Under the pieces are notes generated by a model that was not told the origin of the DNA, made no database searches, and saw nothing but the letters and a program-made list of their open reading frames with translations. DNA of 64,000 nt from Mycobacterium sp. KBS0706 (lineage in GTDB: Bacteria > Pseudomonadota > Alphaproteobacteria > DSM-16000 > Inquilinaceae), in the NCBI RefSeq assembly GCF_005938675.2, contig NZ_VCCH02000012.1, forward strand, positions 62,001 to 126,000. The letters run 5' to 3'. Below are positions 1 through 64,000 of this stretch, piece by piece. Position 1 is the first letter of the stretch; each line of letters opens with the position of its first letter. Made by a program: the position numbers and the translations under genes.

Positions 1-426
1 CCGCCATCCGCCGGCGACATAGACCGCGTCGCCGCAATGCACGATCGGCGACCCGTCCGGCGCCTTCCAGACGCCCAGGCCTCGCCGCCCGAGCGACGGA
101 TCGTACAGCCCGATGCGGTGGCACCGCGTCATCAGGTCGGCCGCCGCCTTCTTCGCGTTGAAGTCGTTGACCGGCTCGCCGTCCTTGTCGTGGCGGACGT
201 GGTTGGCGATCAGCCACGCGTCGCGCCCCTCGAACAGCGACAGCAGGCCGATCGCGGTGAAGTCGGACCGCACCATCCGCCGCAGCTCGCCGGAGGGCGA
301 CAGGAACCAGTACACGCCGTCGGTCGACCCGACCGCGCGCACCGGGCAGTCGTCCCGCTCCTGGGCGTCGATGGTGGCGAGGATCGGATCGGGGCGATCC
401 CCCGGATCCTCGGTAGGATCGACCAT
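1..426 (-). CDS. phage primase/helicase-like protein, N-terminal part
   Basis: The reverse strand is open from an ATG at 426 to the window edge, giving 142 residues of a longer protein. The ATG directly follows the TAG stop of the upstream gene. The sequence resembles the N-terminal region of phage replication proteins that carry a downstream D5-type helicase: an aromatic patch (YWFLSPSG, about residues 42-49), a DFNAKKAAADLM helix, and GLYDPSLGRRGLGVW followed by IVHCGD. The helicase core would lie outside the window. The family call rests on recalled resemblance. The frame and the operon position beside the CHC2 primase and the methyltransferase make a replication gene likely. Confidence 0.6.
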   Translation of the reverse strand, partial: MVDPTEDPGDRPDPILATIDAQERDDCPVRAVGSTDGVYWFLSPSGELRRMVRSDFTAIGLLSLFEGRDAWLIANHVRHDKDGEPVNDFNAKKAAADLMTRCHRIGLYDPSLGRRGLGVWKAPDGSPIVHCGDAVYVAGGWR

Positions 427-633
427 CTACAGCAGCCTCCCCTGCCCCGGCTTGGCCGGCGGATTTGTCATCTTCGGCTGGATGGTGGGCTCGGGAGGCG
501 AAGGGCGATGCTCGGCGCAGAACCACTCGCCGAGTGCCGGCGGAACCTTCAGTAGGTTGCAGCCGTAACCGAACATCGCCCGGCCGCCGCAGACCTTGCA
601 GCTGAACTCGATGTGCCGCCCGTCAGTTCGCAT
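427..633 (-). CDS. small cysteine-rich phage protein
   Basis: A 68-residue protein with a CKVCGG pair near the N-terminus, a further Cys about 10 residues later (YGCN) and a CAEH motif at about residue 44. This is enough Cys/His to bind one zinc ion. The tail is rich in proline and charged residues. No family was recognised. The ATG at 633 is preferred to the upstream in-frame start at 693 because the longer form would run through the twin operator shared with brnT. Its stop abuts the start of the primase/helicase-like gene, so the two are probably co-transcribed. Confidence 0.55.
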   Translation of the reverse strand: MRTDGRHIEFSCKVCGGRAMFGYGCNLLKVPPALGEWFCAEHRPSPPEPTIQPKMTNPPAKPGQGRLL

Positions 634-648
634 GATGATACAGCCATT

Positions 649-693
649 TTGTATATACGATTTTCCTTGCAATCGAGAAACCCGTATATACAA
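649..693. promoter_or_regulatory. twin palindromic operator between a phage gene and brnTA
   Basis: An 11-bp inverted repeat, TTGTATATACG (649-659) and CGTATATACAA (683-693), flanks an AT-rich stretch. Each arm holds the 8-bp palindrome GTATATAC, and their centres are 33 bp apart, about three helical turns. It lies between the divergent starts at 633 and 701. BrnTA complexes repress their own promoter in characterised systems, so this is the likely autoregulatory operator. Confidence 0.7.
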
Positions 694-700
694 TCAACAC

Positions 701-970
701 ATGTTCGAGTGGGACGAAGACAAGGCCGCAGCCAATCTCGCCAAGCACGGCGTGGCCTTCGAAGCCGTCAGCGACTTCGACTTCGCCACCGCGATCGAGA
801 CACTGGATGATCGGTTCGACTATCGCGAAAGCCGTTGGGTGGCGATCGGGTTTATCGGAACCGACCTGCACGTCCTGGTCTATACGCCGCGCGGCACCGA
901 CGTCCGTGTCATCAGCCTGCGCCGGGCTAATGCCCGGGAGAGGAAAGCCTATGAGCAAGCGAAAGCCTAA
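701..970 (+). CDS. brnT: BrnT family toxin
   Basis: BrnT is a type II toxin, a small RelE-like ribonuclease that blocks translation. This 89-residue protein has the family N-terminus (FEWDEDKAAANLAKHGVAF), a central acidic/aromatic segment and the C-terminal ISLRRANARERKAYE. The ATG at 701 matches the usual length; longer in-frame starts would include the operator. The antitoxin gene overlaps its 3' end by 20 bp, in the usual toxin-first order. Confidence 0.9.
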   Translation: MFEWDEDKAAANLAKHGVAFEAVSDFDFATAIETLDDRFDYRESRWVAIGFIGTDLHVLVYTPRGTDVRVISLRRANARERKAYEQAKA

Positions 971-1415
971 CCACGTCAGCCAGGAGGCCTGGGACGCCGT
1001 CGACTCCCCTCCCCTGTCCGACAAGATGCTGGCCCGCATGCGCCCGGCGACCGAAACACATCCTGGATTGGTCGCCGAACAGCGGCGCACTCGGGGGCCG
1101 CAGAAGACACCGACTAAGGAGCTCGTCTCGATCCGGCTGGATCGCGATCTTCTGACCCGGCTGCGCGCGCAGGGGGAAGGCTGGCAGCGGATGGCGAACG
1201 AGACACTACGCCGCGCGGTCGGCCTGACTGCCGCCGCTACCGGGGCCGCCGTAGTGCTGCGGTCTGCCGCCGGGAAGCACTCGGCCAAGGCTGTAGCCGG
1301 CAGCGCTCTGACGCAGAGCTCCGGGAAGAAGAGAGACGGCCGCCACCCGGCCAGCGACACCGCCAGAACCGGAGGGACTGCCAACACCATGACCGGCAAA
1401 ACGCGGAAGAAGTAG
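951..1415 (+). CDS. brnA: BrnA family antitoxin with long basic tail
   Basis: BrnA neutralises BrnT and binds the operon promoter. Residues about 50-95 match the BrnA antitoxin core: VSIRLDRDLLTRLRAQGEGW, then QRMANETLRRAVGL. The protein runs to 154 residues, with roughly 60 extra Ala/Gly/Lys-rich residues after the core. That tail contains SAKAVAGSALTQ and ends in lysines, closely resembling the end of the 47-residue protein encoded at 7970-8113. The ATG lies inside brnT in another frame, so translation is probably coupled. A terminator follows. Confidence 0.85.
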   Translation: MSKRKPNHVSQEAWDAVDSPPLSDKMLARMRPATETHPGLVAEQRRTRGPQKTPTKELVSIRLDRDLLTRLRAQGEGWQRMANETLRRAVGLTAAATGAAVVLRSAAGKHSAKAVAGSALTQSSGKKRDGRHPASDTARTGGTANTMTGKTRKK

Positions 1416-1470
1416 CGTTTGTAGACTGTCGTCTTTGGCGCATGCCGAAGTCGACAATGGACGACTGAGG

Positions 1471-1500
1471 GGGCCGCTCCCCCAGGGGCGGCCCTTTTCT
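1471..1500 (+). terminator. intrinsic terminator after brnTA
   Basis: A perfect 7-bp stem, GGGCCGC (1471-1477) with GCGGCCC (1488-1494), is followed by TTTTCT. It lies 56 bp after the brnA stop and before the convergent end of the methyltransferase gene. Confidence 0.75.
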
Positions 1501-1515
1501 GTACGGTTTCCGTAC

Positions 1516-3786
1516 TCACGCCGCCACCTCGTCGATATCCATCAGGGCACCGATTAGGGCCCGGGCGGTGCGCACCGGCACGGCGTTGCCGATCTGCTTC
1601 GTCACCTGCTCGCCGGTGCCGCAGAATTCGTACTCCGTCTCCTCGTCCGAGAACGATGTCGCCCGCGCCAGCTCCGGGTTCTTCAGCATGCGGAACGGCA
1701 GCTTCAGCACGTGCAGCACACCATCGATCAGCACTAGGCGCCGCACGGCCGCGAGGCGCCGCAGCTCGGCGTCGGCATCGGCCACGGCCTCCGGCGCCGC
1801 CTCGGCCAGCCCGAACCGCGCCTTGGTGGTGACGGTCTCCAGCGGCTCGTCGACCGGGCTAGCCACGCCGGTCGCGTAGTAAGGCTGGACGAAGGGTTCG
1901 ACCAGACCCATGCCGCGCTTGCCTGTCACCGACGGGATCGGCTCGCCGATCGGCTGCACCCGCCCGTCCTGGCCGGCATGGGCCACCTGGAGCAGTACAG
2001 GCTCGGCCATGGCCTGCGCCTGCACCGTGGTTATGGTCCGCAGCGGCTCAGCAGCCGATCGCACCCCAGCGCCGCCGCCGCCCTGCTGGTCCAGCTGCAC
2101 GATCACCGGTTCGGCAACGGCCAGGCTGTCGCGGGTCAGCAGCGTCGGCAGAGGCTCGCTCGCCGGGGCGATGCCGCGCGCCCGTCCACCCGACTGGTTT
2201 ACCGGGAACACCACGGGCTCGGCCACCGCCAGGTGAGGCACCTGCGCCGTGATCGTCGGCGTCGGCTCGTCTATTGACCGGGCGTCGGACCCGCCCTTCA
2301 GGTTCACCAGCGTCGGCTCCACCAGCGCTATCGCGCCGTCCATGGCGATGGTCGGCAGCGGCTGGGCGACAGGCCTGGCGACGGCGCCGCCGTGCTGGCC
2401 GAGTACGAACGGCTCCGGCACCGATTCGGCGACATAGCCGGCGCCGCGCGTGGTCACGGTCGGCATCGGCTCGTCGACCGAGGCGACGCGGTCGCTGCCG
2501 TTCTCGCCATGGCGGTTCAGCAGAAAGGGCTGTGCCTCGGCCGAGACGACGGCCGGCTTGCCGTGGTTCGTCATCGTCGGCAGCGGCTCGTCGGCGGGCC
2601 GGACCGGCGGCGCCGAGCTCTTCGGCACCAGGAACGGCTCGGCCAGCGCGCCGGCGCCATGGCTGGTCACGGTCGGCAGCGGCGCATCGATGGCGTGGGT
2701 GCGCGGCGCCTGGCCGGGCCGCTCGCCGAACTGCGGCACCAGGAACGGCATGGCCAGCGCCAGATGCGTGCCCTGGGACGTCAGCGACGGGATCGGCGCA
2801 TCGACCGGCTGGGCCGTGCCGGTGCCGCGCAGCTCCACCAGGCAGGGCCCGGCATGGCCCGCAGCACCGGCCGCAGGGCCGCGCTCGACCTTCACCGCCT
2901 TGTCTCCCCAGCGCGCGATCGACCGCTCGATCTCGACGTCCAGCGCCGCCATGTAGGCCGGCGCCAGCGGGCCAAAGAACCGCTCGGCCCCGATCCGGGT
3001 GCGGCGCAGCGTGTTCGGGCGCAGCGGCACGGCCCGCTCGAACACGCACCGGCCCTTGTCGCTCCAGTCGATGATCTCGCGCGCCGAACGCCAGGGTTTC
3101 AGCCCCAGCAGCACGGCGCGCGAGGCCGGGGCGTGGCTCGGCTGCGGCCAGCGGATCCTGCGGCCGTCCGACCGGCCCATGGCGAAGAACCGGGATCGGG
3201 TCGTGGCGTCGCCGTGGTCGGCGCAGTTCTCGATCCGCCAGTCCATCCGCATGCCGACGGCGCGCAGCGCCTTCAGCCAGGCCCGGAAGTATTCGCCCTT
3301 GCGGCTCGGGATCGGCCGGCCCGTCTTCAGGTCGCACGGGCCCCAGTCGACGAACTCGGGCACGTTCTCGATCAGCAGGCGGCGCACCCGCAGGGTGGTG
3401 CACCAACGAACGATGATCCACGGGTCCATCCGCTGCTGGTCGTTGACCGGCTTGCCGCCGCGCGCCCGGCTGTGGAAGGTGCAGGTGGGCGAGGCCAGCA
3501 GCAGGTCGAGATAGCCCTCCGGCACCAGGACCTCGGGCTTGGCCGATTCCAGGTCGGTGCAGTAGTGCCGCGCCTCCGGATGGTTCCGCTGGTGCGTCTC
3601 GATCGCGATCGGCCAATGGTTGACGCAGGTCAGGATCATCTCCAGCCCCGCGAGCTGGAACGCCTTCTTCGCGCCGGTCGATGTTCCGCCGGCGCCGCAG
3701 AACAGGTCCGCGACCATCTTCTTGCGCAGCTTCGGTGCCGCGCTTGCCGGCAGCAGGTCGTCGGTACGGAAATCGCCGTCCGGCAT
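1516..3786 (-). CDS. phage DNA (cytosine-5) methyltransferase with ten-unit repeat
   Basis: It transfers a methyl group from S-adenosylmethionine to cytosine C5 in DNA. The 756 residues show motif I (DLFCGAGGTS, 27-36), the catalytic cysteine in SPTC (99-102, in place of the usual PPC), ENV of motif VI (140-142) and motif X QIGNAVP (731-737). Between the halves, where the target-recognition domain sits, about 350 residues consist of ten degenerate copies of a unit built on DEPLPTVT, spaced 32-39 residues. Phage members of this family often have such units, but ten is many. The start overlaps the primase stop by one base. It may protect phage DNA from host restriction. Confidence 0.88.
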   Translation of the reverse strand: MPDGDFRTDDLLPASAAPKLRKKMVADLFCGAGGTSTGAKKAFQLAGLEMILTCVNHWPIAIETHQRNHPEARHYCTDLESAKPEVLVPEGYLDLLLASPTCTFHSRARGGKPVNDQQRMDPWIIVRWCTTLRVRRLLIENVPEFVDWGPCDLKTGRPIPSRKGEYFRAWLKALRAVGMRMDWRIENCADHGDATTRSRFFAMGRSDGRRIRWPQPSHAPASRAVLLGLKPWRSAREIIDWSDKGRCVFERAVPLRPNTLRRTRIGAERFFGPLAPAYMAALDVEIERSIARWGDKAVKVERGPAAGAAGHAGPCLVELRGTGTAQPVDAPIPSLTSQGTHLALAMPFLVPQFGERPGQAPRTHAIDAPLPTVTSHGAGALAEPFLVPKSSAPPVRPADEPLPTMTNHGKPAVVSAEAQPFLLNRHGENGSDRVASVDEPMPTVTTRGAGYVAESVPEPFVLGQHGGAVARPVAQPLPTIAMDGAIALVEPTLVNLKGGSDARSIDEPTPTITAQVPHLAVAEPVVFPVNQSGGRARGIAPASEPLPTLLTRDSLAVAEPVIVQLDQQGGGGAGVRSAAEPLRTITTVQAQAMAEPVLLQVAHAGQDGRVQPIGEPIPSVTGKRGMGLVEPFVQPYYATGVASPVDEPLETVTTKARFGLAEAAPEAVADADAELRRLAAVRRLVLIDGVLHVLKLPFRMLKNPELARATSFSDEETEYEFCGTGEQVTKQIGNAVPVRTARALIGALMDIDEVAA
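1789..2841 (-). repeat. ten tandem degenerate repeats inside the C5 methyltransferase
   Basis: The encoded units are recognised by a proline-threonine core at residues 329, 367, 399, 438, 474, 506, 543, 579, 614 and 646 (for example DAPLPTVT, DEPLPTMT, DEPMPTVT, DEPTPTIT). Most units continue to an (A/V)EPF(L/V)-like strand and a Gly-rich turn. The DNA copies have drifted well apart, so the duplication is old. The unit length varies between 32 and 39 codons. Confidence 0.8.
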
Positions 3787-5009
3787 CAGTCAGTCCCCTC
3801 CGGCGGCTTGCGCGCCATGTCGTTGAAATCCATCCCGGCGGCGGCCCAGCTGGCCCAGGCGTCGATGCCGAGGGCGCGATAGCGGTCCAGGCCGCGCTCC
3901 ACCAACAGGCGCCCGGCTTCCGGATCCTTGCCGTCGCTGTCGCCGAGCCAGCCGAATCGCAGCGTTCCGGGCGGCGGCACGAAGCCGGGCCGGGCCGGGT
4001 CGGGAACCGGTGAGGGCCGTCGCTGCCAGCGCACCCGCCCGTTCACGATCTCGCGCGTGCCCGGCTTCTTCGGGCCGTGGCCCAAACCGCCGCCGGCAAG
4101 GTTGCCCAGGGACCCCAGCGCCCACACCGCGTCGCCGCGCCCGGCGCGCCGCAGCGCGGCCAGCACCGTCATCGACGTCTCGATCCCCTCGCCGCCCCGC
4201 ATCGTCGGTCCCGGCGGCGTCAAGCGGATCGAGCCGCCGAAATACTGGCCGAAGATCTTCTTGGCCGGCAGGATCTCGCCGGTGACCGGGTCGGCCAGGT
4301 CCGTCTTCACCCAGCGCCCGTCGACCGCCACCCGCAGCCAGGTGACATGCGTCGCGATGTGCGACCCGTCCGGCCCCTGCACCATGGCAACCATGGCGGG
4401 CGGCGTGGCCACCACCCGATAGCGCTCGGCGCGCGGCGCGCGCGGGTCCGTCCGCTCGTCCAGCCAGTGATACGGCACCAGGCCGCAGCGGATCACCGGC
4501 GGCACGCCGCCGATCGCGTCGATGTCGATGCCGCGGCCGCGCAGATAGAGCTCGACCGCCGTGCCCCCGACCGGATGCTTGCCGGCGGCGGCCCAGATCT
4601 CGGCGGCGTTCTGCATCTTGGCCCGCTGCGAGGCGGCACGGCGCCGCTCGGCCTCCGCCTCCTGCCGGCGGATCCGCTGCCGGTCCGCCTCGGTCAGGCG
4701 CTGCGGTCCGCCCAGCTGTTCGACCGCGTCGAGGAAGCCGATCCCGTCCAGCCGGCGGACGAAGGCGATGGCGTCGCCATGGGCGCTGCAGCCGAAGCAG
4801 TGGAAATGCCCGGGCCGCGGGTGCCGGAACACGAAGAAGCTTGGCGTCGTCTCCTGGTGGAACGGGCAGCAGCCCGACAGCTTGCCGCTCCGCTCCTTCA
4901 GCAACACCCCGCGCTTGCGCACCAGCTCGGCCAGGTCGACCCGGTCCAGCACCGCGCGAACGTCGATCTCGTCTCGGGCGGTCAAGGCACACCGACCCGG
5001 TCGAAACAC
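3786..5009 (-). CDS. CHC2 zinc-finger and TOPRIM primase
   Basis: A phage replication primase that would make RNA primers. About 407 residues. The N-terminal CHC2-type zinc finger is visible as CCPFHQ, then HFHCFGCSAHGDA. A basic helical linker follows, then a TOPRIM domain with GEGIETSM (first acidic motif) and LGDSDGKDPEAGR (DxD motif). The family usually has this order, and the lack of a C-terminal helicase fits a separate helicase gene downstream. The start is uncertain: GTG at 5009 lies in a palindrome without a clear ribosome site, and a TTG eight codons later would also keep the zinc finger. It is coupled to the methyltransferase by a one-base overlap. Confidence 0.85.
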   Translation of the reverse strand: MFRPGRCALTARDEIDVRAVLDRVDLAELVRKRGVLLKERSGKLSGCCPFHQETTPSFFVFRHPRPGHFHCFGCSAHGDAIAFVRRLDGIGFLDAVEQLGGPQRLTEADRQRIRRQEAEAERRRAASQRAKMQNAAEIWAAAGKHPVGGTAVELYLRGRGIDIDAIGGVPPVIRCGLVPYHWLDERTDPRAPRAERYRVVATPPAMVAMVQGPDGSHIATHVTWLRVAVDGRWVKTDLADPVTGEILPAKKIFGQYFGGSIRLTPPGPTMRGGEGIETSMTVLAALRRAGRGDAVWALGSLGNLAGGGLGHGPKKPGTREIVNGRVRWQRRPSPVPDPARPGFVPPPGTLRFGWLGDSDGKDPEAGRLLVERGLDRYRALGIDAWASWAAAGMDFNDMARKPPEGTD

Positions 5010-5023
5010 TTCAGAACTGAAGT
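5008..5023. promoter_or_regulatory. perfect 16-bp palindrome at the primase start
   Basis: ACTTCAGAACTGAAGT is a perfect palindrome with 7-bp arms. It covers the proposed GTG start of the primase and lies 85 bp before the divergent gene at 5108. A dimeric regulator bound here could affect both genes. This is inferred from symmetry and position only. Confidence 0.5.
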
Positions 5024-5107
5024 ATTAGCCACTATTGCACTGGCATATCCGGCTCCCCATCTGTTCGCCCGACTGGAAATAACTCCAGCAACAGTTGGGA
5101 GCAGCTC

Positions 5108-5695
5108 ATGAGTGCGGACGTTGAATATCTGTGCACGTTTTCTGTGAAGCCGCGGAAGATCGGCGAACCGCCGATTCTGGCGGGCTCGAACGAGCAGCCG
5201 CCACACACCGTCACGGTGAAGGTCGACATCAAGTCTGACGTCTTGGCGGCCCCGATCAGCGAAACCGTCAGGATCGGGGACATGACGGCTGCCCGCGAGG
5301 GTAGGATCGTCGCGGCTGCGGTCGCCTACGGCATCGCCGGCCTGCTCACCGATGCCGCCGAGGGCGGCATCGGCCTCAACAAGGTCAACGATCCGACCCT
5401 CGCGATCAGCCAGGCCGGAGGGGTGCTCCGATTCACCATCGAGATTGGCCCGAGTCTCACCGTGCGAGCCCAGGTCAAGGAAGTCACCGATCTCAAGGCG
5501 ATCAACAGGCACGCCGAGGCAGCCTTTCGCGACAGCGCGGCCGAAATCAGGGCTGCCGTCCAGGGCTATTGGATCGCCGAGGATGCGTCCTTCATCCACG
5601 ACCTGTTCGACAAGGTCCACCGGGGCCCCATCTGGATTCAGGACAGCAAGCGCCTCGTCCAGCGCGGGCTGCAGGACATCATTAGCGGCGCGTGA
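5108..5695 (+). CDS. hypothetical phage protein, divergent
   Basis: 195 residues, no family recognised. It is soluble, with no signal peptide or membrane segment. The N-terminal half has alternating hydrophobic residues suggesting beta strands (HTVTVKVDIKSDV); the C-terminal third is helical. A good ribosome site (GGGAGC) precedes the ATG. It is transcribed against the surrounding leftward genes, with its own AT-rich upstream region and the palindrome at 5008. It ends 11 bp from the convergent stop of the MT-A70 gene. Such lone reversed genes in phage early regions are often accessory genes expressed in the lysogen; here that is a guess. Confidence 0.65.
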   Translation: MSADVEYLCTFSVKPRKIGEPPILAGSNEQPPHTVTVKVDIKSDVLAAPISETVRIGDMTAAREGRIVAAAVAYGIAGLLTDAAEGGIGLNKVNDPTLAISQAGGVLRFTIEIGPSLTVRAQVKEVTDLKAINRHAEAAFRDSAAEIRAAVQGYWIAEDASFIHDLFDKVHRGPIWIQDSKRLVQRGLQDIISGA

Positions 5696-5706
5696 CATAG
5701 GCGCGG

Positions 5707-6279
5707 TCATGGTGCGACCTCGTCGAACAACCCGACCTGGTCGCCCCAGGCGGTCCACCCGGGGCGGTTGCTGCGCGAGAACAGTTCGAGGTACGGGCCG
5801 TCGAGCAGGAGTTCGAGCCGCTCCCGCATCTCGTCCGGCTTGCGGCTGTGCTCGCGGACCGGGGCGCTGATGACGTTGCGGATGGCTCGGTGGTACCGCT
5901 TGGGCTCTCCGATCGTGGCGATCAGGTAGGGATCGCAGGCATTCCGCTCGATGTAGCCGGGCCCGAAGGCCTCATGCTTGCCGGTGGGGCTGAGCTTCCG
6001 CCACGCCCCGCCGGACTTGTACGTGAAGCCCCAGGCGTTGACGACGTCGAAGGCCTGTTCGAGGAATGGCCACGTCGTCCACAGGTAGAGCACGCAGTCG
6101 CCGGCGGCGAGATCCCGCACCGGCATCGCCCTGATCTCGTCGATCGGCATGCAGCGATAGTGGCGAGTGGCGTTCTTCCCCTCGCCCTTGGCGCTGCGAT
6201 TCCGGAACAGCCAAGGGGGATCCGCGTAGATGACGCGGTATCCCATCGGCCTGATCTCGTCCCCCCAGAACCATCCCAT
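5707..6279 (-). CDS. MT-A70 family DNA adenine methyltransferase
   Basis: Predicted SAM-dependent N6-adenine methyltransferase. The 190 residues begin with YRVIYADPPW (catalytic DPPW at 20-23) and continue through HYRCMPIDEIRAMPV, LYLWTTWPFL and PVREHSRKPDEM, the standard order of phage MT-A70 proteins. The length is normal for a stand-alone enzyme with no recognition domain. The ATG at 6279 lies 7 bp after the stop of the MazG-TSCPD gene. It probably modifies phage DNA against restriction. The GcrA-like protein encoded nearby makes a regulatory use conceivable. Confidence 0.9.
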   Translation of the reverse strand: MGWFWGDEIRPMGYRVIYADPPWLFRNRSAKGEGKNATRHYRCMPIDEIRAMPVRDLAAGDCVLYLWTTWPFLEQAFDVVNAWGFTYKSGGAWRKLSPTGKHEAFGPGYIERNACDPYLIATIGEPKRYHRAIRNVISAPVREHSRKPDEMRERLELLLDGPYLELFSRSNRPGWTAWGDQVGLFDEVAP

Positions 6280-6286
6280 CGCCGGT

Positions 6287-6835
6287 TCACCGCGGCTCGG
6301 CCGGCGGCGCCAGCAGGTCGAACAGGCACGCCATGACGCCCGCGGCCGTGCCGTCCGCGTTGCGCAGGAAGGCGCCGCGCAGCGTCTCGATCGTGCAGCC
6401 ATGCTGCAGCGCCAGGCTGACCGCGATCGCAGCGTCCTTCGTGGCGATGGACAGCGCGGTGCCGGTCTTGCCGCTGTCGAGGAAGATCTCGCCGATCCGG
6501 CCGTCCGGCTCAGGCCGGTAGCCGATGGTGGCGACATAGCTGAAGCCGCCATGATCGAAGGTGATCGTGTCGGACTGACGGCGCTGCGGCAGGCGATCGC
6601 GATCGGTCATCGGGTCCAGCTCCGCCTCGAGCCGGTCGAGCGCACCGCGGAGGTCGGCCATCTCCCGGCGCAGCCATGCACCGTTGGTTTCGCGGGCATA
6701 CGGCGGCAGCTCCGGATTGACGCTGTCGATACCGAAGCGCTGGGTCTTCCCAGCGGCGGCAAGGAACTCCCCCGCCTCCTCGACAGCATGCGCGAGAGCG
6801 AAGTCGAAGCCTGGGGCTAGGTACTTCTGATGCAT
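6287..6835 (-). CDS. MazG-like and TSCPD domain fusion protein
   Basis: 182 residues with two parts. Residues 1-75 carry a MazG-type NTP pyrophosphohydrolase pattern: EEAGE (19-23) and EMAD (58-61), the EExxE and ExxD metal ligands. Residues about 98-175 match the TSCPD domain found at the ends of some ribonucleotide reductases (IGEIFLDSGKTGTALSI, then AVSLALQHGCTIETL). Both parts suggest nucleotide metabolism, perhaps sensing or cleaning the nucleotide pool during replication. ATG at 6835 overlaps the upstream stop by one base. The domain assignments come from motif recall, not from a search. Confidence 0.65.
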   Translation of the reverse strand: MHQKYLAPGFDFALAHAVEEAGEFLAAAGKTQRFGIDSVNPELPPYARETNGAWLRREMADLRGALDRLEAELDPMTDRDRLPQRRQSDTITFDHGGFSYVATIGYRPEPDGRIGEIFLDSGKTGTALSIATKDAAIAVSLALQHGCTIETLRGAFLRNADGTAAGVMACLFDLLAPPAEPR

Positions 6836-7362
6836 CACACCGCCTCCGCCGCCAGCGCGGCGCTGCAGCCGGTCAGGCTCTGCGCCGGCGCGGCACTGCG
6901 CACCCCGAGATGCGTCCAGGTCTCGGCCCCGGCTTTCGGCCCCTGGATGCGGATCGGCGGCCCCCGACGCAGCGACGCATCATAGGCGGCGACGCTGATC
7001 CGGGTCGGCCGCGGCCAGCCGGCCGTCGCCTCCCGGATCCGGGCATCGACCTGTTGCCGCTTGATGGCCAGCATCGTCTCGGCGCGCGGCACGGTGCGTT
7101 GCCCGGTCGCGCACATCTCGAACACCCGCAGCCGCTTTCCGCCATGCAGAGCGATTCGGCCAGCCTGCACCAGCCGCCCGATCTCGTAGGACACGACGTT
7201 GCCGGAGTGCCGATGCCGGCCGTCGGCAGCGGCATACAACCTGAAGCCCGCGGCGCGCAGTGCCGCCTCCATGGCTTCGTTGCGCGGCGTTTCCTCACCA
7301 GCGGCCGCTGCCCGGGCGATGATGTCGAGCACGAACAGGGTGCGCGGCGGAAGATCGGTCAT
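6835..7362 (-). CDS. hypothetical phage protein, winged-helix-like
   Basis: 175 residues, no firm family. Residues about 5-85 could be a winged helix: a helix ending in GEETPRNEAMEAAL, a glycine turn, then VVSYEIGRLVQAGRIALHGG and a strand RVFEM. The C-terminal half is basic and unassigned. It shares a 4-bp ATGA overlap with the GcrA-like gene upstream and a one-base overlap with the MazG-TSCPD gene downstream, so it belongs to the leftward operon. A DNA-binding role is an inference. Confidence 0.6.
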   Translation of the reverse strand: MTDLPPRTLFVLDIIARAAAAGEETPRNEAMEAALRAAGFRLYAAADGRHRHSGNVVSYEIGRLVQAGRIALHGGKRLRVFEMCATGQRTVPRAETMLAIKRQQVDARIREATAGWPRPTRISVAAYDASLRRGPPIRIQGPKAGAETWTHLGVRSAAPAQSLTGCSAALAAEAV

Positions 7363-8453
7363 GCGGCATCCTTGGGTTTGGCGGTGCTCCGGGGCAGCAG
7401 CGGCTGCCAGCACAGCGCGTGGTGCTCGGGGCAATAGCTCGACCGGCGGCCGTCCGGCCGCTCCAGCACCGGCGCGCCGCAAAAATCGCGATCGCGCGCC
7501 TCGCCGTGCAGGTACTGGCAGGCGCCGAAGGGCGACCGGTCTGTCAGGCCGGCGCCGGATGCCCAGCCCCGGCTCGGAGGTTTGGTGCGATAGCCCTTGT
7601 CGCGCCACGGGGCGGGCGCCGGAGACGGCTCGTCCGGCATCGGCTCCGTGGCCGTCCGTGGCATCGGCTCGGCGGCAGACCGCACCTTCGCCAACGTCAG
7701 GCCGAGCCGTCCGGCCTTGCCGATGACGGCGTTCCGCGAGACGCAACCCAAGATCTCGGCGATCTCGCTGGCGGACCGTACGCCCCACAGCTGGCGCAGC
7801 ATCGCCACCTTGTTCTCGGTCCACGCCCCGGTCGGGCCATGCTTCCGCCGCGGCGCCGGCGCCTGCAGCATCTCGACCGGAGCCGCGGTCGATTCGACTC
7901 GACCGCTCCGTTCCGTCACACTCGCCGCGGCGCCGCGTTGAGACGGCGCACCTATGGGGAGAGATCGAGATGGCGAAGAAACCGGCGAACGAGACGACAT
8001 CGCCGAAGGCGGGGTCGGCGGCATCGAGGGTGCTGCGCGATCCGAAGTCGACGAAGGACCAGAAGTCGGCGGCGGGCAGTGCCCTGACCCAGCGGCCGAC
8101 GAAGAAGAAGTAGCACCGGCCGGGGCGCTGGCGCTCGCCGCCGGCGCCTCGACCGGCAGGGTGCCGGGTTGCTCTCCACCCGGCGAAGTCGCGTCCATTC
8201 GCTCAGACGTTGCAGCCGGCCTCCGACGGCCGGCAATCCTACTCACGGGCTCCGCCTCGGCCGTCTTCGGCTTGGCCTGGGCATCGACGCCCGCTTTCGC
8301 GTGGGATCCATCGGCCGGCTCGCCCTGCAGCCGCGCCGTGGCATTGGCGATCGCGGCCTGCACGGCGCGGATGCCAATCAGCAGCCGGCACGAGATCTCG
8401 ACCTCGTCGAGCCCCTTGGCGTGCAGCTTGAGGATGCGGCGGTCCTGGGACAT
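7359..8453 (-). CDS. GcrA-like regulator with long N-terminal extension
   Basis: GcrA binds DNA and sigma-70 RNA polymerase in alphaproteobacteria and responds to adenine methylation. The GcrA DNA-binding segment is at about residues 201-245 (WTENKVAMLRQLW, then SRNAVIGKAGRLGL) and the C-terminal Cys/His segment at about 310-350 (ACQYLH, DFCG, YCPEHH). Upstream are a short helical region (MSQDRRILKLHAKGL) and about 140 low-complexity residues. The ATG at 8453 is coupled to the upstream stop, which supports a start there. However, the low-complexity part lies antisense to a plausible small gene at 7970-8113, so the true start may be internal (ATG at 7871), or two genes may have fused. Confidence 0.7.
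   Translation of the reverse strand: MSQDRRILKLHAKGLDEVEISCRLLIGIRAVQAAIANATARLQGEPADGSHAKAGVDAQAKPKTAEAEPVSRIAGRRRPAATSERMDATSPGGEQPGTLPVEAPAASASAPAGATSSSSAAGSGHCPPPTSGPSSTSDRAAPSMPPTPPSAMSSRSPVSSPSRSLPIGAPSQRGAAASVTERSGRVESTAAPVEMLQAPAPRRKHGPTGAWTENKVAMLRQLWGVRSASEIAEILGCVSRNAVIGKAGRLGLTLAKVRSAAEPMPRTATEPMPDEPSPAPAPWRDKGYRTKPPSRGWASGAGLTDRSPFGACQYLHGEARDRDFCGAPVLERPDGRRSSYCPEHHALCWQPLLPRSTAKPKDAA
7970..8113 (+). CDS. small basic Ala/Lys-rich protein, antisense to the GcrA-like gene
   Basis: 47 residues starting MAKKPANETTSPK and ending in KSAAGSALTQRPTKKK. It follows a strong ribosome site (GGGGAG, 7 bases before the ATG). Short proteins with a KSAAGSALTQ-like core and a lysine end recur in proteobacterial accessory DNA as I recall them; their function is unknown. 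The same pattern ends the BrnA antitoxin at 951-1415. The reverse-strand frame opposite it is a serine/proline-rich filler, as expected from the shadow of an Ala/Lys-rich gene. It could still be a chance open frame. Confidence 0.5.
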   Translation: MAKKPANETTSPKAGSAASRVLRDPKSTKDQKSAAGSALTQRPTKKK

Positions 8454-8923
8454 CACGCCCGCCTCGGCGCGAGGTCGCGCTCCAGCTCGGCGCGCATCGC
8501 GGTGGCGACGCGGATCACGTCGCCCAGCTCGTCGCAGATCTTCCGCCGCTCGGCGCCGGTCAGGCGGCCGTCGGCCGTCGCCTCGTCGACCGCGCGGTTG
8601 ACGTCGCCGAGCTCGGCGCCGATGCGGCGCAGATGCGCGTCGGGCCCGACCGCCCGCAGCGGCACCGGGCCGCCCATCGCCGCGGCCTCGGCCCGGACCA
8701 GAGCGACGATCGTCTCCACCAGATCGTGGCCATGGCCCCGCACCTCGCAGGCCGCCGCCAGGCGCACCAAATCGTCCACGCCCAGGCGCCGCCCCTCATT
8801 CGGGTTGCTGGCCTTGCGCAGCGCGTCGATGGTCTTGCCGGTGGCGGCGATTACGCCGGCCTCGCCCAGCGACGCCATCATGCGCAGCGTCAGCTCGCCC
8901 AGCATCGTGCGCGGCGCGGTCAT
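8453..8923 (-). CDS. CII-like phage regulatory protein
   Basis: 156 residues, mostly helical. The sequence LGVDDLVRLAAACEVRGHGH and the later RKICDELGDVIRVATAM resemble the phage regulatory CII family of P2-like and Mu-like elements, which act on early promoters. It lies in the leftward operon four genes after the Cro-like gene, which is consistent. It overlaps the upstream gene by ATGA and the GcrA-like gene by TGATG. The family call is tentative; no helix-turn-helix is obvious. Confidence 0.55.
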   Translation of the reverse strand: MTAPRTMLGELTLRMMASLGEAGVIAATGKTIDALRKASNPNEGRRLGVDDLVRLAAACEVRGHGHDLVETIVALVRAEAAAMGGPVPLRAVGPDAHLRRIGAELGDVNRAVDEATADGRLTGAERRKICDELGDVIRVATAMRAELERDLAPRRA

Positions 8924-9126
8924 AGCGTGCCCACCATGTGGGGCCGTCGCATTTCGGCACCCCGATCGGACGAGACAACGGCCTCGACCATGGCCACATG
9001 CCGGACATGGACGGCAGCGACCACATCATTCGGGAATCGGGCACCGGCGACGATCCGCTGCGGGTCGGCGGCGCAGTCCTTCGCCTTGCGGCAGGCGGCG
9101 CGGTCGGTGCAGGCGGGGCACACCAT
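8920..9126 (-). CDS. small cysteine-rich phage protein
   Basis: 68 residues. The start MVCPACTDRAACRKAKDC gives four closely spaced cysteines, a plausible small zinc site, followed by a valine-rich segment (NDVVAAVHVRHVAMVEAVV). No family was recognised. The ATG at 9126 overlaps the last base of the upstream TGA, and its own stop overlaps the CII-like start by ATGA, so it is a real member of the chain. Confidence 0.6.
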   Translation of the reverse strand: MVCPACTDRAACRKAKDCAADPQRIVAGARFPNDVVAAVHVRHVAMVEAVVSSDRGAEMRRPHMVGTL

Positions 9127-9215
9127 CACGGCCACCCCAGCCACAGCAGGATGCCGGCCACCGCCCAGAACGGGGCGACGATCACCAGCCCGTTGACGAG
9201 CGGGTGCCACCTCAT
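9126..9215 (-). CDS. 29-residue single-pass membrane peptide
   Basis: MRWHPLVNGLVIVAPFWAVA continues as GILLWLGWP: one hydrophobic span with a short basic N-terminus. It is kept as a gene because it is coupled at both ends, by an ATGA overlap with the upstream gene and a TGATG overlap with the downstream gene. Its role is unknown. Confidence 0.55.
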   Translation of the reverse strand: MRWHPLVNGLVIVAPFWAVAGILLWLGWP

Positions 9216-9430
9216 GGCCGCCGTCCGAACGCTATCCGGGATGCCGGACGCGGCGGCGCCGCGCTCCGCTGCAGCCGGCGGTCGCCTAGCATGGCCGCGG
9301 CGCAGCAGGCCAGGCCGAGCGCCAGGGCCGGTGCGCCGGCGATCCAGTCGCCGTGCAGCATCGGCTGTGCGCCGGTCGGCAGCAGCACCCCGGCCGCGCA
9401 GGCGGTGACGATGACGAACACGCGCATCAT
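9212..9430 (-). CDS. small phage membrane protein
   Basis: 72 residues with a hydrophobic N-terminal segment (FVIVTACAAGVLLPTG), a second hydrophobic stretch (ALALGLACCAAAMLG) and a basic proline-containing tail. It is probably an inner-membrane protein with two spans. The ATG at 9430 makes an ATGA overlap with the Cro-like gene; a second ATG follows at once. It and the 29-residue peptide form a membrane pair of unknown role in the early operon. Confidence 0.55.
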   Translation of the reverse strand: MMRVFVIVTACAAGVLLPTGAQPMLHGDWIAGAPALALGLACCAAAMLGDRRLQRSAAPPRPASRIAFGRRP

Positions 9431-9633
9431 GCTGCGGTCTCCCGAGCGGCATAGAAATCGTTGGCCGTGACCTCGCCGCCGGTCGCGTCCCGGATCTTCG
9501 CCATTTCGGGCGGTCTCGGGATCCGCTCTCCGCTCACCCAGCGGTGCACGGTCTTGCGGTCGCGGCCGATCTGCCGCGCGAACTCGGCCGGGCTGATGCC
9601 CCGCACCTGCAGATAGTCACGAAGGATGGTCAT
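9427..9633 (-). CDS. Cro-like helix-turn-helix repressor
   Basis: 68 residues. An XRE-type helix-turn-helix spans about 12-45: SPAEFARQIGRDRKTVHRW, then VSGERIPRPPEMAKI. It starts the leftward operon opposite the CI gene, with 94 bp and three operator-like sites between the two starts. By position it is the Cro-type antagonist of CI. Confidence 0.8.
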   Translation of the reverse strand: MTILRDYLQVRGISPAEFARQIGRDRKTVHRWVSGERIPRPPEMAKIRDATGGEVTANDFYAARETAA

Positions 9634-9643
9634 GGGCCCGAAC

Positions 9644-9720
9644 TGTGGCCATTTTAGACACAGAGGTCAAGCCGAATGTGGCCGAACTGATTACAGCGCA
9701 TCGGGACCAATTCGGCCACA
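9644..9720. promoter_or_regulatory. three CI/Cro operators between cro-like and cI-like genes
   Basis: Three 19-bp sites fit TGTGGC-N7-GCCACA. They are 9644-9662 (TGTGGC, GACACA), 9677-9695 (TGTGGC, ATTACA) and 9702-9720 (CGGGAC, GCCACA). Each keeps at least one near-perfect half. Centres are 33 and 25 bp apart. Matching sites at 10,470 and 10,505 support the assignment. Confidence 0.75.
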
Positions 9721-9727
9721 ATCAGAC

Positions 9728-10432
9728 ATGGCAAACCGAATCAAAGAGTTGCGCGAGGCTGCCGGCCTCTCTCTGGACGGGCTGGCCAAGCTCGTCGCCG
9801 TCGATCGGTCGACCATCTGGAAGCTGGAGACCGGCCGGCAGAAGCTGACGGTTGATTATCTCAAGGCCATCGCCGCTGCCCTGCGCGTCGACATCGCCGA
9901 TGTGGTCGAGTCGCGCGGCAGCGAGAAGGCCGCCGAGGTGTCGGGCCTCGCAGCGACCAGCAGCGTCGTCGAGATGCCGCGCGGGCTGGAGCTCATTCCG
10001 GTGGTCGGCGCGGTCCAGGCCGGCCACTGGGTTGAGGCGCTGGAGTTGCCCGAAGAGGAGTGGGAATGGATCTCGGCGCCTGTCGACCCGCGGCTGCGCC
10101 AGGTCAAGCGATTCGGGTTGCGGGTGAATGGCCGGTCGATGGACCTGGTCTATCCGGAAGGAACCATCCTCGTCTGCGCCAAGCTGCTGGATCTGGGCAT
10201 CGAACAGCAGCCTGGGCAACGCGTCATCTGCCTGCGCCGCAGCCGCGAAGGGCTAATGGAGGCGACGGTCAAGGAATACGTGGTCGACAACGGACGTCGC
10301 CTGCTGATGCCACGGTCGTCCGTGCCGGCCTATCAGCAGCCGGTAGAGCTACACGACCCCGGCCCGGACGACGCCAACGGCGACGTGCTCGTCTTCGCTC
10401 TCGTCCTCGGCAGCTACCGCTCTGAAATTTAA
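9728..10432 (+). CDS. CI-type repressor with S24 autocleavage domain
   Basis: Lysogeny repressor of 234 residues. Residues 3-58 are an XRE helix-turn-helix (GLSLDGLAKLVAVDRSTIWK). The C-terminal half is a LexA/CI S24 domain: cleavage site Ala98-Gly99, catalytic Ser137 in NGRSMD and Lys182 in ATVKEY. All three parts are present, so SOS-triggered self-cleavage and induction are expected. The ATG at 9728 lies 7 bp after operator 3, suggesting autoregulation. Operators also flank its 3' end. Confidence 0.92.
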   Translation: MANRIKELREAAGLSLDGLAKLVAVDRSTIWKLETGRQKLTVDYLKAIAAALRVDIADVVESRGSEKAAEVSGLAATSSVVEMPRGLELIPVVGAVQAGHWVEALELPEEEWEWISAPVDPRLRQVKRFGLRVNGRSMDLVYPEGTILVCAKLLDLGIEQQPGQRVICLRRSREGLMEATVKEYVVDNGRRLLMPRSSVPAYQQPVELHDPGPDDANGDVLVFALVLGSYRSEI

Positions 10433-10469
10433 GCGATTTGGCTACACTCGTTGCTTAGTGCATTCGTGA

Positions 10470-10523
10470 TGTAGCGGATCCAGCTACAATCTCGCTTGAC
10501 ACATCGTGGCCGTTTCAGCCACA
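10470..10523 (+). promoter_or_regulatory. rightward phage promoter with two CI-type operators
   Basis: Site 10,470-10,488 is a perfect TGTAGC-N7-GCTACA palindrome. Site 10,505-10,523 is CGTGGC-N7-GCCACA. Between them lies TTGACA (10,496-10,501), a consensus -35 box whose -10 region falls in the second operator, so bound CI would block it. Centres are 35 bp apart. This probably drives the rightward operon from 10,636. Confidence 0.65.
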
Positions 10524-10571
10524 GTCCCTCTTGCACGTCCGCATCGTGCATGAAACCTCCCTGTTCACTGG

Positions 10572-10601
10572 CCCGGGGTGACAGCACCCCGGGTCCCTTT
10601 T
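10572..10601 (+). terminator. strong hairpin terminator in the rightward leader
   Basis: CCCGGGGTG (10,572-10,580) pairs perfectly with CACCCCGGG (10,585-10,593) around a four-base loop, followed by TCCCTTTT. It lies between the rightward promoter and the first gene at 10,636, so read-through or antitermination would be needed to express the operon. Otherwise it ends a transcript from cI. Confidence 0.8.
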
Positions 10602-10635
10602 CGGGGAGGCGAGAGAGGGAGGCCCCGCGTGGGGT

Positions 10636-10776
10636 ATGTCGATGCCCGAGCTTCTTCCCGAACCCCTGATGATCGGCCTAGCCCTGATGGGCGCCTGCCT
10701 CGGCGTCTGGGCCATCAAGCTGCTGTTCGTCTCGATCTACACCGCGCCATACGACCCGACCGAGGAGCGCGGCTGA
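10636..10776 (+). CDS. 46-residue phage membrane protein
   Basis: A short ORF: MSMPELLPEPLMIG, then a hydrophobic segment (LALMGACLGVWAIKLLFVSI) and a polar tail ending EERG. One membrane span is likely, role unknown. It is the first gene after the leader terminator and stops 2 bp before the next ATG, which favours a real coupled gene. Confidence 0.5.
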   Translation: MSMPELLPEPLMIGLALMGACLGVWAIKLLFVSIYTAPYDPTEERG

Positions 10777-10778
10777 CC

Positions 10779-11012
10779 ATGGCTGTCCACCTCTCGGAGA
10801 GCGCCAAGGCCGCTTGGAAGTGGCTGAAGGATCACAACGGCGACGGCGGCTTCGACAAGAACGGCGTCCTGCTGGCCGGCGGCGAGCAGGCCCCGTTCAT
10901 GCGCAGCACCTGGAACACCCTGCGGGACGGCGGTGCCGTCGAGTTCTACCGCAACGGCCAGCGCGGCCGCCCGCGCGTTCGGATCAACCAGTTTCCCGGC
11001 TTCGACAGCTAG
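10779..11012 (+). CDS. small phage DNA-binding-like protein
   Basis: 77 residues. It begins MAVHLSESAKAAWKWLKDHN and ends in a basic segment (NGQRGRPRVRINQF). The order helix, glycine-rich turn, helix (MRSTWNTLRDGG) and two strands suggests a small winged helix, an inference from pattern only. It lies just before the phage tRNA gene. Confidence 0.6.
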   Translation: MAVHLSESAKAAWKWLKDHNGDGGFDKNGVLLAGGEQAPFMRSTWNTLRDGGAVEFYRNGQRGRPRVRINQFPGFDS

Positions 11013-11020
11013 CCCCTTCC

Positions 11021-11095
11021 AGCAGGGTAGATCAGCGGTAGATCGCCGGGCTCATAACCCGGAGGCCGCGGGTTCAAATCCCGCCCCTGCAACCA
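11021..11095 (+). tRNA. initiator-type tRNA-Met (CAT), phage-encoded
   Basis: A full cloverleaf, 75 nt with an encoded CCA. The anticodon CAT is at 11,053-11,055. It has the bacterial initiator features: position 1 does not pair with 72 (A and A), the D stem has A11 with T24 (GATC/GATC), and the anticodon stem has three G-C pairs in a row (GGG, loop CTCATAA, CCC). The T arm (GCGGG/CCCGC) is perfect, and acceptor pairs 2-71 to 7-66 all match. The folding was done by hand. It lies between protein genes of the rightward operon, so it is part of the element. Confidence 0.93.
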
Positions 11096-11322
11096 GATCC
11101 GGCGCAAGGCGCCGGAGGCGTCGGCAGTAGGCCGGAGAGATGCCCGGCCGAATACGGCGCCACCCCCGCCCCCTTACCCGGCCTCCACCGGGTGGGGGTC
11201 GAGGCGTCAGAGGGGCCGGCGGCCGTGCCGCCATGCGGTACGGGCCAATGGCTTACCGGGACCGACACATCAGGTCTACGCCGCCGGCCCCTCGTCCACT
11301 CCGCACAGGGAGACCGGCCGCC

Positions 11323-11649
11323 ATGTCCGCCGCCACCATCGCCACCATTGCCGACCTGGAGCGCGCCTTCGACGGCCGCATCCCGGCCGGGCTCCTGGAG
11401 CTCGCCAAGCGGGCGCCGCAGCGGGTCGCCCGCATCTGCCGCACCCGGGTCCGCGCCAAGCTGAAGGCCGGCGCGGTCCGCTCGGCCATGGTCGAGGCGA
11501 TCGTCGAGATCTTCGAGGCCCAGGGCGGCGAGGTGTCCGAGGCGGACCTGCTGTCCCGCGGCTTCACCCGCAAGGACCTGCACGACCACGGCCACGCCGC
11601 CAAGGCCGCCGCCCGCCCCCGCCTGCGCCGCGACCGGAGCGCCGCGTGA
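11323..11649 (+). CDS. hypothetical phage protein
   Basis: 108 residues, no family recognised. Helical and basic, with ADLERAFDGRIPAGLLEL, then RVRAKLKAGAVRSAMVEAIV and a segment EADLLSRGFTRKDL that could be a DNA-binding helix pair. The ATG at 11,323 follows AGGGAGA, so the longer in-frame extension from 11,140 is not used. The 227 bp between the tRNA and this gene hold no gene I can support, only a short hairpin (ACCCGG/CCGGGT near 11,175). Confidence 0.6.
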   Translation: MSAATIATIADLERAFDGRIPAGLLELAKRAPQRVARICRTRVRAKLKAGAVRSAMVEAIVEIFEAQGGEVSEADLLSRGFTRKDLHDHGHAAKAAARPRLRRDRSAA

Positions 11650-12038
11650 TGGCGGCCCGGATGATGAGGGGCAGCCCCGCCGGCGCGAAGCCCGTGCCGC
11701 CGCGACGCGACATGCGGCCAACTATCCCAGCCCCTCCGCCTGCCATCCGGCCCGAGCTGCTCGACGCGCTCGTCTCCCATGCGCGGTTGCATCGGGACAA
11801 GCTGGACGTGAGATCGCTCGCCATGGACGGCGAGCGGTTTCCGCCGATCAGCCGCATCCTCAGCTTCGCCACAGAGGGTGAATACACGGCGAGGGAAGTC
11901 ATCAAGCTCCTGGCCCGGCTGGACCAGCGGGATGCGCTCCGCACCATCATGCTGCACCAGGCGCTGCGCTGGTTGTATGCGGCCGGCGAAGTCCTGACGG
12001 CTCCGGGCGACGCTTCCGACGACGAGATCCCGTTCTAG
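11649..12038 (+). CDS. hypothetical phage protein
   Basis: 129 residues. A proline-rich basic N-terminus precedes a mostly helical body (LDALVSHARLHRDKL, TAREVIKLLARLDQR, LHQALRWLYAAGEVL) and an acidic end DDEIPF. No family was recognised. The ATG overlaps the upstream TGA by one base. Confidence 0.6.
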   Translation: MAARMMRGSPAGAKPVPPRRDMRPTIPAPPPAIRPELLDALVSHARLHRDKLDVRSLAMDGERFPPISRILSFATEGEYTAREVIKLLARLDQRDALRTIMLHQALRWLYAAGEVLTAPGDASDDEIPF

Positions 12039-12048
12039 GAGGCCGCCG

Positions 12049-12465
12049 ATGCCTGACAGCACCAGCCCGGCCGCCCCGCTGCCGTCCGCCATCACCGACA
12101 TCCGCGTCTATGTCGAAGGCGCCGACGGCCTGCACGGCCGCCCCTACATGCCCGACCATGCGATCGACGTGCTGTTGGAGATCGCATGGGAGCGGCAGCG
12201 GCGGAACGATCTCGTACGCAGCCGGGCCCTGGATGACCTGATGCCCATCGGGGATTTCATCCTCGATCTGTTCGCTGCTGTCCGCAGTGCGATGGATTGC
12301 GCGCCAGCTGCGGGCGAGGTGCGAAGCCGGTTGCTGCAGGTCGCCGGCCTCGCCATGGCCGCGGTCGAGTCGATCGACCGGCGCACCGGCAACGCCCGGC
12401 CGGACGATCCGATCGAGCCCGTGCCGCCCGGCGCGGCCGCGCAGGAGGCTGCTGCCCATGGGTGA
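12049..12465 (+). CDS. hypothetical phage protein
   Basis: 138 residues, helical, acidic and alanine-rich towards the end. No family was recognised. An ideal ribosome site (AGGAGG, 6 bases before the ATG) supports the start. It overlaps the next gene by 8 bp. Confidence 0.6.
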   Translation: MPDSTSPAAPLPSAITDIRVYVEGADGLHGRPYMPDHAIDVLLEIAWERQRRNDLVRSRALDDLMPIGDFILDLFAAVRSAMDCAPAAGEVRSRLLQVAGLAMAAVESIDRRTGNARPDDPIEPVPPGAAAQEAAAHG

Positions 12466-12910
12466 CGTCGTCCAGCTCCGCACGACCCTGCCCGGCCCCC
12501 AGCTGCGCCAGGCGCGGCAGCCCCGGCCGATCCCGTTCCGGCCCGACGACACGGTCCGGGACAAGCTGACCGACCGCACCGGCACGGTGCGCGGCTACGC
12601 CATGGTGCCGGGCACCAACATCATGGGCTGCGTCATCCGCTGGCGCGGAGCCAGGGTCGACAACACCATGCCGGCCAGCCGCCTGATCCTGGTGCAGCGG
12701 GCACCGGCCGCCCCGCCGCCGTCGCCGGCGGACTGGCCGCCCGGCTCCGCCGTGGTCCGCCTGCCATCCGGCCAAGTCCTGCGCCGCGACGCCGGCCGGG
12801 CCACCTGGGTGCCGGCTCCGGAGGCCGAGCCCGCCGCCCTGACCGCCCGCAGCATCCGCCCGGCGACCTGGTGGCCCGGCAAGAACGACGACCCGAAGGG
12901 GGCGGCATGA
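12458..12910 (+). CDS. hypothetical phage protein
   Basis: 150 residues. The central part (DTVRDKLTDRTGTVRGYAMV, then GCVIRWRGARVDNTMPASRL) looks like a small SH3- or KOW-like beta barrel, a fold common in small nucleic-acid-binding proteins. The rest is proline-rich. No named family was recognised. It overlaps genes on both sides. Confidence 0.6.
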   Translation: MGDVVQLRTTLPGPQLRQARQPRPIPFRPDDTVRDKLTDRTGTVRGYAMVPGTNIMGCVIRWRGARVDNTMPASRLILVQRAPAAPPPSPADWPPGSAVVRLPSGQVLRRDAGRATWVPAPEAEPAALTARSIRPATWWPGKNDDPKGAA

Positions 12911-13146
12911 CCCGGCTGACGAATGAGGAGATCGACCGGATCGCGCTGACGTCAGAGCTGCGCGGCGCCGGCCAGGAGCTGGCCCATCTCGGGTCGCTGA
13001 TCACCGGGCGCCGCGCGGTGATGCCGTTCGATCTGCGCCAGGCCCGCGGCGCCATCAAGCGCGCCGCCGACGCCCTCGACCATTTCGAGCGGCGCGCCGC
13101 CAGCCATCGCGACGCCGATTCATCGCAGCCGCCCAGCGCGGCCTGA
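12907..13146 (+). CDS. hypothetical phage protein
   Basis: 79 residues, helical and basic (LTNEEIDRIALTSELRGAG, ARGAIKRAADALDHFERRA). No family was recognised. It starts in an ATGA overlap with the upstream gene. Confidence 0.6.
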   Translation: MTRLTNEEIDRIALTSELRGAGQELAHLGSLITGRRAVMPFDLRQARGAIKRAADALDHFERRAASHRDADSSQPPSAA

Positions 13147-13159
13147 CCAGAGGGAGCCC

Positions 13160-13546
13160 ATGTCCACGCGATTTCTGGAGAGCAGGGAGACCGGGATGTC
13201 CGACACAGCGCCCGAACCGGGCGAAATCACCAGCTTCGCCACCTTCATCGCCCAGCTCGAGGACGGCGACCTGAACGCCGACCTGTCGAAGCTGCTGCAG
13301 GAGATCGGCGCAGCCTTGTCGAACCACGCGATCGAGCACGGCGGCAAGCCCACGGCCCGCCTCTCGGTCGGGCTGGCGATCACGCTCGACAGCGGGGTCT
13401 TCCAGATCAAGGCGACCAAGAAGGTCACCCTGCCCGATCCGCCGCGGCGCCAAACGATCATGTACGGCACCGCCAGCAACCGCTTTTCCGTCCGCAACCC
13501 GCGGCAGTCCGAGCTGTTCGGCCCGCGCGAGGTGAAGACCGTTTGA
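13160..13546 (+). CDS. conserved-looking phage protein upstream of DUF2303
   Basis: 128 residues. A helical N-terminal half is followed by a beta segment (KPTARLSVGLAITL, VFQIKATKKVTLPDPPR) and FSVRNPRQSELF. A strong ribosome site (AGAGGGAG) precedes the ATG. A protein of this shape usually precedes the DUF2303 gene in such elements as I recall them, which suggests a working pair. The function is unknown. Confidence 0.65.
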   Translation: MSTRFLESRETGMSDTAPEPGEITSFATFIAQLEDGDLNADLSKLLQEIGAALSNHAIEHGGKPTARLSVGLAITLDSGVFQIKATKKVTLPDPPRRQTIMYGTASNRFSVRNPRQSELFGPREVKTV

Positions 13547-13559
13547 GGGGAGCACACCT

Positions 13560-14543
13560 ATGTCATCTTCCGAGAACCCCGCGGCGATGATCGCCGCCCC
13601 GACCCAGGCCGAGGCGGCGGCCGTCGCCGGCCTGGTGAAGGACCTGCACAATCCGCAGGTCCTGAGCGTACCGCACGTCTCGCCCGGCGAGGCCGGCGAC
13701 GTGCCGTTCATCGTGCTGCCGAAGGGCATGGAGGCGAAGAGCCTGCAGCCATTCCTGGACGAGACGCGCGTGCGCCCGAAGCGCCGCACCGGCACCGCCA
13801 CGCTGGCCGACCTGGATTCCTTCATCGACCACGTCAACCGGTTCCGGGACGATCAGTCGGCCATCTTTGCCGACGCCAAGGACGGCACGCCCCAGCTGAT
13901 CGGCGTCATCGACTATCACGAGGGCGGCGACGGCCTGCCCCGCCACGGCACGCACCGGGCCCTGTACCCGTTCCCGCTGGCCGACGAATGGAAGGCCTGG
14001 GTGGCGATCGACGGCCAGAAGCTGGCCCAGGTCGACTTCGCGTCCTTCCTCGAGGAGAGGATCCTGGACATCGCGCCGGTGCCGCTGTGGGCGACGCCGA
14101 TGTCCGACGTGGTGCCGTCCACCCCGGCCGAGCAGAAGCTGCGCAGCATGATCGACCGGCTGGGCGGCCGCGTCGCCGGGCCCGAGCAGGTGCTGGAGCT
14201 GTCGCGCGGCCTGGCGATCGCCGAGAACGCCCAGGCCGAGCAGCGCGTCAACCTCGACAGCGGCGAGGCGACGCTGTTCTTCAAGTCCGAGCATGTCGGC
14301 CAGGACGGCCAGAAGGTCCGGATCCCGAACCTCTTCCTGATCACCATCCCGATCTTCCAGCTCGGCGCGGTGTACCAGCTGGCGGTCCGCCTGCAATACA
14401 AGCTGCGCAGCGGTAGCATCAGCTGGTTCCTGTCGATCGTCCGCGCCCGCGAGGCCTTCGACGACGCCTTCCGCGAGGCGGCGGAGCGGGCGCGGGTGGA
14501 ATGCGGCCTGCCCGTGTTCTACGGCACGCCGGAGACCCGCTGA
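13560..14543 (+). CDS. DUF2303 family phage protein
   Basis: 327 residues matching DUF2303, a family of unknown function found in prophages of proteobacteria. Recognisable segments are FIVLPKGMEAKSLQPFLDE, RPKRRTGTATLADLDSFIDH, GVIDYHEG and KAWVAIDG. The C-terminal part (LFLITIPIFQLGAVYQL, VRLQYKL) is beta-rich. The length is normal. A role in DNA metabolism or host takeover is assumed only from its neighbours. Confidence 0.85.
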   Translation: MSSSENPAAMIAAPTQAEAAAVAGLVKDLHNPQVLSVPHVSPGEAGDVPFIVLPKGMEAKSLQPFLDETRVRPKRRTGTATLADLDSFIDHVNRFRDDQSAIFADAKDGTPQLIGVIDYHEGGDGLPRHGTHRALYPFPLADEWKAWVAIDGQKLAQVDFASFLEERILDIAPVPLWATPMSDVVPSTPAEQKLRSMIDRLGGRVAGPEQVLELSRGLAIAENAQAEQRVNLDSGEATLFFKSEHVGQDGQKVRIPNLFLITIPIFQLGAVYQLAVRLQYKLRSGSISWFLSIVRAREAFDDAFREAAERARVECGLPVFYGTPETR

Positions 14544-14544
14544 G

Positions 14545-14889
14545 ATGACCCAGCGGCCGGGCGTCCACCGCAGCAAGGCCTTCCTGCACGTCACGCGCTA
14601 TCTGCGCCTGGACGAGGGCGGCGGCTGCGAGATGACCGCCCGGCCGCCCTCCCTGCGCGCCGGCCAGGTCGCGATGGAGCTCACCATCGCGATCCCGCTC
14701 CGCCTGTTCGCCCGGCCGCTGCTCACCGCGCATGTCGCGGTGCCGGAGGACGCGGCGATGCCGGAGCGGCTGTCGGCCGAGGTCGTCCAGCACCTTCAGA
14801 CCGAGCTCGGCCGGGCCACCGGCCTCGAGGTGTCGATTGACCTGCGGCCTCGCACCCATCCGCCGGCGGCCACGGAAAGCGACGCCTGA
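14545..14889 (+). CDS. hypothetical phage protein
   Basis: 114 residues, no family recognised. A beta-rich centre (MELTIAIPLRLFARPLLTAHV) is followed by an amphipathic helix (LSAEVVQHLQTELGRATG). It starts 1 bp after the DUF2303 stop and overlaps the next ATG. Confidence 0.6.
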   Translation: MTQRPGVHRSKAFLHVTRYLRLDEGGGCEMTARPPSLRAGQVAMELTIAIPLRLFARPLLTAHVAVPEDAAMPERLSAEVVQHLQTELGRATGLEVSIDLRPRTHPPAATESDA

Positions 14890-15086
14890 TGGGTACCATC
14901 CCCGATCCGCTCGCCACGATGCGCGACCTGTTCGAGCAGATCAGTGCCATGACCGCACCGGGCGACGTCCTGGGCGCCCGCGGCCGGCCGGTCAAGAAGC
15001 TCAGGGCCATCCGCATCACCGCCGACGCAGGCGCCGAGCTGGCCCGGCAGATGCTCGACATCAAGCATGGAAAGGTGACCTTGTGA
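14889..15086 (+). CDS. small hypothetical phage protein
   Basis: 65 residues (MGTIPDPLATMRDLFEQISA; ends LDIKHGKVTL). No family was recognised. It begins at a TGATG junction and ends in a GTGA overlap with the next gene, so it is probably translated by coupling. Confidence 0.6.
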   Translation: MGTIPDPLATMRDLFEQISAMTAPGDVLGARGRPVKKLRAIRITADAGAELARQMLDIKHGKVTL

Positions 15087-15937
15087 TCGCCGAGATCCTG
15101 GCCGACTGCCGCGCCATCGTCGCGCAGCACCACCAGCAGACCCGCACCGATCTACTCCGCGCTATCGACGCCGCCCTGGCCGCGCCGGCGCCGCGCTGGA
15201 CCGAGGCGGCGGTCGAGCGGATCGCCCTCGCCACCGAGATTCCCGTCGGCACCGTCGCCCGGGTGCTGACGCGCGCCGAGGCCGAGGCCTCGGTCGGGCC
15301 GGACAGCTTCGACCTGCTCGCCTTCCTGGCCGAGCTCATGGCCTGGCAGGCCGAGACCTTCGGCCCGCGCCAGACCGTCGCCGGCGTGGTCGACCACATC
15401 CGCAGGGAACTGATCGAGGTCGAGGCCAACCCGGCCGATCCGATGGAGCCGATCGACCTGCTCAACCTCGCGGTCAGCCTGCTGCGCCTCGCCGGCGCCA
15501 CGCCGGACCAGATCTGCCAGCTCTGGCGCCTGAAGTTCGGCATGCTCCAGGCCCGCACCTGGCCGGATTGGCGCACCGCCGACTCCGACCGCGCGATCGA
15601 GCACGACCGCTCGGCCGAGCCGCCGACTCAACCCGAGGGCCTGGCCGATTTCGGCCTGCTGGTCAGCTTCCCGGACCAGTCGCCCAGCTTCGTCCACGGC
15701 TTCGAGGCCGGGATGATCTGGATGGACCTGCGCGATTCTGCAGACCCGTTCGACCTGACGATGCACAGCGCGAACCGGGTGCTCGCCACCAGGATCGCCT
15801 CCCACCACGGCTGGAACGTGACCTTCCGGGCCACCGAGTTCGAGGAGTGGACCACCGCCTCCTTCGCCCGCGGGTCCCGCCCCGCCCTGACCTCGATCGA
15901 CGGCGGCCGTGCCGCCACACCGCAGGAGCCCCGCTGA
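15083..15937 (+). CDS. dATP/dGTP pyrophosphohydrolase-like (DUF550) fusion
   Basis: 284 residues from a GTG start overlapping the upstream TGA. Residues about 84-178 match the phage DUF550 / MazG-like family, which hydrolyses dATP or dGTP: WQAETFG, acid clusters ELIE (109-112) and EPID (122-125), and the family ending WPDWRTADSDRAIEHDR. The N-terminal 75 residues are unassigned. The C-terminal region (FPDQSPSFVHGFEAGMIWM, HGWNVTF) is a further module often seen in phage proteins. Related MazZ enzymes serve phages with 2-aminoadenine DNA, but no PurZ is visible here. Confidence 0.75.
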   Translation: MIAEILADCRAIVAQHHQQTRTDLLRAIDAALAAPAPRWTEAAVERIALATEIPVGTVARVLTRAEAEASVGPDSFDLLAFLAELMAWQAETFGPRQTVAGVVDHIRRELIEVEANPADPMEPIDLLNLAVSLLRLAGATPDQICQLWRLKFGMLQARTWPDWRTADSDRAIEHDRSAEPPTQPEGLADFGLLVSFPDQSPSFVHGFEAGMIWMDLRDSADPFDLTMHSANRVLATRIASHHGWNVTFRATEFEEWTTASFARGSRPALTSIDGGRAATPQEPR

Positions 15938-16806
15938 TGCCCACGCCTGATCTCTGCATCTACCACGGCAACTGCGCCGACGGGTTTACCGCCGCCTGGG
16001 TGGTCTGGCGATGCTTCGGCAACGCGGTCGAATTCCTGCCCGGCATCTATGGCGCCGAGCCGCCGGACGTCACGGGTCGGCACGTCGTGCTGGTCGATTT
16101 CTCCTACAAGCGGCCGGTGCTGGCGCGCATGGCGGCGCAGGCCGCCAGCCTGCTGGTGCTCGACCATCACAAGACGGCTGCCGCGGATCTCGACGGCTTC
16201 GCGGCCGAGCATTCGAACGCGACCGTCGTCTTCGACATGAACCGGTCGGGGGCAAGGCTCGCCTGGGAGCATTTCCACGGCACCACACCGCCCACCCTGG
16301 TTCGCTATGTCGAGGATCGCGACCTGTGGCGGTTCCTGCTGCCGGGAAGCCGAGAGGTCGCGGCCTTCGTCTTCTCCTACGGCTACAGCTTCAGGAACTG
16401 GGACTATCTCCACGCCCTGATCGGCCGCGGCGAGCCGGGCGACACGATGGGGCTGCAGCAGGCGATCGACGCCGGCGGCGCGATCGAGCGCAAGCACCAC
16501 AAGGACATCGCCGAGCTGCTGGCCATCGCGACGCGACGCATGGTGATCGGCGGCCACAGCGTGCCGGTGGCGAACCTGCCCTACACCATGGCGTCCGACG
16601 CCGGCCAGGTCCTGGCCAAGGGCGAACCCTTCGGCGCCTGCTACTTCGACCGCGCCGACGCCAGGGTGTTCTCCCTGCGGTCGACGCCAGAGGGTGTCGA
16701 CGTCTCGGAGATCGCGGCGCGCTATGGCGGCGGCGGTCACCGCAACGCCGCCGGCTTCCAGATGCCGCTCGGCTGGGACGGCGACGAGGGCCGGTCCGAT
16801 GGCTGA
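15937..16806 (+). CDS. DHH family phosphoesterase
   Basis: 289 residues with the DHH superfamily layout: YHGNCADGFTAAW (motif I), LVDFS, then LVLDHHKTA (DHH at about 76-78), and the DHHA1-like glycine motif RYGGGGHRNAAGF near the C-terminus. These enzymes cleave phosphodiester bonds in short oligonucleotides, cyclic dinucleotides or single-stranded DNA; the substrate here is not known. It could recycle nucleotides or remove a signalling dinucleotide. It starts at a TGATG junction. Confidence 0.88.
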   Translation: MPTPDLCIYHGNCADGFTAAWVVWRCFGNAVEFLPGIYGAEPPDVTGRHVVLVDFSYKRPVLARMAAQAASLLVLDHHKTAAADLDGFAAEHSNATVVFDMNRSGARLAWEHFHGTTPPTLVRYVEDRDLWRFLLPGSREVAAFVFSYGYSFRNWDYLHALIGRGEPGDTMGLQQAIDAGGAIERKHHKDIAELLAIATRRMVIGGHSVPVANLPYTMASDAGQVLAKGEPFGACYFDRADARVFSLRSTPEGVDVSEIAARYGGGGHRNAAGFQMPLGWDGDEGRSDG

Positions 16807-16957
16807 CCACATCCTGAACCGCCCGGCCCCGCCGGCCAAGCCGAAGGCCGACCCGGCGCCGAAGCCGACGCCAGAGCAGGCGAAGATCGACGAGAACAAG
16901 CGCCGCACCAAGGCCGCCGAAGCCGTTGCGCGGGCGATTTCGGGAGGACGTCGATGA
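16799..16957 (+). CDS. small Pro/Lys-rich phage protein
   Basis: 52 residues, MADHILNRPAPPAKPKADPA followed by a basic helix ending AISGGRR. Low complexity, no family. It overlaps both neighbours by 8 and 4 bp, the main reason to accept it. Confidence 0.5.
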   Translation: MADHILNRPAPPAKPKADPAPKPTPEQAKIDENKRRTKAAEAVARAISGGRR

Positions 16958-17658
16958 CCGACCGCCCGATCATCTTCTCCGCGCCGATGATCCGCGCGCT
17001 GCTCGACGGCCGGAAGACGCAGACCCGGCGGCTGATCAACAAGACATGGGCAAAGGCCGCACCCGGCGACCGGCTGTGGGTCAAGGAATCCTGCGCCGAC
17101 GAGCATCCGCTCTCGATCCAGGACGGCCGTTATTCACAGCTAGGCCGCGCAGGAATCCCGGGACCGCCGCCCGTCAACTATCGCACGATCTATCGCATCG
17201 ATGGCGAGCCGCTGCAGGTCTGGCGCAGCGGGCTGGAGCACCCGTATTTCAGCCTTTCCGGCCCGGCCGATGATATCGCCGCGAAGCACCCGACCGTCTG
17301 CAGCAACTACACGCGGGCGAATGGCAAAGGCATTCATTGGTCGCAGGCGAGGTTCATGCCGCGCTGGGCCAGCCGCCTGACGCTGATCGTCGAGGCCGTG
17401 AAGGTCGAGCCGCTGCAGGCCATCAGCAAGGCCGATGCGATTGCGGAGGGGATCGCCAGGAACCCGGTCCAGGAAGGGACCTGGATCGACTACCCGGAGG
17501 GAACGTCAGCCGCCGGGTGGGAAGACCCGCGCGAAAGCTTCCGCAGCTTGTGGTCGAGCATCCACGGCGATTTCGTGTGGTGGAGCAACCCCGATGTCGT
17601 CGCCCTCACCTTCTGCGTCGTCCGGGCCAACATCGATCACCAGTCGGCGGCAGCATGA
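16954..17658 (+). CDS. ASCH/PUA-like phage protein
   Basis: 234 residues. The start IIFSAPMIRALLDGRKTQTR is the hallmark of phage ASCH-like proteins (PUA-related barrel), with GDRLWVKESC and, after an insertion, FMPRWASRLTLIVEAVKVE as later strands. An RNA- or modified-base-binding role is proposed for the ASCH fold; no activity can be named here. It starts in an ATGA overlap. Confidence 0.75.
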   Translation: MTDRPIIFSAPMIRALLDGRKTQTRRLINKTWAKAAPGDRLWVKESCADEHPLSIQDGRYSQLGRAGIPGPPPVNYRTIYRIDGEPLQVWRSGLEHPYFSLSGPADDIAAKHPTVCSNYTRANGKGIHWSQARFMPRWASRLTLIVEAVKVEPLQAISKADAIAEGIARNPVQEGTWIDYPEGTSAAGWEDPRESFRSLWSSIHGDFVWWSNPDVVALTFCVVRANIDHQSAAA

Positions 17659-18149
17659 TCGACCTCTTCACCGATTCGGGCGCGACCTTCAGCCCCTGCG
17701 GGTGCTACCGCACCGCCCTATGGCGGATCTGGGACCCGGGTTCCGCCCCGCTCATGTTCACCCTGCTCAACCCCAGCACGGCGGACGACCTGGCCGACGA
17801 CCCGACCGTGACGCGCTGCCGGCGCCGCGCCCAGGCCGGCGGCTTCGGCGGGTTGGTCATCACCAACGCCTTCGCGCTGCGCTCCACCGACCCGCAGGCG
17901 CTGTTCGGCGCGCCCGACCCGGTCGGCCCGGGCAATGACGACGCGATCCTGGAATTCGCCGGCCGCGCCGGCCTGGTGGTGTGCGGCTGGGGCGAGCACT
18001 GCGACCGCGTCCGCCCCGGCCGCTCGGTCGTGGTCCTCGACCTGATCCGCGCTGCCGGCAAGGTGCCGCACGCCCTCGCCGTCAACGCCGGCGGCGCCCC
18101 CAAACATCCCCTCTACTGCAGCTACGAGCTGCAGCCGATGCCCCTGTGA
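17655..18149 (+). CDS. DUF1643 family protein
   Basis: 164 residues, full length for DUF1643: CGCYRTALWRIWD, then LMFTLLNPSTADDLADDPTV, VTRCRRRAQAGGFGGLVITN and VVCGWGEHC, ending KHPLYCS. The family is common in phages and mobile elements and has no known activity, though its conserved polar residues suggest an enzyme. ATGA overlap with the upstream gene. Confidence 0.88.
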   Translation: MIDLFTDSGATFSPCGCYRTALWRIWDPGSAPLMFTLLNPSTADDLADDPTVTRCRRRAQAGGFGGLVITNAFALRSTDPQALFGAPDPVGPGNDDAILEFAGRAGLVVCGWGEHCDRVRPGRSVVVLDLIRAAGKVPHALAVNAGGAPKHPLYCSYELQPMPL

Positions 18150-18160
18150 AAGGTCAAACC

Positions 18161-19282
18161 ATGACCCCCGCCCCTGCCCCGCTGCCGCGCGAGGAGATCG
18201 AGCGGCTGGAGAAATTGCTGGAGAAAGCGACGCATGGAGAGCATGCAGCTGATACCGATCTGCCCGTAAATCGGCATCCGCGTGTCCATGCCGGCGGCCG
18301 GCTGGTGGCGGTCTTCGGCAATATGGAGACCGGAGAAGAGAGCCGCTGGGAAGCCGACGCCGCGCTCTTCGCCAAGCTGCGCAACGCCGCTCCCGCACTC
18401 ATTGATCTGGAGCATAAGTACAGAGCAGCTCTAGACCGGATCATCGATCTGGAGATCCTGCTCGGCGAAACCGGACATGACCTCGAACAGCTTAGGGCCG
18501 AGATCGAGGCTGGCCGGGCCGGCGCCGAGCGGGTGCGACCGCACGAAGCCGCGTATGCCGCGCAGTCTCAGCTTGTGCTCGGCCAGCAAGCGACGATCGA
18601 GCGCCTGCAGAAGGAACTCGCAACCCTTCGCCAAGCCGCGCAGCCGGCACCCGACATGATCCAACAGCACGAAAAGCAGCTAGCCGATTGGGTCTACGCG
18701 CACCCCGTCTTCGGCTCGGCTCACGGTGCCTACATGGCGCCGAAAGCCGCGCAGCCGGCCGATGGCGCGCAGGCGGTTACAGAGGCTCAATACTTGGCGG
18801 CCGTGACCGGACGCAGCGACTTCCGGAATGCATATCGGCGCGCGCTCGTCGTGGTGAAGTACGCCCGTGTCCTGCGCGACAAGTGGCGCACCGCTGGTCA
18901 GAAGATCGACAGCGACGACTTCATCGGCGCCGTTGCCGATACCTGCGATGCTGCTGACCAGTTCGATTTCGGCAGCGGCAAGATCGAGGACGCTTCGGAC
19001 ACAACCCCCGCAGCCCCTGCGCAGGTTGGCGCGCAGCCGGCGGGGCGAGGGGAGCCTTTCACCTTCCTCTACCTCAACTACAAGGGCGAGATCGGCGAGC
19101 GGCGCGCCGTCCCGATGTCCGTCCGGTTCGGATCGACCGAATGGCACCCGGAGCCGCAATGGCTGCTTCGCGCCTTCGATGTGGAGAAGCAGGCCGAGCG
19201 CGAGTTTGCCATGAAGGACATGCTGGTTGCGCCGCCGGCCACCCCGCCCACAGCCGGCGCGGGCGAAGGCGAGGGCGCCTGA
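18161..19282 (+). CDS. coiled-coil protein with C-terminal WYL-like module
   Basis: 373 residues. The N-terminal part is Glu/Lys-rich; a probable coiled coil spans about 85-160 (IIDLEILLGETGHDLEQLRA, IERLQKELATLRQ). The last 80 residues carry a strand-rich segment (FTFLYLNYKGEIGERRAVPM, then STEWHPEPQWLLRAFD) seen as the WYL-like tail of many phage proteins. WYL domains sense nucleic acids or nucleotides in transcription factors, so a regulatory role is possible. No DNA-binding helix was recognised. Confidence 0.65.
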   Translation: MTPAPAPLPREEIERLEKLLEKATHGEHAADTDLPVNRHPRVHAGGRLVAVFGNMETGEESRWEADAALFAKLRNAAPALIDLEHKYRAALDRIIDLEILLGETGHDLEQLRAEIEAGRAGAERVRPHEAAYAAQSQLVLGQQATIERLQKELATLRQAAQPAPDMIQQHEKQLADWVYAHPVFGSAHGAYMAPKAAQPADGAQAVTEAQYLAAVTGRSDFRNAYRRALVVVKYARVLRDKWRTAGQKIDSDDFIGAVADTCDAADQFDFGSGKIEDASDTTPAAPAQVGAQPAGRGEPFTFLYLNYKGEIGERRAVPMSVRFGSTEWHPEPQWLLRAFDVEKQAEREFAMKDMLVAPPATPPTAGAGEGEGA

Positions 19283-19285
19283 CCG

Positions 19286-19576
19286 ATGTCCTGGAATCGA
19301 AAGCTGATCGAGGATGCCAAGCCGATCTTCGCGGACATCGCGAAGGCCCGACGCAGGGTCCAGGATGCCCAGTCGGGTCTGGAGCTGCTGGAACGTAAGC
19401 TGGTCCCCCGCCTCGCCGATTTGGCGGGCGTTCCGCCCGAGGAGTTAAAGGCGACCAACATCTCCTGCATGGCGCCCGATGTCAGAGGACACGTGTATCA
19501 CGGCCGCCGCGACGCCGAGCCTGGGCTTGGTCACAGGCGATGCATCTTCTGCGGCATCGACGACTTCACCGAGTGA
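19286..19576 (+). CDS. small phage protein with CxxC end
   Basis: 96 residues: an N-terminal helix pair rich in charged residues (WNRKLIEDAKPIFADIAKAR), then a C-terminal segment with HRRCIFCGID, one CxxC pair. No family was recognised. The ATG lies 3 bp after the upstream stop. Confidence 0.55.
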   Translation: MSWNRKLIEDAKPIFADIAKARRRVQDAQSGLELLERKLVPRLADLAGVPPEELKATNISCMAPDVRGHVYHGRRDAEPGLGHRRCIFCGIDDFTE

Positions 19577-19583
19577 GGCGGCG

Positions 19584-20093
19584 ATGATCCACCTCTCCGA
19601 CCGCCGCCGGATCGAGCTCGCTTTGCCCGCATCCATGATGGCGCGCATCGTCCGCCAGCTCTCCGACCATCCCGAGACGGACCGCGCGACGATCGTCGCG
19701 ATCGGCCGCGACTGCGACCTGGCGCAGTTCGCCCCGTTCCAGGACATGGCGGCCGAGCGGCAGCGCGCCCTGCACAAGCGGCTGCTGCGCACGCGCGCGG
19801 CCGCGCTGGACTGGATGGAGAATCGCAGCATCGCCACCGCCTATGTCGCGGTGGTGCGCTGGATCCAGGCGATCACCGAGGCCGAGATCCTGGTGCTGGC
19901 CGACGACGCGCCCTTCCTCGCCGCCTGCGAGCGCCTCCTCGAGGCGATCCAGGAGCGGCCGCGGAACGTCGAGCTGCTCGGCGAGGTCGACCGCAGCGCC
20001 ACCAAGGCGGCGCGCCGCATCCATGAGATCCTGGCGGACCAGGGCTATTATCGCGAGTTCGACAACCCGTTCGAGCGGAGGGAAGCGGCATGA
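19584..20093 (+). CDS. hypothetical helical phage protein
   Basis: 169 residues, almost wholly helical and charged (MIHLSDRRRIELALPASMMA; ALDWMENRSIATAYVAVVRW). No family was recognised and no membrane segment seen. The ATG at 19,584 follows a GAGGCGGCG run. It overlaps the next gene by ATGA. Confidence 0.6.
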   Translation: MIHLSDRRRIELALPASMMARIVRQLSDHPETDRATIVAIGRDCDLAQFAPFQDMAAERQRALHKRLLRTRAAALDWMENRSIATAYVAVVRWIQAITEAEILVLADDAPFLAACERLLEAIQERPRNVELLGEVDRSATKAARRIHEILADQGYYREFDNPFERREAA

Positions 20094-20362
20094 TGGCGAA
20101 CGCCAGGCCTCGCCCCGGCTATTACGGCCGGACGGCGGCACCCGTCCCGGTCGAGCGGAAGCCGGAGCCTGTCACCGGGGCGGAGGACATCGCGGCCGTG
20201 ATCGGCTTCACGCCCGACCAGATCTATCGCATGGCCGACCGGGCGCGCCGCCGGCCGGACGATCCGGACGCGCCGCCGATCCGGAAGCAGCCAGGCGTCG
20301 GCCTGGTTGCCGATCGCCGCGCCCTGCTCGACTGGTATCGCCGCGTGTACTGCCCGGCCTGA
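20090..20362 (+). CDS. probable excisionase (recombination directionality factor)
   Basis: 90 residues with a MerR/Xis-like winged helix: EDIAAVIGFTPDQIYRMADR, a basic loop, then GLVADRRALLDWYRRV. Small proteins of this kind directly before an integrase usually direct excision. It overlaps the upstream stop and ends 19 bp before the integrase ATG. The call rests on fold pattern and position. Confidence 0.6.
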   Translation: MMANARPRPGYYGRTAAPVPVERKPEPVTGAEDIAAVIGFTPDQIYRMADRARRRPDDPDAPPIRKQPGVGLVADRRALLDWYRRVYCPA

Positions 20363-20381
20363 TTCGGCGTATCGTCGCGCC

Positions 20382-21665
20382 ATGGCGTCCATCAACAAGC
20401 GCAGCTGGGCCACGCGGTCCGGCGAATCCCGCTCCGGCTACGAGGTCGAGTGGAAGGACGCTTCCGGCCGCCGCCGGCGCAAGGCCTTCAGCGGGCCCAA
20501 GGCGAAGAAGCGGGCCGAGGCGCACAAGACCAAGGTCGAAGCGATCGCGCAGGGGCTGATCGCCGCCCCGGTCGAGCCGGCCGCCGGCGACGCCCCGCCC
20601 GTCGTCGTCACCGTGAAGATCGCGGCCGACAACTGGATCACCGACGTCAAGGCGCGCGGCCGCGAGACCTCGACGATCGACAAGTACGAGGATCACCGGG
20701 ACCTGCATATCGTCCAGGCCGAGATCGTCCGCCGCGACATGCCGGGGACCTGGCGCTTCGGCGATATCCCGCTCGCAGAGCTGACGCCGCCGGACTGCGA
20801 GGCGCTGAAGAAGGTGCTGCTCGCCAAGCTGACATCGCGGAACGCCGCGAAGGTCATGACCAGCGTGCGCATGCTGCTCAGCCAGGCCGTGCGCGACGGC
20901 CTTTGCCCGGTCAACGTCGGGAGGGAGACCAGGGTCGAGATCATCGACCGGGGCGAGAGCGACGTCGAGATCCCGCCGAAGGATGAGATCAAGGCCCTGC
21001 TGTCGGAATCGGCCACCGAAGCGCCGGCGCCACCCACCTTCACCGAGGTCTGGGTCCATCTCGGCGTCTTCGCCGGGCTTCGGCCGTCGGAGCTGCGCGG
21101 ACTGGCGGTCGAAGACCTGGTGCTGGCCGGCGCCGACACCGGGTTCTGGGTCCGCCGCAAGGCGGATGAGTACGGCATCCTCGGCACCGTCAAGACGAAG
21201 CAGTCGCGCCGCTTCATCCGGATCGGCAAGGCCTCGGCCGCGCTGCTGCGCCGGTGGCTGCTGGCGGTGCCGCGCAGCTCGGCGCTGCCCGATCCGGCCC
21301 GGAAGGGCGAGACGATCCATCTGCTGCTGCCGACGTCGATCGGCACGGTGCAGAGCCTGGCGAATGTCTACAACCGGGTGTGGGTCCCGCTGTGCCAGGA
21401 CGCCGGCCTGACCGTCCCGGCCGAGCGCGAGGGTCCAGAGACGGGCGAGACGATCGTCCGCCAGGTCCCGCGCTACTCCCTCAACTGCCTCCGGCACATC
21501 CACGCATCGCTTCTGATCGACCAAGGCATGACGCCGAAGCAGGTCCAGATGCGCATGGGTCACAGCTCGATCAAGGTGACCTATGACATCTACGGCAAGC
21601 TGTTCGACAAGCGCGACGCCGACCGCGAGATCAGCGCCACCCTCGAGCGCGACCTGCTGTCCTGA
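20382..21665 (+). CDS. phage tyrosine recombinase (integrase)
   Basis: 427 residues. It integrates the element by strand exchange through a 3'-phosphotyrosine. An AP2-like arm-binding segment (GYEVEWKDASGRRRRKAF) is followed by a SAM-like core-binding domain (about 80-175) and the catalytic domain: Arg234 (GLRPSELRG), Arg371 (CLRHIHASLL), His394 (MGHSS) and Tyr404 (YDIYGKLF). The residue usually His in HxLR is Asn368, a tolerated change in some members. It points towards the tRNA-Phe gene 196 bp away. Confidence 0.93.
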   Translation: MASINKRSWATRSGESRSGYEVEWKDASGRRRRKAFSGPKAKKRAEAHKTKVEAIAQGLIAAPVEPAAGDAPPVVVTVKIAADNWITDVKARGRETSTIDKYEDHRDLHIVQAEIVRRDMPGTWRFGDIPLAELTPPDCEALKKVLLAKLTSRNAAKVMTSVRMLLSQAVRDGLCPVNVGRETRVEIIDRGESDVEIPPKDEIKALLSESATEAPAPPTFTEVWVHLGVFAGLRPSELRGLAVEDLVLAGADTGFWVRRKADEYGILGTVKTKQSRRFIRIGKASAALLRRWLLAVPRSSALPDPARKGETIHLLLPTSIGTVQSLANVYNRVWVPLCQDAGLTVPAEREGPETGETIVRQVPRYSLNCLRHIHASLLIDQGMTPKQVQMRMGHSSIKVTYDIYGKLFDKRDADREISATLERDLLS

Positions 21666-21713
21666 GCCCCGTCCCAATGACGTGAACAGGGCGCGAACAC
21701 CAGCGGCCCCGTA

Positions 21714-21734
21714 TGTGGAGTCCTGTGTGGAGTC
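21714..21734 (+). repeat. tandem 9-bp repeat between int and tRNA-Phe
   Basis: TGTGGAGTC occurs at 21,714-21,722 and 21,726-21,734, one period of 12 bp. Short direct repeats beside an attachment core are typical integrase arm sites. The rest of the 196-bp gap (21,666-21,861) shows nothing else I can name. Confidence 0.4.
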
Positions 21735-21861
21735 GAGGGTGCAAAATAACGCGAAAAGGGGGAATTTGGAGAACGGCGCGGAAAGCGCGGACCGTCTCCG
21801 CAACCCGGCCCGGAAGGCCAGGAAAGCCGCCGGATCCAGCGTTCTCTAGGGGAAGAGAGAA

Positions 21862-21937
21862 TGGTGCCCAGGGACGGAGTCGAACCGCCGACACGGGGAT
21901 TTTCAATCCCCTGCTCTACCAACTGAGCTACCTGGGC
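21862..21937 (-). tRNA. tRNA-Phe (GAA), probable attachment site
   Basis: Cloverleaf with anticodon GAA in the loop TTGAAAA, acceptor stem GCCCAGG/CCTGGGC, T loop TTCGACT and an encoded CCA (TGG on the + strand at 21,862-21,864). Its 3' end faces the integrase, the usual layout when an element integrates into the 3' half of a tRNA gene. The second att copy would be beyond the left window edge. Confidence 0.96.
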
Positions 21938-21992
21938 GCCGTTGGTTCCGCGATGCGGAGGCCGTGCTTATAGGAAACCGGACGGCGGCTGT

Positions 21993-22190
21993 CTAGCGCT
22001 GATCTTCATCCGGCTGCAATGTTTCTTCGACGTCGTCACCGGGCTTCGTCGGGATCGTGTAAGCCTCGGAAAACCAATGGCCGAGATCGATGTCGGCGCA
22101 GCGGCGCGAGCAGAACGGACGGTACTGCTGCACCGTCGGCTTGCGGCAGATCGGGCAACGCCCGCGGGTCTCGGTGGGGGTCGTGGTCAT
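21993..22190 (-). CDS. yacG: YacG zinc-binding protein, DNA gyrase inhibitor
   Basis: About 65 residues with the YacG four-cysteine site: CPICRK and, after YRPF, CSRRCADIDLGHW. E. coli YacG binds GyrB and inhibits gyrase. The acidic tail is typical. Start either ATG 22,190 or GTG 22,196. It is the last gene of the infA-maf-rng-yacG series before tRNA-Phe, a common alphaproteobacterial order. Confidence 0.92.
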   Translation of the reverse strand: MTTTPTETRGRCPICRKPTVQQYRPFCSRRCADIDLGHWFSEAYTIPTKPGDDVEETLQPDEDQR

Positions 22191-22235
22191 GCTCACAGAA
22201 TCGGTTCATGGAGGCCCGGCTTCAAGCCCGTAGGC

Positions 22236-23318
22236 TCAGCCGTTGACGACATCGGCCAGGGCCTGGCCGCGGCGCTCGCGCGCCAGCTCGGCCAAGCCCA
22301 GCGGCGACAGGGACTCGCTGAGGTGCACCCGCAGCGGATCATCCCCCAGGGCGCTGCGGAAGGCGTTGAGTAGAGCCGCACGGTCGCCGCCGCGACGCAG
22401 CGAGATGAAATCGACGACGACGGTGCCGCCGATGTTGCGCAGCCGCAGCTGGCGGGCGATCTCCACCGCCGCCTCGCGGTTGGCGCGGACATGGTCGGGC
22501 GCCCGGCCGCCATCGACGTCGATCACGGTCAGCGCCCGGGTGGCCTCGATAGTGATGCTGCCGCCGGAGGGCAGCGGCACGGTCGGCGTCAGCAACGTGT
22601 CCAGGGCATCGCCCAGCGGCGCCGCGCCGGCGGCGATACGGGGCGCGAGATCGGGTATGGCCGCGGCCGCCCAGCGCTGCAGCGGCGGCAGCAAAGCGGC
22701 GCCGTCGACCACGATTCGGGCGGCGTCCGGATGGTCCAGGATCAGACGGCGGGCAGCCCCTGGCGCCGGCTCCAGCAGTGCCGGGGCCCGCGTCGCCTCG
22801 GCGCGGTCGGCGACCGCCTCCCAGCGCCGCGCCAGCCGCATTGCCTCGTCCAGCACTTGGTCGACCGCCATTCCGGCGCTCGCGGCGCGCACGATCCAGC
22901 CGCCTTCGAGCCGCTGCTGCCAATCCCGCTTCGCCGCGGGGCCGAGCCGGCTCGACACGGCCACGTTCGCCGAGAACGGCAGATGGATCAGGCCGGCGCC
23001 GGGCAGTGCCACGTCGCGCGTGGCCTCCGCCCCCTTCTCGCCCCGGGGGTCGGCGACCACCTGGACGACCACCGGCGCGCCGGCCCGCAGCGAGTCCGCC
23101 TCCGGCCCCCGCAGCGGCAGGAAGGCGCTGCGGCCGGTGCCGATGTCGAGGAAGGCGGCAGCGGAGACGCGGTCGACCCGCTCGACCCGCGCCAACACCA
23201 CCGCGCCGGCCAGGCTCGGCCGGGACAGGCGCTCCGCGGCAAGGTCGGTCAAGCGGCCATCGATCACCACGCCGGCCAGCAGCAAGCCGTCCGTCGCGGT
23301 GATTTCGACCGACTTCAC
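22236..23318 (-). CDS. rng: ribonuclease E/G family protein, short form
   Basis: 360 residues from a GTG start overlapping the maf stop (GTGA). It has an S1-like region (ARVERVDRVSAAAFLDIGTG) and the RNase E/G catalytic core, with TVIDVDGG holding a metal-binding Asp and NIGGTVVVDFISL the second. It is shorter than E. coli RNase G (489 residues) and lacks the zinc-link and tetramer region, as in many alphaproteobacteria at this locus. It would process rRNA and degrade mRNA 5' ends. Confidence 0.88.
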   Translation of the reverse strand: MKSVEITATDGLLLAGVVIDGRLTDLAAERLSRPSLAGAVVLARVERVDRVSAAAFLDIGTGRSAFLPLRGPEADSLRAGAPVVVQVVADPRGEKGAEATRDVALPGAGLIHLPFSANVAVSSRLGPAAKRDWQQRLEGGWIVRAASAGMAVDQVLDEAMRLARRWEAVADRAEATRAPALLEPAPGAARRLILDHPDAARIVVDGAALLPPLQRWAAAAIPDLAPRIAAGAAPLGDALDTLLTPTVPLPSGGSITIEATRALTVIDVDGGRAPDHVRANREAAVEIARQLRLRNIGGTVVVDFISLRRGGDRAALLNAFRSALGDDPLRVHLSESLSPLGLAELARERRGQALADVVNG

Positions 23319-23914
23319 CAGCGATAGCCCGCGCCGCCGAGCAGCTGCGAGGTCTCGAACAGCGGCAGGCCGACGATGTTTGAATAGGAGCCTTCGATCG
23401 CCCGGATCAGCGCCGCCGCCCGCCCCTGGATGGCGTAGCCGCCGGCCTTGCCGCGGCCCTCGCCCGAGGCGACATAGGCCTCGATCTCGCCGGGTGTCAG
23501 GTGCTTGAAGATCACGCTGCTCTGCACCAGCCGATGGCGCATGGTGCCGTCGGGCGCGATCAGGCAGACGCCGCCATGGACTCGGTGGCGCCGGCCGGAC
23601 AGCAGCTCCAGGCACTGCCGCAGCTCGGCGCCGGTCTCGGCCTTGGGCAGGATTCGCCGGCCGCAGCCGACCACGGTGTCGGCCGCCAGGACGAAGGCGC
23701 CGGGCGCCCGGGCCCGAATCGCCTCAGCCTTGGCCTGGGCCAGGCGCCTGGCGTGCGGGCCGGGCAGCTCGCGCTTCAGCGGGGTTTCGTCGAGATCGGC
23801 AGGCAAGACCTGGTCTGGCACGATGCCGATCTGGCGCAACAAATCGAGACGCCTCGGCGAGGCCGAGGCGAGCACAAGCAGGTCGGTCCTGCCCGTCCTT
23901 TCCGGATCGGGCAC
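23315..23914 (-). CDS. maf: Maf nucleoside triphosphate pyrophosphatase
   Basis: 199 residues from a GTG start 5 bp after infA. Maf proteins hydrolyse noncanonical or excess nucleotides (dTTP/UTP or m7GTP). Motifs: LASASPRRLDLL at the N-terminus, DETP, VLAADTVV and KAGGYAIQG. The length is normal. It sits between infA and rng. Confidence 0.92.
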   Translation of the reverse strand: MPDPERTGRTDLLVLASASPRRLDLLRQIGIVPDQVLPADLDETPLKRELPGPHARRLAQAKAEAIRARAPGAFVLAADTVVGCGRRILPKAETGAELRQCLELLSGRRHRVHGGVCLIAPDGTMRHRLVQSSVIFKHLTPGEIEAYVASGEGRGKAGGYAIQGRAAALIRAIEGSYSNIVGLPLFETSQLLGGAGYRW

Positions 23915-23919
23915 GGCTG

Positions 23920-24138
23920 TTACTTGAAGCGGAAGGTGATGCGACCCTTGGACAGGTCGTACGGGGTCATCTCGACATTGACCCGGTCCCCCGCCAGCAC
24001 CCGGATGCGGTTCTTGCGCATCTTGCCTGAGGTGTGCGCGAGAACTTCGTGGTCGTTGTCGAGCTTCACCCGGAACATCGCGTTGGGGAGCAGCTCGGTC
24101 ACGGTGCCCGAGAACTCGATCAAATCTTCCTTGGCCAT
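23920..24138 (-). CDS. infA: translation initiation factor IF-1
   Basis: 72 residues, the standard IF-1 OB fold: [40 protein letters not shown] and a [13 protein letters not shown] end. It binds the 30S A site during initiation. It heads the maf-rng-yacG run, with 5 bp to maf. Confidence 0.98.
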
Positions 24139-24247
24139 CCAAACTCGCCATGTTGAGAATCCGCCCAAGAAGTGGGCGACCGAACTTGTTGGGTCAAGAA
24201 ATTTGTGCGGTTTCGTGCCGCGCTTCGGCCATGTCTTCGCCGATGAG

Positions 24248-24541
24248 TCAGGTCCATGAAGGCAGGTCGTGCACCGGCGATCGCTCTCGGAGAGGCTCCA
24301 ACTCATCCAATGCCGCGAACGGCCCATTTCCGAACAGCTCGATCAGGCTGACGGTTGCCGATGGCGCGAGCCGAGCGTAGTCGGCGGCAGACAGGACCAC
24401 GACGGCATCCTGCCCATCCAGAGCGACCCGCTGCGGCCCGATTTCCTGGGAGCGCCGAACGACCTCGCCGAATTGAGTCTCGGCGTCCTCGCATTTCCAG
24501 ACCGGCAGGGCGAATAGTAGATAGGGCTTGTTCGGGAGCAT
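24248..24541 (-). CDS. Phd/YefM family antitoxin, no toxin adjacent
   Basis: 97 residues. The core matches Phd: [18 protein letters not shown], then [21 protein letters not shown], and a C-terminal toxin-binding tail ([20 protein letters not shown]). The ATG at 24,541 has a GGGGGAGGA ribosome site; an N-terminal stretch of about 13 residues precedes the usual start of the family. No Doc, RelE or PIN toxin lies on either side: infA is downstream and a foldback element upstream. It may be an orphan or act on a distant toxin. Confidence 0.8.
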
Positions 24542-24557
24542 CCGTCCTCCCCCTTAT

Positions 24558-24736
24558 TGTCATTGCCGGGCTTGACCCGGCAATCCAGGAGCCACCCAGA
24601 GCGGCATCGACATTCTCTGGATGCCCGGGGCAAGCTCGAGCGTGACAGTTTAAAATAGAATCGTGACCTCGAATACCTTCTTCCGGTTGCTGCCCTTCTT
24701 CAGCCAGACGGTCGTGGGTCAAGCCCGGCAATGACA
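24558..24736. repeat. 179-bp foldback element with 21-bp inverted ends
   Basis: The ends are perfect inverted copies, starting TGTCATTGCCGGGCTTGACC at 24,558 and its complement ending at 24,736. The interior is noncoding. It separates the Phd-type gene from the phosphatase gene in an otherwise conserved gene order, so it looks like an inserted dispersed repeat. Confidence 0.7.
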
Positions 24737-24765
24737 GCAAGATGGCTATCGCCCAAAGACAGCCG

Positions 24766-25206
24766 TCACGCTCGCTCCCTCGCCCGATCACCGAAACGCT
24801 CGCGGATACGGGCCAGCAGCATGTCGCGGACCTGGCGGAAGGCGGCCAGCCGGGTCTCGCGGTTGCCCTCGACGGCGGTCGGGTCGTAGGTATTCCAGAA
24901 CTCCAGGTCGCAGGCCGTGGTGCGGGTCATCTCCACCGCCCGGTGCTGGGCCTCCGGCGACAACGAGATCACCAGGTCGAAATTGTCGTCCTCGAGGTCG
25001 TCGAACCCCTTCGGCCGGTGCCGGCTGAGGTCGATGCCGATCTCCTTCATCACCGCCACGGCGAACGGGTCGAGCTCATCCGGCCGCACCCCGACGCTGT
25101 CGACGAAGATGCGCGACCCCGCCACATGCTTCAGGATCGCCTCGGCCATGGCAGAGCGGATCGCGTTCTGGGTGCAGGCGAAGAGGACGCTGGTCGGCCC
25201 CGCCAT
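24766..25206 (-). CDS. low-molecular-weight protein tyrosine phosphatase family
   Basis: 146 residues. The P-loop is at the N-terminus, ACTQNAIRSAMAE (Cys11, Arg17 of CX5R), and the general acid is Asp in NTYDP near the C-terminus. It would remove phosphate from tyrosine, or act as an arsenate-reductase-like protein; the two families share the fold. The neighbour UPF0262 starts 3 bp upstream, a pairing conserved in alphaproteobacteria. Confidence 0.88.
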   Translation of the reverse strand: MAGPTSVLFACTQNAIRSAMAEAILKHVAGSRIFVDSVGVRPDELDPFAVAVMKEIGIDLSRHRPKGFDDLEDDNFDLVISLSPEAQHRAVEMTRTTACDLEFWNTYDPTAVEGNRETRLAAFRQVRDMLLARIRERFGDRARERA

Positions 25207-25209
25207 CGC

Positions 25210-25701
25210 TCAGCCGCGGATCTGCAGGACGCACAGCAGCGTGAACAGCCGCCGCGCCGTGGCATGGTCGATCGCGATCCGGTCGGCCAGCCGCTCGCCA
25301 AGCAGCACCGAGCCCTCGTCATGCAGCCCGCGCCGCCCCATGTCGATCGCCTCGATCTTCGACGGCGGCGCCGTCTTGATCGCGGCGTAGTAGGTCTCGC
25401 AGACCAGGAAATAGTCCTTGATGATCCGGCGGAACGGCTGGACCGGCAGGGCCACGCGCTTGGGCTCGCCCACTTGCCCGCTCGTGATCTCGAAAATCAG
25501 CCGGTTCTCCTCCATGCGCAGGCGCAGGCGGTAGGGGCCGGCCGGGCCCGAGACCAAGCGGAAGCTGTTCTGCTCGATCAGGTCGTGGATCGCCACCCGG
25601 CGCTCATGCGCCACCTCCGGCGACCGGCGGACGGCGGCGCTCTCGTCGATCACGATCTCGACGAGGCGCCCCTCCTCCGCGTCCCCGGCCGGGCCGCTCA
25701 T
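25210..25701 (-). CDS. UPF0262 family protein
   Basis: 163 residues matching UPF0262, a conserved alphaproteobacterial family of unknown function: VAIHDLIEQNSFRL, FRRIIKDYFLVCETYYAAI and KIEAIDMGRRGLHDEGS. The ATG overlaps the hisD stop (ATGA), and it is usually found right after hisD as here. Confidence 0.93.
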   Translation of the reverse strand: MSGPAGDAEEGRLVEIVIDESAAVRRSPEVAHERRVAIHDLIEQNSFRLVSGPAGPYRLRLRMEENRLIFEITSGQVGEPKRVALPVQPFRRIIKDYFLVCETYYAAIKTAPPSKIEAIDMGRRGLHDEGSVLLGERLADRIAIDHATARRLFTLLCVLQIRG

Positions 25702-26990
25702 CCCTTCAGCCGCTGGGCGATCGATAGCGCATGCGCCTCCAGCCCCTCGGCCCGGGCCAGCCGCACCGCCGACGGCCCGATCCTGGCCAGGCCCGCCGCG
25801 TCGCAGCGCACCAGCGTGGTACGCTTGACGAAGTCGAAGACACTGAGGCCGCTGGCGAAGCGGGCGCTGCGCGCGGTCGGCAGCACATGGTTCGGCCCGG
25901 CGACATAGTCGCCGACCGCCTCCGGCGCGTGGCGGCCGAGGAAGATCGCCCCGGCATGGCGCACCCGGTCGGCGATGCGGTCCGGGTCGGCGACCGCGAG
26001 CTCGAGATGCTCCGGCGCCAGCCGGTCGATCAGGGCCGACGCATCGTCCAGCGACCCGACCACGATCACGCCGCCCTGGTCGCGCCAGCTGGTGCCGGCG
26101 ATCTCCGCCTTCGGCAGCCGCGCCAGCACCCGGTCCACCGCCGCGGTCACGGCATCGGCGAAGGCCGCGTCGTCGGTGACCAGCACCGACTGGGCGTGGG
26201 TGTCGTGCTCGGCCTGGGATAGCAGGTCGACCGCGATCCACTCCGGGTCGTTGCCGGCATCGGCCACCACCAGGATCTCGGACGGGCCGGCGATCATGTC
26301 GATGCCGACGGCGCCGAAGACCTGGCGCTTGGCCTCGGCGACATAGGCGTTGCCTGGGCCGGTGATCTTGTCGACCGGGCGGATGCTGGCAGTGCCGTAG
26401 GCCAGCGCCGCCACCGCCTGGGCGCCGCCGACGCGCCAGATCTCGGTCACCCCGGCCCGCTCCGCCGCGGCCAGCACCAGCGGGTTCAGCACCCCGTCCG
26501 GCGCCGGCACCACCATGGCGATGCGCCCGACCCCCGCCACCCTCGCCGGAATCGCGTTCATCAGGACGGAGCTCGGATAGTTGGCGAGGCCACCGGGGAC
26601 ATAGATCCCGACCGCATCGATCGGCGTCCAGCGGGCGCCGAGGCCGATGCCGTCCGCGTCGACATAGGACAGGCTCGGCAGCTCGGTCCTGGCATGAAAG
26701 GACTCGATCCGCCGGGCCGCCAGGTCCAGCGCCGCCAGGGTCTCGGCATCCACCTGCGCCTTGGCCGCGGCGATTTCCTCGGCGCTGATTCTCAGGGTCT
26801 CCGACGTCAGCCGCACCCGGTCGAAACGCTCGGTGAAGGCGATCAGCGCCGCGTCGCCGCGCGCCCGGGTCTCGGCGATGATGGTCGCGACCACGCCGGC
26901 GACATCGGCATGGGCGCCGCGGCGGGCCGAGACGAAGGCCTCGAAGTCCTCGGCGAAGCCGGGCGAGCGGGCATCAAGACGCAGCGGCAT
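25698..26990 (-). CDS. hisD: histidinol dehydrogenase
   Basis: 430 residues, full length. It oxidises L-histidinol to L-histidine in two NAD-dependent steps with a catalytic zinc. Typical segments: [60 protein letters not shown] and AGPNHVLPT. It overlaps the 3' end of hisG by 17 bp. Confidence 0.97.
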
Positions 26991-27642
26991 GGACGGCGTT
27001 CCGGAAACGGTCGACCCAGCCGGCGATCTCCTCCGGCCGGGTCTTGAAGGCGGCGCGGTTGACGATCAGCCGCGAGGTGACGTCGGCGATGTGCTCGATC
27101 TCGCGCAGCCCGTTCGCCTTCAGCGTCGACCCCGACGAGACCAGGTCGACGATGCGGCGGCACAGGCCCAGCGTCGGCGCCAGTTCCATCGCCCCGTTCA
27201 GCTTGATGCACTCGGCCTGCACCCCGCGGGCGGCAAAGTGACGGCGGGTGACGTGCGGGTATTTGGTGGCGACGCGGATATGGCTCCAGCGCCGCGGGTC
27301 GTCGGTCTCGGCCAGGTCCACCGGCTCGGCCACCGCCAGACGGCAGGCGCCGATGCCGAGGTCGAGCGGCGCGTAGAGCTCGGGATAGTCGAACTCCATC
27401 AGCACGTCGTTCCCGGCGACGCCGATCTGTGCCGCGCCGAAGGCGACGAAGGTGGCGACGTCGAAGGACCGCACCCGGATCAGCCGGATATGCGGATGGT
27501 TGGTGGCGAAGGACAGACCGCGGTGCCGCGGGTCGTCGAAGGCCGGCTCCGGCTCCAGCCCGGCCTGCGTCATCAGCGGGCGCAGCTCGTCCAGGATGCG
27601 GCCCTTGGGCAGGGCGATGGTGAGGGGGTCGGGTACGGTCAT
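26974..27642 (-). CDS. hisG: ATP phosphoribosyltransferase, short form
   Basis: 222 residues. First step of histidine synthesis, joining ATP and PRPP. Recognised by [35 protein letters not shown] and the PRPP loop [15 protein letters not shown]. It lacks the C-terminal regulatory domain of long HisG, so it needs HisZ, which is not in this window. It starts the hisG-hisD-UPF0262-phosphatase run. Confidence 0.95.
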
Positions 27643-27740
27643 GGCGCCGGCTTCCGCGAGAACGGCCGGCACCATAGCCGAAAGCGCAGCTGCGAGACCA
27701 GAAGAGCCCGCGACTCGCCCATGCGTGAAGGGAAGGGCCG

Positions 27741-29396
27741 CTACCCCTGCCCCGCCGCCGCGGCGAAGGCCCGGCTGATCAGCGCCTTGGCGTCGTCCTG
27801 CACCTGCCGCAGGTGATCCTCGCTGCGGAAGCTCTCGGCATAGATCTTGTAGACCTCCTCGGTGCCCGAGGGCCGGGCCGCGAACCAGCCATTGGCGGTC
27901 GCCACCTTGATGCCGCCGAAGGACTGGCCGTTGCCAGGCGCCTTGGTTAGCGTCTGGGTCACCGGGTCGCCGCCGAGCTGGCTGGCGCCGAGGGCTTCCG
28001 GCGTCAGCGTCTTGAACACCTGCTTCTGGGCGCTGCTGGCCGGCGCATCGGCGCGGGCGTACCAGGCGGTGCCCAGCTCCTGCGTCAGCCCGGCATAGAG
28101 CTCGCTCGGATCGCGGCCGGTGACGGCGGTGATTTCCGCCGCCAGCAGGCCGAGGATGACGCCATCCTTGTCGGTGGTCCACACCGTGCCGTCCTGGCGC
28201 AGGAAGGAGGCGCCGGCGCTCTCCTCGCCGCCGAAGCCGACCGACCCGTCGCTCAGGCCCTCGACGAACCATTTGAATCCGACCGGCACCTCCAGCAGGC
28301 GGCGGCCCAGCTTGGCGGCGACGCGGTCGATCATGCTGCTGCTGACCAGCGTCTTGCCGACGGCGCTGTCGGCGCGCCAGCCCTTGCGGTGCTGGAACAG
28401 ATAGGCGATCGACGCCGCCAGGAAGTGGTTCGGGTTCATCAGCCCGGCGGTGCGGGTGACGATGCCGTGGCGGTCGGCGTCGGTGTCGTTGGCGAAGGCC
28501 ACGTCGAACTTGTCCCGCAGGCCCAGCAGCCGGGTCATGGCGTAGGGCGAGGAGCAGTCCATGCGGATCTTGCCGTCCCAATCCGCGGTCATGAAGCGGA
28601 AGGTCGGGTCGACCAGGTCGCTGACCACGGTCGCGGCGATGCCGTAGCGGTCGATCAGCGGCTTCCAGTAGCCGACGGCGGCGCCGCCCAGCGGGTCGAT
28701 GCCGATCTTGACGCCGGAGGAGCGGATCGCCTCGAGATCGACGACGCTGCCGAGGTCGCCGACATAGCCATCGATGTAGTTGTGGCGATGCGTGGTGGCC
28801 GCCTTCAGGGCGCGGGCCAGCGGCACACGCTGCACCCCGTCCATGCCCTTGCCGATCAGCTCGTTGGCCGTGCGCTCGATCCAGCCCGTCACCTCGGTGT
28901 CGGCCGGGCCGCCGTTCGGCGGGTTGTACTTGAACCCGCCATCCTCCGGCGGGTTGTGCGACGGGGTGACGACGATCCCGTCCGCCAGCCCGGAGGTCCG
29001 GCCGCGATTGTAGGTCAGGATGGCGTGGGAGATCACCGGCGTCGGGGTGTAGCCGCCGTCCCGGTCGATCATGGTCTCGACGCCGTTCGCCGCCAGCACC
29101 TCCAGCGCGCTGGCCAGCGCCGGCTCCGACAAAGCGTGACTGTCGATGCCGATGAACAGCGGCCCGTCGATGCCGGCGCGCTTGCGGTACAGGCAGATCG
29201 CCTGGGTGATGGCGAGGATGTGGTCCTCGTTGAAGCTGCCGGCGAAGGCCGTGCCGCGATGGCCGGAGGTGCCGAAGGCGACGCGCTGCGCCGGGTTGGC
29301 CGGGTCGGGCTTCGTCGTGAAATACGCCGTGATCAGCCGCGGCAGGTTGACCAGATCGGCCGGATCGACGAGCTTTCCTGCGCGCGGGCTGACCAT
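27741..29396 (-). CDS. pgm: alpha-D-glucose phosphoglucomutase
   Basis: 551 residues, normal for Pgm. It interconverts glucose-1-phosphate and glucose-6-phosphate. FGTSGHRG lies at 41-48, the catalytic serine is Ser146 in TPSHNPP, the metal loop is NDTDADRHG, the sugar loop is GGEESAGAS and the phosphate loop is [10 protein letters not shown]. It feeds glycogen and surface polysaccharide synthesis. It is divergent from the TetR gene. Confidence 0.96.
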
Positions 29397-29540
29397 CTGC
29401 GTCCCTCCCTGGGCTCGGTTTCGGATCTCCCGGCAAATTGCGCCAGCCGGCGGCGTCTGTCGAGGCGGGGGGCGCCTCGGTTTTCGCTTTCGCCTGCCCG
29501 CCGGGTGCGGGCAAATGGACAAGGCAGCAGGGGCGACGCC

Positions 29541-30212
29541 TTGGACCGGATCGAGAGCACCGCGGGCAGGACTGCCGAGGGCAGAATTCGGGCGCGATGG
29601 CAGCGCGACCCGGAGGGCATGCGCCAGCGCATCCTCGCGGCAGCGCTGGCCGAGTTCACCCGGCACGGCTTCGGCGGCGCCCGGATCGACCGGATCGCCG
29701 CGGCCGCCGGCGCCAACAAACGCATGCTGTACTACCATGTCGGCAACAAGGAGACGCTGTACTTGGCGGTGCTGGAGGCGACCTATGCCCGCATCCGCAC
29801 CGCCGAGCGCGCGCTGAATCTGGAAAGCCTGGCGCCGGACGCCGCCATCGCCCGGCTGGTCGAGTTCACCTGGAGCTATTTCCTGGAGAACCCGGACTTC
29901 CTGACCATGCTGAACCAGGAGAACCTGTACCAGGCCCGGCACCTGAAGCAGTCGCCCAATGTCCGCCCGCTGCATTCGCCCTTCGTCGAGATGATCGGCG
30001 AGGTGCTGGGCCGCGGCGTCGCCGCCGGCGCCTTCCGGGCCGGGATCGACCCGGTGCAGCTCTACATCTCGATCGCCGGCCTGGCCTATTTCTACGTCTC
30101 GAATCGCTGGACGCTCGGCGTCATCTTCGACCGCGACCTGTTCGAGCCCCAGGCCCGCGCCGACCGCCTGGCCCATATGACGGACCTGGTGCTGTCGGCG
30201 CTGCGGCCCTGA
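29541..30212 (+). CDS. TetR/AcrR family regulator
   Basis: About 223 residues. The TetR helix-turn-helix is [20 protein letters not shown], then [20 protein letters not shown]; the ligand domain is of the RutR-like type ([28 protein letters not shown]). The start is uncertain: TTG 29,541 follows AGGGG, and GTG 29,505 is an alternative. It is divergent from pgm. Its last third (29,997-30,179) is duplicated at 31,291-31,473. Confidence 0.85.
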
Positions 30213-30219
30213 CGCCGCT

Positions 30220-31052
30220 TTACAGCACGAAGTCGCCGGCAACAAGGGTGAGGTTGCCGGTGAGCTGGATGTGGAAGTCTGAGGTGCTCAGGCCATTGGC
30301 TCCGCCGTTGCCGCCCAGCACGTCGTCGCCGAGCCGGCGAGGTTCTCGATCGTGGTCAGGGTGTCGCCCGCGGCCTCGCCCCCCGAGCCGGAGCCCGTGC
30401 CGAGGTCGACGGACACCCCGGCGCCGCCATCAAGGCCATCGGCGCCGGCCGCGCCGATGAGCGTGTCGTCGCCGTCGCCGCCGGACAGCCCATTGGCATC
30501 GCCGTCGCCGCGCAGTTGGTCGTTGAAGGACGACCCGGCCAGGTTCTCGATGTCGTCGAGGGTGTCGCCCTGGGCGTCGCCGCCCGTGCCGGTGCCGCTC
30601 TGCAGGTCAACCTGCACACCCGCGCCCCCGCCGAGATAGGTGACCGTGTCGACGCCGCCGCCACCCTGGAGGTCGTCGGCGCCGGCCCCGCCGGAAAGCG
30701 AGTCGTCGTCGCTGCCGCCGAACAGGGTGTCGGCACCGTCGGCGCCGGAGAGCGTGTCGTTGCCGGCGCCGCCGGTGAGGGTGTTGGCCGCGCCGTTGCC
30801 GGTCAGGAAGTCGGTGGCGATCGTGCCGATGACGTTCTCGATGTTCACCAGCACGTCGCCCTGGGCGTCGCCGGAGGTGCCCTGGCCGGTGCCCAGGTCG
30901 ACGACGACCGGCGTGACCGAGCCGTCGTACCGGAGCGTGTCGTCGCCGTCGAAGCCGTTGATAGTCTCGATGCCGTCGGGGTTGGCTGGATCGCCCGGAT
31001 TGAACCCGACCAGGGTGTCGTTGCCGGCGGTGCCGTTGATGATGATGGCCAT
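30220..31052 (-). pseudogene. RTX calcium-binding protein, frameshifted near its end
   Basis: The N-terminus (MAIIINGTAGNDTLVGFNPG) and several GGxGxDxLxG-type repeats identify a small hemolysin-type calcium-binding protein exported by type I secretion. The frame runs from ATG 31,052, with a GGGAGGA ribosome site, to about 30,330 and then reads into nonsense ending at 30,288. Shifting the frame by one base there gives the expected GDDVLGGNGGANGL and a secretion-signal-like end GDFVL with stop at 30,220. So one base appears lost, either real decay or a sequence error. No secretion genes are nearby. Confidence 0.75.
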
Positions 31053-31290
31053 TGATTTGTCCTCCCTGTCGGGTTCTGCGGCCCGGGCTGATGCGGAATG
31101 GGGAAAATTTAGCAGGGGCGGCCGGATATCTGGTTAGGCCCATGTTCGCGGTTGCCCTCGGCGATGGCGGCCGCCTCGCCCCCATCAGGGGGATATGGCT
31201 GACCGGCCGATCGGTGCGACATGAGCCGGATGGTGATCCGGGCGCCGATGCCCGTCGACCAGGGGTGCCGCACGACCCGATCCATGAGTC

Positions 31291-31473
31291 GGCGAGGTGC
31301 TAGGCCGCGGCGTCGCCGCCGGCGCGTTCCGGGCCGGGATCGACCCGATGCAGCTCTACATCTCGATCGCCGGCCTGGCCTATTTCTACGTCTCGAACCG
31401 CTGGACGCTCGGCGTCATCTTCGACCGCGACTTGTTCGAGCCCCAGGCCCGCACCGACCGCCTGGCCCATATG
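31291..31473 (+). pseudogene. duplicated 3' fragment of the TetR gene
   Basis: 183 bp aligned without gaps to 29,997-30,179, with 6 differences (about 97% identity). It encodes the C-terminal third of the TetR ligand domain ([20 protein letters not shown]) but has no DNA-binding part. It lies on the same strand, with the RTX gene between the two copies. Confidence 0.85.
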
Positions 31474-31506
31474 TCATGGCACAGCGACGGCCTGCGCGTT
31501 CAGCAT

Positions 31507-32103
31507 CTAAGGTCTGGAACGGCCGTCAGGCCATGTGGACAGCGCTTGCTCGGCAACAGCGTCCAGCATGTCTCGGCTGAAACCGGCTTTCGCTTGCACC
31601 GCCATGCCGTGAGTGACAGCCATTACGAAGGCCGCGAGGGCATCGGGTTTGGCCGTCTCCGGCAAGTCGCCCTCGGCCTTTGCCCGTTCGAAGCGGTCCC
31701 GAATCTGCGCCTGAGCCGCCGCGCGATAATCGATCAACGCCTGTCGCACGGGCTCCGCTTCATCCGATCCCGCCAGGGCCCCATTGATCGCCATGCACCC
31801 CCTGTGGTCGGGATAACGCGAGTTGAGCTCGGCTGCATTGTACAGGATGTGCGCCGCAACCTGGCGCGCGGTGGGCAGCCGAAGCGCCTCCGGCAGGTAG
31901 CCTAGATATCGCTCGTCATAGCGAGCCAGGGCCCGGCGGAACAGCGCTTCCTTGTTGCCGAATGCGGAATAGAGGGCGGGTCTCTCGACACCGGCGGCCT
32001 CGACCAAGTCGGCATAGGACGCGCCCTCGTAGCCCTTGCGCCAGAACACGCATAGCGCGGCGTCGAGCACCGTCTCCATGTCGAATTCGCGATGGCGTCC
32101 CAT
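31507..32103 (-). CDS. TetR family regulator of the SDR gene
   Basis: 198 residues. Helix-turn-helix: VLDAALCVFWRKGYEGASYA, then DLVEAAGVERPALYSAFGNK. The C-terminal domain (HRGCMAINGALAG) resembles regulators of quinone- or electrophile-responsive genes. It is divergent from the SDR gene with two palindromes between them, so it probably represses both. Confidence 0.88.
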   Translation of the reverse strand: MGRHREFDMETVLDAALCVFWRKGYEGASYADLVEAAGVERPALYSAFGNKEALFRRALARYDERYLGYLPEALRLPTARQVAAHILYNAAELNSRYPDHRGCMAINGALAGSDEAEPVRQALIDYRAAAQAQIRDRFERAKAEGDLPETAKPDALAAFVMAVTHGMAVQAKAGFSRDMLDAVAEQALSTWPDGRSRP

Positions 32104-32125
32104 CAGCCCAGCTCAGCATTTATCA

Positions 32126-32192
32126 TAATGGCCATTACTAAACCGCTTGACAGCTCTTGTCCAGATTTCATACCAAACGTTATCGTAACGTT
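32126..32192. promoter_or_regulatory. divergent promoter region with two palindromes
   Basis: TAATGGCCATTA (32,126-32,137) is a perfect 12-bp palindrome near the TetR start. AACGTTA-TCG-TAACGTT (32,176-32,192) is a second one nearer the SDR gene. TTGACA (32,147-32,152) and ATACCA (32,170-32,175), 17 bp apart, form a plausible SDR promoter, with the second palindrome just after it. Probable operators of the divergent TetR protein. Confidence 0.65.
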
Positions 32193-32230
32193 GATTACGA
32201 AACGAAATATCGCTCGCTGAAAGGATCCTC

Positions 32231-32986
32231 ATGGAGACCATATTGAAGGGCAAGGTCGCCCTCGTGACCGGCGGCTCGCGCGGGCTCGGTGCCGCTACGG
32301 CGGAGGCGCTAGCCGACCAGGGGGCGGATGTGGCGATCAGCTACGTCGCGTCGGCCGAGAAGGCCGAAGCCGTGGTCGAGACGCTGAAGGCGAAGGGCGT
32401 GCGCGCTCTCGCGATCCGGAGCGACCAGGCCGACACGGCCGCGGCCAGGCCGCTGGTCGACACGGTGGTGGCGCATTTCGGCAGGCTCGACATCCTGGTC
32501 AACAATGCCGCGATCGCCGTGCAGGGCAAGACGGTCGACCATCCTGATCTCGACACGGTCAATCTCGATCGGCAATGGCAGATCAACGTCATGGGCGCGG
32601 TGGCGACCACGCGCGCGGCGGCCCCGGTGCTGCCGGATGGCGGCCGGATCATCTTCATCGGCTCCCTCCTGGGCAGCCGCATCCCGTTCACCGGCGTCGC
32701 CGACTACGCGGGAACCAAGGCGGCCATCGCCGGATATGCGAAGGGCGTCGCCCGCGATCTCGGCGGTCGCCGCATCACGGTCAACATCGTCCAGCCCGGC
32801 ATCATGCCGACCGACATGGCGGCAGAGGTGCGCGACAAGCTCCCCGCCGCGGTCATGGACCTGCACCCCATCCGTCGGATCGCGACGCTCGAGGAGGTGT
32901 CGGCCCTCGTCTGTTTTCTGGCCGGGCCGAACGGCGGCTACATCACCGGCAGCGTGATCGACGTGGCCGGCGGCCTGCAGGTCTGA
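32231..32986 (+). CDS. short-chain dehydrogenase/reductase
   Basis: 251 residues of the classical SDR family, NAD(P)-dependent. Cofactor motif TGGSRGLG (13-20), NNAA of the core sheet, catalytic Ser in IGSLLGS, YAGTK (Tyr-x-x-x-Lys) and NIVQPGIMPTDM. The substrate is unknown; similar genes paired with a TetR regulator often reduce reactive carbonyls or quinones. AAAGGAT precedes the ATG. Confidence 0.9.
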   Translation: METILKGKVALVTGGSRGLGAATAEALADQGADVAISYVASAEKAEAVVETLKAKGVRALAIRSDQADTAAARPLVDTVVAHFGRLDILVNNAAIAVQGKTVDHPDLDTVNLDRQWQINVMGAVATTRAAAPVLPDGGRIIFIGSLLGSRIPFTGVADYAGTKAAIAGYAKGVARDLGGRRITVNIVQPGIMPTDMAAEVRDKLPAAVMDLHPIRRIATLEEVSALVCFLAGPNGGYITGSVIDVAGGLQV

Positions 32987-33044
32987 GCGCCGGAGCTCAG
33001 GACCGAGAGGTCCGAGCTCTTATACCCACGGCCCAGTACCAACC

Positions 33045-33130
33045 CGTCATGGCGAGGAGCGAAACAATGTAGCCATCCAGAGGGGCGGTGCCGCTGGGAT
33101 GGCCACGCCCCTTCGGGGCTCGCCATGACG
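33045..33130. repeat. 86-bp palindromic intergenic element
   Basis: The inverted ends are CGTCATGGCGAG (33,045-33,056) and CTCGCCATGACG (33,119-33,130). Inside, CCATCC pairs with GGATGG, and a small CCCCTTCGGGG hairpin follows. It lies after the SDR gene in a 255-bp gap that otherwise shows nothing. It is typical of dispersed repeats of alphaproteobacterial genomes. Confidence 0.75.
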
Positions 33131-33253
33131 AGGATGGCTGGAGAGTCGATCTCACAGGCCGCTGACGTTAGTAATTGATCGGCGCCGTGTGAATCAGAAC
33201 CGACATGCCGCGTCGATCCCGTCTGTGAGTTTACGGCCTAGGTGATCCGCCCG

Positions 33254-34033
33254 ATGAGCAGCCCCAGCGCCCCCGATCGGATCATGGTCTTTGCCGCCGG
33301 CAGCCTGCGCGTCGCCCTGCCGGCGCTGGCCGCCGCCTTCATCGCGGCGACGGGAGTCGCGGTCGAAACCCGGCATGGTCCCGCCGGGCTGCTGCGCGAG
33401 CGGATCGAGGCCGGCGACCGGCCCGACCTGTTCCTGTCCGCCGATCTCGGCCATCCGAAGCGGCTGGCCGCGGCGGGGTTGGCCGGGCCGCCGGTGCTGT
33501 TCGCCCGCAATGCCATGGTCGCCCTGGCCCACCGCCGGGCCGCGGTGACCGGCAGCGCCGAGCTCTTGGACCGGATGCTCGACCCCGCCATCCGCCTCGG
33601 CACCTCGACGCCGCTGAAGGACCCGTCGGGCGACTACGCCTGGGCGATCTTCCGCCGGGCCGACCGGGTGCGGCCGGGCGCCTTCGCCCGGCTCGACGCC
33701 AAGGCCCTGAAACTGGTCGGCGGGGCCGAGCCGCCGCCGGCCACGGCGACCGCCGCCCCCTACAGCCCGGTCGCCCGGGCCCTTGCCGAGGGCGATGCCG
33801 ACATCTTCCTCGGCTATGCCACCGGCCTGCGGCCGCTGGCCGCCGAGCATGTGGACCTCACCGTCGTCGACCTGCCGGCCGAGCTGGTGGTCGGCCCGGA
33901 ATACGGCCTGGCCCTGCTGGCCGGCGGCGCGCCGGACGCGGTCCGCTTCGCCCTGTTTCTGCTGTCGCTGGACGGCCAGGCGCTGCTGCGCCGGGCCGGC
34001 TTCTCACCGGTCGCGCTGCCCGCCGAACCCTGA
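33254..34033 (+). CDS. ModA-like molybdate-binding domain protein without signal peptide
   Basis: 259 residues of the bacterial extracellular solute-binding type 11 (ModA) fold: IMVFAAGSLRVALPALAAAF, GPAGLLRERIEAGDRPDLFL, then GTSTPLKDPSGDYAW and DIFLGYATGLRPL. ModA binds molybdate or tungstate in the periplasm. Here no signal peptide precedes the domain from ATG 33,254 (ribosome site AGGTGA) or from GTG 33,242. It may be cytoplasmic, or the true start may be lost. The transporter genes that follow may handle the same ion. Confidence 0.75.
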   Translation: MSSPSAPDRIMVFAAGSLRVALPALAAAFIAATGVAVETRHGPAGLLRERIEAGDRPDLFLSADLGHPKRLAAAGLAGPPVLFARNAMVALAHRRAAVTGSAELLDRMLDPAIRLGTSTPLKDPSGDYAWAIFRRADRVRPGAFARLDAKALKLVGGAEPPPATATAAPYSPVARALAEGDADIFLGYATGLRPLAAEHVDLTVVDLPAELVVGPEYGLALLAGGAPDAVRFALFLLSLDGQALLRRAGFSPVALPAEP

Positions 34034-34058
34034 CCGGCGACGTTGCCGCCTCAGCCCG

Positions 34059-34086
34059 ATCGATATATACGCTCCCATACAGCGGC
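34059..34086 (+). promoter_or_regulatory. Mo-box-like site before the transporter operon
   Basis: ATCGATATATA (34,059-34,069) matches the known ModE half-site ATCGCTATATA at 10 of 11 bases. After exactly six bases, CATACAGCG (34,076-34,084) is a weaker inverted half (6 of 11). ModE with molybdate represses transport genes at such sites. It sits 50 bp before the binding-protein ATG. Confidence 0.5.
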
Positions 34087-34135
34087 GGCACGCCGCCCGC
34101 CGGCAGACTCACACGCATAAAAGGGTCCAAGGGGC

Positions 34136-35212
34136 ATGATGACATCGTGGCATCGCGGTCTACGCGGCGCGCTGGCGCTGCTGTGCGCCGCCTGGCTGCT
34201 GACGCAGCCGCCGGCCCCTGCCCTGGCGGCCGACACCATCACGGTGACCGACCAGCTCAACCGCAGCGTCGCCGTGCCGGCCGATGTCCAGCGCATCGTC
34301 GTGCTGCAGCACCAGACGCTGGACATCCTGGTCGAGCTCGGCGCCGCCGACCGGATCGTCGGCGTGCTGCGCAGCTGGCCCAGCCTGATCCCCGGCCTCG
34401 ACCGCTACGCGCCGCAGCTGAAGGGCCTGCCGACCCCCGGCGACCTGTCGATGGTCAATGTTGAGGAGCTGCTGCGGCTGAAGCCCGACGTCGTCTTCGT
34501 CACCAACTACGCCCCGCCGGCGATGATCGACCAGATCAGCCGGGCCGGCCTCCCGGTGGTCGCCATCTCGCTATCCCAGGGCGAAGGGGTCGAGGCGCCG
34601 AAGCTGAACCCGACCTTCGCCGATGACGACACCGCCTATGCCGAGGGGCTGAAGGCCGGGGTGACGCTGATCGGCCGGATCGTCGGCAAGGCCGACCGCG
34701 CCGATCAGCTGCTGGACTACGCCTTCAGCCGGCGGAAGCAGGTCGAGGACCGGGTGGCCGGGCTGGCGGCGGGCGACCGCATCCGCCTCTACATGGCCAA
34801 CCCCGATCTGAACACCTATGGCTCGGGCAAGTACACCGGCGTGATCATGGCCCGGTCGGGCGGGGTCAATGTTGCCGCCGGCGTGCGCGGCGCCACCAAG
34901 GTGTCGATGGAGGACATCCTCGCCTGGGACCCGCAGGTGATCTTCGTGCAGGACCGCTACGCCGCGGTCGCCGACCAGATCCGCCAGGGCAGCGCCTGGC
35001 AGCATGTCGAGGCGGTGAAGAACGGCCGCATCTACATCACCCCGGAATATGTGAAGCCCTGGGGCTATCCGCTGCCCGAGGCGCTGGCGCTGGGCGAGCT
35101 GTGGATGGCCAAGAAGCTCTATCCCAACCGCTTCGCCGACATCGACATGCAGACGGAGGCGACCGCGTACTACCAGCGCTTCTACGGCCAGCCCTACACC
35201 GGTCCGAATTAG
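34136..35212 (+). CDS. periplasmic binding protein of an iron/B12/Mol-type ABC importer
   Basis: 358 residues with a signal peptide (about 1-31, cut after ALA) and the FecB/BtuF-type fold: TITVTDQLNRSVAVPADVQR, RIVVLQHQTLDIL, LLRLKPDVVFV and MEDILAWDPQVIFVQ. This family binds ferric siderophores, haem, B12 or, in MolA of Haemophilus, molybdate and tungstate. The ModA-like neighbour and the Mo-box-like site favour molybdate/tungstate. It starts the SBP-permease-ATPase operon. Confidence 0.85.
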   Translation: MMTSWHRGLRGALALLCAAWLLTQPPAPALAADTITVTDQLNRSVAVPADVQRIVVLQHQTLDILVELGAADRIVGVLRSWPSLIPGLDRYAPQLKGLPTPGDLSMVNVEELLRLKPDVVFVTNYAPPAMIDQISRAGLPVVAISLSQGEGVEAPKLNPTFADDDTAYAEGLKAGVTLIGRIVGKADRADQLLDYAFSRRKQVEDRVAGLAAGDRIRLYMANPDLNTYGSGKYTGVIMARSGGVNVAAGVRGATKVSMEDILAWDPQVIFVQDRYAAVADQIRQGSAWQHVEAVKNGRIYITPEYVKPWGYPLPEALALGELWMAKKLYPNRFADIDMQTEATAYYQRFYGQPYTGPN

Positions 35213-36232
35213 GTGTCTCGATCACGGGCTTCGATACGATTGACAGCGCTGCTACTGGCGCTGCTGCCTGTCGTCATCTTCCTGCTGTCCTTCCTGGTCG
35301 GCCGCTATCCGGTGCCACCGCTGACCGTGATCCGGGTGATCGCGGCGCAGGTCCTGTCGGTGACGCCGGACTGGCCGGCGGTGGTCGGGTCAGTGGTGCT
35401 GGATGTCCGCCTGCCCCGCGTGCTCGCCGCCATGATCGTCGGCGGCGGCCTGGCGATGTCCGGCGCCTGTTACCAGGGCGTGTTCCGCAACCCGCTGGTG
35501 TCGCCCTTCACCCTCGGCGTCTCGGCCGGGGCCGGCTTCGGCGCCGCCATCGCCATCCTGCTGTTCCAGCAGCGCTACGCCGTCCAGCTCTGCGCCTTCG
35601 CCTTCGGCCTCGCCGCCGTCGGCCTGTGTTTCTTCATGAGCCGGATGTACCGGGCGGGATCCACTCTCGTCCTGGTGCTGGCCGGGGTGATCGTCGGGTC
35701 GCTGTTCACGGCGCTGCTGTCACTGCTGAAATACGTCGCCGACCCGAACTCCAAGCTGCCGGTGATCGAGTTCTGGCTACTCGGCTCGCTGTCCTCGGTG
35801 TCGATGGCCGACATCGCCGCGGTCGCCGTCGTGGCCGTGCCATCCGCCGCCATCCTGCTGCTGCTGCGCTGGCGCATCAACCTGCTGGCCATGGGCGACG
35901 AGCAGGCCCGCATCCTGGGCGTCGAGGCCGGGCGGCTGCGGGCCGTGGTGGTGCTGCTGGCCACGCTGATCGCGGCCTCCACCGTGGCGGTCAGCGGCAT
36001 CATCGGCTGGGTCGGGCTGGTCATCCCCCACTTCGCGCGGATCATCGTCGGCCCGGATTTCCGCAAGCTGCTGCCGGCCACCCTGTCGCTCGGCGCCTGC
36101 TACCTGCTGGTGATCGACGACCTGGCACGGTCGGTGACGGCGGCGGAGATCCCGCTCGGCATCCTCACCGCCCTGGTCGGGGCGCCGGCCTTCATGCTGC
36201 TGCTGCGCCGCGGGTCGCTGGGATGGGCGTGA
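35213..36232 (+). CDS. FecCD/BtuC/MolB-type ABC permease
   Basis: 339 residues, about ten membrane spans. Family motifs: DVRLPRVLAAMIVGGGLAMS, GACYQGVFRNPLVSPFTLGV, LLRWRINLLAMGDEQARILG and IGWVGLVIPHFARI. Starts with GTG immediately after the binding-protein stop; its last 10 bases overlap the ATPase ATG. It forms the transmembrane dimer of the importer. Confidence 0.92.
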   Translation: MSRSRASIRLTALLLALLPVVIFLLSFLVGRYPVPPLTVIRVIAAQVLSVTPDWPAVVGSVVLDVRLPRVLAAMIVGGGLAMSGACYQGVFRNPLVSPFTLGVSAGAGFGAAIAILLFQQRYAVQLCAFAFGLAAVGLCFFMSRMYRAGSTLVLVLAGVIVGSLFTALLSLLKYVADPNSKLPVIEFWLLGSLSSVSMADIAAVAVVAVPSAAILLLLRWRINLLAMGDEQARILGVEAGRLRAVVVLLATLIAASTVAVSGIIGWVGLVIPHFARIIVGPDFRKLLPATLSLGACYLLVIDDLARSVTAAEIPLGILTALVGAPAFMLLLRRGSLGWA

Positions 36233-37001
36233 TCCTGGCGGCAGAGCGGCTGGGCTTCACCTATCCCGGCCGGGCGCGGCGGTGTTCGAGGGCGTCGGCC
36301 TCGACGTCTCGGCCGGCGAGATCCTGTGCGTGCTGGGCCCGAACGGCATCGGCAAGTCGACGCTGCTGCGCTGCCTGGCCGGGCTGGTGCCGCCGACCGC
36401 CGGCACCGTCCGAATCGCCGGCCGGCCGATCGCCACGCTGGGCCGGGCCGAAATCGCACGCCATCTGGCGCTGGTGCCGCAGAGCCACCAATCCGTCTTC
36501 GCCTTCCCGGTCCGCGCCGTGGTCGAGATGGGCCAGGCGCCGCATCTCGGCTGGTTCGGCGTGCCCGGGCGGGAGGATGCGGCCCGGGCCGAAGAGGCGC
36601 TGGCGACGCTGGGCATCGCCCATCTGGTCGATGCGCCCTACACCGAGATCAGCGGCGGCGAGCAGCAGCTGGTGCAGATCGCACGGGTGCTGGCGCAGGG
36701 GCCGGCGCTGATGATCCTGGACGAGCCGACGGCCCATCTCGACTTCGCCAACCAGGCCCGCTTCCTGGCGCTGGTTCGCCGGCTGGCACGCCAGGGACTG
36801 GGCGTGATCTTCACCACCCACGCCCCCGACCACGCCCATGCGCTGGCCGAACGGACCCTGATCCTGTCGCCGTCGCACCCGCCGCAGCTGGGCCCGACCG
36901 CCGCCCTGCTGACGGAGGACACTCTGTCGGGCGCCTATGGCGTGCCGATCCGGCTGGTCCGCGCCGACGGCCACGTCGCCTGCGTCGCCATGGTGGAGTG
37001 A
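36223..37001 (+). CDS. ABC importer ATPase, apparent one-base frameshift
   Basis: The natural start ATG 36,223 overlaps the permease stop and encodes MGVILAAERLGFTYPGR, with the A-loop tyrosine. After about 36,280 the correct reading moves back one base to VFEGVGLDVSAGEILCVLG. Walker A GPNGIGKST, signature ISGGEQQ, Walker B LMILDEPTAHLD and the switch histidine (TTHAPDHAH) are all intact there. A GTG at 36,282 could start a form lacking the A-loop. So this is a recent one-base deletion, a sequence error, or less likely programmed frameshifting. Confidence 0.8.
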
Positions 37002-37019
37002 CGCCTGGCCCGGCCTTGG

Positions 37020-37151
37020 CTACAGCACGAAGTCGCTGACCGTCCGGGCATGGTCGGCGGTGACGTTGATGGCGAAGTCCGAGACCTTGTCGCCGTTGAC
37101 GTCGACATAGACCACCTGGACCGCCCCGGACGTCACCACCCGCAGCTCGCC
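37020..37151 (-). pseudogene. remnant of a secreted calcium-binding protein, C-terminal end
   Basis: The reverse strand encodes about 43 residues (ELRVVTSGAVQVVYVDVNG, then DKVSDFAI and the end TVSDFVL) ending at the stop at 37,020. The end aligns with that of the RTX gene at 30,220 (SDFHIQL, then AGDFVL), the acidic-hydrophobic type I secretion signal. No repeats or start precede it, so it looks like a leftover 3' end. Confidence 0.55.
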
Positions 37152-37214
37152 GGCGTGGCGGAGCCTGCGCGCGTCTGCACGCCGATCGCGGCTACCATCG
37201 TCCCAAACGAACCT

Positions 37215-37290
37215 CGTCATCCCGCTTTCGAAAGCGGGGATCTCGTCACGGCCTGACTGGCGAGAGATTCCCGCTTTCGCGGGAATGACG
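37215..37290 (+). repeat. 76-bp palindromic element, copy 1
   Basis: CGTCATCCCGCTTTCGAAAG begins two hairpins separated by a spacer with TCACGGCCTGAC, and the element ends ATGACG at 37,290. It matches the element at 62,033-62,107 in opposite orientation. The flanking gap 37,152-37,409 also holds the promoter-like site at 37,356. Confidence 0.8.
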
Positions 37291-37355
37291 ACCAAAGGAA
37301 GGGCTGGCTCCTCGCACTTCCCCCTCTTGACCCCTGCCCCGCTCCACAGCAGGAT

Positions 37356-37373
37356 TTTAACCAACGGGTTAAA
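37356..37373. promoter_or_regulatory. operator-like palindrome before the NMT1-type transporter
   Basis: TTTAACC-AACG-GGTTAAA is a perfect 7-bp inverted repeat. TTGACC at 37,327-37,332 with CAGGAT 17 bp on could be the promoter, placing the palindrome just after the -10 region, where a repressor would block transcription of 37,410 onwards. No regulator gene is adjacent. Confidence 0.5.
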
Positions 37374-37409
37374 TTCTGCCGGGCCAAAGCCCGCGACCGG
37401 GAGACGCCG

Positions 37410-38219
37410 ATGGGATCGCGAAGCGCGAAGGGCCGCGCGCTCAGCCTCTTACAGGCGGGCTGGATCCGGCCGGTCATCCTGCTGCTGATCATCATCGTGC
37501 TGTGGGACCTGGCGATCCGGGTGTTCCGGCTGCCGCCGTATCAGGTGCCGGCGCCCTGGGACGTGATCGTCACCCTGTGGCGCGACGGGCCGGAGCTGCT
37601 GGCGCAATCGGTGCCCACCACCGTCGCCACCGTGCTGGGCTTCCTGCTGTCGGCCGCGATCGGCATCCCGACCGCGATGCTGATCGCAGGCTCCCGCACG
37701 GTCGAGGCCTATGTCTATCCGCTGCTGGTGTTCTCGCAGTCGATCCCGAAGGTGGCGATCGCGCCGCTCTTCGTCGTCTGGTTCGGCTTCGGGCTCGAGC
37801 CCAAGGTGATCTCGGCCTTCCTGCTCGGCGTGTTCCCGGTCGTGGTCTCGGCGGTGCAGGGCTTCAAATCGCTCGACCCCGACACGCTCGACCTGGCCCG
37901 GGCCATGGCCGCCAGCCGCTGGCAGGTGTTCCGCATGGTCGGTCTGCCCGCGGCGATGCCGGCGATCTTCTCCGGCCTCAAGGTCTCGGTGACGCTGGCC
38001 GTGGTCGGCGCCGTGGTCGGCGAGTTCGTCGGCGCCAATTCCGGCATCGGCTTCGTGCTGCAGCGCTCGATCGGCAATTTCGAGCTGCCGACCATGTTCG
38101 CGGCGCTGGTGATCCTGGCGCTGCTCGGCGTCGTGCTGTTCTGGCTGGTCGATGTCGTCGAGCGCCTGGTGATTCCCTGGCACGCCAGCCGGCGCCGGGA
38201 GCTGATCCTCGCCGCCTGA
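37410..38219 (+). CDS. ABC transporter permease, SsuC/TauC/ThiX type
   Basis: 269 residues with about six membrane spans and the binding-protein-dependent permease EAA-type loop (LDLARAMAASRWQVFRMVGLP). The family carries nitrate, sulfonates, taurine or thiamine-precursor pyrimidines. It is the first gene of a permease-SBP-ATPase set. Confidence 0.9.
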   Translation: MGSRSAKGRALSLLQAGWIRPVILLLIIIVLWDLAIRVFRLPPYQVPAPWDVIVTLWRDGPELLAQSVPTTVATVLGFLLSAAIGIPTAMLIAGSRTVEAYVYPLLVFSQSIPKVAIAPLFVVWFGFGLEPKVISAFLLGVFPVVVSAVQGFKSLDPDTLDLARAMAASRWQVFRMVGLPAAMPAIFSGLKVSVTLAVVGAVVGEFVGANSGIGFVLQRSIGNFELPTMFAALVILALLGVVLFWLVDVVERLVIPWHASRRRELILAA

Positions 38220-38253
38220 CGCGGCGCAACCAATCACAGGGGGAGGAAGAACC

Positions 38254-39231
38254 ATGATCCGCAGCCTGCTGGTCGCCCTCGGCGTCCTGCTCATGGCCGG
38301 CTCGGCCCAGGCGGCCGACAAGGTCGTGCTGATGCTGAACTGGTACGTCTATGGCGAGCACACGCCGTTCTTCTACGGCAAGGCCAAGGGCTTCTACGCC
38401 GACCAGGGCATCGACCTGGAGATCCAGGAGGGCCGCGGCTCGGCCATGACCGCCCAGGCGGTGGCCGCCGGAACCGTCGGCTTCGGCTATTTCGACGTGC
38501 CGACCATGATCAAGGCCGCGGCCAAGGGCGCGCCGCTGGTCTCGGTCGGGGTGCTGCTGCAGAAGAGCCCGATGTCGGTGATGGGTTTCACCGACAAAGG
38601 CATCCGCAAGCCGGAGGACATCAAGGGCAAGACCGTGGCCACCACGCCCGGCGATTCGCTGTCGCAGATCTGGCCCTTCTTCCTGCAGAAGACCGGCCTC
38701 TCGGAGAGCGACTTCAAGACCGTCTCGGGCGACGCCCAGACCAAGCTGAACGCCGTGATCAACGGCCAGGCCGACCTGCTGCTGGGCTATGCGATGGACC
38801 AGAGCATGAAGATCAAGGACGCGACGGGCAAGGACGTCACCCCGATCCTGTTCGCCGATTACGGGGTCAACATGGTGTCCTCGGGCATCGTCGTGCAGAA
38901 GGACCTGCTGACCGAGAATCCCGACCTGATCCGCCGCTTCATGGCGGCGACGACCCGGTCGGTCGAGGCGGCTGAGAAGGCGCCGGCCGAGGCCACCGCG
39001 GCGACGCTGGCGGCGCTGCCCAAGGCGGGCAAGCCGGAAACGCTGCAGGAGGGCTTCGAGCGCACCATCCCGCTGTACCGGACCGAGGAGACCCAGGGGC
39101 AGCGGCCGTTCCGCGTCACCGACGCCAACATGGCCGAGACCGTGAAGCTGCTGGTCGAATATGGCGGCGTCGCCGCCGATGCGGCGAGCGATCCGAAGGC
39201 CTTCTACACCAACGAGTTCCTGCCGAAGTGA
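38254..39231 (+). CDS. NMT1/THI5-like ABC substrate-binding protein
   Basis: 325 residues, signal peptide about 1-21 (cut after AQA). VVLMLNWYVYGEHTPFFYGK begins the NMT1/THI5-like domain, followed by FYADQGIDLEIQEG and GFGYFDVPTMIKAAAKGAPL. Relatives bind pyrimidine precursors of thiamine, riboflavin or other ring compounds. The residues seen do not fix the ligand, and no TPP or FMN riboswitch was found upstream. Confidence 0.87.
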   Translation: MIRSLLVALGVLLMAGSAQAADKVVLMLNWYVYGEHTPFFYGKAKGFYADQGIDLEIQEGRGSAMTAQAVAAGTVGFGYFDVPTMIKAAAKGAPLVSVGVLLQKSPMSVMGFTDKGIRKPEDIKGKTVATTPGDSLSQIWPFFLQKTGLSESDFKTVSGDAQTKLNAVINGQADLLLGYAMDQSMKIKDATGKDVTPILFADYGVNMVSSGIVVQKDLLTENPDLIRRFMAATTRSVEAAEKAPAEATAATLAALPKAGKPETLQEGFERTIPLYRTEETQGQRPFRVTDANMAETVKLLVEYGGVAADAASDPKAFYTNEFLPK

Positions 39232-40052
39232 CGGGAATGGGGAAGGCAAAGCTGCATCTGGTCGAGACGGCGGAGGCATCGAGCCCCGCCGTCATCGCCG
39301 TCGAGGGCGTGTCGAAGACCTACCGCAGCCGCGACGGCGAGGTGCCGTCGCTGGCGCCACTGGACTTCACCATCGACGAGGGCGAGTTCCTGGTGCTGGT
39401 CGGCCCGTCCGGCTGCGGCAAGTCCACGCTGCTGCGCATGATCGCCGGCCTGCTGCCGCCCAGCACCGGCCGGATCCGCCTCGGCGGCCGCACGGTCGAC
39501 CGGCCGCATGGCGATGCCGGCATCGTGTTCCAGAACGCGCTCCTCCTGCCGTGGCGCAACGTCCTGGCCAATGTGATGATGCCGGTCGAGGTCAAGCGCC
39601 TGCCGCGCGACCCGCATCTCGAGCGCGCCCGGCAACTGCTGCGCATGGTCGGGCTGGAGGGGTTCGAGGCCAAGCTGCCCTGGCAGCTGTCCGGCGGCAT
39701 GCAGCAACGGGTGTCGCTGTGCAGGGCGCTGGTGACCGACCCGCCGATCGTGCTGATGGACGAACCCTTCGGTGCGCTCGACGCCATGACGCGCGAGCGG
39801 ATGAATGTCGAGCTGCAGCGGATTCAGCGCGAGACCCGCAAGACCATCCTCCTGATCACCCATTCGATTCCGGAGGCTGTGTTCCTGGCCGACCGGGTGC
39901 TGGTGATGAGCGAGCGGCCGGGATCGATCGCAGCGGTGTACGACGTGCCGATGCCGAAGCCACGGTCGCTCGACATCCTGGGCGATCCGCGCTTCGTCGA
40001 GCTGACCCAGCGCATCCGCGGCCATTTCCGCGCCCAGGGCGGGCTGGACTGA
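39228..40052 (+). CDS. ABC transporter ATPase, SsuB/TauB type
   Basis: About 274 residues. Walker A GPSGCGKST, Q-loop VFQNALLLPWR, signature LSGGMQQRVSLCRAL, Walker B IVLMDEPFGALD and switch His in LITHSIPEA. Starts either at GTG 39,228 (GTGA overlap with the SBP stop) or ATG 39,237. Completes the importer. Confidence 0.93.
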   Translation: MTGMGKAKLHLVETAEASSPAVIAVEGVSKTYRSRDGEVPSLAPLDFTIDEGEFLVLVGPSGCGKSTLLRMIAGLLPPSTGRIRLGGRTVDRPHGDAGIVFQNALLLPWRNVLANVMMPVEVKRLPRDPHLERARQLLRMVGLEGFEAKLPWQLSGGMQQRVSLCRALVTDPPIVLMDEPFGALDAMTRERMNVELQRIQRETRKTILLITHSIPEAVFLADRVLVMSERPGSIAAVYDVPMPKPRSLDILGDPRFVELTQRIRGHFRAQGGLD

Positions 40053-40057
40053 CCCGG

Positions 40058-40498
40058 TCAGTCCGGATGCTGCGGCTTCTGCGGCGTCGGCCAAGGCTCG
40101 CCGCGGTCCTCCAGCATCACGTCGATGCCGGCGCCGGCCAGGCGCAGGGTCACGTCCCCGGCGAAGCTCAGCAGGATGCCGCCCTCCTCCGCCGTCACCG
40201 CCAGCAGGTCCAGCATCCGCGACCGCTCGCCCAGGTCGAGCTTCCGGCTCTGCACCGCCTCGACGCCCTGGACGCGCACGCCGCATAGGGTGCGCTGCCA
40301 GAACTCCTGGCCGTCGACCAGCTGCGCCGGCAGCTCCCAGCAGAAGCGGTTCAGCGCCATCACGAAGCAGCGGTCGGACCGCAGGAAAGTCATGTCGTGC
40401 ACCGGCACGATCGCATCCTGCAGCGCCGCGGACAGCACCGCGAGGTCGTCCGCGTCGCGCGCCCGCAGGCGCAGGGGAACGGTCGTGTCGGGCGCCAT
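40058..40498 (-). CDS. DUF2948 family protein
   Basis: 146 residues matching DUF2948, an alphaproteobacterial family of unknown function that follows murA: LRLRARDADDLAVLSAALQD, FVMALNRFCWE and the beta-rich end ILLSFAGDVTLRL. It starts 1 bp after the murA stop and converges with the ATPase gene. Confidence 0.9.
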   Translation of the reverse strand: MAPDTTVPLRLRARDADDLAVLSAALQDAIVPVHDMTFLRSDRCFVMALNRFCWELPAQLVDGQEFWQRTLCGVRVQGVEAVQSRKLDLGERSRMLDLLAVTAEEGGILLSFAGDVTLRLAGAGIDVMLEDRGEPWPTPQKPQHPD

Positions 40499-40499
40499 C

Positions 40500-41783
<1,284 letters not shown>

Positions 41784-41816
41784 CTTGGCTCCCCCGGGCC
41801 CCGGTATGAGATGACG

Positions 41817-42371
41817 CTACAGCTTCGGCAGGGTGACGCCGCGCTGGCCCATGTATTTGCCGGCCCGGTCGGCATAGGACACCTCGCAGGGCTGGTCGCC
41901 CTTGAGGAACAGGAACTGGCAGGCGCCCTCATGGGCATAGATCTTGGCCGGCAGCGGCGTGGTGTTGGAGAATTCCAGCGTCACATGGCCCTCCCATTCC
42001 GGCTCCAGCGGCGTGACGTTGACGATGATGCCGCAGCGGGCATAGGTCGACTTGCCCAGGCAGATCACCAGCACGTCGCGCGGGATGCGGAAATACTCGA
42101 CCGTGCGGGCCAAAGCGAAGCTGTTCGGCGGGATGATGCAGACCGGGCCCTTGCGCTCGACGAAGCTCTTCGGATCGAAGTTCTTCGGATCGACCAGGGC
42201 GCTGTCGACATTGGTGAAGACCAGGAACTCGTCGGAGACGCGGGCGTCGTAGCCGTAGCTCGACAGGCCATAGGAGATCGTGCCCTCGCGCTTCTGCCGC
42301 TCGACGAAGGGGTCGATCATCTTGTCCTGGAGCGCCCGCTCGCGGATCCAGATATCGGACATGATCGTCAC
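41817..42371 (-). CDS. dcd: dCTP deaminase
   Basis: 184 residues. Deaminates dCTP to dUTP. Motifs: [37 protein letters not shown] (Arg and Ser of the active site), [20 protein letters not shown] with the catalytic Glu, and the tail [16 protein letters not shown] 42,371 is favoured by an AGGGG ribosome site; ATG 42,362 is the alternative. Confidence 0.96.
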
Positions 42372-42374
42372 GGC

Positions 42375-42560
42375 CTAACCCCTCGCCTCATCGTCGCGGC
42401 CGGATTCGTCGTCCGGCGCACTCGTCTCGTCCTCGACCGCCGCCCGCCCCCGGCTCTGCGCCTTGCGCCGCGCCAGGTTGGCGCGCAGCGCCGCCGCCTC
42501 GCGCTCCTGGCGCGACGGGGCTGCGGGCTTGGCGGCCGGGGGACGACGCTGATCGGTCAT
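42375..42560 (-). CDS. small basic conserved protein
   Basis: 61 residues: a proline-rich basic start, a charged helix (SRQEREAAALRANLARRKAQ) and an acidic tail. Similar short ORFs with an ALRANLxRRKAQ helix are common in alphaproteobacteria; the function is unknown. It ends 3 bp before the dcd GTG. Confidence 0.65.
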   Translation of the reverse strand: MTDQRRPPAAKPAAPSRQEREAAALRANLARRKAQSRGRAAVEDETSAPDDESGRDDEARG

Positions 42561-42712
42561 TTCGGCTTTGGTATGGCCGATGCGACGCCGTTACGCAACC
42601 GGTGCGGAACGGTGGCGCGCACCGTTCCCGGAGACAATCGACAAGCCCCTCGGAAAAGCGCTTGCACCACCCCCGACGCTATGGCAGGTTCCGCGCCGCC
42701 TTGAAGGGCCGG

Positions 42713-42787
<75 letters not shown>

Positions 42788-42821
42788 GTATTCTCGACAT
42801 CCCGTTCCTCGCGACCGGCCG

Positions 42822-43829
42822 TCAGCTGCGGCGGTCGATGGTGCGGTGGAGCCGGTTTCCCTTCACGTCGCGGGCGAAAACGACCAACCCGGCGAATGCC
42901 GACGCGTCATCCGGGAACGCCGCGGTGAAGGCCTGGATCAAGTCCCGGTTGCGCCGGTCCGCATCGGCGTCGTCGGTCCACGGCCCGACATCCTGCACCA
43001 GCTTCAGAAACAGCTCTCCGCCGACATCGTAGGGGCCGATCTCGCCGATCGTGAAGGTCTGCCCGCCCAGGGACCAGGCACGGGGCCAAGCCCCCTGCAA
43101 CTCCTTCGGCCGCTGCAATGGAGCCGCATCGGCTTCCTTCCGAATCTCCGACTGCAGCGCGATCTGCAGATTCGGGCCGCGCTCCACCAGCCGCCCGGCC
43201 CAGTCATAGAGCAGGAAGGTGGTGAAGGCGTGGCCCTTGTCGCGTTCGCTCCTGGCCGCGTTCAGCAGGTCCATGACCGACCGCCCGGCGATCGTGGTCA
43301 GCGCCACCTGGAAATGGGCGACGCGCCAGTCCGGGCCGGCGATCATCCACAGGACGAAGGTCCAGCGCTGATGCCCGCTCTTGCCCTCGATAACGGCATA
43401 GCCCTGCTTCGCGGCCTTCCCGTATCTCACCGTGACCTTGCCTTCGGCCGGATCGAAGGTGCCGCAGGGCATCGCGCCGCCGCCCTTCTCCGCCCCGGTC
43501 AGAAGCAACGTGCGGCGGACGGCCGGATCCTGGAACGGGCTGACCTGGCTGGCGATCGAGCGCACGGAATTGTCGAAGCTGTCGCGCCCCATGGCCTGCG
43601 CAGCCTCGGGAGTCAGCCGGCCATAGGCACCGTCGAGATCGCCATCGACGACCCTGCGCGCGAAATCGAGCCCGGCCTGCTCAATGGCCGTGCGATCGCC
43701 GGCCGCGATCTCGTCGTCATGCTCACAGTGGATGGCGAAGAAGTGGATATCGAACTGGGCCGATGCCGGCGTGGCGCCGAGCCCCAGCCACACCGCGACC
43801 GCGGCGGCAATCACCACACCGAAACGCAT
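42822..43829 (-). CDS. secreted hypothetical protein
   Basis: About 335 residues with a signal peptide (MRFGVVIAAAVAVWLGLGAT, cut after ASA). The mature part has no recognised domain; it contains a helical region (AIEQAGLDFARRVVDGDLDG) like DUF4019/SnoaL-type accessory proteins and a beta-rich middle (GQTFTIGEIGPYDVGG follows later). It is probably periplasmic. It stands alone between tRNA-Thr and a small gene on the same strand. Confidence 0.7.
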   Translation of the reverse strand: MRFGVVIAAAVAVWLGLGATPASAQFDIHFFAIHCEHDDEIAAGDRTAIEQAGLDFARRVVDGDLDGAYGRLTPEAAQAMGRDSFDNSVRSIASQVSPFQDPAVRRTLLLTGAEKGGGAMPCGTFDPAEGKVTVRYGKAAKQGYAVIEGKSGHQRWTFVLWMIAGPDWRVAHFQVALTTIAGRSVMDLLNAARSERDKGHAFTTFLLYDWAGRLVERGPNLQIALQSEIRKEADAAPLQRPKELQGAWPRAWSLGGQTFTIGEIGPYDVGGELFLKLVQDVGPWTDDADADRRNRDLIQAFTAAFPDDASAFAGLVVFARDVKGNRLHRTIDRRS

Positions 43830-43904
43830 CACAGTCTCCGCGGCTACGCTCCGCAGATCAGTCTGGCGAAGATTCGCGAGAGGGGCGAGGGGCGGTCGCG
43901 TGCC

Positions 43905-44117
43905 TCAGCTGGCGATGCCCGCGGCCCGCGGCAGCGGCGCCGTGCGGCCGAGGTCGCGGGCGGCGCGCTCGGCATCCGGGACGGTCCGGAAATCATGTCC
44001 CTCGAGATGCTGGAACCGGGAATCGGAAGCGTAGAAACGGAAGCCGCGCTTCTGGGCGACGACAATGCCGACCGCCTCGCCCGCGACCTCGATCGTGAAC
44101 GCTTCGGAACGAACCAT
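43905..44117 (-). CDS. small conserved hypothetical protein
   Basis: 70 residues. The core FTIEVAGEAVGIVVAQKRGF, then RFYASDSRF and a short helix (VPDAERAARDL), is a small alpha/beta pattern that recurs in alphaproteobacteria as short stand-alone proteins. The function is unknown. ATG 44,117 is chosen because the upstream extension has a different composition. Confidence 0.65.
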   Translation of the reverse strand: MVRSEAFTIEVAGEAVGIVVAQKRGFRFYASDSRFQHLEGHDFRTVPDAERAARDLGRTAPLPRAAGIAS

Positions 44118-44483
44118 GATGGACCTCTGCGGAGACGGCGCACAGCGCCTGGCAATGACGGAAGCGACGGGAGAACAGGACGGCCGAGCCGTCAGTTCCG
44201 CCATCGCCCGGCCGGATGATCCGAGGTCGGGAGGGGCAGTCCGGTGCAGCTTGCCAACATCTCATCCTTCCGTGTCCTTGGCCGCGACCTTCAGAAGAAA
44301 GCGCCCGGCCCCTCGCCCTCTGCGGGGCGCGACTCGTCTGCTGGCATCAAGTGCTCGGCGGCCTTCATGAGGGGTCGCTCTTGCCGCCGACCCTCGCGCA
44401 GCGGGCGATGACTGTCAACGCTTAATACGCAGGCAATGCGCATAAAATTCATTGTCAAGTGAAGGTGATGTGAAACAGTAGTA
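44118..44483. other. 366-bp gap without a supported gene
   Basis: No frame here looks coding on either strand. The right end (44,420-44,483) is AT-rich for this genome, next to the convergent end of the DNA ligase gene, and could hold a promoter for the small leftward gene. No repeat or terminator with a clear T run was found. Confidence 0.5.
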
Positions 44484-46067
44484 TTACTCGACGATCATTC
44501 GTTCCAGCGTCTCCAGCCGATCGGCTTCGGCGGCCGGCTTGTCCCAGCGGATACGGTGGACCCGGGGGAATCGCATCGCGACTCCGGATTTGTGGCGGGT
44601 GGAGCGGTGGACACTGTCGAAGGCCACCTCGAGCACCAGGCGCGGCTCGACCTCGCGCACCGGCCCGAAGCGCTTGACCGTGTGGTTGCGCACCCAGCGG
44701 TCGAGCTGCGCCAGTTCCTCGTCGGTGAAGCCGAAATAGGCCTTGCCCACCGGCACCAGCCGCTCGCCCTCCGGCTCCGTCCGCCACGTGCCGAAAGTAT
44801 AGTCGGAGTAGAAGGACGACCGCTTGCCGTGGCCGCGCTGGGCGTACATCAGCACGGTGTCGAGGGTCAGCGCGCCGCGCTTCCATTTGAACCAGGGCCC
44901 CTTCGGCCGGCCGGCGACATAGTCGCTGTCGCCGCGCTTCAGCATCAGCCCCTCTATCGCCTGAGCCCGGGCGTTGTCGCGCAGCGTGGCCAGCTCGTCC
45001 CAGCTCTCGAACGGGATCATCGGCGACAGGTCCATCCGCGCCGGCCGCTCCCGCCCGATCCAGGACTCGAGCCGCACGCGCCGGGCGTCGAGGGGCAGCG
45101 GCCGCAGATCCTCCTCGCCCTCGAACAGGATGTCGTAGAGCCGCACCCAGGCCGGGTACTCCTGCATCATCCGGGCCGAGATCGCCTTGCGGTTCAACCG
45201 CTGCTGCAGGTCGTTGAACGGGGCGACGGCCCCGTCCCGCGCCACCAGCAGCTCGCCGTCCAGCACGGCGTGGAAGCGAATGGTGTCGGCCAGGTCTGGG
45301 AAGGCGCCGGTGACGTCGTCGCCGCTGCGCGAATAGATCCGCGGCGGCCGGTCGCCGCGGCCCACCACCTGCACCCGGATGCCATCCCATTTCCACTCCG
45401 CCCGGTAGGCGGCGGGGTCCAGCCCGGCGATGTCCTCGGCCTCCAGCGGATGCGCCAGCATCAGCGGCCGGAAGGTGGCGCGGTCGCCGATCTCCGGCTT
45501 CGGCCCCTGCCCCGACAGCCAGATAAACAGCTCCTCATAGGGCGGCTCCAGCGCGTGCCACAGCTCCTCGATCTCGTCGACCGGCTGGCCGCCCCATTCC
45601 GCCAGCGCCACCTTGGCGAGGCGCGCCGAGACGCCGATCCGCAGCGCGCCGGTGATGAGCTTCAGCAGGGCGAAGCGTTCCGACGCCGCCAGTGCGTCGA
45701 GCCAGCGTTCGATCAGCAGCGCCGCCGCGGCGCGCGAGGTGGCGCGCAGCTCCTCCACCACTTCGGTGATGGTCGGCTCGCGGTTGGCGCCCGGCTTCGG
45801 CGGCCAGATCAGCGCCACGGTCTCGGCCAGATCGCCGACGAAGTCGTAGGACCAGCCGAACAGCGCCTCGTCGACCCGCTCGATCGCCAGGTTGCGGATG
45901 GTCGAGGCCTTGGCCGCGGCGAAGCTCAGATTGCCGGTCAGCGCCGCCAGGGCCCAGCCGCGGTCCGGGTCCGGCGTGTGCTCGAAATAATCCGCCAGCA
46001 GCCGGAGCTTGCCGTTGCGCGACGGCATGTAGACCAGCCCCTCGATCAGCGCCGCAAACGCCTTCAT
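44484..46067 (-). CDS. ATP-dependent DNA ligase of the ligase-exonuclease-Lhr group
   Basis: 527 residues. N-terminal helical domain (1-200), then the adenylation domain with Lys226 of KWDG (EWKWDGIRVQVVG), later motifs DGELLVARDG, EGLMLKRGDSDYVAGRPKGP and WFKWKRGALTLDTVLMYAQR, and an OB domain with VEPRLVLEVAFDSVHRSTRH. It seals nicks in DNA. The exonuclease gene overlaps its ATG. Such pairs usually stand with an Lhr-type helicase and a phosphoesterase in a repair cluster; here the helicase is at 57.6 kb. Confidence 0.93.
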   Translation of the reverse strand: MKAFAALIEGLVYMPSRNGKLRLLADYFEHTPDPDRGWALAALTGNLSFAAAKASTIRNLAIERVDEALFGWSYDFVGDLAETVALIWPPKPGANREPTITEVVEELRATSRAAAALLIERWLDALAASERFALLKLITGALRIGVSARLAKVALAEWGGQPVDEIEELWHALEPPYEELFIWLSGQGPKPEIGDRATFRPLMLAHPLEAEDIAGLDPAAYRAEWKWDGIRVQVVGRGDRPPRIYSRSGDDVTGAFPDLADTIRFHAVLDGELLVARDGAVAPFNDLQQRLNRKAISARMMQEYPAWVRLYDILFEGEEDLRPLPLDARRVRLESWIGRERPARMDLSPMIPFESWDELATLRDNARAQAIEGLMLKRGDSDYVAGRPKGPWFKWKRGALTLDTVLMYAQRGHGKRSSFYSDYTFGTWRTEPEGERLVPVGKAYFGFTDEELAQLDRWVRNHTVKRFGPVREVEPRLVLEVAFDSVHRSTRHKSGVAMRFPRVHRIRWDKPAAEADRLETLERMIVE

Positions 46068-47080
46068 GCGCTGTCGTCCTCCTCGAAGCCGATCAGCGCC
46101 AGGGCCCGGGCGGCGCGGCCGGACTTGCGGACCTGGTGGATCAGCGCCTCCTCCCGGCCATGGGTGACCCAGACCTCGCCGGCTTCCACCTCCTCGATCG
46201 TGGCGCAGAGCTCGTCCCAATCGGCGTGGTCGGAGATGATGAGCGGCAGCTCGACCCCGCCCTGCCGGGCGCGCTGGCGCACCCGCATCCAGCCCGAGGC
46301 GGCGGCCACCACCGGATCCGGCAGGCGGCGCGACCAGCGGTCGGCGCTGGCCGAGGGCGGCGCCAGCACGATCTGCCCGGCCAGCTCGGCCGTGGACGCC
46401 TCGGTGGCCGGCAGCAGCGGCCCGAGCGGCACGCCGAGCGATTCGTAGAGATCGCACAAGGCCTGCAGCGCGCCATGGATATAGATCGGCCGGTCCCATC
46501 CGGCCTGGCGCAGCAGCCGGATCACCCGCTGGGCCTTGCCGAGGACGTAGACGCCGACCAGATGCGCCCGCTCCGGGAACAGGGCGATGGAGTGCAGCAG
46601 CTTGCCGATCTCCTCCCTGTCCGGCGGGTGGCGGAACACCGGCAGGCCGAAGGTCGCCTCGGTGACGAAGACGTCGCAGACCACCGGCTGGAACGGCAGG
46701 CAGGTCTGGTCCGGCCGGCGCTTGTAGTCGCCGGACAGGACGACCCGGCTGCCGGCATGCTCCAGCACGATCTGGGCCGAGCCCAGGACGTGGCCGGCCG
46801 GTACGAAGGTGACGTCGACCTCGCCGATCCGCTGGGTCTCGCCCAGTGCCGCCGGCTGCAGGCTGCGGCCGGCCTCCTCGCCGTAGCGGGCGCGCATGAT
46901 CGCCAGCGTCTCCGCCGTCGCCAGCACCGCGCGGTTGTTCGGCCGGGCATGATCGGAATGGCCGTGGGTGACCAGCGCCCGCTCGACCGGCCGCATCGGG
47001 TCGATATGGAACCCGCCGGGCACCACCAGCAGGCCCTCGGGCTGGACTCGGATCCACTGGTCGGGGCGGAGGGTCGGCAT
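46064..47080 (-). CDS. ligase-associated DNA exonuclease (metallo-beta-lactamase fold)
   Basis: 338 residues. Metallo-beta-lactamase/beta-CASP-like nuclease with THGHSDH (38-44), AGHVLGSAQ, SGDYKRR and later histidines (ISDHADW, WVTHG). It would trim DNA ends before ligation. ATGA overlap with the ligase gene. Confidence 0.92.
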   Translation of the reverse strand: MPTLRPDQWIRVQPEGLLVVPGGFHIDPMRPVERALVTHGHSDHARPNNRAVLATAETLAIMRARYGEEAGRSLQPAALGETQRIGEVDVTFVPAGHVLGSAQIVLEHAGSRVVLSGDYKRRPDQTCLPFQPVVCDVFVTEATFGLPVFRHPPDREEIGKLLHSIALFPERAHLVGVYVLGKAQRVIRLLRQAGWDRPIYIHGALQALCDLYESLGVPLGPLLPATEASTAELAGQIVLAPPSASADRWSRRLPDPVVAAASGWMRVRQRARQGGVELPLIISDHADWDELCATIEEVEAGEVWVTHGREEALIHQVRKSGRAARALALIGFEEDDSA

Positions 47081-47125
47081 GGCCTCAAGGATATGGGACG
47101 GATCGAGGCGATGCCAAACGCCGGT

Positions 47126-47542
47126 TCAGTCCAGCGACGCCACCGGGATCGTCTTGCATGGCAGGTCCTCGCCCTCGGCCCGCTTGCCCAGCCAGACGCC
47201 GGCGAGCTGGTCGGCGAAGTACCATTTGCCGCTGAACCCGGACCCGCCGTCCTTGAAGGCGAAGGTCACGCTGCCGGTGCCGAACTTGTCGCTCCAGGTG
47301 AAGCGATAGAGCCCCCCGCCCAGCGATTCGCCGTCGCTGAGCTGTCCGTCATAGGGGCCGGCGGTGGAGTCGATCACGTGGTAGCAGCCGCCGCGCTTCT
47401 CCGGCTGGAAGGTCAGCATCGACGGCGCCAGCACGCCGCCCGAGGTGACCTGCCCGCGATAGGTGCCGGCCGGCACCGCCTGCCCCTGGGCCAAGGCCGC
47501 GCCGGCGAACAGCAGGACGATCAGGAGAATGAGGCGGCGCAT
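47126..47542 (-). CDS. secreted hypothetical protein
   Basis: 138 residues with a signal peptide (MRRLILLIVLLFAGAALAQG). The mature part is beta-rich: AGTYRGQVTSGGVLAPSMLT, GLYRFTWSDKFGTGSVTFAF and FSGKWYFADQLAGVW, with two cysteines that could pair. It may be a small periplasmic barrel. No family was recognised. Confidence 0.7.
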   Translation of the reverse strand: MRRLILLIVLLFAGAALAQGQAVPAGTYRGQVTSGGVLAPSMLTFQPEKRGGCYHVIDSTAGPYDGQLSDGESLGGGLYRFTWSDKFGTGSVTFAFKDGGSGFSGKWYFADQLAGVWLGKRAEGEDLPCKTIPVASLD

Positions 47543-47582
47543 GGCCGGGATGCTGCCGGCTGCGGCGGCGCGGCGCAACCCT

Positions 47583-47851
47583 AGTCCGCATTTCTCACCC
47601 TCGTTGTGCCCTGCGCCATCGTCCCATGCCGGGAGGGCAGGAGAGCGGCGCAGCGCGATGCGGGGGCATCGGGCAAGCCGTTCGACGCACCCTCCCGGCA
47701 TGGGACGATGGCCCGAAGGGTCGCCTTGCGGCGGCCGCCTGCGGGCGCGGGCCGCTCGACCGTATGACCTGATACGCTCTTCGCAGCCCGCGCCCACATC
47801 CGACTCACCGCAAGGCGACGCAGGGCGCAAGGAGGGTGAGAAATGCGGACT
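47583..47851. repeat. 269-bp three-stem cloverleaf foldback element
   Basis: An outer 33-bp inverted repeat (47,583-47,615 with 47,819-47,851, 31 matches) begins AGTCCGCATTTCTCACCCTC. Inside are two independent stems: arm A, 22 bp perfect (47,616-47,637 with 47,690-47,711), and arm B, 12 bp perfect (47,720-47,731 with 47,808-47,819) with an inner 10-bp stem (47,743-47,752 with 47,786-47,795). No coding frame is credible. It fills the 367-bp gap between two divergent genes. Confidence 0.85.
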
Positions 47852-47909
47852 GAACCTTGCCTTTCGCCGACGGCGGACGCAGGGTGCGCGCGATCCGACG
47901 AGAGACTGC

Positions 47910-48833
47910 ATGACCCTGCCCGTCTGGTGCTTCGGCGCCGCCCATATCGACCGCCAGGCCCGCGCCCATCGCGCCGTCCGCCTCGGCACCTCGAACCCGG
48001 TGACGATCCGCACCAGCCTGGGCGGCGTCGCCCGCAACGTGGCCGAGACCCTGGCCCGGCTGGGCCTGCCGGTCGGCCTGGTCAGCCGCTTGGGGTCCGA
48101 CCCATCGGCCGAGCGGATCCTGGCGGAGATGGCGCGGCTGGGCCTCGATCTGTCCCTGGTCGGCCGGTCGGAGAGCAGTGGCACCGCCAGCTACACCGCG
48201 GTGCTGGAGCCTGGGGGCGAGATGGCGGTCGCGATCGCTGATATGGGCATCTATGACGAGATCGGGCCGGAGGCCCTCGCTCCGGCGCTGGCGGCGGCGC
48301 AGCCAGCCTCCGCGTGGTTCGTCGACGCCAACCTGCCGGCGGAGGGGCTGGCCGCGGTGCTGTCCCATCCGGGCCGGCCGATGCTGGTGGCGGTCGACGC
48401 CGTGTCCTCGCCGAAAGCCGAGAAACTGCGCCGCCTGCTGGGCCGCATCGACCTGCTGTGCCTGAACCGCGACGAGGCCGAGGCGATCACCGGCCAGCCG
48501 GTCGCCGACGAGGCCACGGCCTGGACGGCGCTGCGCCGGCTGCGGGCCGAGGGCGTCGGCCACGTCGTGCTGAACCGCGGCGATGCCGGGGCGCTGGTCG
48601 CCGATGCGGCGGGTGAGGCCGCAGTCGCCGCCTGCCCGGCGGAGATCGTCGACGTCACCGGCGCTGGCGACGCCGCCGCTGCCGGGACGCTCTACGGCCT
48701 GGTCACCGGGCTGCCCCTGGCCGAGGCCGCCCGGCTCGGCCGCGCCGCCGCGGCGCTGGCGCTGGAGGCGCCGACCGCCGTGCCCGACACCCTGACCGTC
48801 GACGCGCTGCGCCGGCGCGCCCTCTCCGCGTGA
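47910..48833 (+). CDS. psuK: pseudouridine kinase (PfkB family)
   Basis: 307 residues of the PfkB sugar kinase family: [33 protein letters not shown], and the catalytic [16 protein letters not shown]. It phosphorylates pseudouridine to pseudouridine 5'-phosphate for cleavage by PsuG, whose gene is next in the operon. The substrate call rests on that pairing. Confidence 0.88.
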
Positions 48834-48841
48834 GGATCCTG

Positions 48842-49755
<914 letters not shown>

Positions 49756-49759
<4 letters not shown>

Positions 49760-49837
49760 GTTGGGTTCGCGAAGGCGAACCCAACACTCCCGCCGTCGGA
49801 GCAGCCGCTGGGTTCGCGTGCCGCGAACCCAGCCTAC
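49756..49837. repeat. 82-bp double-hairpin element after psuG
   Basis: GTTGGGTTCGC pairs with GCGAACCCAAC (49,760-49,785), and GCTGGGTTCGCG pairs with CGCGAACCCAGC (49,807-49,833). The outer ends GTAGG and CCTAC also pair, making one inverted repeat. It starts inside the psuG stop codon and ends 14 bp before the convergent lpxR stop, so it may also act as a bidirectional terminator. Confidence 0.75.
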
Positions 49838-49850
49838 GCGACCAGGTCCC

Positions 49851-50924
49851 TCAGAACCGCCAGGACAGGGTGAAGGCCCCGTACTGGCTGAAATGGTCCT
49901 TCTGCTCCTCGAATTCCTGCGTCCGGTAGACATGGGTGTAGGCGATGCGGAGGTCGTCGATCTGGACCGCGATGCCGAGCTGCAGGTCGCCGACCAGCGG
50001 GTTCTTGGTAACGTGCGGGCTGTCCTCGAAGGTGTTGCCGTCGAGGAAGATGTTGCGGGCCACGGCCCGTCCCTCGACGCTGGCGAACAGGTACCAGCTG
50101 AAGCCGCTGGTCGGGATGAAGAAGTCCGACCCCGGCACGCTGGGCCGGATCCGCGGCGGCCCGTAATCGGCCGGCAGATCGAAGCCGAGCCGCACCGTGG
50201 CGCCGGCCGAGGCCTGGGTCAGCACGTTGCCGACGGTGGCGCCGACATAGGGTGACAGGTCGAAGCCGATGCCCAGCGGCGCCGCGGCGTACAGGCTGCG
50301 CCAGGTGCGCTCATAGCTCAGGAGCACGCCCGGCTCGTTGTTCAGCTGGTGCTTCCAGCCATGCGCCTTCTCCGCGCCGATGATGCCGTGCACCGTGTTC
50401 TGCACCTGCTCGCCGATGGCATAGGGGCCGACGACGCCGATCTGCAGTTCGAGCCGGTCCAGCCGGTCGCCCGAATCCGCCAGCACCGCGGCGCTGCCGT
50501 AGAGCCAGGCGGCATAGGGCCGGTCGTTCGGGTCCGGGTCGCGCAGCGAGATGTCCTTCGGCGTGTAGAGATTCTGGCCAAAGGACAAGGTGGACCGGAT
50601 CGGCGCGGCGTCGGGGAACAGCGGGAAGGCGCGGGCCGCGGTGGCGAGCCAGTCCGGCGTCCCGGTCTCCGAGCTGGTATAGGCGAAGCGGAAGCCGTTG
50701 GTGTAGCCGCGGTCGGTGTTGGCAAAGAGGTCGTTCTCGAGGCCGAAGCTGATGAAGGCCCCCGGATCCTCGTCCAGCGGCCGCGGCGCCTGTGGCGTCG
50801 AGGTGATGATCGCCGGCCGCTTCGGCTCGACCGGTACCTCCTGGGCTGAAGCGATGGCCGGCAGCAGCGCGACGCCGGCCACGACTGAAACTGAAGACCA
50901 CCGGAACCCGGTGCAAAAACCCAT
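49851..50924 (-). CDS. lpxR: LpxR-like lipid A deacylase (DUF2219)
   Basis: 357 residues with a signal peptide (about 1-27, cut after ASA). Outer-membrane barrel of the LpxR family, which removes the 3' acyloxyacyl group of lipid A: FGLENDLFANTDRGYTNGFR holds the Asn-Asp active-site pair, and GIIGAEKAHGWKHQLNNEPG follows the catalytic His. It ends in Phe (LSWRF), the outer-membrane insertion signal. Activity on this host's lipid A is assumed. Confidence 0.88.
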   Translation of the reverse strand: MGFCTGFRWSSVSVVAGVALLPAIASAQEVPVEPKRPAIITSTPQAPRPLDEDPGAFISFGLENDLFANTDRGYTNGFRFAYTSSETGTPDWLATAARAFPLFPDAAPIRSTLSFGQNLYTPKDISLRDPDPNDRPYAAWLYGSAAVLADSGDRLDRLELQIGVVGPYAIGEQVQNTVHGIIGAEKAHGWKHQLNNEPGVLLSYERTWRSLYAAAPLGIGFDLSPYVGATVGNVLTQASAGATVRLGFDLPADYGPPRIRPSVPGSDFFIPTSGFSWYLFASVEGRAVARNIFLDGNTFEDSPHVTKNPLVGDLQLGIAVQIDDLRIAYTHVYRTQEFEEQKDHFSQYGAFTLSWRF

Positions 50925-51013
50925 CCTGCTCCCCTTCCCTCACAGCCCGTCACCAGGCTCCTCGGCAAACGGAACGGCAGGGCAGCGCAACGGTTCCCGG
51001 CCGGAGGGGTGGT

Positions 51014-51613
51014 TCAGCGCGGGCGTTGCATGCTGAACACAGTGTCGAGCACGCCGTAATCCATATAGCCGAGCCGCGAGATCGCGCGCCGCGACGCGAG
51101 GTCGATGCGGCCATCGACGATCACCGATTCGTCGATATGGATCGACACCACCTCGCCGATCACGATGGCGCCCGGCACCGTCTCGCCCGCGGCGGTGGTC
51201 AGCGGCACCGACTTGACCCACCGGCATTCCAACGCCGCGGCGGCGGCCGCCACCCGCGGCGGCCTGACCAGCCGCGACGGCGCCATCTCCAGCCCGGCCA
51301 GCTCGGGCTCGCTGACCTCCGGCCCGACCGAGGCCGAGGTCGTGTTCATCTGCTCGCGCAGGTCCCAGGTGGCGAGGCTGGCCACGAACTCGCCCGTCGC
51401 CTCGGCGTTGCGTTGCGAATCCTTCGGTCCGCTGGGCGCAAACATCACCATCGGCGGCCGGTCGGCCACCGCGTTGAAGAAGCTGTAGGGCGCCAGGTTG
51501 ACCACGCCGTCGGGACTGATCGTGCTGATCCAGCCGATCGGCCGCGGCACCACCAGGGCCTTGAACGGGTCGTGCGGCAGGCCGTGATCGCGCAGCCGGG
51601 GTTCGTAATCCAT
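51014..51613 (-). CDS. flavin reductase-like FMN-binding protein
   Basis: 199 residues of the flavin reductase split-barrel family: VVPRPIGWISTISPDGVVNL, APYSFFNAVADRPPMVMFAP and DSQRNAEATGEFVASLATWD. It probably binds FMN and reduces flavin or a substrate; no partner oxygenase is adjacent. ATG 51,613 is chosen to match the family start. Confidence 0.88.
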   Translation of the reverse strand: MDYEPRLRDHGLPHDPFKALVVPRPIGWISTISPDGVVNLAPYSFFNAVADRPPMVMFAPSGPKDSQRNAEATGEFVASLATWDLREQMNTTSASVGPEVSEPELAGLEMAPSRLVRPPRVAAAAAALECRWVKSVPLTTAAGETVPGAIVIGEVVSIHIDESVIVDGRIDLASRRAISRLGYMDYGVLDTVFSMQRPR

Positions 51614-51691
51614 GGGTGATCTCGCGGTTCCGGGAACTCGATAGAAGAGGATACGGTGCCCGCGATTCAAGACGGACCGGGCCGGTGCGGG

Positions 51692-51925
51692 TCAGAACCC
51701 CACCCTGGACGTCCCTGCCTTGGCGTCCCGGAACCGGATCGCGACGACCTCCGACCGCAGGATCACGGTCTCGGTGCCCTCATGCGTCAGGTAGACGAGG
51801 TCGCGCGCGGTCCGCAAGTCGTGGGCCGGATGCTCGTGTCCGCCGCGGGTGAACAGCACCAGCGTCGCCCCCGTGCCGGCCGCCCGGAGCTTCTGGGCGT
51901 ATTCCTCGATGATCGCTGCGTCCAT
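51692..51925 (-). CDS. small hypothetical protein
   Basis: 77 residues. MDAAIIEEYAQKLRAAGTGA starts a helix, then strands (TLVLFTRGGHEHPAH, VYLTHEGTETVILRSEVVAI). No family was recognised. A good AGGAGG site precedes the ATG. Confidence 0.6.
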   Translation of the reverse strand: MDAAIIEEYAQKLRAAGTGATLVLFTRGGHEHPAHDLRTARDLVYLTHEGTETVILRSEVVAIRFRDAKAGTSRVGF

Positions 51926-52020
51926 GGCCTCCTCCTGCCCGGTTTCGGGCCGACGGTCAGGACCATGATGTCACCCGCAGCGCGCCTGTCGAGCCCATGC
52001 TGGACGAAGCAGCCCGGTTG

Positions 52021-52530
52021 TCAGAGCGCGACGCTGATGGCGAGCATTAGAAAACCGATCGCCGCCAGAATGGCTCTCACGACATGCGAGCGCTCCCATC
52101 GGTCGCGATAGGCGGTCCAGTTCTCCTCGACCGGCGTGTCCGAAGCGGTGCGATGCAGCGGGTCGAAGGCGAAGAAGCCCTTGCCCATGCGCTTCAAATC
52201 CCGGTTCCGCAGCCAGAACCCGTTCACCGGATGGGTCAGCAGCCAATAGACGGCGTGCATGGCGACCAGGGCGACGAACGCCGCCGCAACCCACCAGAAA
52301 TCGGCGCTGCCGATCGGCGTCAGCAGCAGCAGGACCAGCACGGCCACCATGCCCGCCGCCTCGCCGAGGCCGCCGGCCCAGGTGAAGCCGGGATAGTAGA
52401 TCGGCTGCACGGCCAGATACGCCTCCTTGCCGAGACGCATCTTGCCGGGCCGTTCCAGCGCATGGGCCAGGGCCGGCGTCAGGGCCAGCGCCACCAGGCA
52501 AAGGCTGAGCACCTCCAGGATCGAGAGCAT
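52021..52530 (-). CDS. DUF1772-like membrane protein
   Basis: 169 residues, four probable membrane spans (LEVLSLCLVALALTPALAHA; AAGMVAVLVLLLL; AAFVALVAMHAVYWLL; AILAAIGFLMLAIS). The arrangement, with a mid-chain PIYYPGFTWAG and VNGFWLRNRDL, resembles DUF1772-type proteins. The function is unknown. Confidence 0.65.
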   Translation of the reverse strand: MLSILEVLSLCLVALALTPALAHALERPGKMRLGKEAYLAVQPIYYPGFTWAGGLGEAAGMVAVLVLLLLTPIGSADFWWVAAAFVALVAMHAVYWLLTHPVNGFWLRNRDLKRMGKGFFAFDPLHRTASDTPVEENWTAYRDRWERSHVVRAILAAIGFLMLAISVAL

Positions 52531-52572
52531 GTGCCGTCTCCTCCGGTTCCCGAAGGAAACGGGCCGACTCCC

Positions 52573-53040
52573 TCAGAAGTTCAGGTTGCGGATGATCTGC
52601 CACTGCCCCGATGGGTTGCGCTGCCACACCGTGAGATAGAGCCCGGCGGAGGTATGGCTCTCGCCCTTGGCGTCGACCTTGGTGGTGCCGCCATGGCCCC
52701 ATTCATAGATCAGCCCGTCGCGGATCACCTGGATCCCGTCCTGCTGGATGGTGCCGCCCGTGATCTTGCTTCCCGGCGTCAGCCGTTCCTTGAGGAAATC
52801 CTCGATCGCCGCCCGGCCGGCGACGGTCCTGCCATTGCCGAGGATGAACATGGCGTCGTCGGCGAAGGGCTCGGCGGCACGATGGACGTCGCCCGCCTGC
52901 AGCGCCGGCACCCAGTCGGCATTGGCCTTTTCGATCACCGGTTTGGCCGAGGCCAGGTCCTGCTCCGGCGTGGCCGCCGCGGCGGCCAGGGACAGCGACG
53001 TGCCGAGCATGAAGGCGGCGAACGGAAGACGGATCGTCAT
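52573..53040 (-). CDS. SnoaL/DUF4440-like secreted protein
   Basis: 155 residues with a signal peptide (about 1-23). The mature part has the NTF2-like pattern: a helix (IEKANADWVPALQAGDVHRA), FADDAMFILGNGRTVAGRAA, and a C-terminal beta sheet ending WQIIRNLNF. The family includes isomerases and proteins with no activity; no role is assigned. Confidence 0.8.
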   Translation of the reverse strand: MTIRLPFAAFMLGTSLSLAAAAATPEQDLASAKPVIEKANADWVPALQAGDVHRAAEPFADDAMFILGNGRTVAGRAAIEDFLKERLTPGSKITGGTIQQDGIQVIRDGLIYEWGHGGTTKVDAKGESHTSAGLYLTVWQRNPSGQWQIIRNLNF

Positions 53041-53207
53041 CGGGGGCTCCTCCTTGCAACTTGCCGGTCCGGCTTGGGATGGGTGCCGGATCTCTGCGAA
53101 GACTATAACCTGCAAGGAGGTTAGATCATCTTAAAACATGGCAATGCGACCGCCGGTCGACCCGGCCGCTCGCCTGTCTCGGACTGTGTGGTAGCGATCC
53201 GGCCCGG

Positions 53208-53972
53208 CTACAGCACCGTCGAGATCCGCCCGACGACGCGGGCGGCGATGCGGGCGGCGACGTCGAGGAAGGCGGGAAAGTCCATGTGGCTCTCGCTGCC
53301 GGCCAGGTCGCTGAGCGCCCGGACCACCACCACGGGCACGCCGAAGCGCTCGGCCACCGCCGCCACCGCCGCGCCCTCCATCTCGATGGCGACGCCGCCG
53401 AATTCGCGCTGCAGCCGCTCGCGCTCCTGCGCGTCGTTGAGGAAGATGTCGCCGGTCAGGATGGTGCCGAAGATCAGTCGCGACCGGTGCGGCTCGCCGC
53501 CGGTCGCTGCGGCACCGAATCCACCAATATCAAGACCTTCGAGAGCGTCCCTGATCTTCTCTCTGAGGTTCTGGTCCAGGCTGTAGCCGGCCTCTTCCGG
53601 AAATCCCGGCAGCGGCGGCACTCCGGGCTGGTAGGGTTTCAGCCGGCCGCCGACCCGGGCGCCATAGTCGTGCATGACCAGCCGGTCGGCCACCACCACA
53701 TCGCCGATGTCGAGGTCCGGGTCGAGGCCGCCGGCGACACCGGAGAACAGCAGCGAGCTGCATTTGAACTCCTGCAGCAGCAGCGTCGCGACCATGGCGG
53801 CGTGGCTCTTGCCGATGCCGGCCTCGACCGCCACCAGGTCGCGGGTGCCGAGGCGGCCGAGGCGGAACCGGCAGCCGGCGATCTCGCGCTCGGTGCGCAC
53901 CACCAGGTCGTCATGCGCCGCCAGCTCCTGCGGGATCGCCGCCATCAGCCCGATCGGTCCATCCGCACGCAT
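53208..53972 (-). CDS. mtnN: 5'-methylthioadenosine/S-adenosylhomocysteine nucleosidase-like
   Basis: 254 residues of the PNP/UDP phosphorylase superfamily: IGLMAAIPQELAAH, VAVEAGIGKSHAAMVATLLL, FSGVAGGLDPDLDIGDVVVA, the ribose-binding EMEGAAVAAVAERFG and ALSDLAGSESHMDF with the catalytic Asp. It would cleave MTA and SAH to adenine plus the thioribosyl product. It is slightly longer than E. coli MtnN. Confidence 0.9.
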   Translation of the reverse strand: MRADGPIGLMAAIPQELAAHDDLVVRTEREIAGCRFRLGRLGTRDLVAVEAGIGKSHAAMVATLLLQEFKCSSLLFSGVAGGLDPDLDIGDVVVADRLVMHDYGARVGGRLKPYQPGVPPLPGFPEEAGYSLDQNLREKIRDALEGLDIGGFGAAATGGEPHRSRLIFGTILTGDIFLNDAQERERLQREFGGVAIEMEGAAVAAVAERFGVPVVVVRALSDLAGSESHMDFPAFLDVAARIAARVVGRISTVL

Positions 53973-54032
53973 CGCACCCTCCGCTGTCCGTCGCCGCCCC
54001 TTATGCCCCGGTCGTGCGGCCGGCGCAAAGGG

Positions 54033-55430
54033 TCAGGACAGGCCGAGCGCGGGCCGGCTCCGGCCGCCGGTCAGCAGGAAACCTGCGATCAGCAGCGCGA
54101 ACCACACCGGCGCGACATAGAGCGCCACCCGGGTCGACGGGTCGAACCCGAGGAACACCGCAACCAGCACCAGGAATGCCACCACCAGCCAGTTGGCGAC
54201 CGGCGCGCCGGGCATGCGGAAGGCAACCGGCGCGGCTTCGCCCCGGGCCACGGCGCGGCGGTAGCCGAGATGGGCGATCATGATGATGCCCCAGGTCCAC
54301 AGGCTGCCGACCAGCGAGATGCTGGTGACCCAGATGAAGGCCTCTTCCGGCACCACATAGTTCAGCCCGACGCCGATCAGCATCACCGCGGCCGAGGCGA
54401 GGATGCCCGCCACCGGTACATGGTTGCGGCTGACCCGGGCGAAGGCGCGCGGCGCCTGGCCGGACCGGGCCAGGGTGAACAGCATCCGGCCGTTGCTGAA
54501 CAGCCCGCTGTTGCAGGACGAGGCGGCGGCGGTGATGACCACGAGGTTGATGACGTCGGCCGCGGCGCTGAGCCCCAGCTTGTCGAACACGAAGACGAAG
54601 GGGCTGGCATTCGGGTCCAGCTGGGTCCAGGGCAGCAGCGACATGATCACCGCCAGCGCCCCCAGGTAGAAGATCAGGATGCGCCAGATGATGCTGTTGG
54701 TGGCGCGCGGCAGCACCTCGGCCGGGTTCTCGGCCTCGCCGGCGGTGACGCCGATCAGCTCCACCCCTTGATAGGCGAACATCACCATCTGCAGCGCCAG
54801 CACGGCGCCGAGCATGCCGAAGGGCAGGAAGCCGCCCTGCGACCACAGGTTGGTGACGCTGGCCCCCTGGCCCAGATCGCCGATGCCGAACACGATCACG
54901 GCCAGGCCGCCGACGATCAGCGCCACAATGGTCACCACCTTGATCAGCGCGAACCAGAATTCGAGCTCGCCGAACAGCCGCACCGCCACGATGTTGACCA
55001 GGGTCAGCACCGCCAGCGTCGCCAGCGCCGGGATCCATTGCGGCACCTCCGGCAGCCAATAGTGCACATAGACGCCGACCGCGGTGATCTCGGCCATGCC
55101 GATCACCACCCACATGAACCAGTACGACCAGCCGGTGGCGAAGCCGGCGAAGGGGCCGACGAACTCCTCGGCATAGGTGGCGAAGGACCCGGCCACCGGC
55201 TTGTGCAGCAGCAGCTCGCCCAGCGCCCGCATGATGAAGAAGATGGCGATGCCGCCGATGGCGTAGCTCAGCAGCAGCCCCGGCCCGGCCTTGGCGATCG
55301 CCTTGCCGGAGCCGAGGAACAGGCCGACGCCGATGGCGCCGCCGATCGCGATCATGTGGATGTGGCGGCTCTTCAGCTTGCGGGCGAGATCGCCACCATC
55401 GGCACCGGACGATTGGCTCACGGGGCCCAT
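54033..55430 (-). CDS. amino acid permease (APC superfamily, AAT type)
   Basis: 465 residues, twelve membrane spans. Family start: LKSRHIHMIAIGGAIGVGLF, then GSGKAIAKAGPG; also FAYQGVELIGVTAGEAENPA and NSIIWRILIFYLGALAVI. ATG 55,430 follows GAGGAAG. It is a proton-coupled importer of one or more amino acids; aromatic or basic substrates cannot be told apart by eye. Confidence 0.92.
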   Translation of the reverse strand: MGPVSQSSGADGGDLARKLKSRHIHMIAIGGAIGVGLFLGSGKAIAKAGPGLLLSYAIGGIAIFFIMRALGELLLHKPVAGSFATYAEEFVGPFAGFATGWSYWFMWVVIGMAEITAVGVYVHYWLPEVPQWIPALATLAVLTLVNIVAVRLFGELEFWFALIKVVTIVALIVGGLAVIVFGIGDLGQGASVTNLWSQGGFLPFGMLGAVLALQMVMFAYQGVELIGVTAGEAENPAEVLPRATNSIIWRILIFYLGALAVIMSLLPWTQLDPNASPFVFVFDKLGLSAAADVINLVVITAAASSCNSGLFSNGRMLFTLARSGQAPRAFARVSRNHVPVAGILASAAVMLIGVGLNYVVPEEAFIWVTSISLVGSLWTWGIIMIAHLGYRRAVARGEAAPVAFRMPGAPVANWLVVAFLVLVAVFLGFDPSTRVALYVAPVWFALLIAGFLLTGGRSRPALGLS

Positions 55431-55532
55431 CGCGCTTCCTCCTGATGTTCCTCTGGGCCTGAAGCCCGTCGGCCGGCATCTTAGGAGGGAAAGGAAAAAC
55501 CGCATCTCCGTTATTACATAATTTCGTGTCGT

Positions 55533-55559
55533 ATTATCCGTCCTGTCACAAAGGATAAT
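55533..55559. promoter_or_regulatory. inverted repeat in the permease promoter region
   Basis: ATTATCC (55,533-55,539) and GGATAAT (55,553-55,559) form a 7-bp inverted repeat 13 bp apart in the most AT-rich stretch of the right half (about 55,490-55,600). It may be an operator for the permease gene starting at 55,430. Confidence 0.45.
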
Positions 55560-55653
55560 TCGAAAATAATGATTAAAAATGAGCCGATGTTTGTACGACG
55601 AAAGATCACGGATCATCTGGAAATCGCTATCAGCAAGGATGGATTGTCTCGGT

Positions 55654-56640
55654 TCACTTCTTCAGAACGGGACCCAGACGATCGATCCGGTCGGTCTCGA
55701 TGCCGCCGGCATAGCCATCGGCCACCAGATCGGCCACCAGCGCCGGATCGTCGATGCCTTCGGAGAAGCCGCCGCCCCATGGGCCGATCAGGAAGACCGG
55801 CGTGCCCACCGCCTCCATCCGGACGACGAAAAGGTGCGGCCAGCCCCACAGCCACGGTGCGACATTCGACGGCACCAGCAGCACCGATCGCCAGCAGGAC
55901 TCCGGCACATGGCCGGTCCAGCCCAGCGCGGCGTAATTGACGAAGCAGTCCTTGATCGAGGCGCGGGACATCGACCGGAAACCGGGCAGCCGCTCGCGCA
56001 GCACCGCGATCGGCCGGTCGCCGCCATACGCGGCCAGCAGGTCGCGGCGATCTGCCGGCAGGGCTGCGAGATACCCGGCCAGCAGTTCCCCCTCGGCCGG
56101 GTCGTTGCTCTTGACGTTCAGCAGGAAGCGGCGCCCGGGGAAGGCCTCCAGCACCTGGTCCAGCGACGGCATCAGCCCGACGCCCTTGCCCCGGAACGGG
56201 AAGGACTTGCCGCCGTCAGCAGTGTAGCCGTGGCCGATGTCCAGCGCCTGCAGCTCCGCCAGGCTGTGCTCGCGGGTGACGCCATGGCCTTCGGTGCGGC
56301 AGTCGACGGTCCAGTCGTGGAACACAGCGAAATGCCCGTCCGTGGTCGGCTGGACGTCGATCTCGACCGCACCGGCGCCGAGCTCGAAGGCGGCGCGCAT
56401 CGAGGCGATGGTGTTCTCGAGATAGGGATGCTCCGGCGGCAGCATCCGGGCCGCGGTGCAGGTGTCGCCGGCCAGCCCCTTCCGGTCGAAGCCCTGGGCC
56501 AGGCCGCGATGCGACACCAGCACCGGCGTCCCGCCCGGCGCGCCTTGCAGCAACGAGCTGTTGTTGAAAAACACGAACGCGGCGAATGCACCCAGGGCGA
56601 CGAAGGCAACCAGCGGGCGCTTGCGTGTCCGGCGGTTCAT
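55654..56640 (-). CDS. glycerophosphodiester phosphodiesterase
   Basis: About 328 residues with an N-terminal membrane anchor or signal (LVAFVALGAFAAFVFFN). GDPD catalytic residues: SHRG, ENT, EIDVQPTTDGHFAVFHD. It hydrolyses glycerophosphodiesters to glycerol-3-phosphate and an alcohol, here probably in the periplasm. The upstream in-frame codon at 56,643 is TTG; ATG 56,640 is used. Confidence 0.9.
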   Translation of the reverse strand: MNRRTRKRPLVAFVALGAFAAFVFFNNSSLLQGAPGGTPVLVSHRGLAQGFDRKGLAGDTCTAARMLPPEHPYLENTIASMRAAFELGAGAVEIDVQPTTDGHFAVFHDWTVDCRTEGHGVTREHSLAELQALDIGHGYTADGGKSFPFRGKGVGLMPSLDQVLEAFPGRRFLLNVKSNDPAEGELLAGYLAALPADRRDLLAAYGGDRPIAVLRERLPGFRSMSRASIKDCFVNYAALGWTGHVPESCWRSVLLVPSNVAPWLWGWPHLFVVRMEAVGTPVFLIGPWGGGFSEGIDDPALVADLVADGYAGGIETDRIDRLGPVLKK

Positions 56641-56741
56641 CAACTGCTCCGATAGGTGGCCGTGGCGGCGCAGGCTGATCGCGGATCATGGCCGAAACAG
56701 TGCGGCGCCGTGACCGTTGGATGTCGCGGCGCCAGCCTGCG

Positions 56742-57398
56742 CTACCTCGGGGACCGCCGGCCGCTCTGCATCTCGGACCACTGGTTGGCCAGGTCGCCGA
56801 CCAGCACCGCCAGCGCCACGCAGCTCCAGACCACGATCTCGGCCACCGCGGGATCGGGCGGCCGGTCGAGTCCGGTCAGGCCGAGGATCAGGCGGCCCTC
56901 GAAGAAGGTCAGCGCCACCGCGTAGCTGCGGGTCATCCATTGCCGGTGCTGCGGGATCCTGCCCTTCAGCGCGAAGGCGAGGCCGATCCCGGTCGTCACC
57001 ATCACGAGCACGGCGTCGACGATCGCGGCGACGGTGAAGGAGCGCGAGGCCCCCGCCGCCTCGTTGATCCACTGGATATAGGCGCCCAGCGGCGCGAAGA
57101 CGAAGACGCCGGCGACATAGATCCGGCCCACCACGCGGTGCACCACGGCGAAGCGCCGGCGCAGCCGGTCGGAGAACTGCAGCGGCGCCAGCAGCAGCGC
57201 GCTGGCTCCGGCCACGCCATGCGGCAGCAGCCACCATTGGAAGGACCGGTAGTGCTGCCACACCGGGTTGTCGGGTTCGACCAGGAAGCGCTCGTTGTGG
57301 CCGATGACATAGACCGTCATCGCCAGGATCAGCGCGAAGACCACCGTCTTCGCGCGTGGCAAACGGAAGGACCGCCGTACCGGCTCTATCGCGACCAT
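56742..57398 (-). CDS. DUF2306 membrane protein
   Basis: 218 residues, about six membrane spans. Matches DUF2306: QWWLLPHGVAGASALLLAPL, FVVHRVVGRIYVAGVF-like segment (AVVHRVVGRIYVAGVFVFAP) and HRQWMTRSYAVALTFF. Histidines in the spans suggest a cytochrome-like haem site, but no function is established. It is divergent from the helicase gene. Confidence 0.88.
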   Translation of the reverse strand: MVAIEPVRRSFRLPRAKTVVFALILAMTVYVIGHNERFLVEPDNPVWQHYRSFQWWLLPHGVAGASALLLAPLQFSDRLRRRFAVVHRVVGRIYVAGVFVFAPLGAYIQWINEAAGASRSFTVAAIVDAVLVMVTTGIGLAFALKGRIPQHRQWMTRSYAVALTFFEGRLILGLTGLDRPPDPAVAEIVVWSCVALAVLVGDLANQWSEMQSGRRSPR

Positions 57399-57587
57399 GC
57401 TGATCTGCTCCAGCTTGTTGCCGGACCAGAAGGCCGGATCCAGATGTCCGGGGGATTTCGTCCGCGGGCCGATGCGTTGCACCCGCAACATGACGGCCGG
57501 CTGGCGAGAACAAAAACACAACAGTTGCGTCCGGGCCGACTATGGGCTGATCTGGGCGGACGCATTCCCGGCCGAAACGAAGGGCCC

Positions 57588-60059
57588 ATGACCGCCTTGG
57601 CGGAGATCGCCGAACCGCTGCTGCCGCCCGCCTTCCTGGGCTGGTTCCGGCACAAGGGCTGGACGCCGCACTCGCATCAGCTGGAGATGCTGCAGGCGGC
57701 GCGCGACGGCAGCCATGCCCTGCTGATCGCCCCGACCGGCGGCGGCAAGACCCTGGCCGGCTTCCTGCCGACGCTGACCGAGCTGGCGGAACGGCCGCGC
57801 GAGGGGCTGCACACCCTCTACATCTCCCCGCTCAAGGCGCTGGCGGTCGACATCCACCGCAACCTGGAGCAGCCGATCGCCGAGATGCGGCTGCCGATCC
57901 GGGCCGAGACCCGCACCGGCGACACGCCGCAGATCAAGCGCGAGCGCCAGCGCCGCCACGCGCCGCAGATCCTGATGACGACGCCGGAAAGCCTGGCGCT
58001 GCTGCTGTCCTACAACGACGCCGACCGCATCTTCGGGGCCCTGCGCTGCGTCATCGTCGACGAGTTGCACGCCCTGGCCGGGACCAAGCGCGGCGACCTG
58101 CTGGCGCTCGGCCTCGCCCGCCTGGCCACCCTGGCGCCGGAGGCCCGCCGGATCGGGCTGTCGGCCACGGTCGCGCACCCCGACGCGCTGGTCGCCTGGC
58201 TGTCGCCGACCGGCCATGCCGACCCGGCGCTGGTGCGCACGGTCAAGGGGCCTCCGGGCATCAAACCGGTGGTCGAGATCCTGGAAACGGAGGGCCGCCT
58301 GCCCTGGTCCGGCCATATGGGCACCTATGCCGCCGCCGAGCTGTATGAGCGGATCCGCAAGGCCGGCACCACGCTGCTGTTCGTCAACACCCGGGCGCAG
58401 GCCGAGCTGGTGTTCCAGGCGCTGTGGCGGGTGAATGACGACGTGCTGCCGATCGGGCTGCATCACGGCAGCCTGGCGGCGGAGCAGCGCCGCAAGGTCG
58501 AGGCGGCGATGGCGCGGGGCGAGCTGCGCGCGGTGGTCGCCACCTCCTCGCTCGACCTCGGCATCGACTGGGCGGCGGTCGACCTGGTGATCCAGATCGG
58601 AGCGCCGAAAGGCGCCAGCCGCCTGCTGCAGCGCATCGGCCGGTCGAACCATCGCTTCGACGTGCCTTCGGTGGCGCTGCTGGTTCCGGCCAACCGGTTC
58701 GAGGTGCTGGAATGCCAGGCCGCCTCCGACGCGGTCGAGGCGATGACGCTGGACGGCGACCCGCCGGCCCCCGGCACATTGGACACGCTGGCGCAGCACC
58801 TGCTGGGTTGTGCCTGCTCCGCCCCCTTCGACGCGAAGGCGCTGTTCGTCGAGGTGCGGCGGGCGGCGCCCTATGCCGCGCTGCCGAAGCGCGATTTCGA
58901 CGATGTGCTCGATTTCGTCGCCCATGGCGGTTACGCCCTGCGCAGCTACGACCGTTTCCACCGGCTGAAGCAGGATGCCGAGGGTCGCTGGAAAGTGGCC
59001 AGCGCCGTGGTTGCCCGACAGTACCGGATGAATGTCGGCACCATCGTCGAGCAGGAGACGCTGAAGGTCCGGCTCGGCGGCGGCTTCGGCAAGGTGCTGG
59101 GCGAGGTCGAGGAGTATTTTGCCCAAGGCCTGGTGGCAGGCGACACCTTCATGTTCGCCGGCCAGCTGCTGCGCTTCGAAGGCATACGCGAGATGGCGGT
59201 GATCGCCAGCCGCACCGCCACCGGCGAGCCGAAGGTGCCGGCCTTCGCGGGGGGCCGCATGCCGCTGACCACCCACCTGGCCGACCGGGTGCGCCGCCTG
59301 CTGTCGACCCCCGCCCATTGGCCCCGGCTGCCGGACGACGTGCGCGAATGGCTGGAGTTGCAGCGGGACCGCTCCGGCCTGCCCGGGCCGGGCGAGTTGA
59401 TGATCGAGACCTTCCCGCGCGGCGGCCGGCACTACATGGTGGCATACTGCTTCGAAGGACGGCAGGCGCATCAGACGCTGGGCATGCTGCTGACCAAGCG
59501 GATGGAGCGGGCCGGGCTGGGGCCGATCGGCTTCGTTGCCACCGACTATGTGCTGGCGACCTGGAGCCTGCACCCGGTGACCGACCCGGCGCCGCTGTTC
59601 AGCGAGGACATGCTGGGCGACGACCTGGAGGCCTGGATGGGCGATTCCAGCCTGCTGCGCCGCACCTTTCGCAACGTCGCCATCATCGCCGGGCTGATCG
59701 AACGTCGCTCCCCGGGCGAGAAGAAGACAGGACGCCAGGTCACGGTCAGCGCCGACCTGATCTACGACGTGCTGCGCCGGCACCAGCCGGACCACGTGCT
59801 GCTGCGGGCCACCAGGGCGGATGCGGCGCGCGGCCTGGTGGACGTCGCCCGAGTCGCCCTGTCGCTGAAGCGGGCCCGGCGCAAGCTGACCCACCGCGCT
59901 CTCGACCGCGTTTCCCCCCTCGCCGTCCCGGTGCTGCTCGAGATCGGCCGCGTCAGCGTCGCCGCCGGTGCGATCGACGCTATGCTGGAGGAAGCCGCCG
60001 CCGAAATGATCGCCGAAGCCCAGCCGAAGCGGAGCGAACGCGGCCGCAAGCGGGCGTGA
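57588..60059 (+). CDS. ligase-associated Lhr-type DEXH box helicase
   Basis: 823 residues of superfamily 2. Walker A APTGGGKT (48-55), DELH (158-161), IGLSATV (motif III), VVATSSLDLGIDWAAVD (motif V) and LLQRIGRSNHRFD (motif VI), then the Lhr winged-helix and core domains (LRSYDRFHRLK; AYCFEGRQAHQTLG). ATP-driven 3'-5' DNA translocase in the repair module with the ligase and exonuclease of 44.5-47.1 kb. The phosphoesterase that usually follows it is absent; a cyclase gene follows instead. Confidence 0.94.
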   Translation: MTALAEIAEPLLPPAFLGWFRHKGWTPHSHQLEMLQAARDGSHALLIAPTGGGKTLAGFLPTLTELAERPREGLHTLYISPLKALAVDIHRNLEQPIAEMRLPIRAETRTGDTPQIKRERQRRHAPQILMTTPESLALLLSYNDADRIFGALRCVIVDELHALAGTKRGDLLALGLARLATLAPEARRIGLSATVAHPDALVAWLSPTGHADPALVRTVKGPPGIKPVVEILETEGRLPWSGHMGTYAAAELYERIRKAGTTLLFVNTRAQAELVFQALWRVNDDVLPIGLHHGSLAAEQRRKVEAAMARGELRAVVATSSLDLGIDWAAVDLVIQIGAPKGASRLLQRIGRSNHRFDVPSVALLVPANRFEVLECQAASDAVEAMTLDGDPPAPGTLDTLAQHLLGCACSAPFDAKALFVEVRRAAPYAALPKRDFDDVLDFVAHGGYALRSYDRFHRLKQDAEGRWKVASAVVARQYRMNVGTIVEQETLKVRLGGGFGKVLGEVEEYFAQGLVAGDTFMFAGQLLRFEGIREMAVIASRTATGEPKVPAFAGGRMPLTTHLADRVRRLLSTPAHWPRLPDDVREWLELQRDRSGLPGPGELMIETFPRGGRHYMVAYCFEGRQAHQTLGMLLTKRMERAGLGPIGFVATDYVLATWSLHPVTDPAPLFSEDMLGDDLEAWMGDSSLLRRTFRNVAIIAGLIERRSPGEKKTGRQVTVSADLIYDVLRRHQPDHVLLRATRADAARGLVDVARVALSLKRARRKLTHRALDRVSPLAVPVLLEIGRVSVAAGAIDAMLEEAAAEMIAEAQPKRSERGRKRA

Positions 60060-60129
60060 CCGGCCGGCATCGTTTGTCGCCCCGGCTCGGATTTGCTAAA
60101 ATTGCGTCCTTCAGGGCGAGGACGAGCCC

Positions 60130-61884
60130 ATGGAACGGCCCGAGGTCCAGCGCAGGCTGGCGGCGATCCTGGCGGCGGACATGGTCGGCTACAGCCGGCT
60201 GATGGAGGCCGACGAGTCCGGCACCCTCGCGCGGCTGAAGACCCACCGGCTCGAGCTGATCGACCCGGCGATCGCCAAGGCCCGCGGCAGCATCGTCAAG
60301 ACCACGGGCGACGGCCTCCTGGTCGAATTCGCTAGCATCGTCGACGCGCTGACCTGCGCCACCGAGATCCAGCGCCGGATGGCCAGGCGCAACAGCGACG
60401 TTTCGCCGGCGCGCTGGATCCAGTTCCGCATCGGCATCAATCTCGGCGACGTGATCGTCGAGGACGGCGACCTGTTCGGCGACGGCGTCAATGTCGCGGC
60501 CCGGCTGGAGGCGCTGGCGGAGCCGGGCGGGATCTGCGTTTCGGGCGCGGTGCGCGACCAGGTCGGCGACCGGCTCGACGTCGGCTTCGAGGATCTCGGC
60601 GAGCAGGCGGTCAAGAACATCTCGCGGCCGATCCGCGTCTACCGGGTCCGGCTCGACCTGCCGGCGGCGGAAGCCCCATCCGAGGTTGCCGCCAGCAGTC
60701 CCGTCCCGACCAAGCCCTCCATCGTCGTGCTGCCCTTCGCCAATATGAGCGGCGAGGCGGAGCAGGAATTCTTCGCCGACGGGTTGACCGAGGACATCAT
60801 CACCGAGCTGTCGCGCTTCCACGAGCTCCTGGTGATCTCCCGCAACTCCGCCTTCGTGCACAAGGGCAAGGCGGTGAAGGTGCAGGACGTCGCCCGCGAA
60901 TTCGGCGTCCACTACGTGGTCGAGGGCAGCGTGCGCAAGGCCGGCGGCCGGGTGCGAGTCACGGTGCAGTTGATCGACGCCGAGACCGACCGGCACATCT
61001 GGGCCGAACGCTATGACCGCGACCTGGCCGATATCTTCGCCATCCAGGACGAGGTCACCTCGGCGATCGCCGCCACCCTGCCCGGCCGGGTCGAGGCCGC
61101 GGCGCGCGACCGGGCGAAGCGGAAGACCACGGGGAGTCTGGAAGCCTATGAATGCCTGCTGGCCGGCAAGATCCTGCACCACCGGTCGACGCGGGACGAC
61201 AACGCCGAGGCGCTGGCGATGCTCGATCGCGCCGTAGCCCTCGACCCGAAATACGCCCATGCCCATGCTTGGCGGGCCTGCGTGCTGGGCCAGAGCTGGG
61301 TCAATGGTTGGTGCGCCGACCGCGACGCCACCTGGGATGCCGTGGTCGGCGAGCTCGAGACCGCGATCGCCCTCGACGACAACGACGCCGATGTCCACCG
61401 CATCCTGGCCGCGGTCGCCCTGGCGCGGCACGAATTCGAGAAATCCTTCTATCACCAGGAACGGGCGATCGCCTCGAACCCGAATTACGACCTGATCGTG
61501 GTGCAGCAGGGCGAGATCCTGACCTGGCTCGGCCGGCCGGAGGAAGGCATCGACTGGATCCGCAAGGCGATGCGCCTCAACCCGCATCACCCGGAGCGGT
61601 TCTGGAGCCATCTCGGCCGGGCCTACTACACCGGCCAGCGCTATGCCGAAGCGGTGGAGGCCTACAGCCACATCACCAAGCCCGACCACACCCACCACGC
61701 CTTCCTGGCCGCCGCGCTGGCCTGGATGGGCGACGCCACCGCCGCCGGCGCCCATGCCCAGGCGGTGCTGCGGACCAATCCCGACTTCACGGCGGAGGCG
61801 TTCCTGGCGACCCTGCACTACAAGCGCGACGAGGACCGCGCCCATTGCCGCGACGGCCTGCTCAAGGCCGGGCTGCCCGCCTGA
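60130..61884 (+). CDS. class III adenylate/guanylate cyclase with TolB-like and TPR region
   Basis: 584 residues. Cyclase domain 1-175: AAILAADMVGYSRLMEADE (metal Asp17), KTTGDGLLVEF (second metal Asp), INLGDVIVEDGDLFGDGVNV and AARLEALAEPGGICVSG. Then a TolB-like segment (SIVVLPFANMSGEAEQEFFA) and about five TPR repeats (from about residue 340). It would make cAMP in the cytoplasm, with the TPR part sensing a partner. This architecture is frequent in alphaproteobacteria. Confidence 0.93.
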   Translation: MERPEVQRRLAAILAADMVGYSRLMEADESGTLARLKTHRLELIDPAIAKARGSIVKTTGDGLLVEFASIVDALTCATEIQRRMARRNSDVSPARWIQFRIGINLGDVIVEDGDLFGDGVNVAARLEALAEPGGICVSGAVRDQVGDRLDVGFEDLGEQAVKNISRPIRVYRVRLDLPAAEAPSEVAASSPVPTKPSIVVLPFANMSGEAEQEFFADGLTEDIITELSRFHELLVISRNSAFVHKGKAVKVQDVAREFGVHYVVEGSVRKAGGRVRVTVQLIDAETDRHIWAERYDRDLADIFAIQDEVTSAIAATLPGRVEAAARDRAKRKTTGSLEAYECLLAGKILHHRSTRDDNAEALAMLDRAVALDPKYAHAHAWRACVLGQSWVNGWCADRDATWDAVVGELETAIALDDNDADVHRILAAVALARHEFEKSFYHQERAIASNPNYDLIVVQQGEILTWLGRPEEGIDWIRKAMRLNPHHPERFWSHLGRAYYTGQRYAEAVEAYSHITKPDHTHHAFLAAALAWMGDATAAGAHAQAVLRTNPDFTAEAFLATLHYKRDEDRAHCRDGLLKAGLPA

Positions 61885-62032
61885 ACGGCCGGGATGTCTT
61901 TCGAATCAGCGACGTCTGGAGCGGGATGAGCTCAGGCCAAATCGGGTCACCCCGATCGCATCAACGCAGTGAGTTATCGCCTTTCCCATTTGCGCGTGCG
62001 GGACCTTTTAAGAACGGCGATCCCCCCTTTGC

Positions 62033-62107
62033 CGTCATTCCCGCGAAAGCGGGAATCTCTGTCCGATCGTCAGGCGTGACGAGATCCCCGCTTTCGCGGG
62101 GATGACG
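62033..62107 (-). repeat. 75-bp palindromic element, copy 2
   Basis: It begins CGTCATTCCCGCGAAAGCGG and ends GGGGATGACG at 62,107. Two perfect hairpins flank a spacer with TCAGGCGTGACG. It is the same element as 37,215-37,290, in reverse orientation. It occupies the 302-bp gap 61,885-62,186, where I see no gene. Confidence 0.85.
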
Positions 62108-62186
62108 GGTTGGGGGATTTTGAAACGATATCGCTGGCGAGAACCGCCACGCGCATGCCTGCGGCCACGGCGACCAGGTGCTCCGG

Positions 62187-63245
62187 TCAGCCGTGGCGAC
62201 GCATGGGGGCGAGACTCTGCGGGCGGCGCCATCGGGCGTTGCGCTCCGTGTCGCGGCCTGGATGTCCGGCCCGATCGGCGTCGGTCCATTGCCGCCGGTC
62301 GCGGGGCGGCGCCGTGGCGGGCGGCCCGGTGTCGCCGGACGGCTGGTCGTCCCCGGGGTCGCCGGTATCCTCGGCCGCGATGGGGTGGCTGGAGGAGGCG
62401 CGGCGCGAGGCCGGGCCGGAGAACTGGCGCTTCGGGCCGACGCCGGCAGCATCGGTCCCGGCTTTCGCCGCGGCCGCCGGACTGCTGGCAGCAGGCCCGC
62501 CGGCCGGAGGCATTCCGCCGGGCGGGAGGCCGAGGGCCCGGCACAGGCTGGCGATCAGCGCCTCGATCGGCAAGGCGGTGTCGGTGAGGTCGACGTCGAT
62601 GCGCTCGTCCTCGGTCAGCTTTTCCCAGAGATCGACGGTCAGCCGCTCCCGGGTGTCGGTGTCGGGAGCCGTGGCGATGACTTGGGCGACGCCCTGGGCG
62701 ACGGCTTGGCGCCGGTTGTCCTTCTCGGCTTGCCGGCTCTTCCGCCGGACTTCGGCCTCGCGCCGCGCCTTCTCCCGCTGCTCGCGCAGCTTGATCTTCA
62801 GCACGACGGCGCGGCGGATGCCGAGGAACAGGCTGCTGAAGCGGGTCTCCATATCCCCGGCGCGGTCGAGATCGCCGGCCGCGAGGGCGGCGACGCCCAC
62901 GGCCTGGAAGCCGGTGGCCAGCGCCATGGCGAGCTCCATCAGCTCGGACAGCATCGCGGCCGCGTCTGAAATCAGCGATGCGGCTTCCTGCTGCTGCCGG
63001 CGCAGCCTGGCCCCGAGCGCAACGACCCGGCGGATGGCGAGGAAGAGGCTGCTGAAACGGGCCTCGGCCTTGCCGGCGCGATCGAGAGCGCCGGCCGCGA
63101 GGGCGGCGACGGCTTGGGCCTGGAAGGACCGGGCCATCTCCAAGGCGAGCTTGGTCAACCCGGACAGTATCTCGGTCTCCCGGACGGACTCATCCGTGGC
63201 CGGCGAAGCGGCGGACGGAGCCTCGGTTGTGCTGGTATCGACCAT
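62187..63245 (-). CDS. hypothetical protein with an internal 56-residue duplication
   Basis: 352 residues. Two copies of one helical module: residues 33-88 ([19 protein letters not shown], then ARFSSLFLAIRRVVAL) and 105-160 (AMALATGFQAVGVAALAAG, then TRFSSLFLGIRRAVVL), 72 residues apart. A charged coiled coil follows (about 155-185), then an acidic segment (LTEDERIDVDLTD) and a Pro/Ser/Arg-rich tail. No membrane span. Function unknown; similar modules seem frequent in Azospirillum-like genomes by recall only. Confidence 0.75.
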   Translation of the reverse strand: MVDTSTTEAPSAASPATDESVRETEILSGLTKLALEMARSFQAQAVAALAAGALDRAGKAEARFSSLFLAIRRVVALGARLRRQQQEAASLISDAAAMLSELMELAMALATGFQAVGVAALAAGDLDRAGDMETRFSSLFLGIRRAVVLKIKLREQREKARREAEVRRKSRQAEKDNRRQAVAQGVAQVIATAPDTDTRERLTVDLWEKLTEDERIDVDLTDTALPIEALIASLCRALGLPPGGMPPAGGPAASSPAAAAKAGTDAAGVGPKRQFSGPASRRASSSHPIAAEDTGDPGDDQPSGDTGPPATAPPRDRRQWTDADRAGHPGRDTERNARWRRPQSLAPMRRHG

Positions 63246-63348
63246 TTCGAGATTAGAACAAAATAGGAACATGTGGTCAAGGAAAATTGCACCGTCATTC
63301 GAATGCGATCCAGGGCGGCCCCGGCGCGCTGACGGGACCGGCCTCAGT

Positions 63349-64000
63349 TCATCCCGCCCCGTTGCAGAACTCGCTTGGGGTAAACACCTGGATGTCGCTC
63401 ACCGGCGCCCCCTCCTTCACCACGTATTCGGACACCCCGTAATGGTCCTTCGCGGCCGGGCTCCAGTTGTAAGTCCATCCCATGCCCGTATAGGGGTAGC
63501 CGGAGTCCCGGAAATCCGCGATGTAGGAGCTCCACATCTGGCCGAAGACGAAGAGCTGCGTCTCCGGTGAAGACGAACGCTTCGGCAGAGCGAAGGAGCA
63601 TTGCGTCGTCCCGATCTCCGGACCGCTGGCGCAGGGCCGGAAGATGTGGTCCGGAGCGACGCTGAACTGGACGAGCTCCCAGTCACCCCCCGCCGGCGGC
63701 ATGCCGAGCAGTTGTTCGAGGGCCAGCACCGGATCCGGTGCGCCCTTGCAGGCCGGCCGGGATTCCGAGGGCAACGACACCCACGTCGCCGACAGCACCT
63801 TGCCCGTGCCGCCGGCATTCCGGGCGAGCCGGAGAACGCCCTTGGACCGCGCGACGGACTCCGTCGGTTCGACGGGGTCGTCCGTCTTGGTGGTCAAGGT
63901 GACGACCGTGACCTCCGACGCCCGTGGATCGATCGGCATCAACTTGCGCTGGAAGGACGGCCGTTTGACGGCGGAGTCATAGATGGCCTGTCGATAGAGC
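63349..64000 (-). CDS. hypothetical protein, 5' end beyond the window
   Basis: The frame is open from the window edge (LYRQAIYDSAVKRPSFQRKL upstream of the first ATG at 63,939) to the stop at 63,349, so the visible 216 residues are the C-terminal part. Three cysteines near the middle (ACKG, PCAS, QCSF) and one at the end (EFCNG). Ser/Trp/Tyr-rich end with GMGWTYNWSPA. No family was recognised; an extracytoplasmic protein is possible. Confidence 0.7.
   Translation of the reverse strand, partial: LYRQAIYDSAVKRPSFQRKLMPIDPRASEVTVVTLTTKTDDPVEPTESVARSKGVLRLARNAGGTGKVLSATWVSLPSESRPACKGAPDPVLALEQLLGMPPAGGDWELVQFSVAPDHIFRPCASGPEIGTTQCSFALPKRSSSPETQLFVFGQMWSSYIADFRDSGYPYTGMGWTYNWSPAAKDHYGVSEYVVKEGAPVSDIQVFTPSEFCNGAG

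Follow-up and report, generated by a model that had tools for sequence, protein, structure and literature searches.

Initiator tRNAs carried by phages are of a kind already known, and the closest described systems are temperate. Sinorhizobium prophages carry tRNA-fMet (PMC12429752, PMC10460002), and the phiLM21-like prophages of Sinorhizobium meliloti (PMC12429752) and prophage NV1.1.1 (PMC10460002) resemble the locus described here, each being a temperate alphaproteobacterial prophage in a tRNA gene with one initiator. The phiLM21 copy (L472:2995-3071) differs in that it is 77 nt long, has G1·A72 and U29-A41, and lies near the terminase, outside the repressor-side operon. The initiator of Mesorhizobium phage vB_MseS-P1 (PP232116, L471:3001-3075) is closer in form; it is 75 nt long with A1·A72, its acceptor stem (AGCAGGG/CCCTGCA) is identical to that of our copy, and it also lies in the immunity region, near the repressor, Cro, CII and GcrA genes. 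However, it has G11-C24 and U29-A41 and belongs to the Cro/CII operon. The nearest tRNA among the matches listed is on IMG/VR contig 3300036760_000158 (L140:5616-5690), identical at 70 of 75 positions over the whole tRNA and likewise with A1·A72; its five differences comprise two stem pairs with compensatory changes and a single base in a loop. This copy adjoins a tRNA-His, and its contig has no detectable protein homology to the prophage. Finally, mycobacteriophages (Myrna group), Caulobacter jumbo phages, Pseudomonas phage D3 and Gordonia phage GodonK share phage-borne CAU tRNAs with a 1:72 mismatch, but several of these lie in large tRNA arrays, their stems are different, and D3 has C33 instead of U33.

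We compared these systems with a tRNA gene found in the window, by which we mean the whole stretch of 64,000 nucleotides analyzed. The original prediction recognized this gene correctly as a prophage initiator tRNA and held that phage initiators are rarely reported. The latter is wrong, and the kind is commoner than claimed: INPHARED holds 361 phage records with a similar sequence, each of two strict initiator patterns has at least 120 matches in IMG/VR (some of these may stem from host DNA or from tRNA arrays of the host), the GenBank label 'tRNA-fMet' is already present in phage CcrSC, and the Sinorhizobium prophages have been published. Most of the phages whose tRNAs were read out have the initiator mismatch or a weak pair at 1:72. 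What is added here to the known phage initiators is a comparison of native and phage anticodon stems.

Some viral copies are unusual or unlabeled. GenBank is without annotation for the initiators of P1 and of Erythrobacter phages ZS04 and R6L (L473:2500-2576; L481:2500-2576), and in P1 the tRNA overlaps an ORF that is labeled a transcriptional repressor. The D3 tRNA (L477:1000-1075) and that of Janthinobacterium phage Donnerlittchen (L480:1000-1076) are initiator-like with the loop CCCATAA, in which C33 replaces the near-universal U33. Caulobacter phage CcrSwift has an 85-nt CAU tRNA with a long variable region (L476:1463-1547), annotated as tRNA-Met. A contig with phage genes from a genome of the same family as the host carries a short-D-loop initiator (L498:5387-5461). 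This tRNA has C1·C72, and its loop (CTCATAT) contains U38; DarB-like and anti-repressor genes lie nearby, and it is overlapped by a long ORF.

Table 1. Features of the window around the prophage tRNA-fMet
Feature	Position	Strand	Remarks
BrnT toxin (701-970) and BrnA antitoxin (951-1415)	701-1415	+	PF04365, PF14384
Cro-like HTH regulator	9427-9633	-	
CI-like repressor (HTH and peptidase S24)	9728-10432	+	immunity region adjoining tRNA-fMet
46-aa ORF	10636-10776	+	first small gene of the rightward operon past the repressor
77-aa ORF	10779-11012	+	no PHROG match; stop codon 8 nt upstream of tRNA-fMet
Prophage-encoded initiator tRNA-fMet (CAU)	11021-11095	+	75 nt, encoded CCA, short D-loop; ARAGORN, Rfam, covariance models, fold
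Spacer 3' of tRNA-fMet, strongly structured	11096-11322	+	227 nt; MFE -137.8 kcal/mol
108-aa ORF downstream of tRNA-fMet	11323-11649	+	no function assigned
Tyrosine integrase	20382-21665	+	
attR, 59-bp repeat within host tRNA-Phe	21852-21910	.	attL at C24:31569-31627, beyond the window
Host tRNA-Phe, integration site	21862-21937	-	ARAGORN and att repeat

Sequence, structure and class of the tRNA

ARAGORN calls a tRNA-Met(CAT) at exactly 11021-11095 on the forward strand, with the sequence AGCAGGGTAGATCAGCGGTAGATCGCCGGGCTCATAACCCGGAGGCCGCGGGTTCAAATCCCGCCCCTGCAACCA. The Rfam tRNA model scores this interval at 68.8 bits (E 6.6e-13), and in that alignment the sole non-standard pair is 1:72. The minimum free-energy fold is a cloverleaf of -31.6 kcal/mol, equaled by 3 of 200 shuffles. 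At the acceptor end, the A1·A72 mismatch is followed by G2-C71 and C3-G70, and A73 precedes the CCA; thus, position 1:72 has no Watson–Crick pair, as expected of an initiator. The D stem contains A11-U24, which agrees with the R11-Y24 rule for initiators. The anticodon stem has three successive G-C pairs (G29-C41, G30-C40 and G31-C39), which close the loop CTCATAA. Unpaired 1:72 is the primary and A11-U24 the secondary determinant of formylation (PMC4611024), and initiation in Escherichia coli requires the 3GC anticodon stem (PMC10486304).

To assign the class, we compared three covariance models, each trained on bacterial tRNAs. The prophage tRNA scores 93.6 bits with the initiator model, 79.0 bits with the elongator Met model and 49.6 bits with the Ile2 model, the last value being indicative only, as the predicted D-arm of that model is imperfect. 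Held-out native initiators score 106-109 with the initiator model and 68-71 with the elongator model, and held-out elongators score 67-73 and 100-103, respectively, so that both classes of control are told apart correctly, with a margin of roughly 30 bits or more. The elongator Met and Ile2 training tRNAs start with G1 paired at 72, which the prophage tRNA does not. An elongator tRNA-Met or a lysidine tRNA-Ile2 would share the CAU anticodon with an initiator, but this identity is contradicted by the 1:72 mismatch, A11-U24, the 3GC stem and the ranking of the models, on which we rejected it as extremely improbable. The predicted initiator identity with all of its hallmarks (A1·A72, A11-U24, 3GC and CAT) is therefore borne out by Rfam, the covariance models and the controls, and the comparison of models that had been proposed as a check is won by the initiator.

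The mismatch is also maintained in other phages. Among the matches listed, 97 distinct short-D-loop viral initiators have 1:72 unpaired in 78 cases, weakly paired in 18 and as G-C or C-G in only one, and their remaining acceptor pairs are 95-99% paired. Because the patterns used to pick the viral sets prescribe the anticodon stem, A11 and T24, only the evidence from 1:72, the rest of the acceptor stem and the T stem is independent of that selection. Since the initiator-specific mismatch is kept within acceptor stems that are otherwise paired, these sequences argue for function. As raw counts that ignore relatedness, A1·A72 occurs in 14 of the 97 distinct viral initiators among the matches listed and in 3 of 103 distinct bacterial ones, and weak 1:72 pairs are likewise commoner in the viral initiators.

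Prophage and operon

The tRNA-fMet is carried by a complete lambda-like prophage of about 52.3 kb integrated into tRNA-Phe. A 59-bp direct repeat bounds the prophage, with one copy on contig C24 and the other in the window, inside tRNA-Phe and beside the tyrosine integrase (Table 1). The tRNA-fMet sits 10.8 kb inside this repeat, and the attachment tRNA is a different gene. It is thus neither a host gene nor an att-site remnant, since it lies inside the complete prophage and the att repeat falls in tRNA-Phe; the remnant reading was rejected, and the description of the tRNA as phage-encoded stands. The prophage has structural and lysis genes (large terminase, portal, head protease, capsid, tape measure and endolysin) as well as regulatory and replication genes (CI-like and Cro-like regulators, CII, primase and methyltransferases). 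The prophage terminase shares 42% identity with its counterpart in Sinorhizobium phage phi2LM21. A DUF2303 search of IMG/VR for relatives with the tRNA in synteny returned only four relatives, none of which carries a tRNA.

A GcrA-like cell-cycle regulator (PF07750; 7359-7871) and a DNA methyltransferase-like protein (phrog_359; 5707-6279) are encoded in the prophage, and the immunity region of Mesorhizobium phage P1 likewise holds GcrA and an IME4-type methylase gene. The DHH phosphoesterase at 15937-16806 is about 52% identical to that of the Caulobacter phiCbK-group jumbo phages, which themselves carry initiator tRNAs.

Within the prophage, the tRNA belongs to the repressor-side rightward operon and starts 8 nt past the stop of the 77-aa ORF. 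Owing to this short gap, the tRNA is presumably co-transcribed with that ORF and then processed at its 5' end. A scan of 9600-11400 found no σ70-type promoter, a model that does not cover alphaproteobacterial promoters, and a search for an intrinsic terminator near the tRNA found none. Matches around the tRNA to Rfam families other than tRNA were all below threshold.

Anticodon stems of native and phage initiators

Native alphaproteobacterial tRNA-fMet (L011, L013 and L014) shares the initiator features and the loop CTCATAA with the prophage copy, but it is 77 nt long, has C1·A72 and A29-U41, and follows the rRNA operon (shown for the same-family relative G007). The A29-U41 pair is present in all 21 distinct native sequences sampled (33/33 loci), whereas the prophage copy has G29-C41. 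We compared 13 alphaproteobacterial phage and prophage initiator types, which include the window copy and are not independent lineages. The 29-41 pair is changed in ten of these (seven U-A, two G-C and one C-G, all paired), and 31-39 is flipped in two more; the three native pairs are kept only in Komagataeibacter phiKX1. Of the pairs that never vary in natives, 29-41 changes most often, and 28-42 is also often changed (6/13). G30-C40 is invariant across the 13 types although its neighbors change, as would be expected were it constrained by use in the P site. The loop is CTCATAA in all 13 types except the G014 prophage (CTCATAT).

Two explanations of this difference can be weighed. In the first, the initiator was captured long ago from a non-alphaproteobacterial bacterium and passed between phages, so that the short D-loop and G29-C41 are inherited features that owe nothing to selection for evasion. 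Initiators with a short D-loop and G29-C41 occur natively in Bacteroidota, Chloroflexota and Bacillota; by contrast, a length of 77 nt is found in 31 of the 33 alphaproteobacterial initiators sampled. In the short-D-loop set, the best bacterial match reaches 60/71 compared with 66/71 for a viral copy. However, a single tRNA is too short for a firm phylogeny, and U29-A41 occurs in most other sampled alphaproteobacterial phages and in no native initiator that was examined. We regard foreign ancestry as plausible, at somewhat less than an even chance.

In the second, alphaproteobacterial phages repeatedly alter the base of the initiator's conserved anticodon stem (29-41, sometimes 31-39), whereas its pairing and G30-C40 are kept and the loop nearly always is; this would yield initiators that are active and escape RNases. 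Host anticodon-arm nucleases such as VapC would read A29-U41, and the phage tRNA would be a resistant substitute. The replacement of a pair invariant in the sampled natives by other paired bases in most phage types is consistent with this, VapC cuts initiator tRNA-fMet between A38 and C39 (PMC4105405), and the host assembly encodes 17 PIN-domain stretches. Evasion of anticodon nucleases has already been proposed for phage tRNAs by means of loop changes (PMC10264068); stem switching, if true, would be evasion via the stem. However, the loop in the window copy is identical to the native one and C39 is unaltered, so the loop change of that proposal is absent and the stem is altered instead. VapC does cut E. 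coli-type tRNA-fMet, whose pair is G29-C41, and no host nuclease of such specificity is known here. The frequent change of 28-42 also speaks against a switch aimed at 29-41, foreign ancestry predicts an equal pattern, and the 13 types lack independence. Repeated rewriting for RNase escape is a doubtful reading of these sequences, and a nuclease-resistant substitute is unlikely. An origin outside the host lineage has no lower a chance than evasion, because other phyla have native short-D-loop G29-C41 initiators and the phage types do not represent independent lineages. The comparison of native and phage stems predicts that host PIN toxins, or other nucleases acting on the anticodon arm, would cleave the two tRNAs to different extents.

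Proposed role

Why phages should carry tRNAs has long been asked. Compensation for elongation codons cannot explain an initiator, which points to initiation capacity or to a defense that targets tRNA. We consider it probable that the gene is a working bacterial-type initiator tRNA, borne by a temperate phage, that supplements the initiator pool of the host or takes its place. From sequence and structure, we infer transcription, processing, charging, formylation, P-site use and a benefit to the phage. The tRNA would be transcribed as part of the rightward operon on the repressor side, and host tRNA-processing enzymes would excise it from the transcript. MetRS would charge it by way of CAU and A73, Met-tRNA formyltransferase would formylate it because 1:72 is unpaired, and IF2 would deliver it to the P site via G30-C40 and G31-C39. 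It may then add to the host initiator pool or substitute when the host tRNA is attacked, and supplementing the pool or replacing a damaged host tRNA is the most likely benefit. Prophage tRNAs can also be cargo that brings no benefit.

The host's own initiator

The host assembly contains no second initiator tRNA, and the prophage copy is the only one present. The assembly is also without 16S rRNA; in G007, the native tRNA-fMet lies directly after 23S-5S, and in four of five congeners no initiator exceeds the threshold, although none carries the prophage copy. The missing gene is thus most readily explained by a gap in the assembly, and we rejected the notion that the prophage copy replaced the host gene as the only tRNA-fMet of the cell, which has a negligible chance of being right.

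Neighboring features

The original prediction related the tRNA to a nearby BrnT toxin. The toxin is real (PF04365), but it is not nearby: BrnT and BrnA belong to the prophage but lie about 10 kb from the tRNA in another operon, beyond divergent operons. A link between them was rejected, as there is no evidence for it at this distance. BrnT is not known as an initiator-tRNA-specific nuclease.

The spacer downstream of the tRNA (Table 1) begins with a hairpin 2 nt past the CCA and continues in long stems. Its fold is more stable than that of shuffled sequences with z of about -5 (-5.03 and -4.97), and the lowest value among 43 other windows is -3.0. An in-frame extension through it has no coding-like GC3, and the spacer is probably non-coding. 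The modeled structure makes a processing or regulatory RNA possible. A short piece of the spacer (11137-11183) matches relatives, where it lies in an unrelated, apparently coding stretch.
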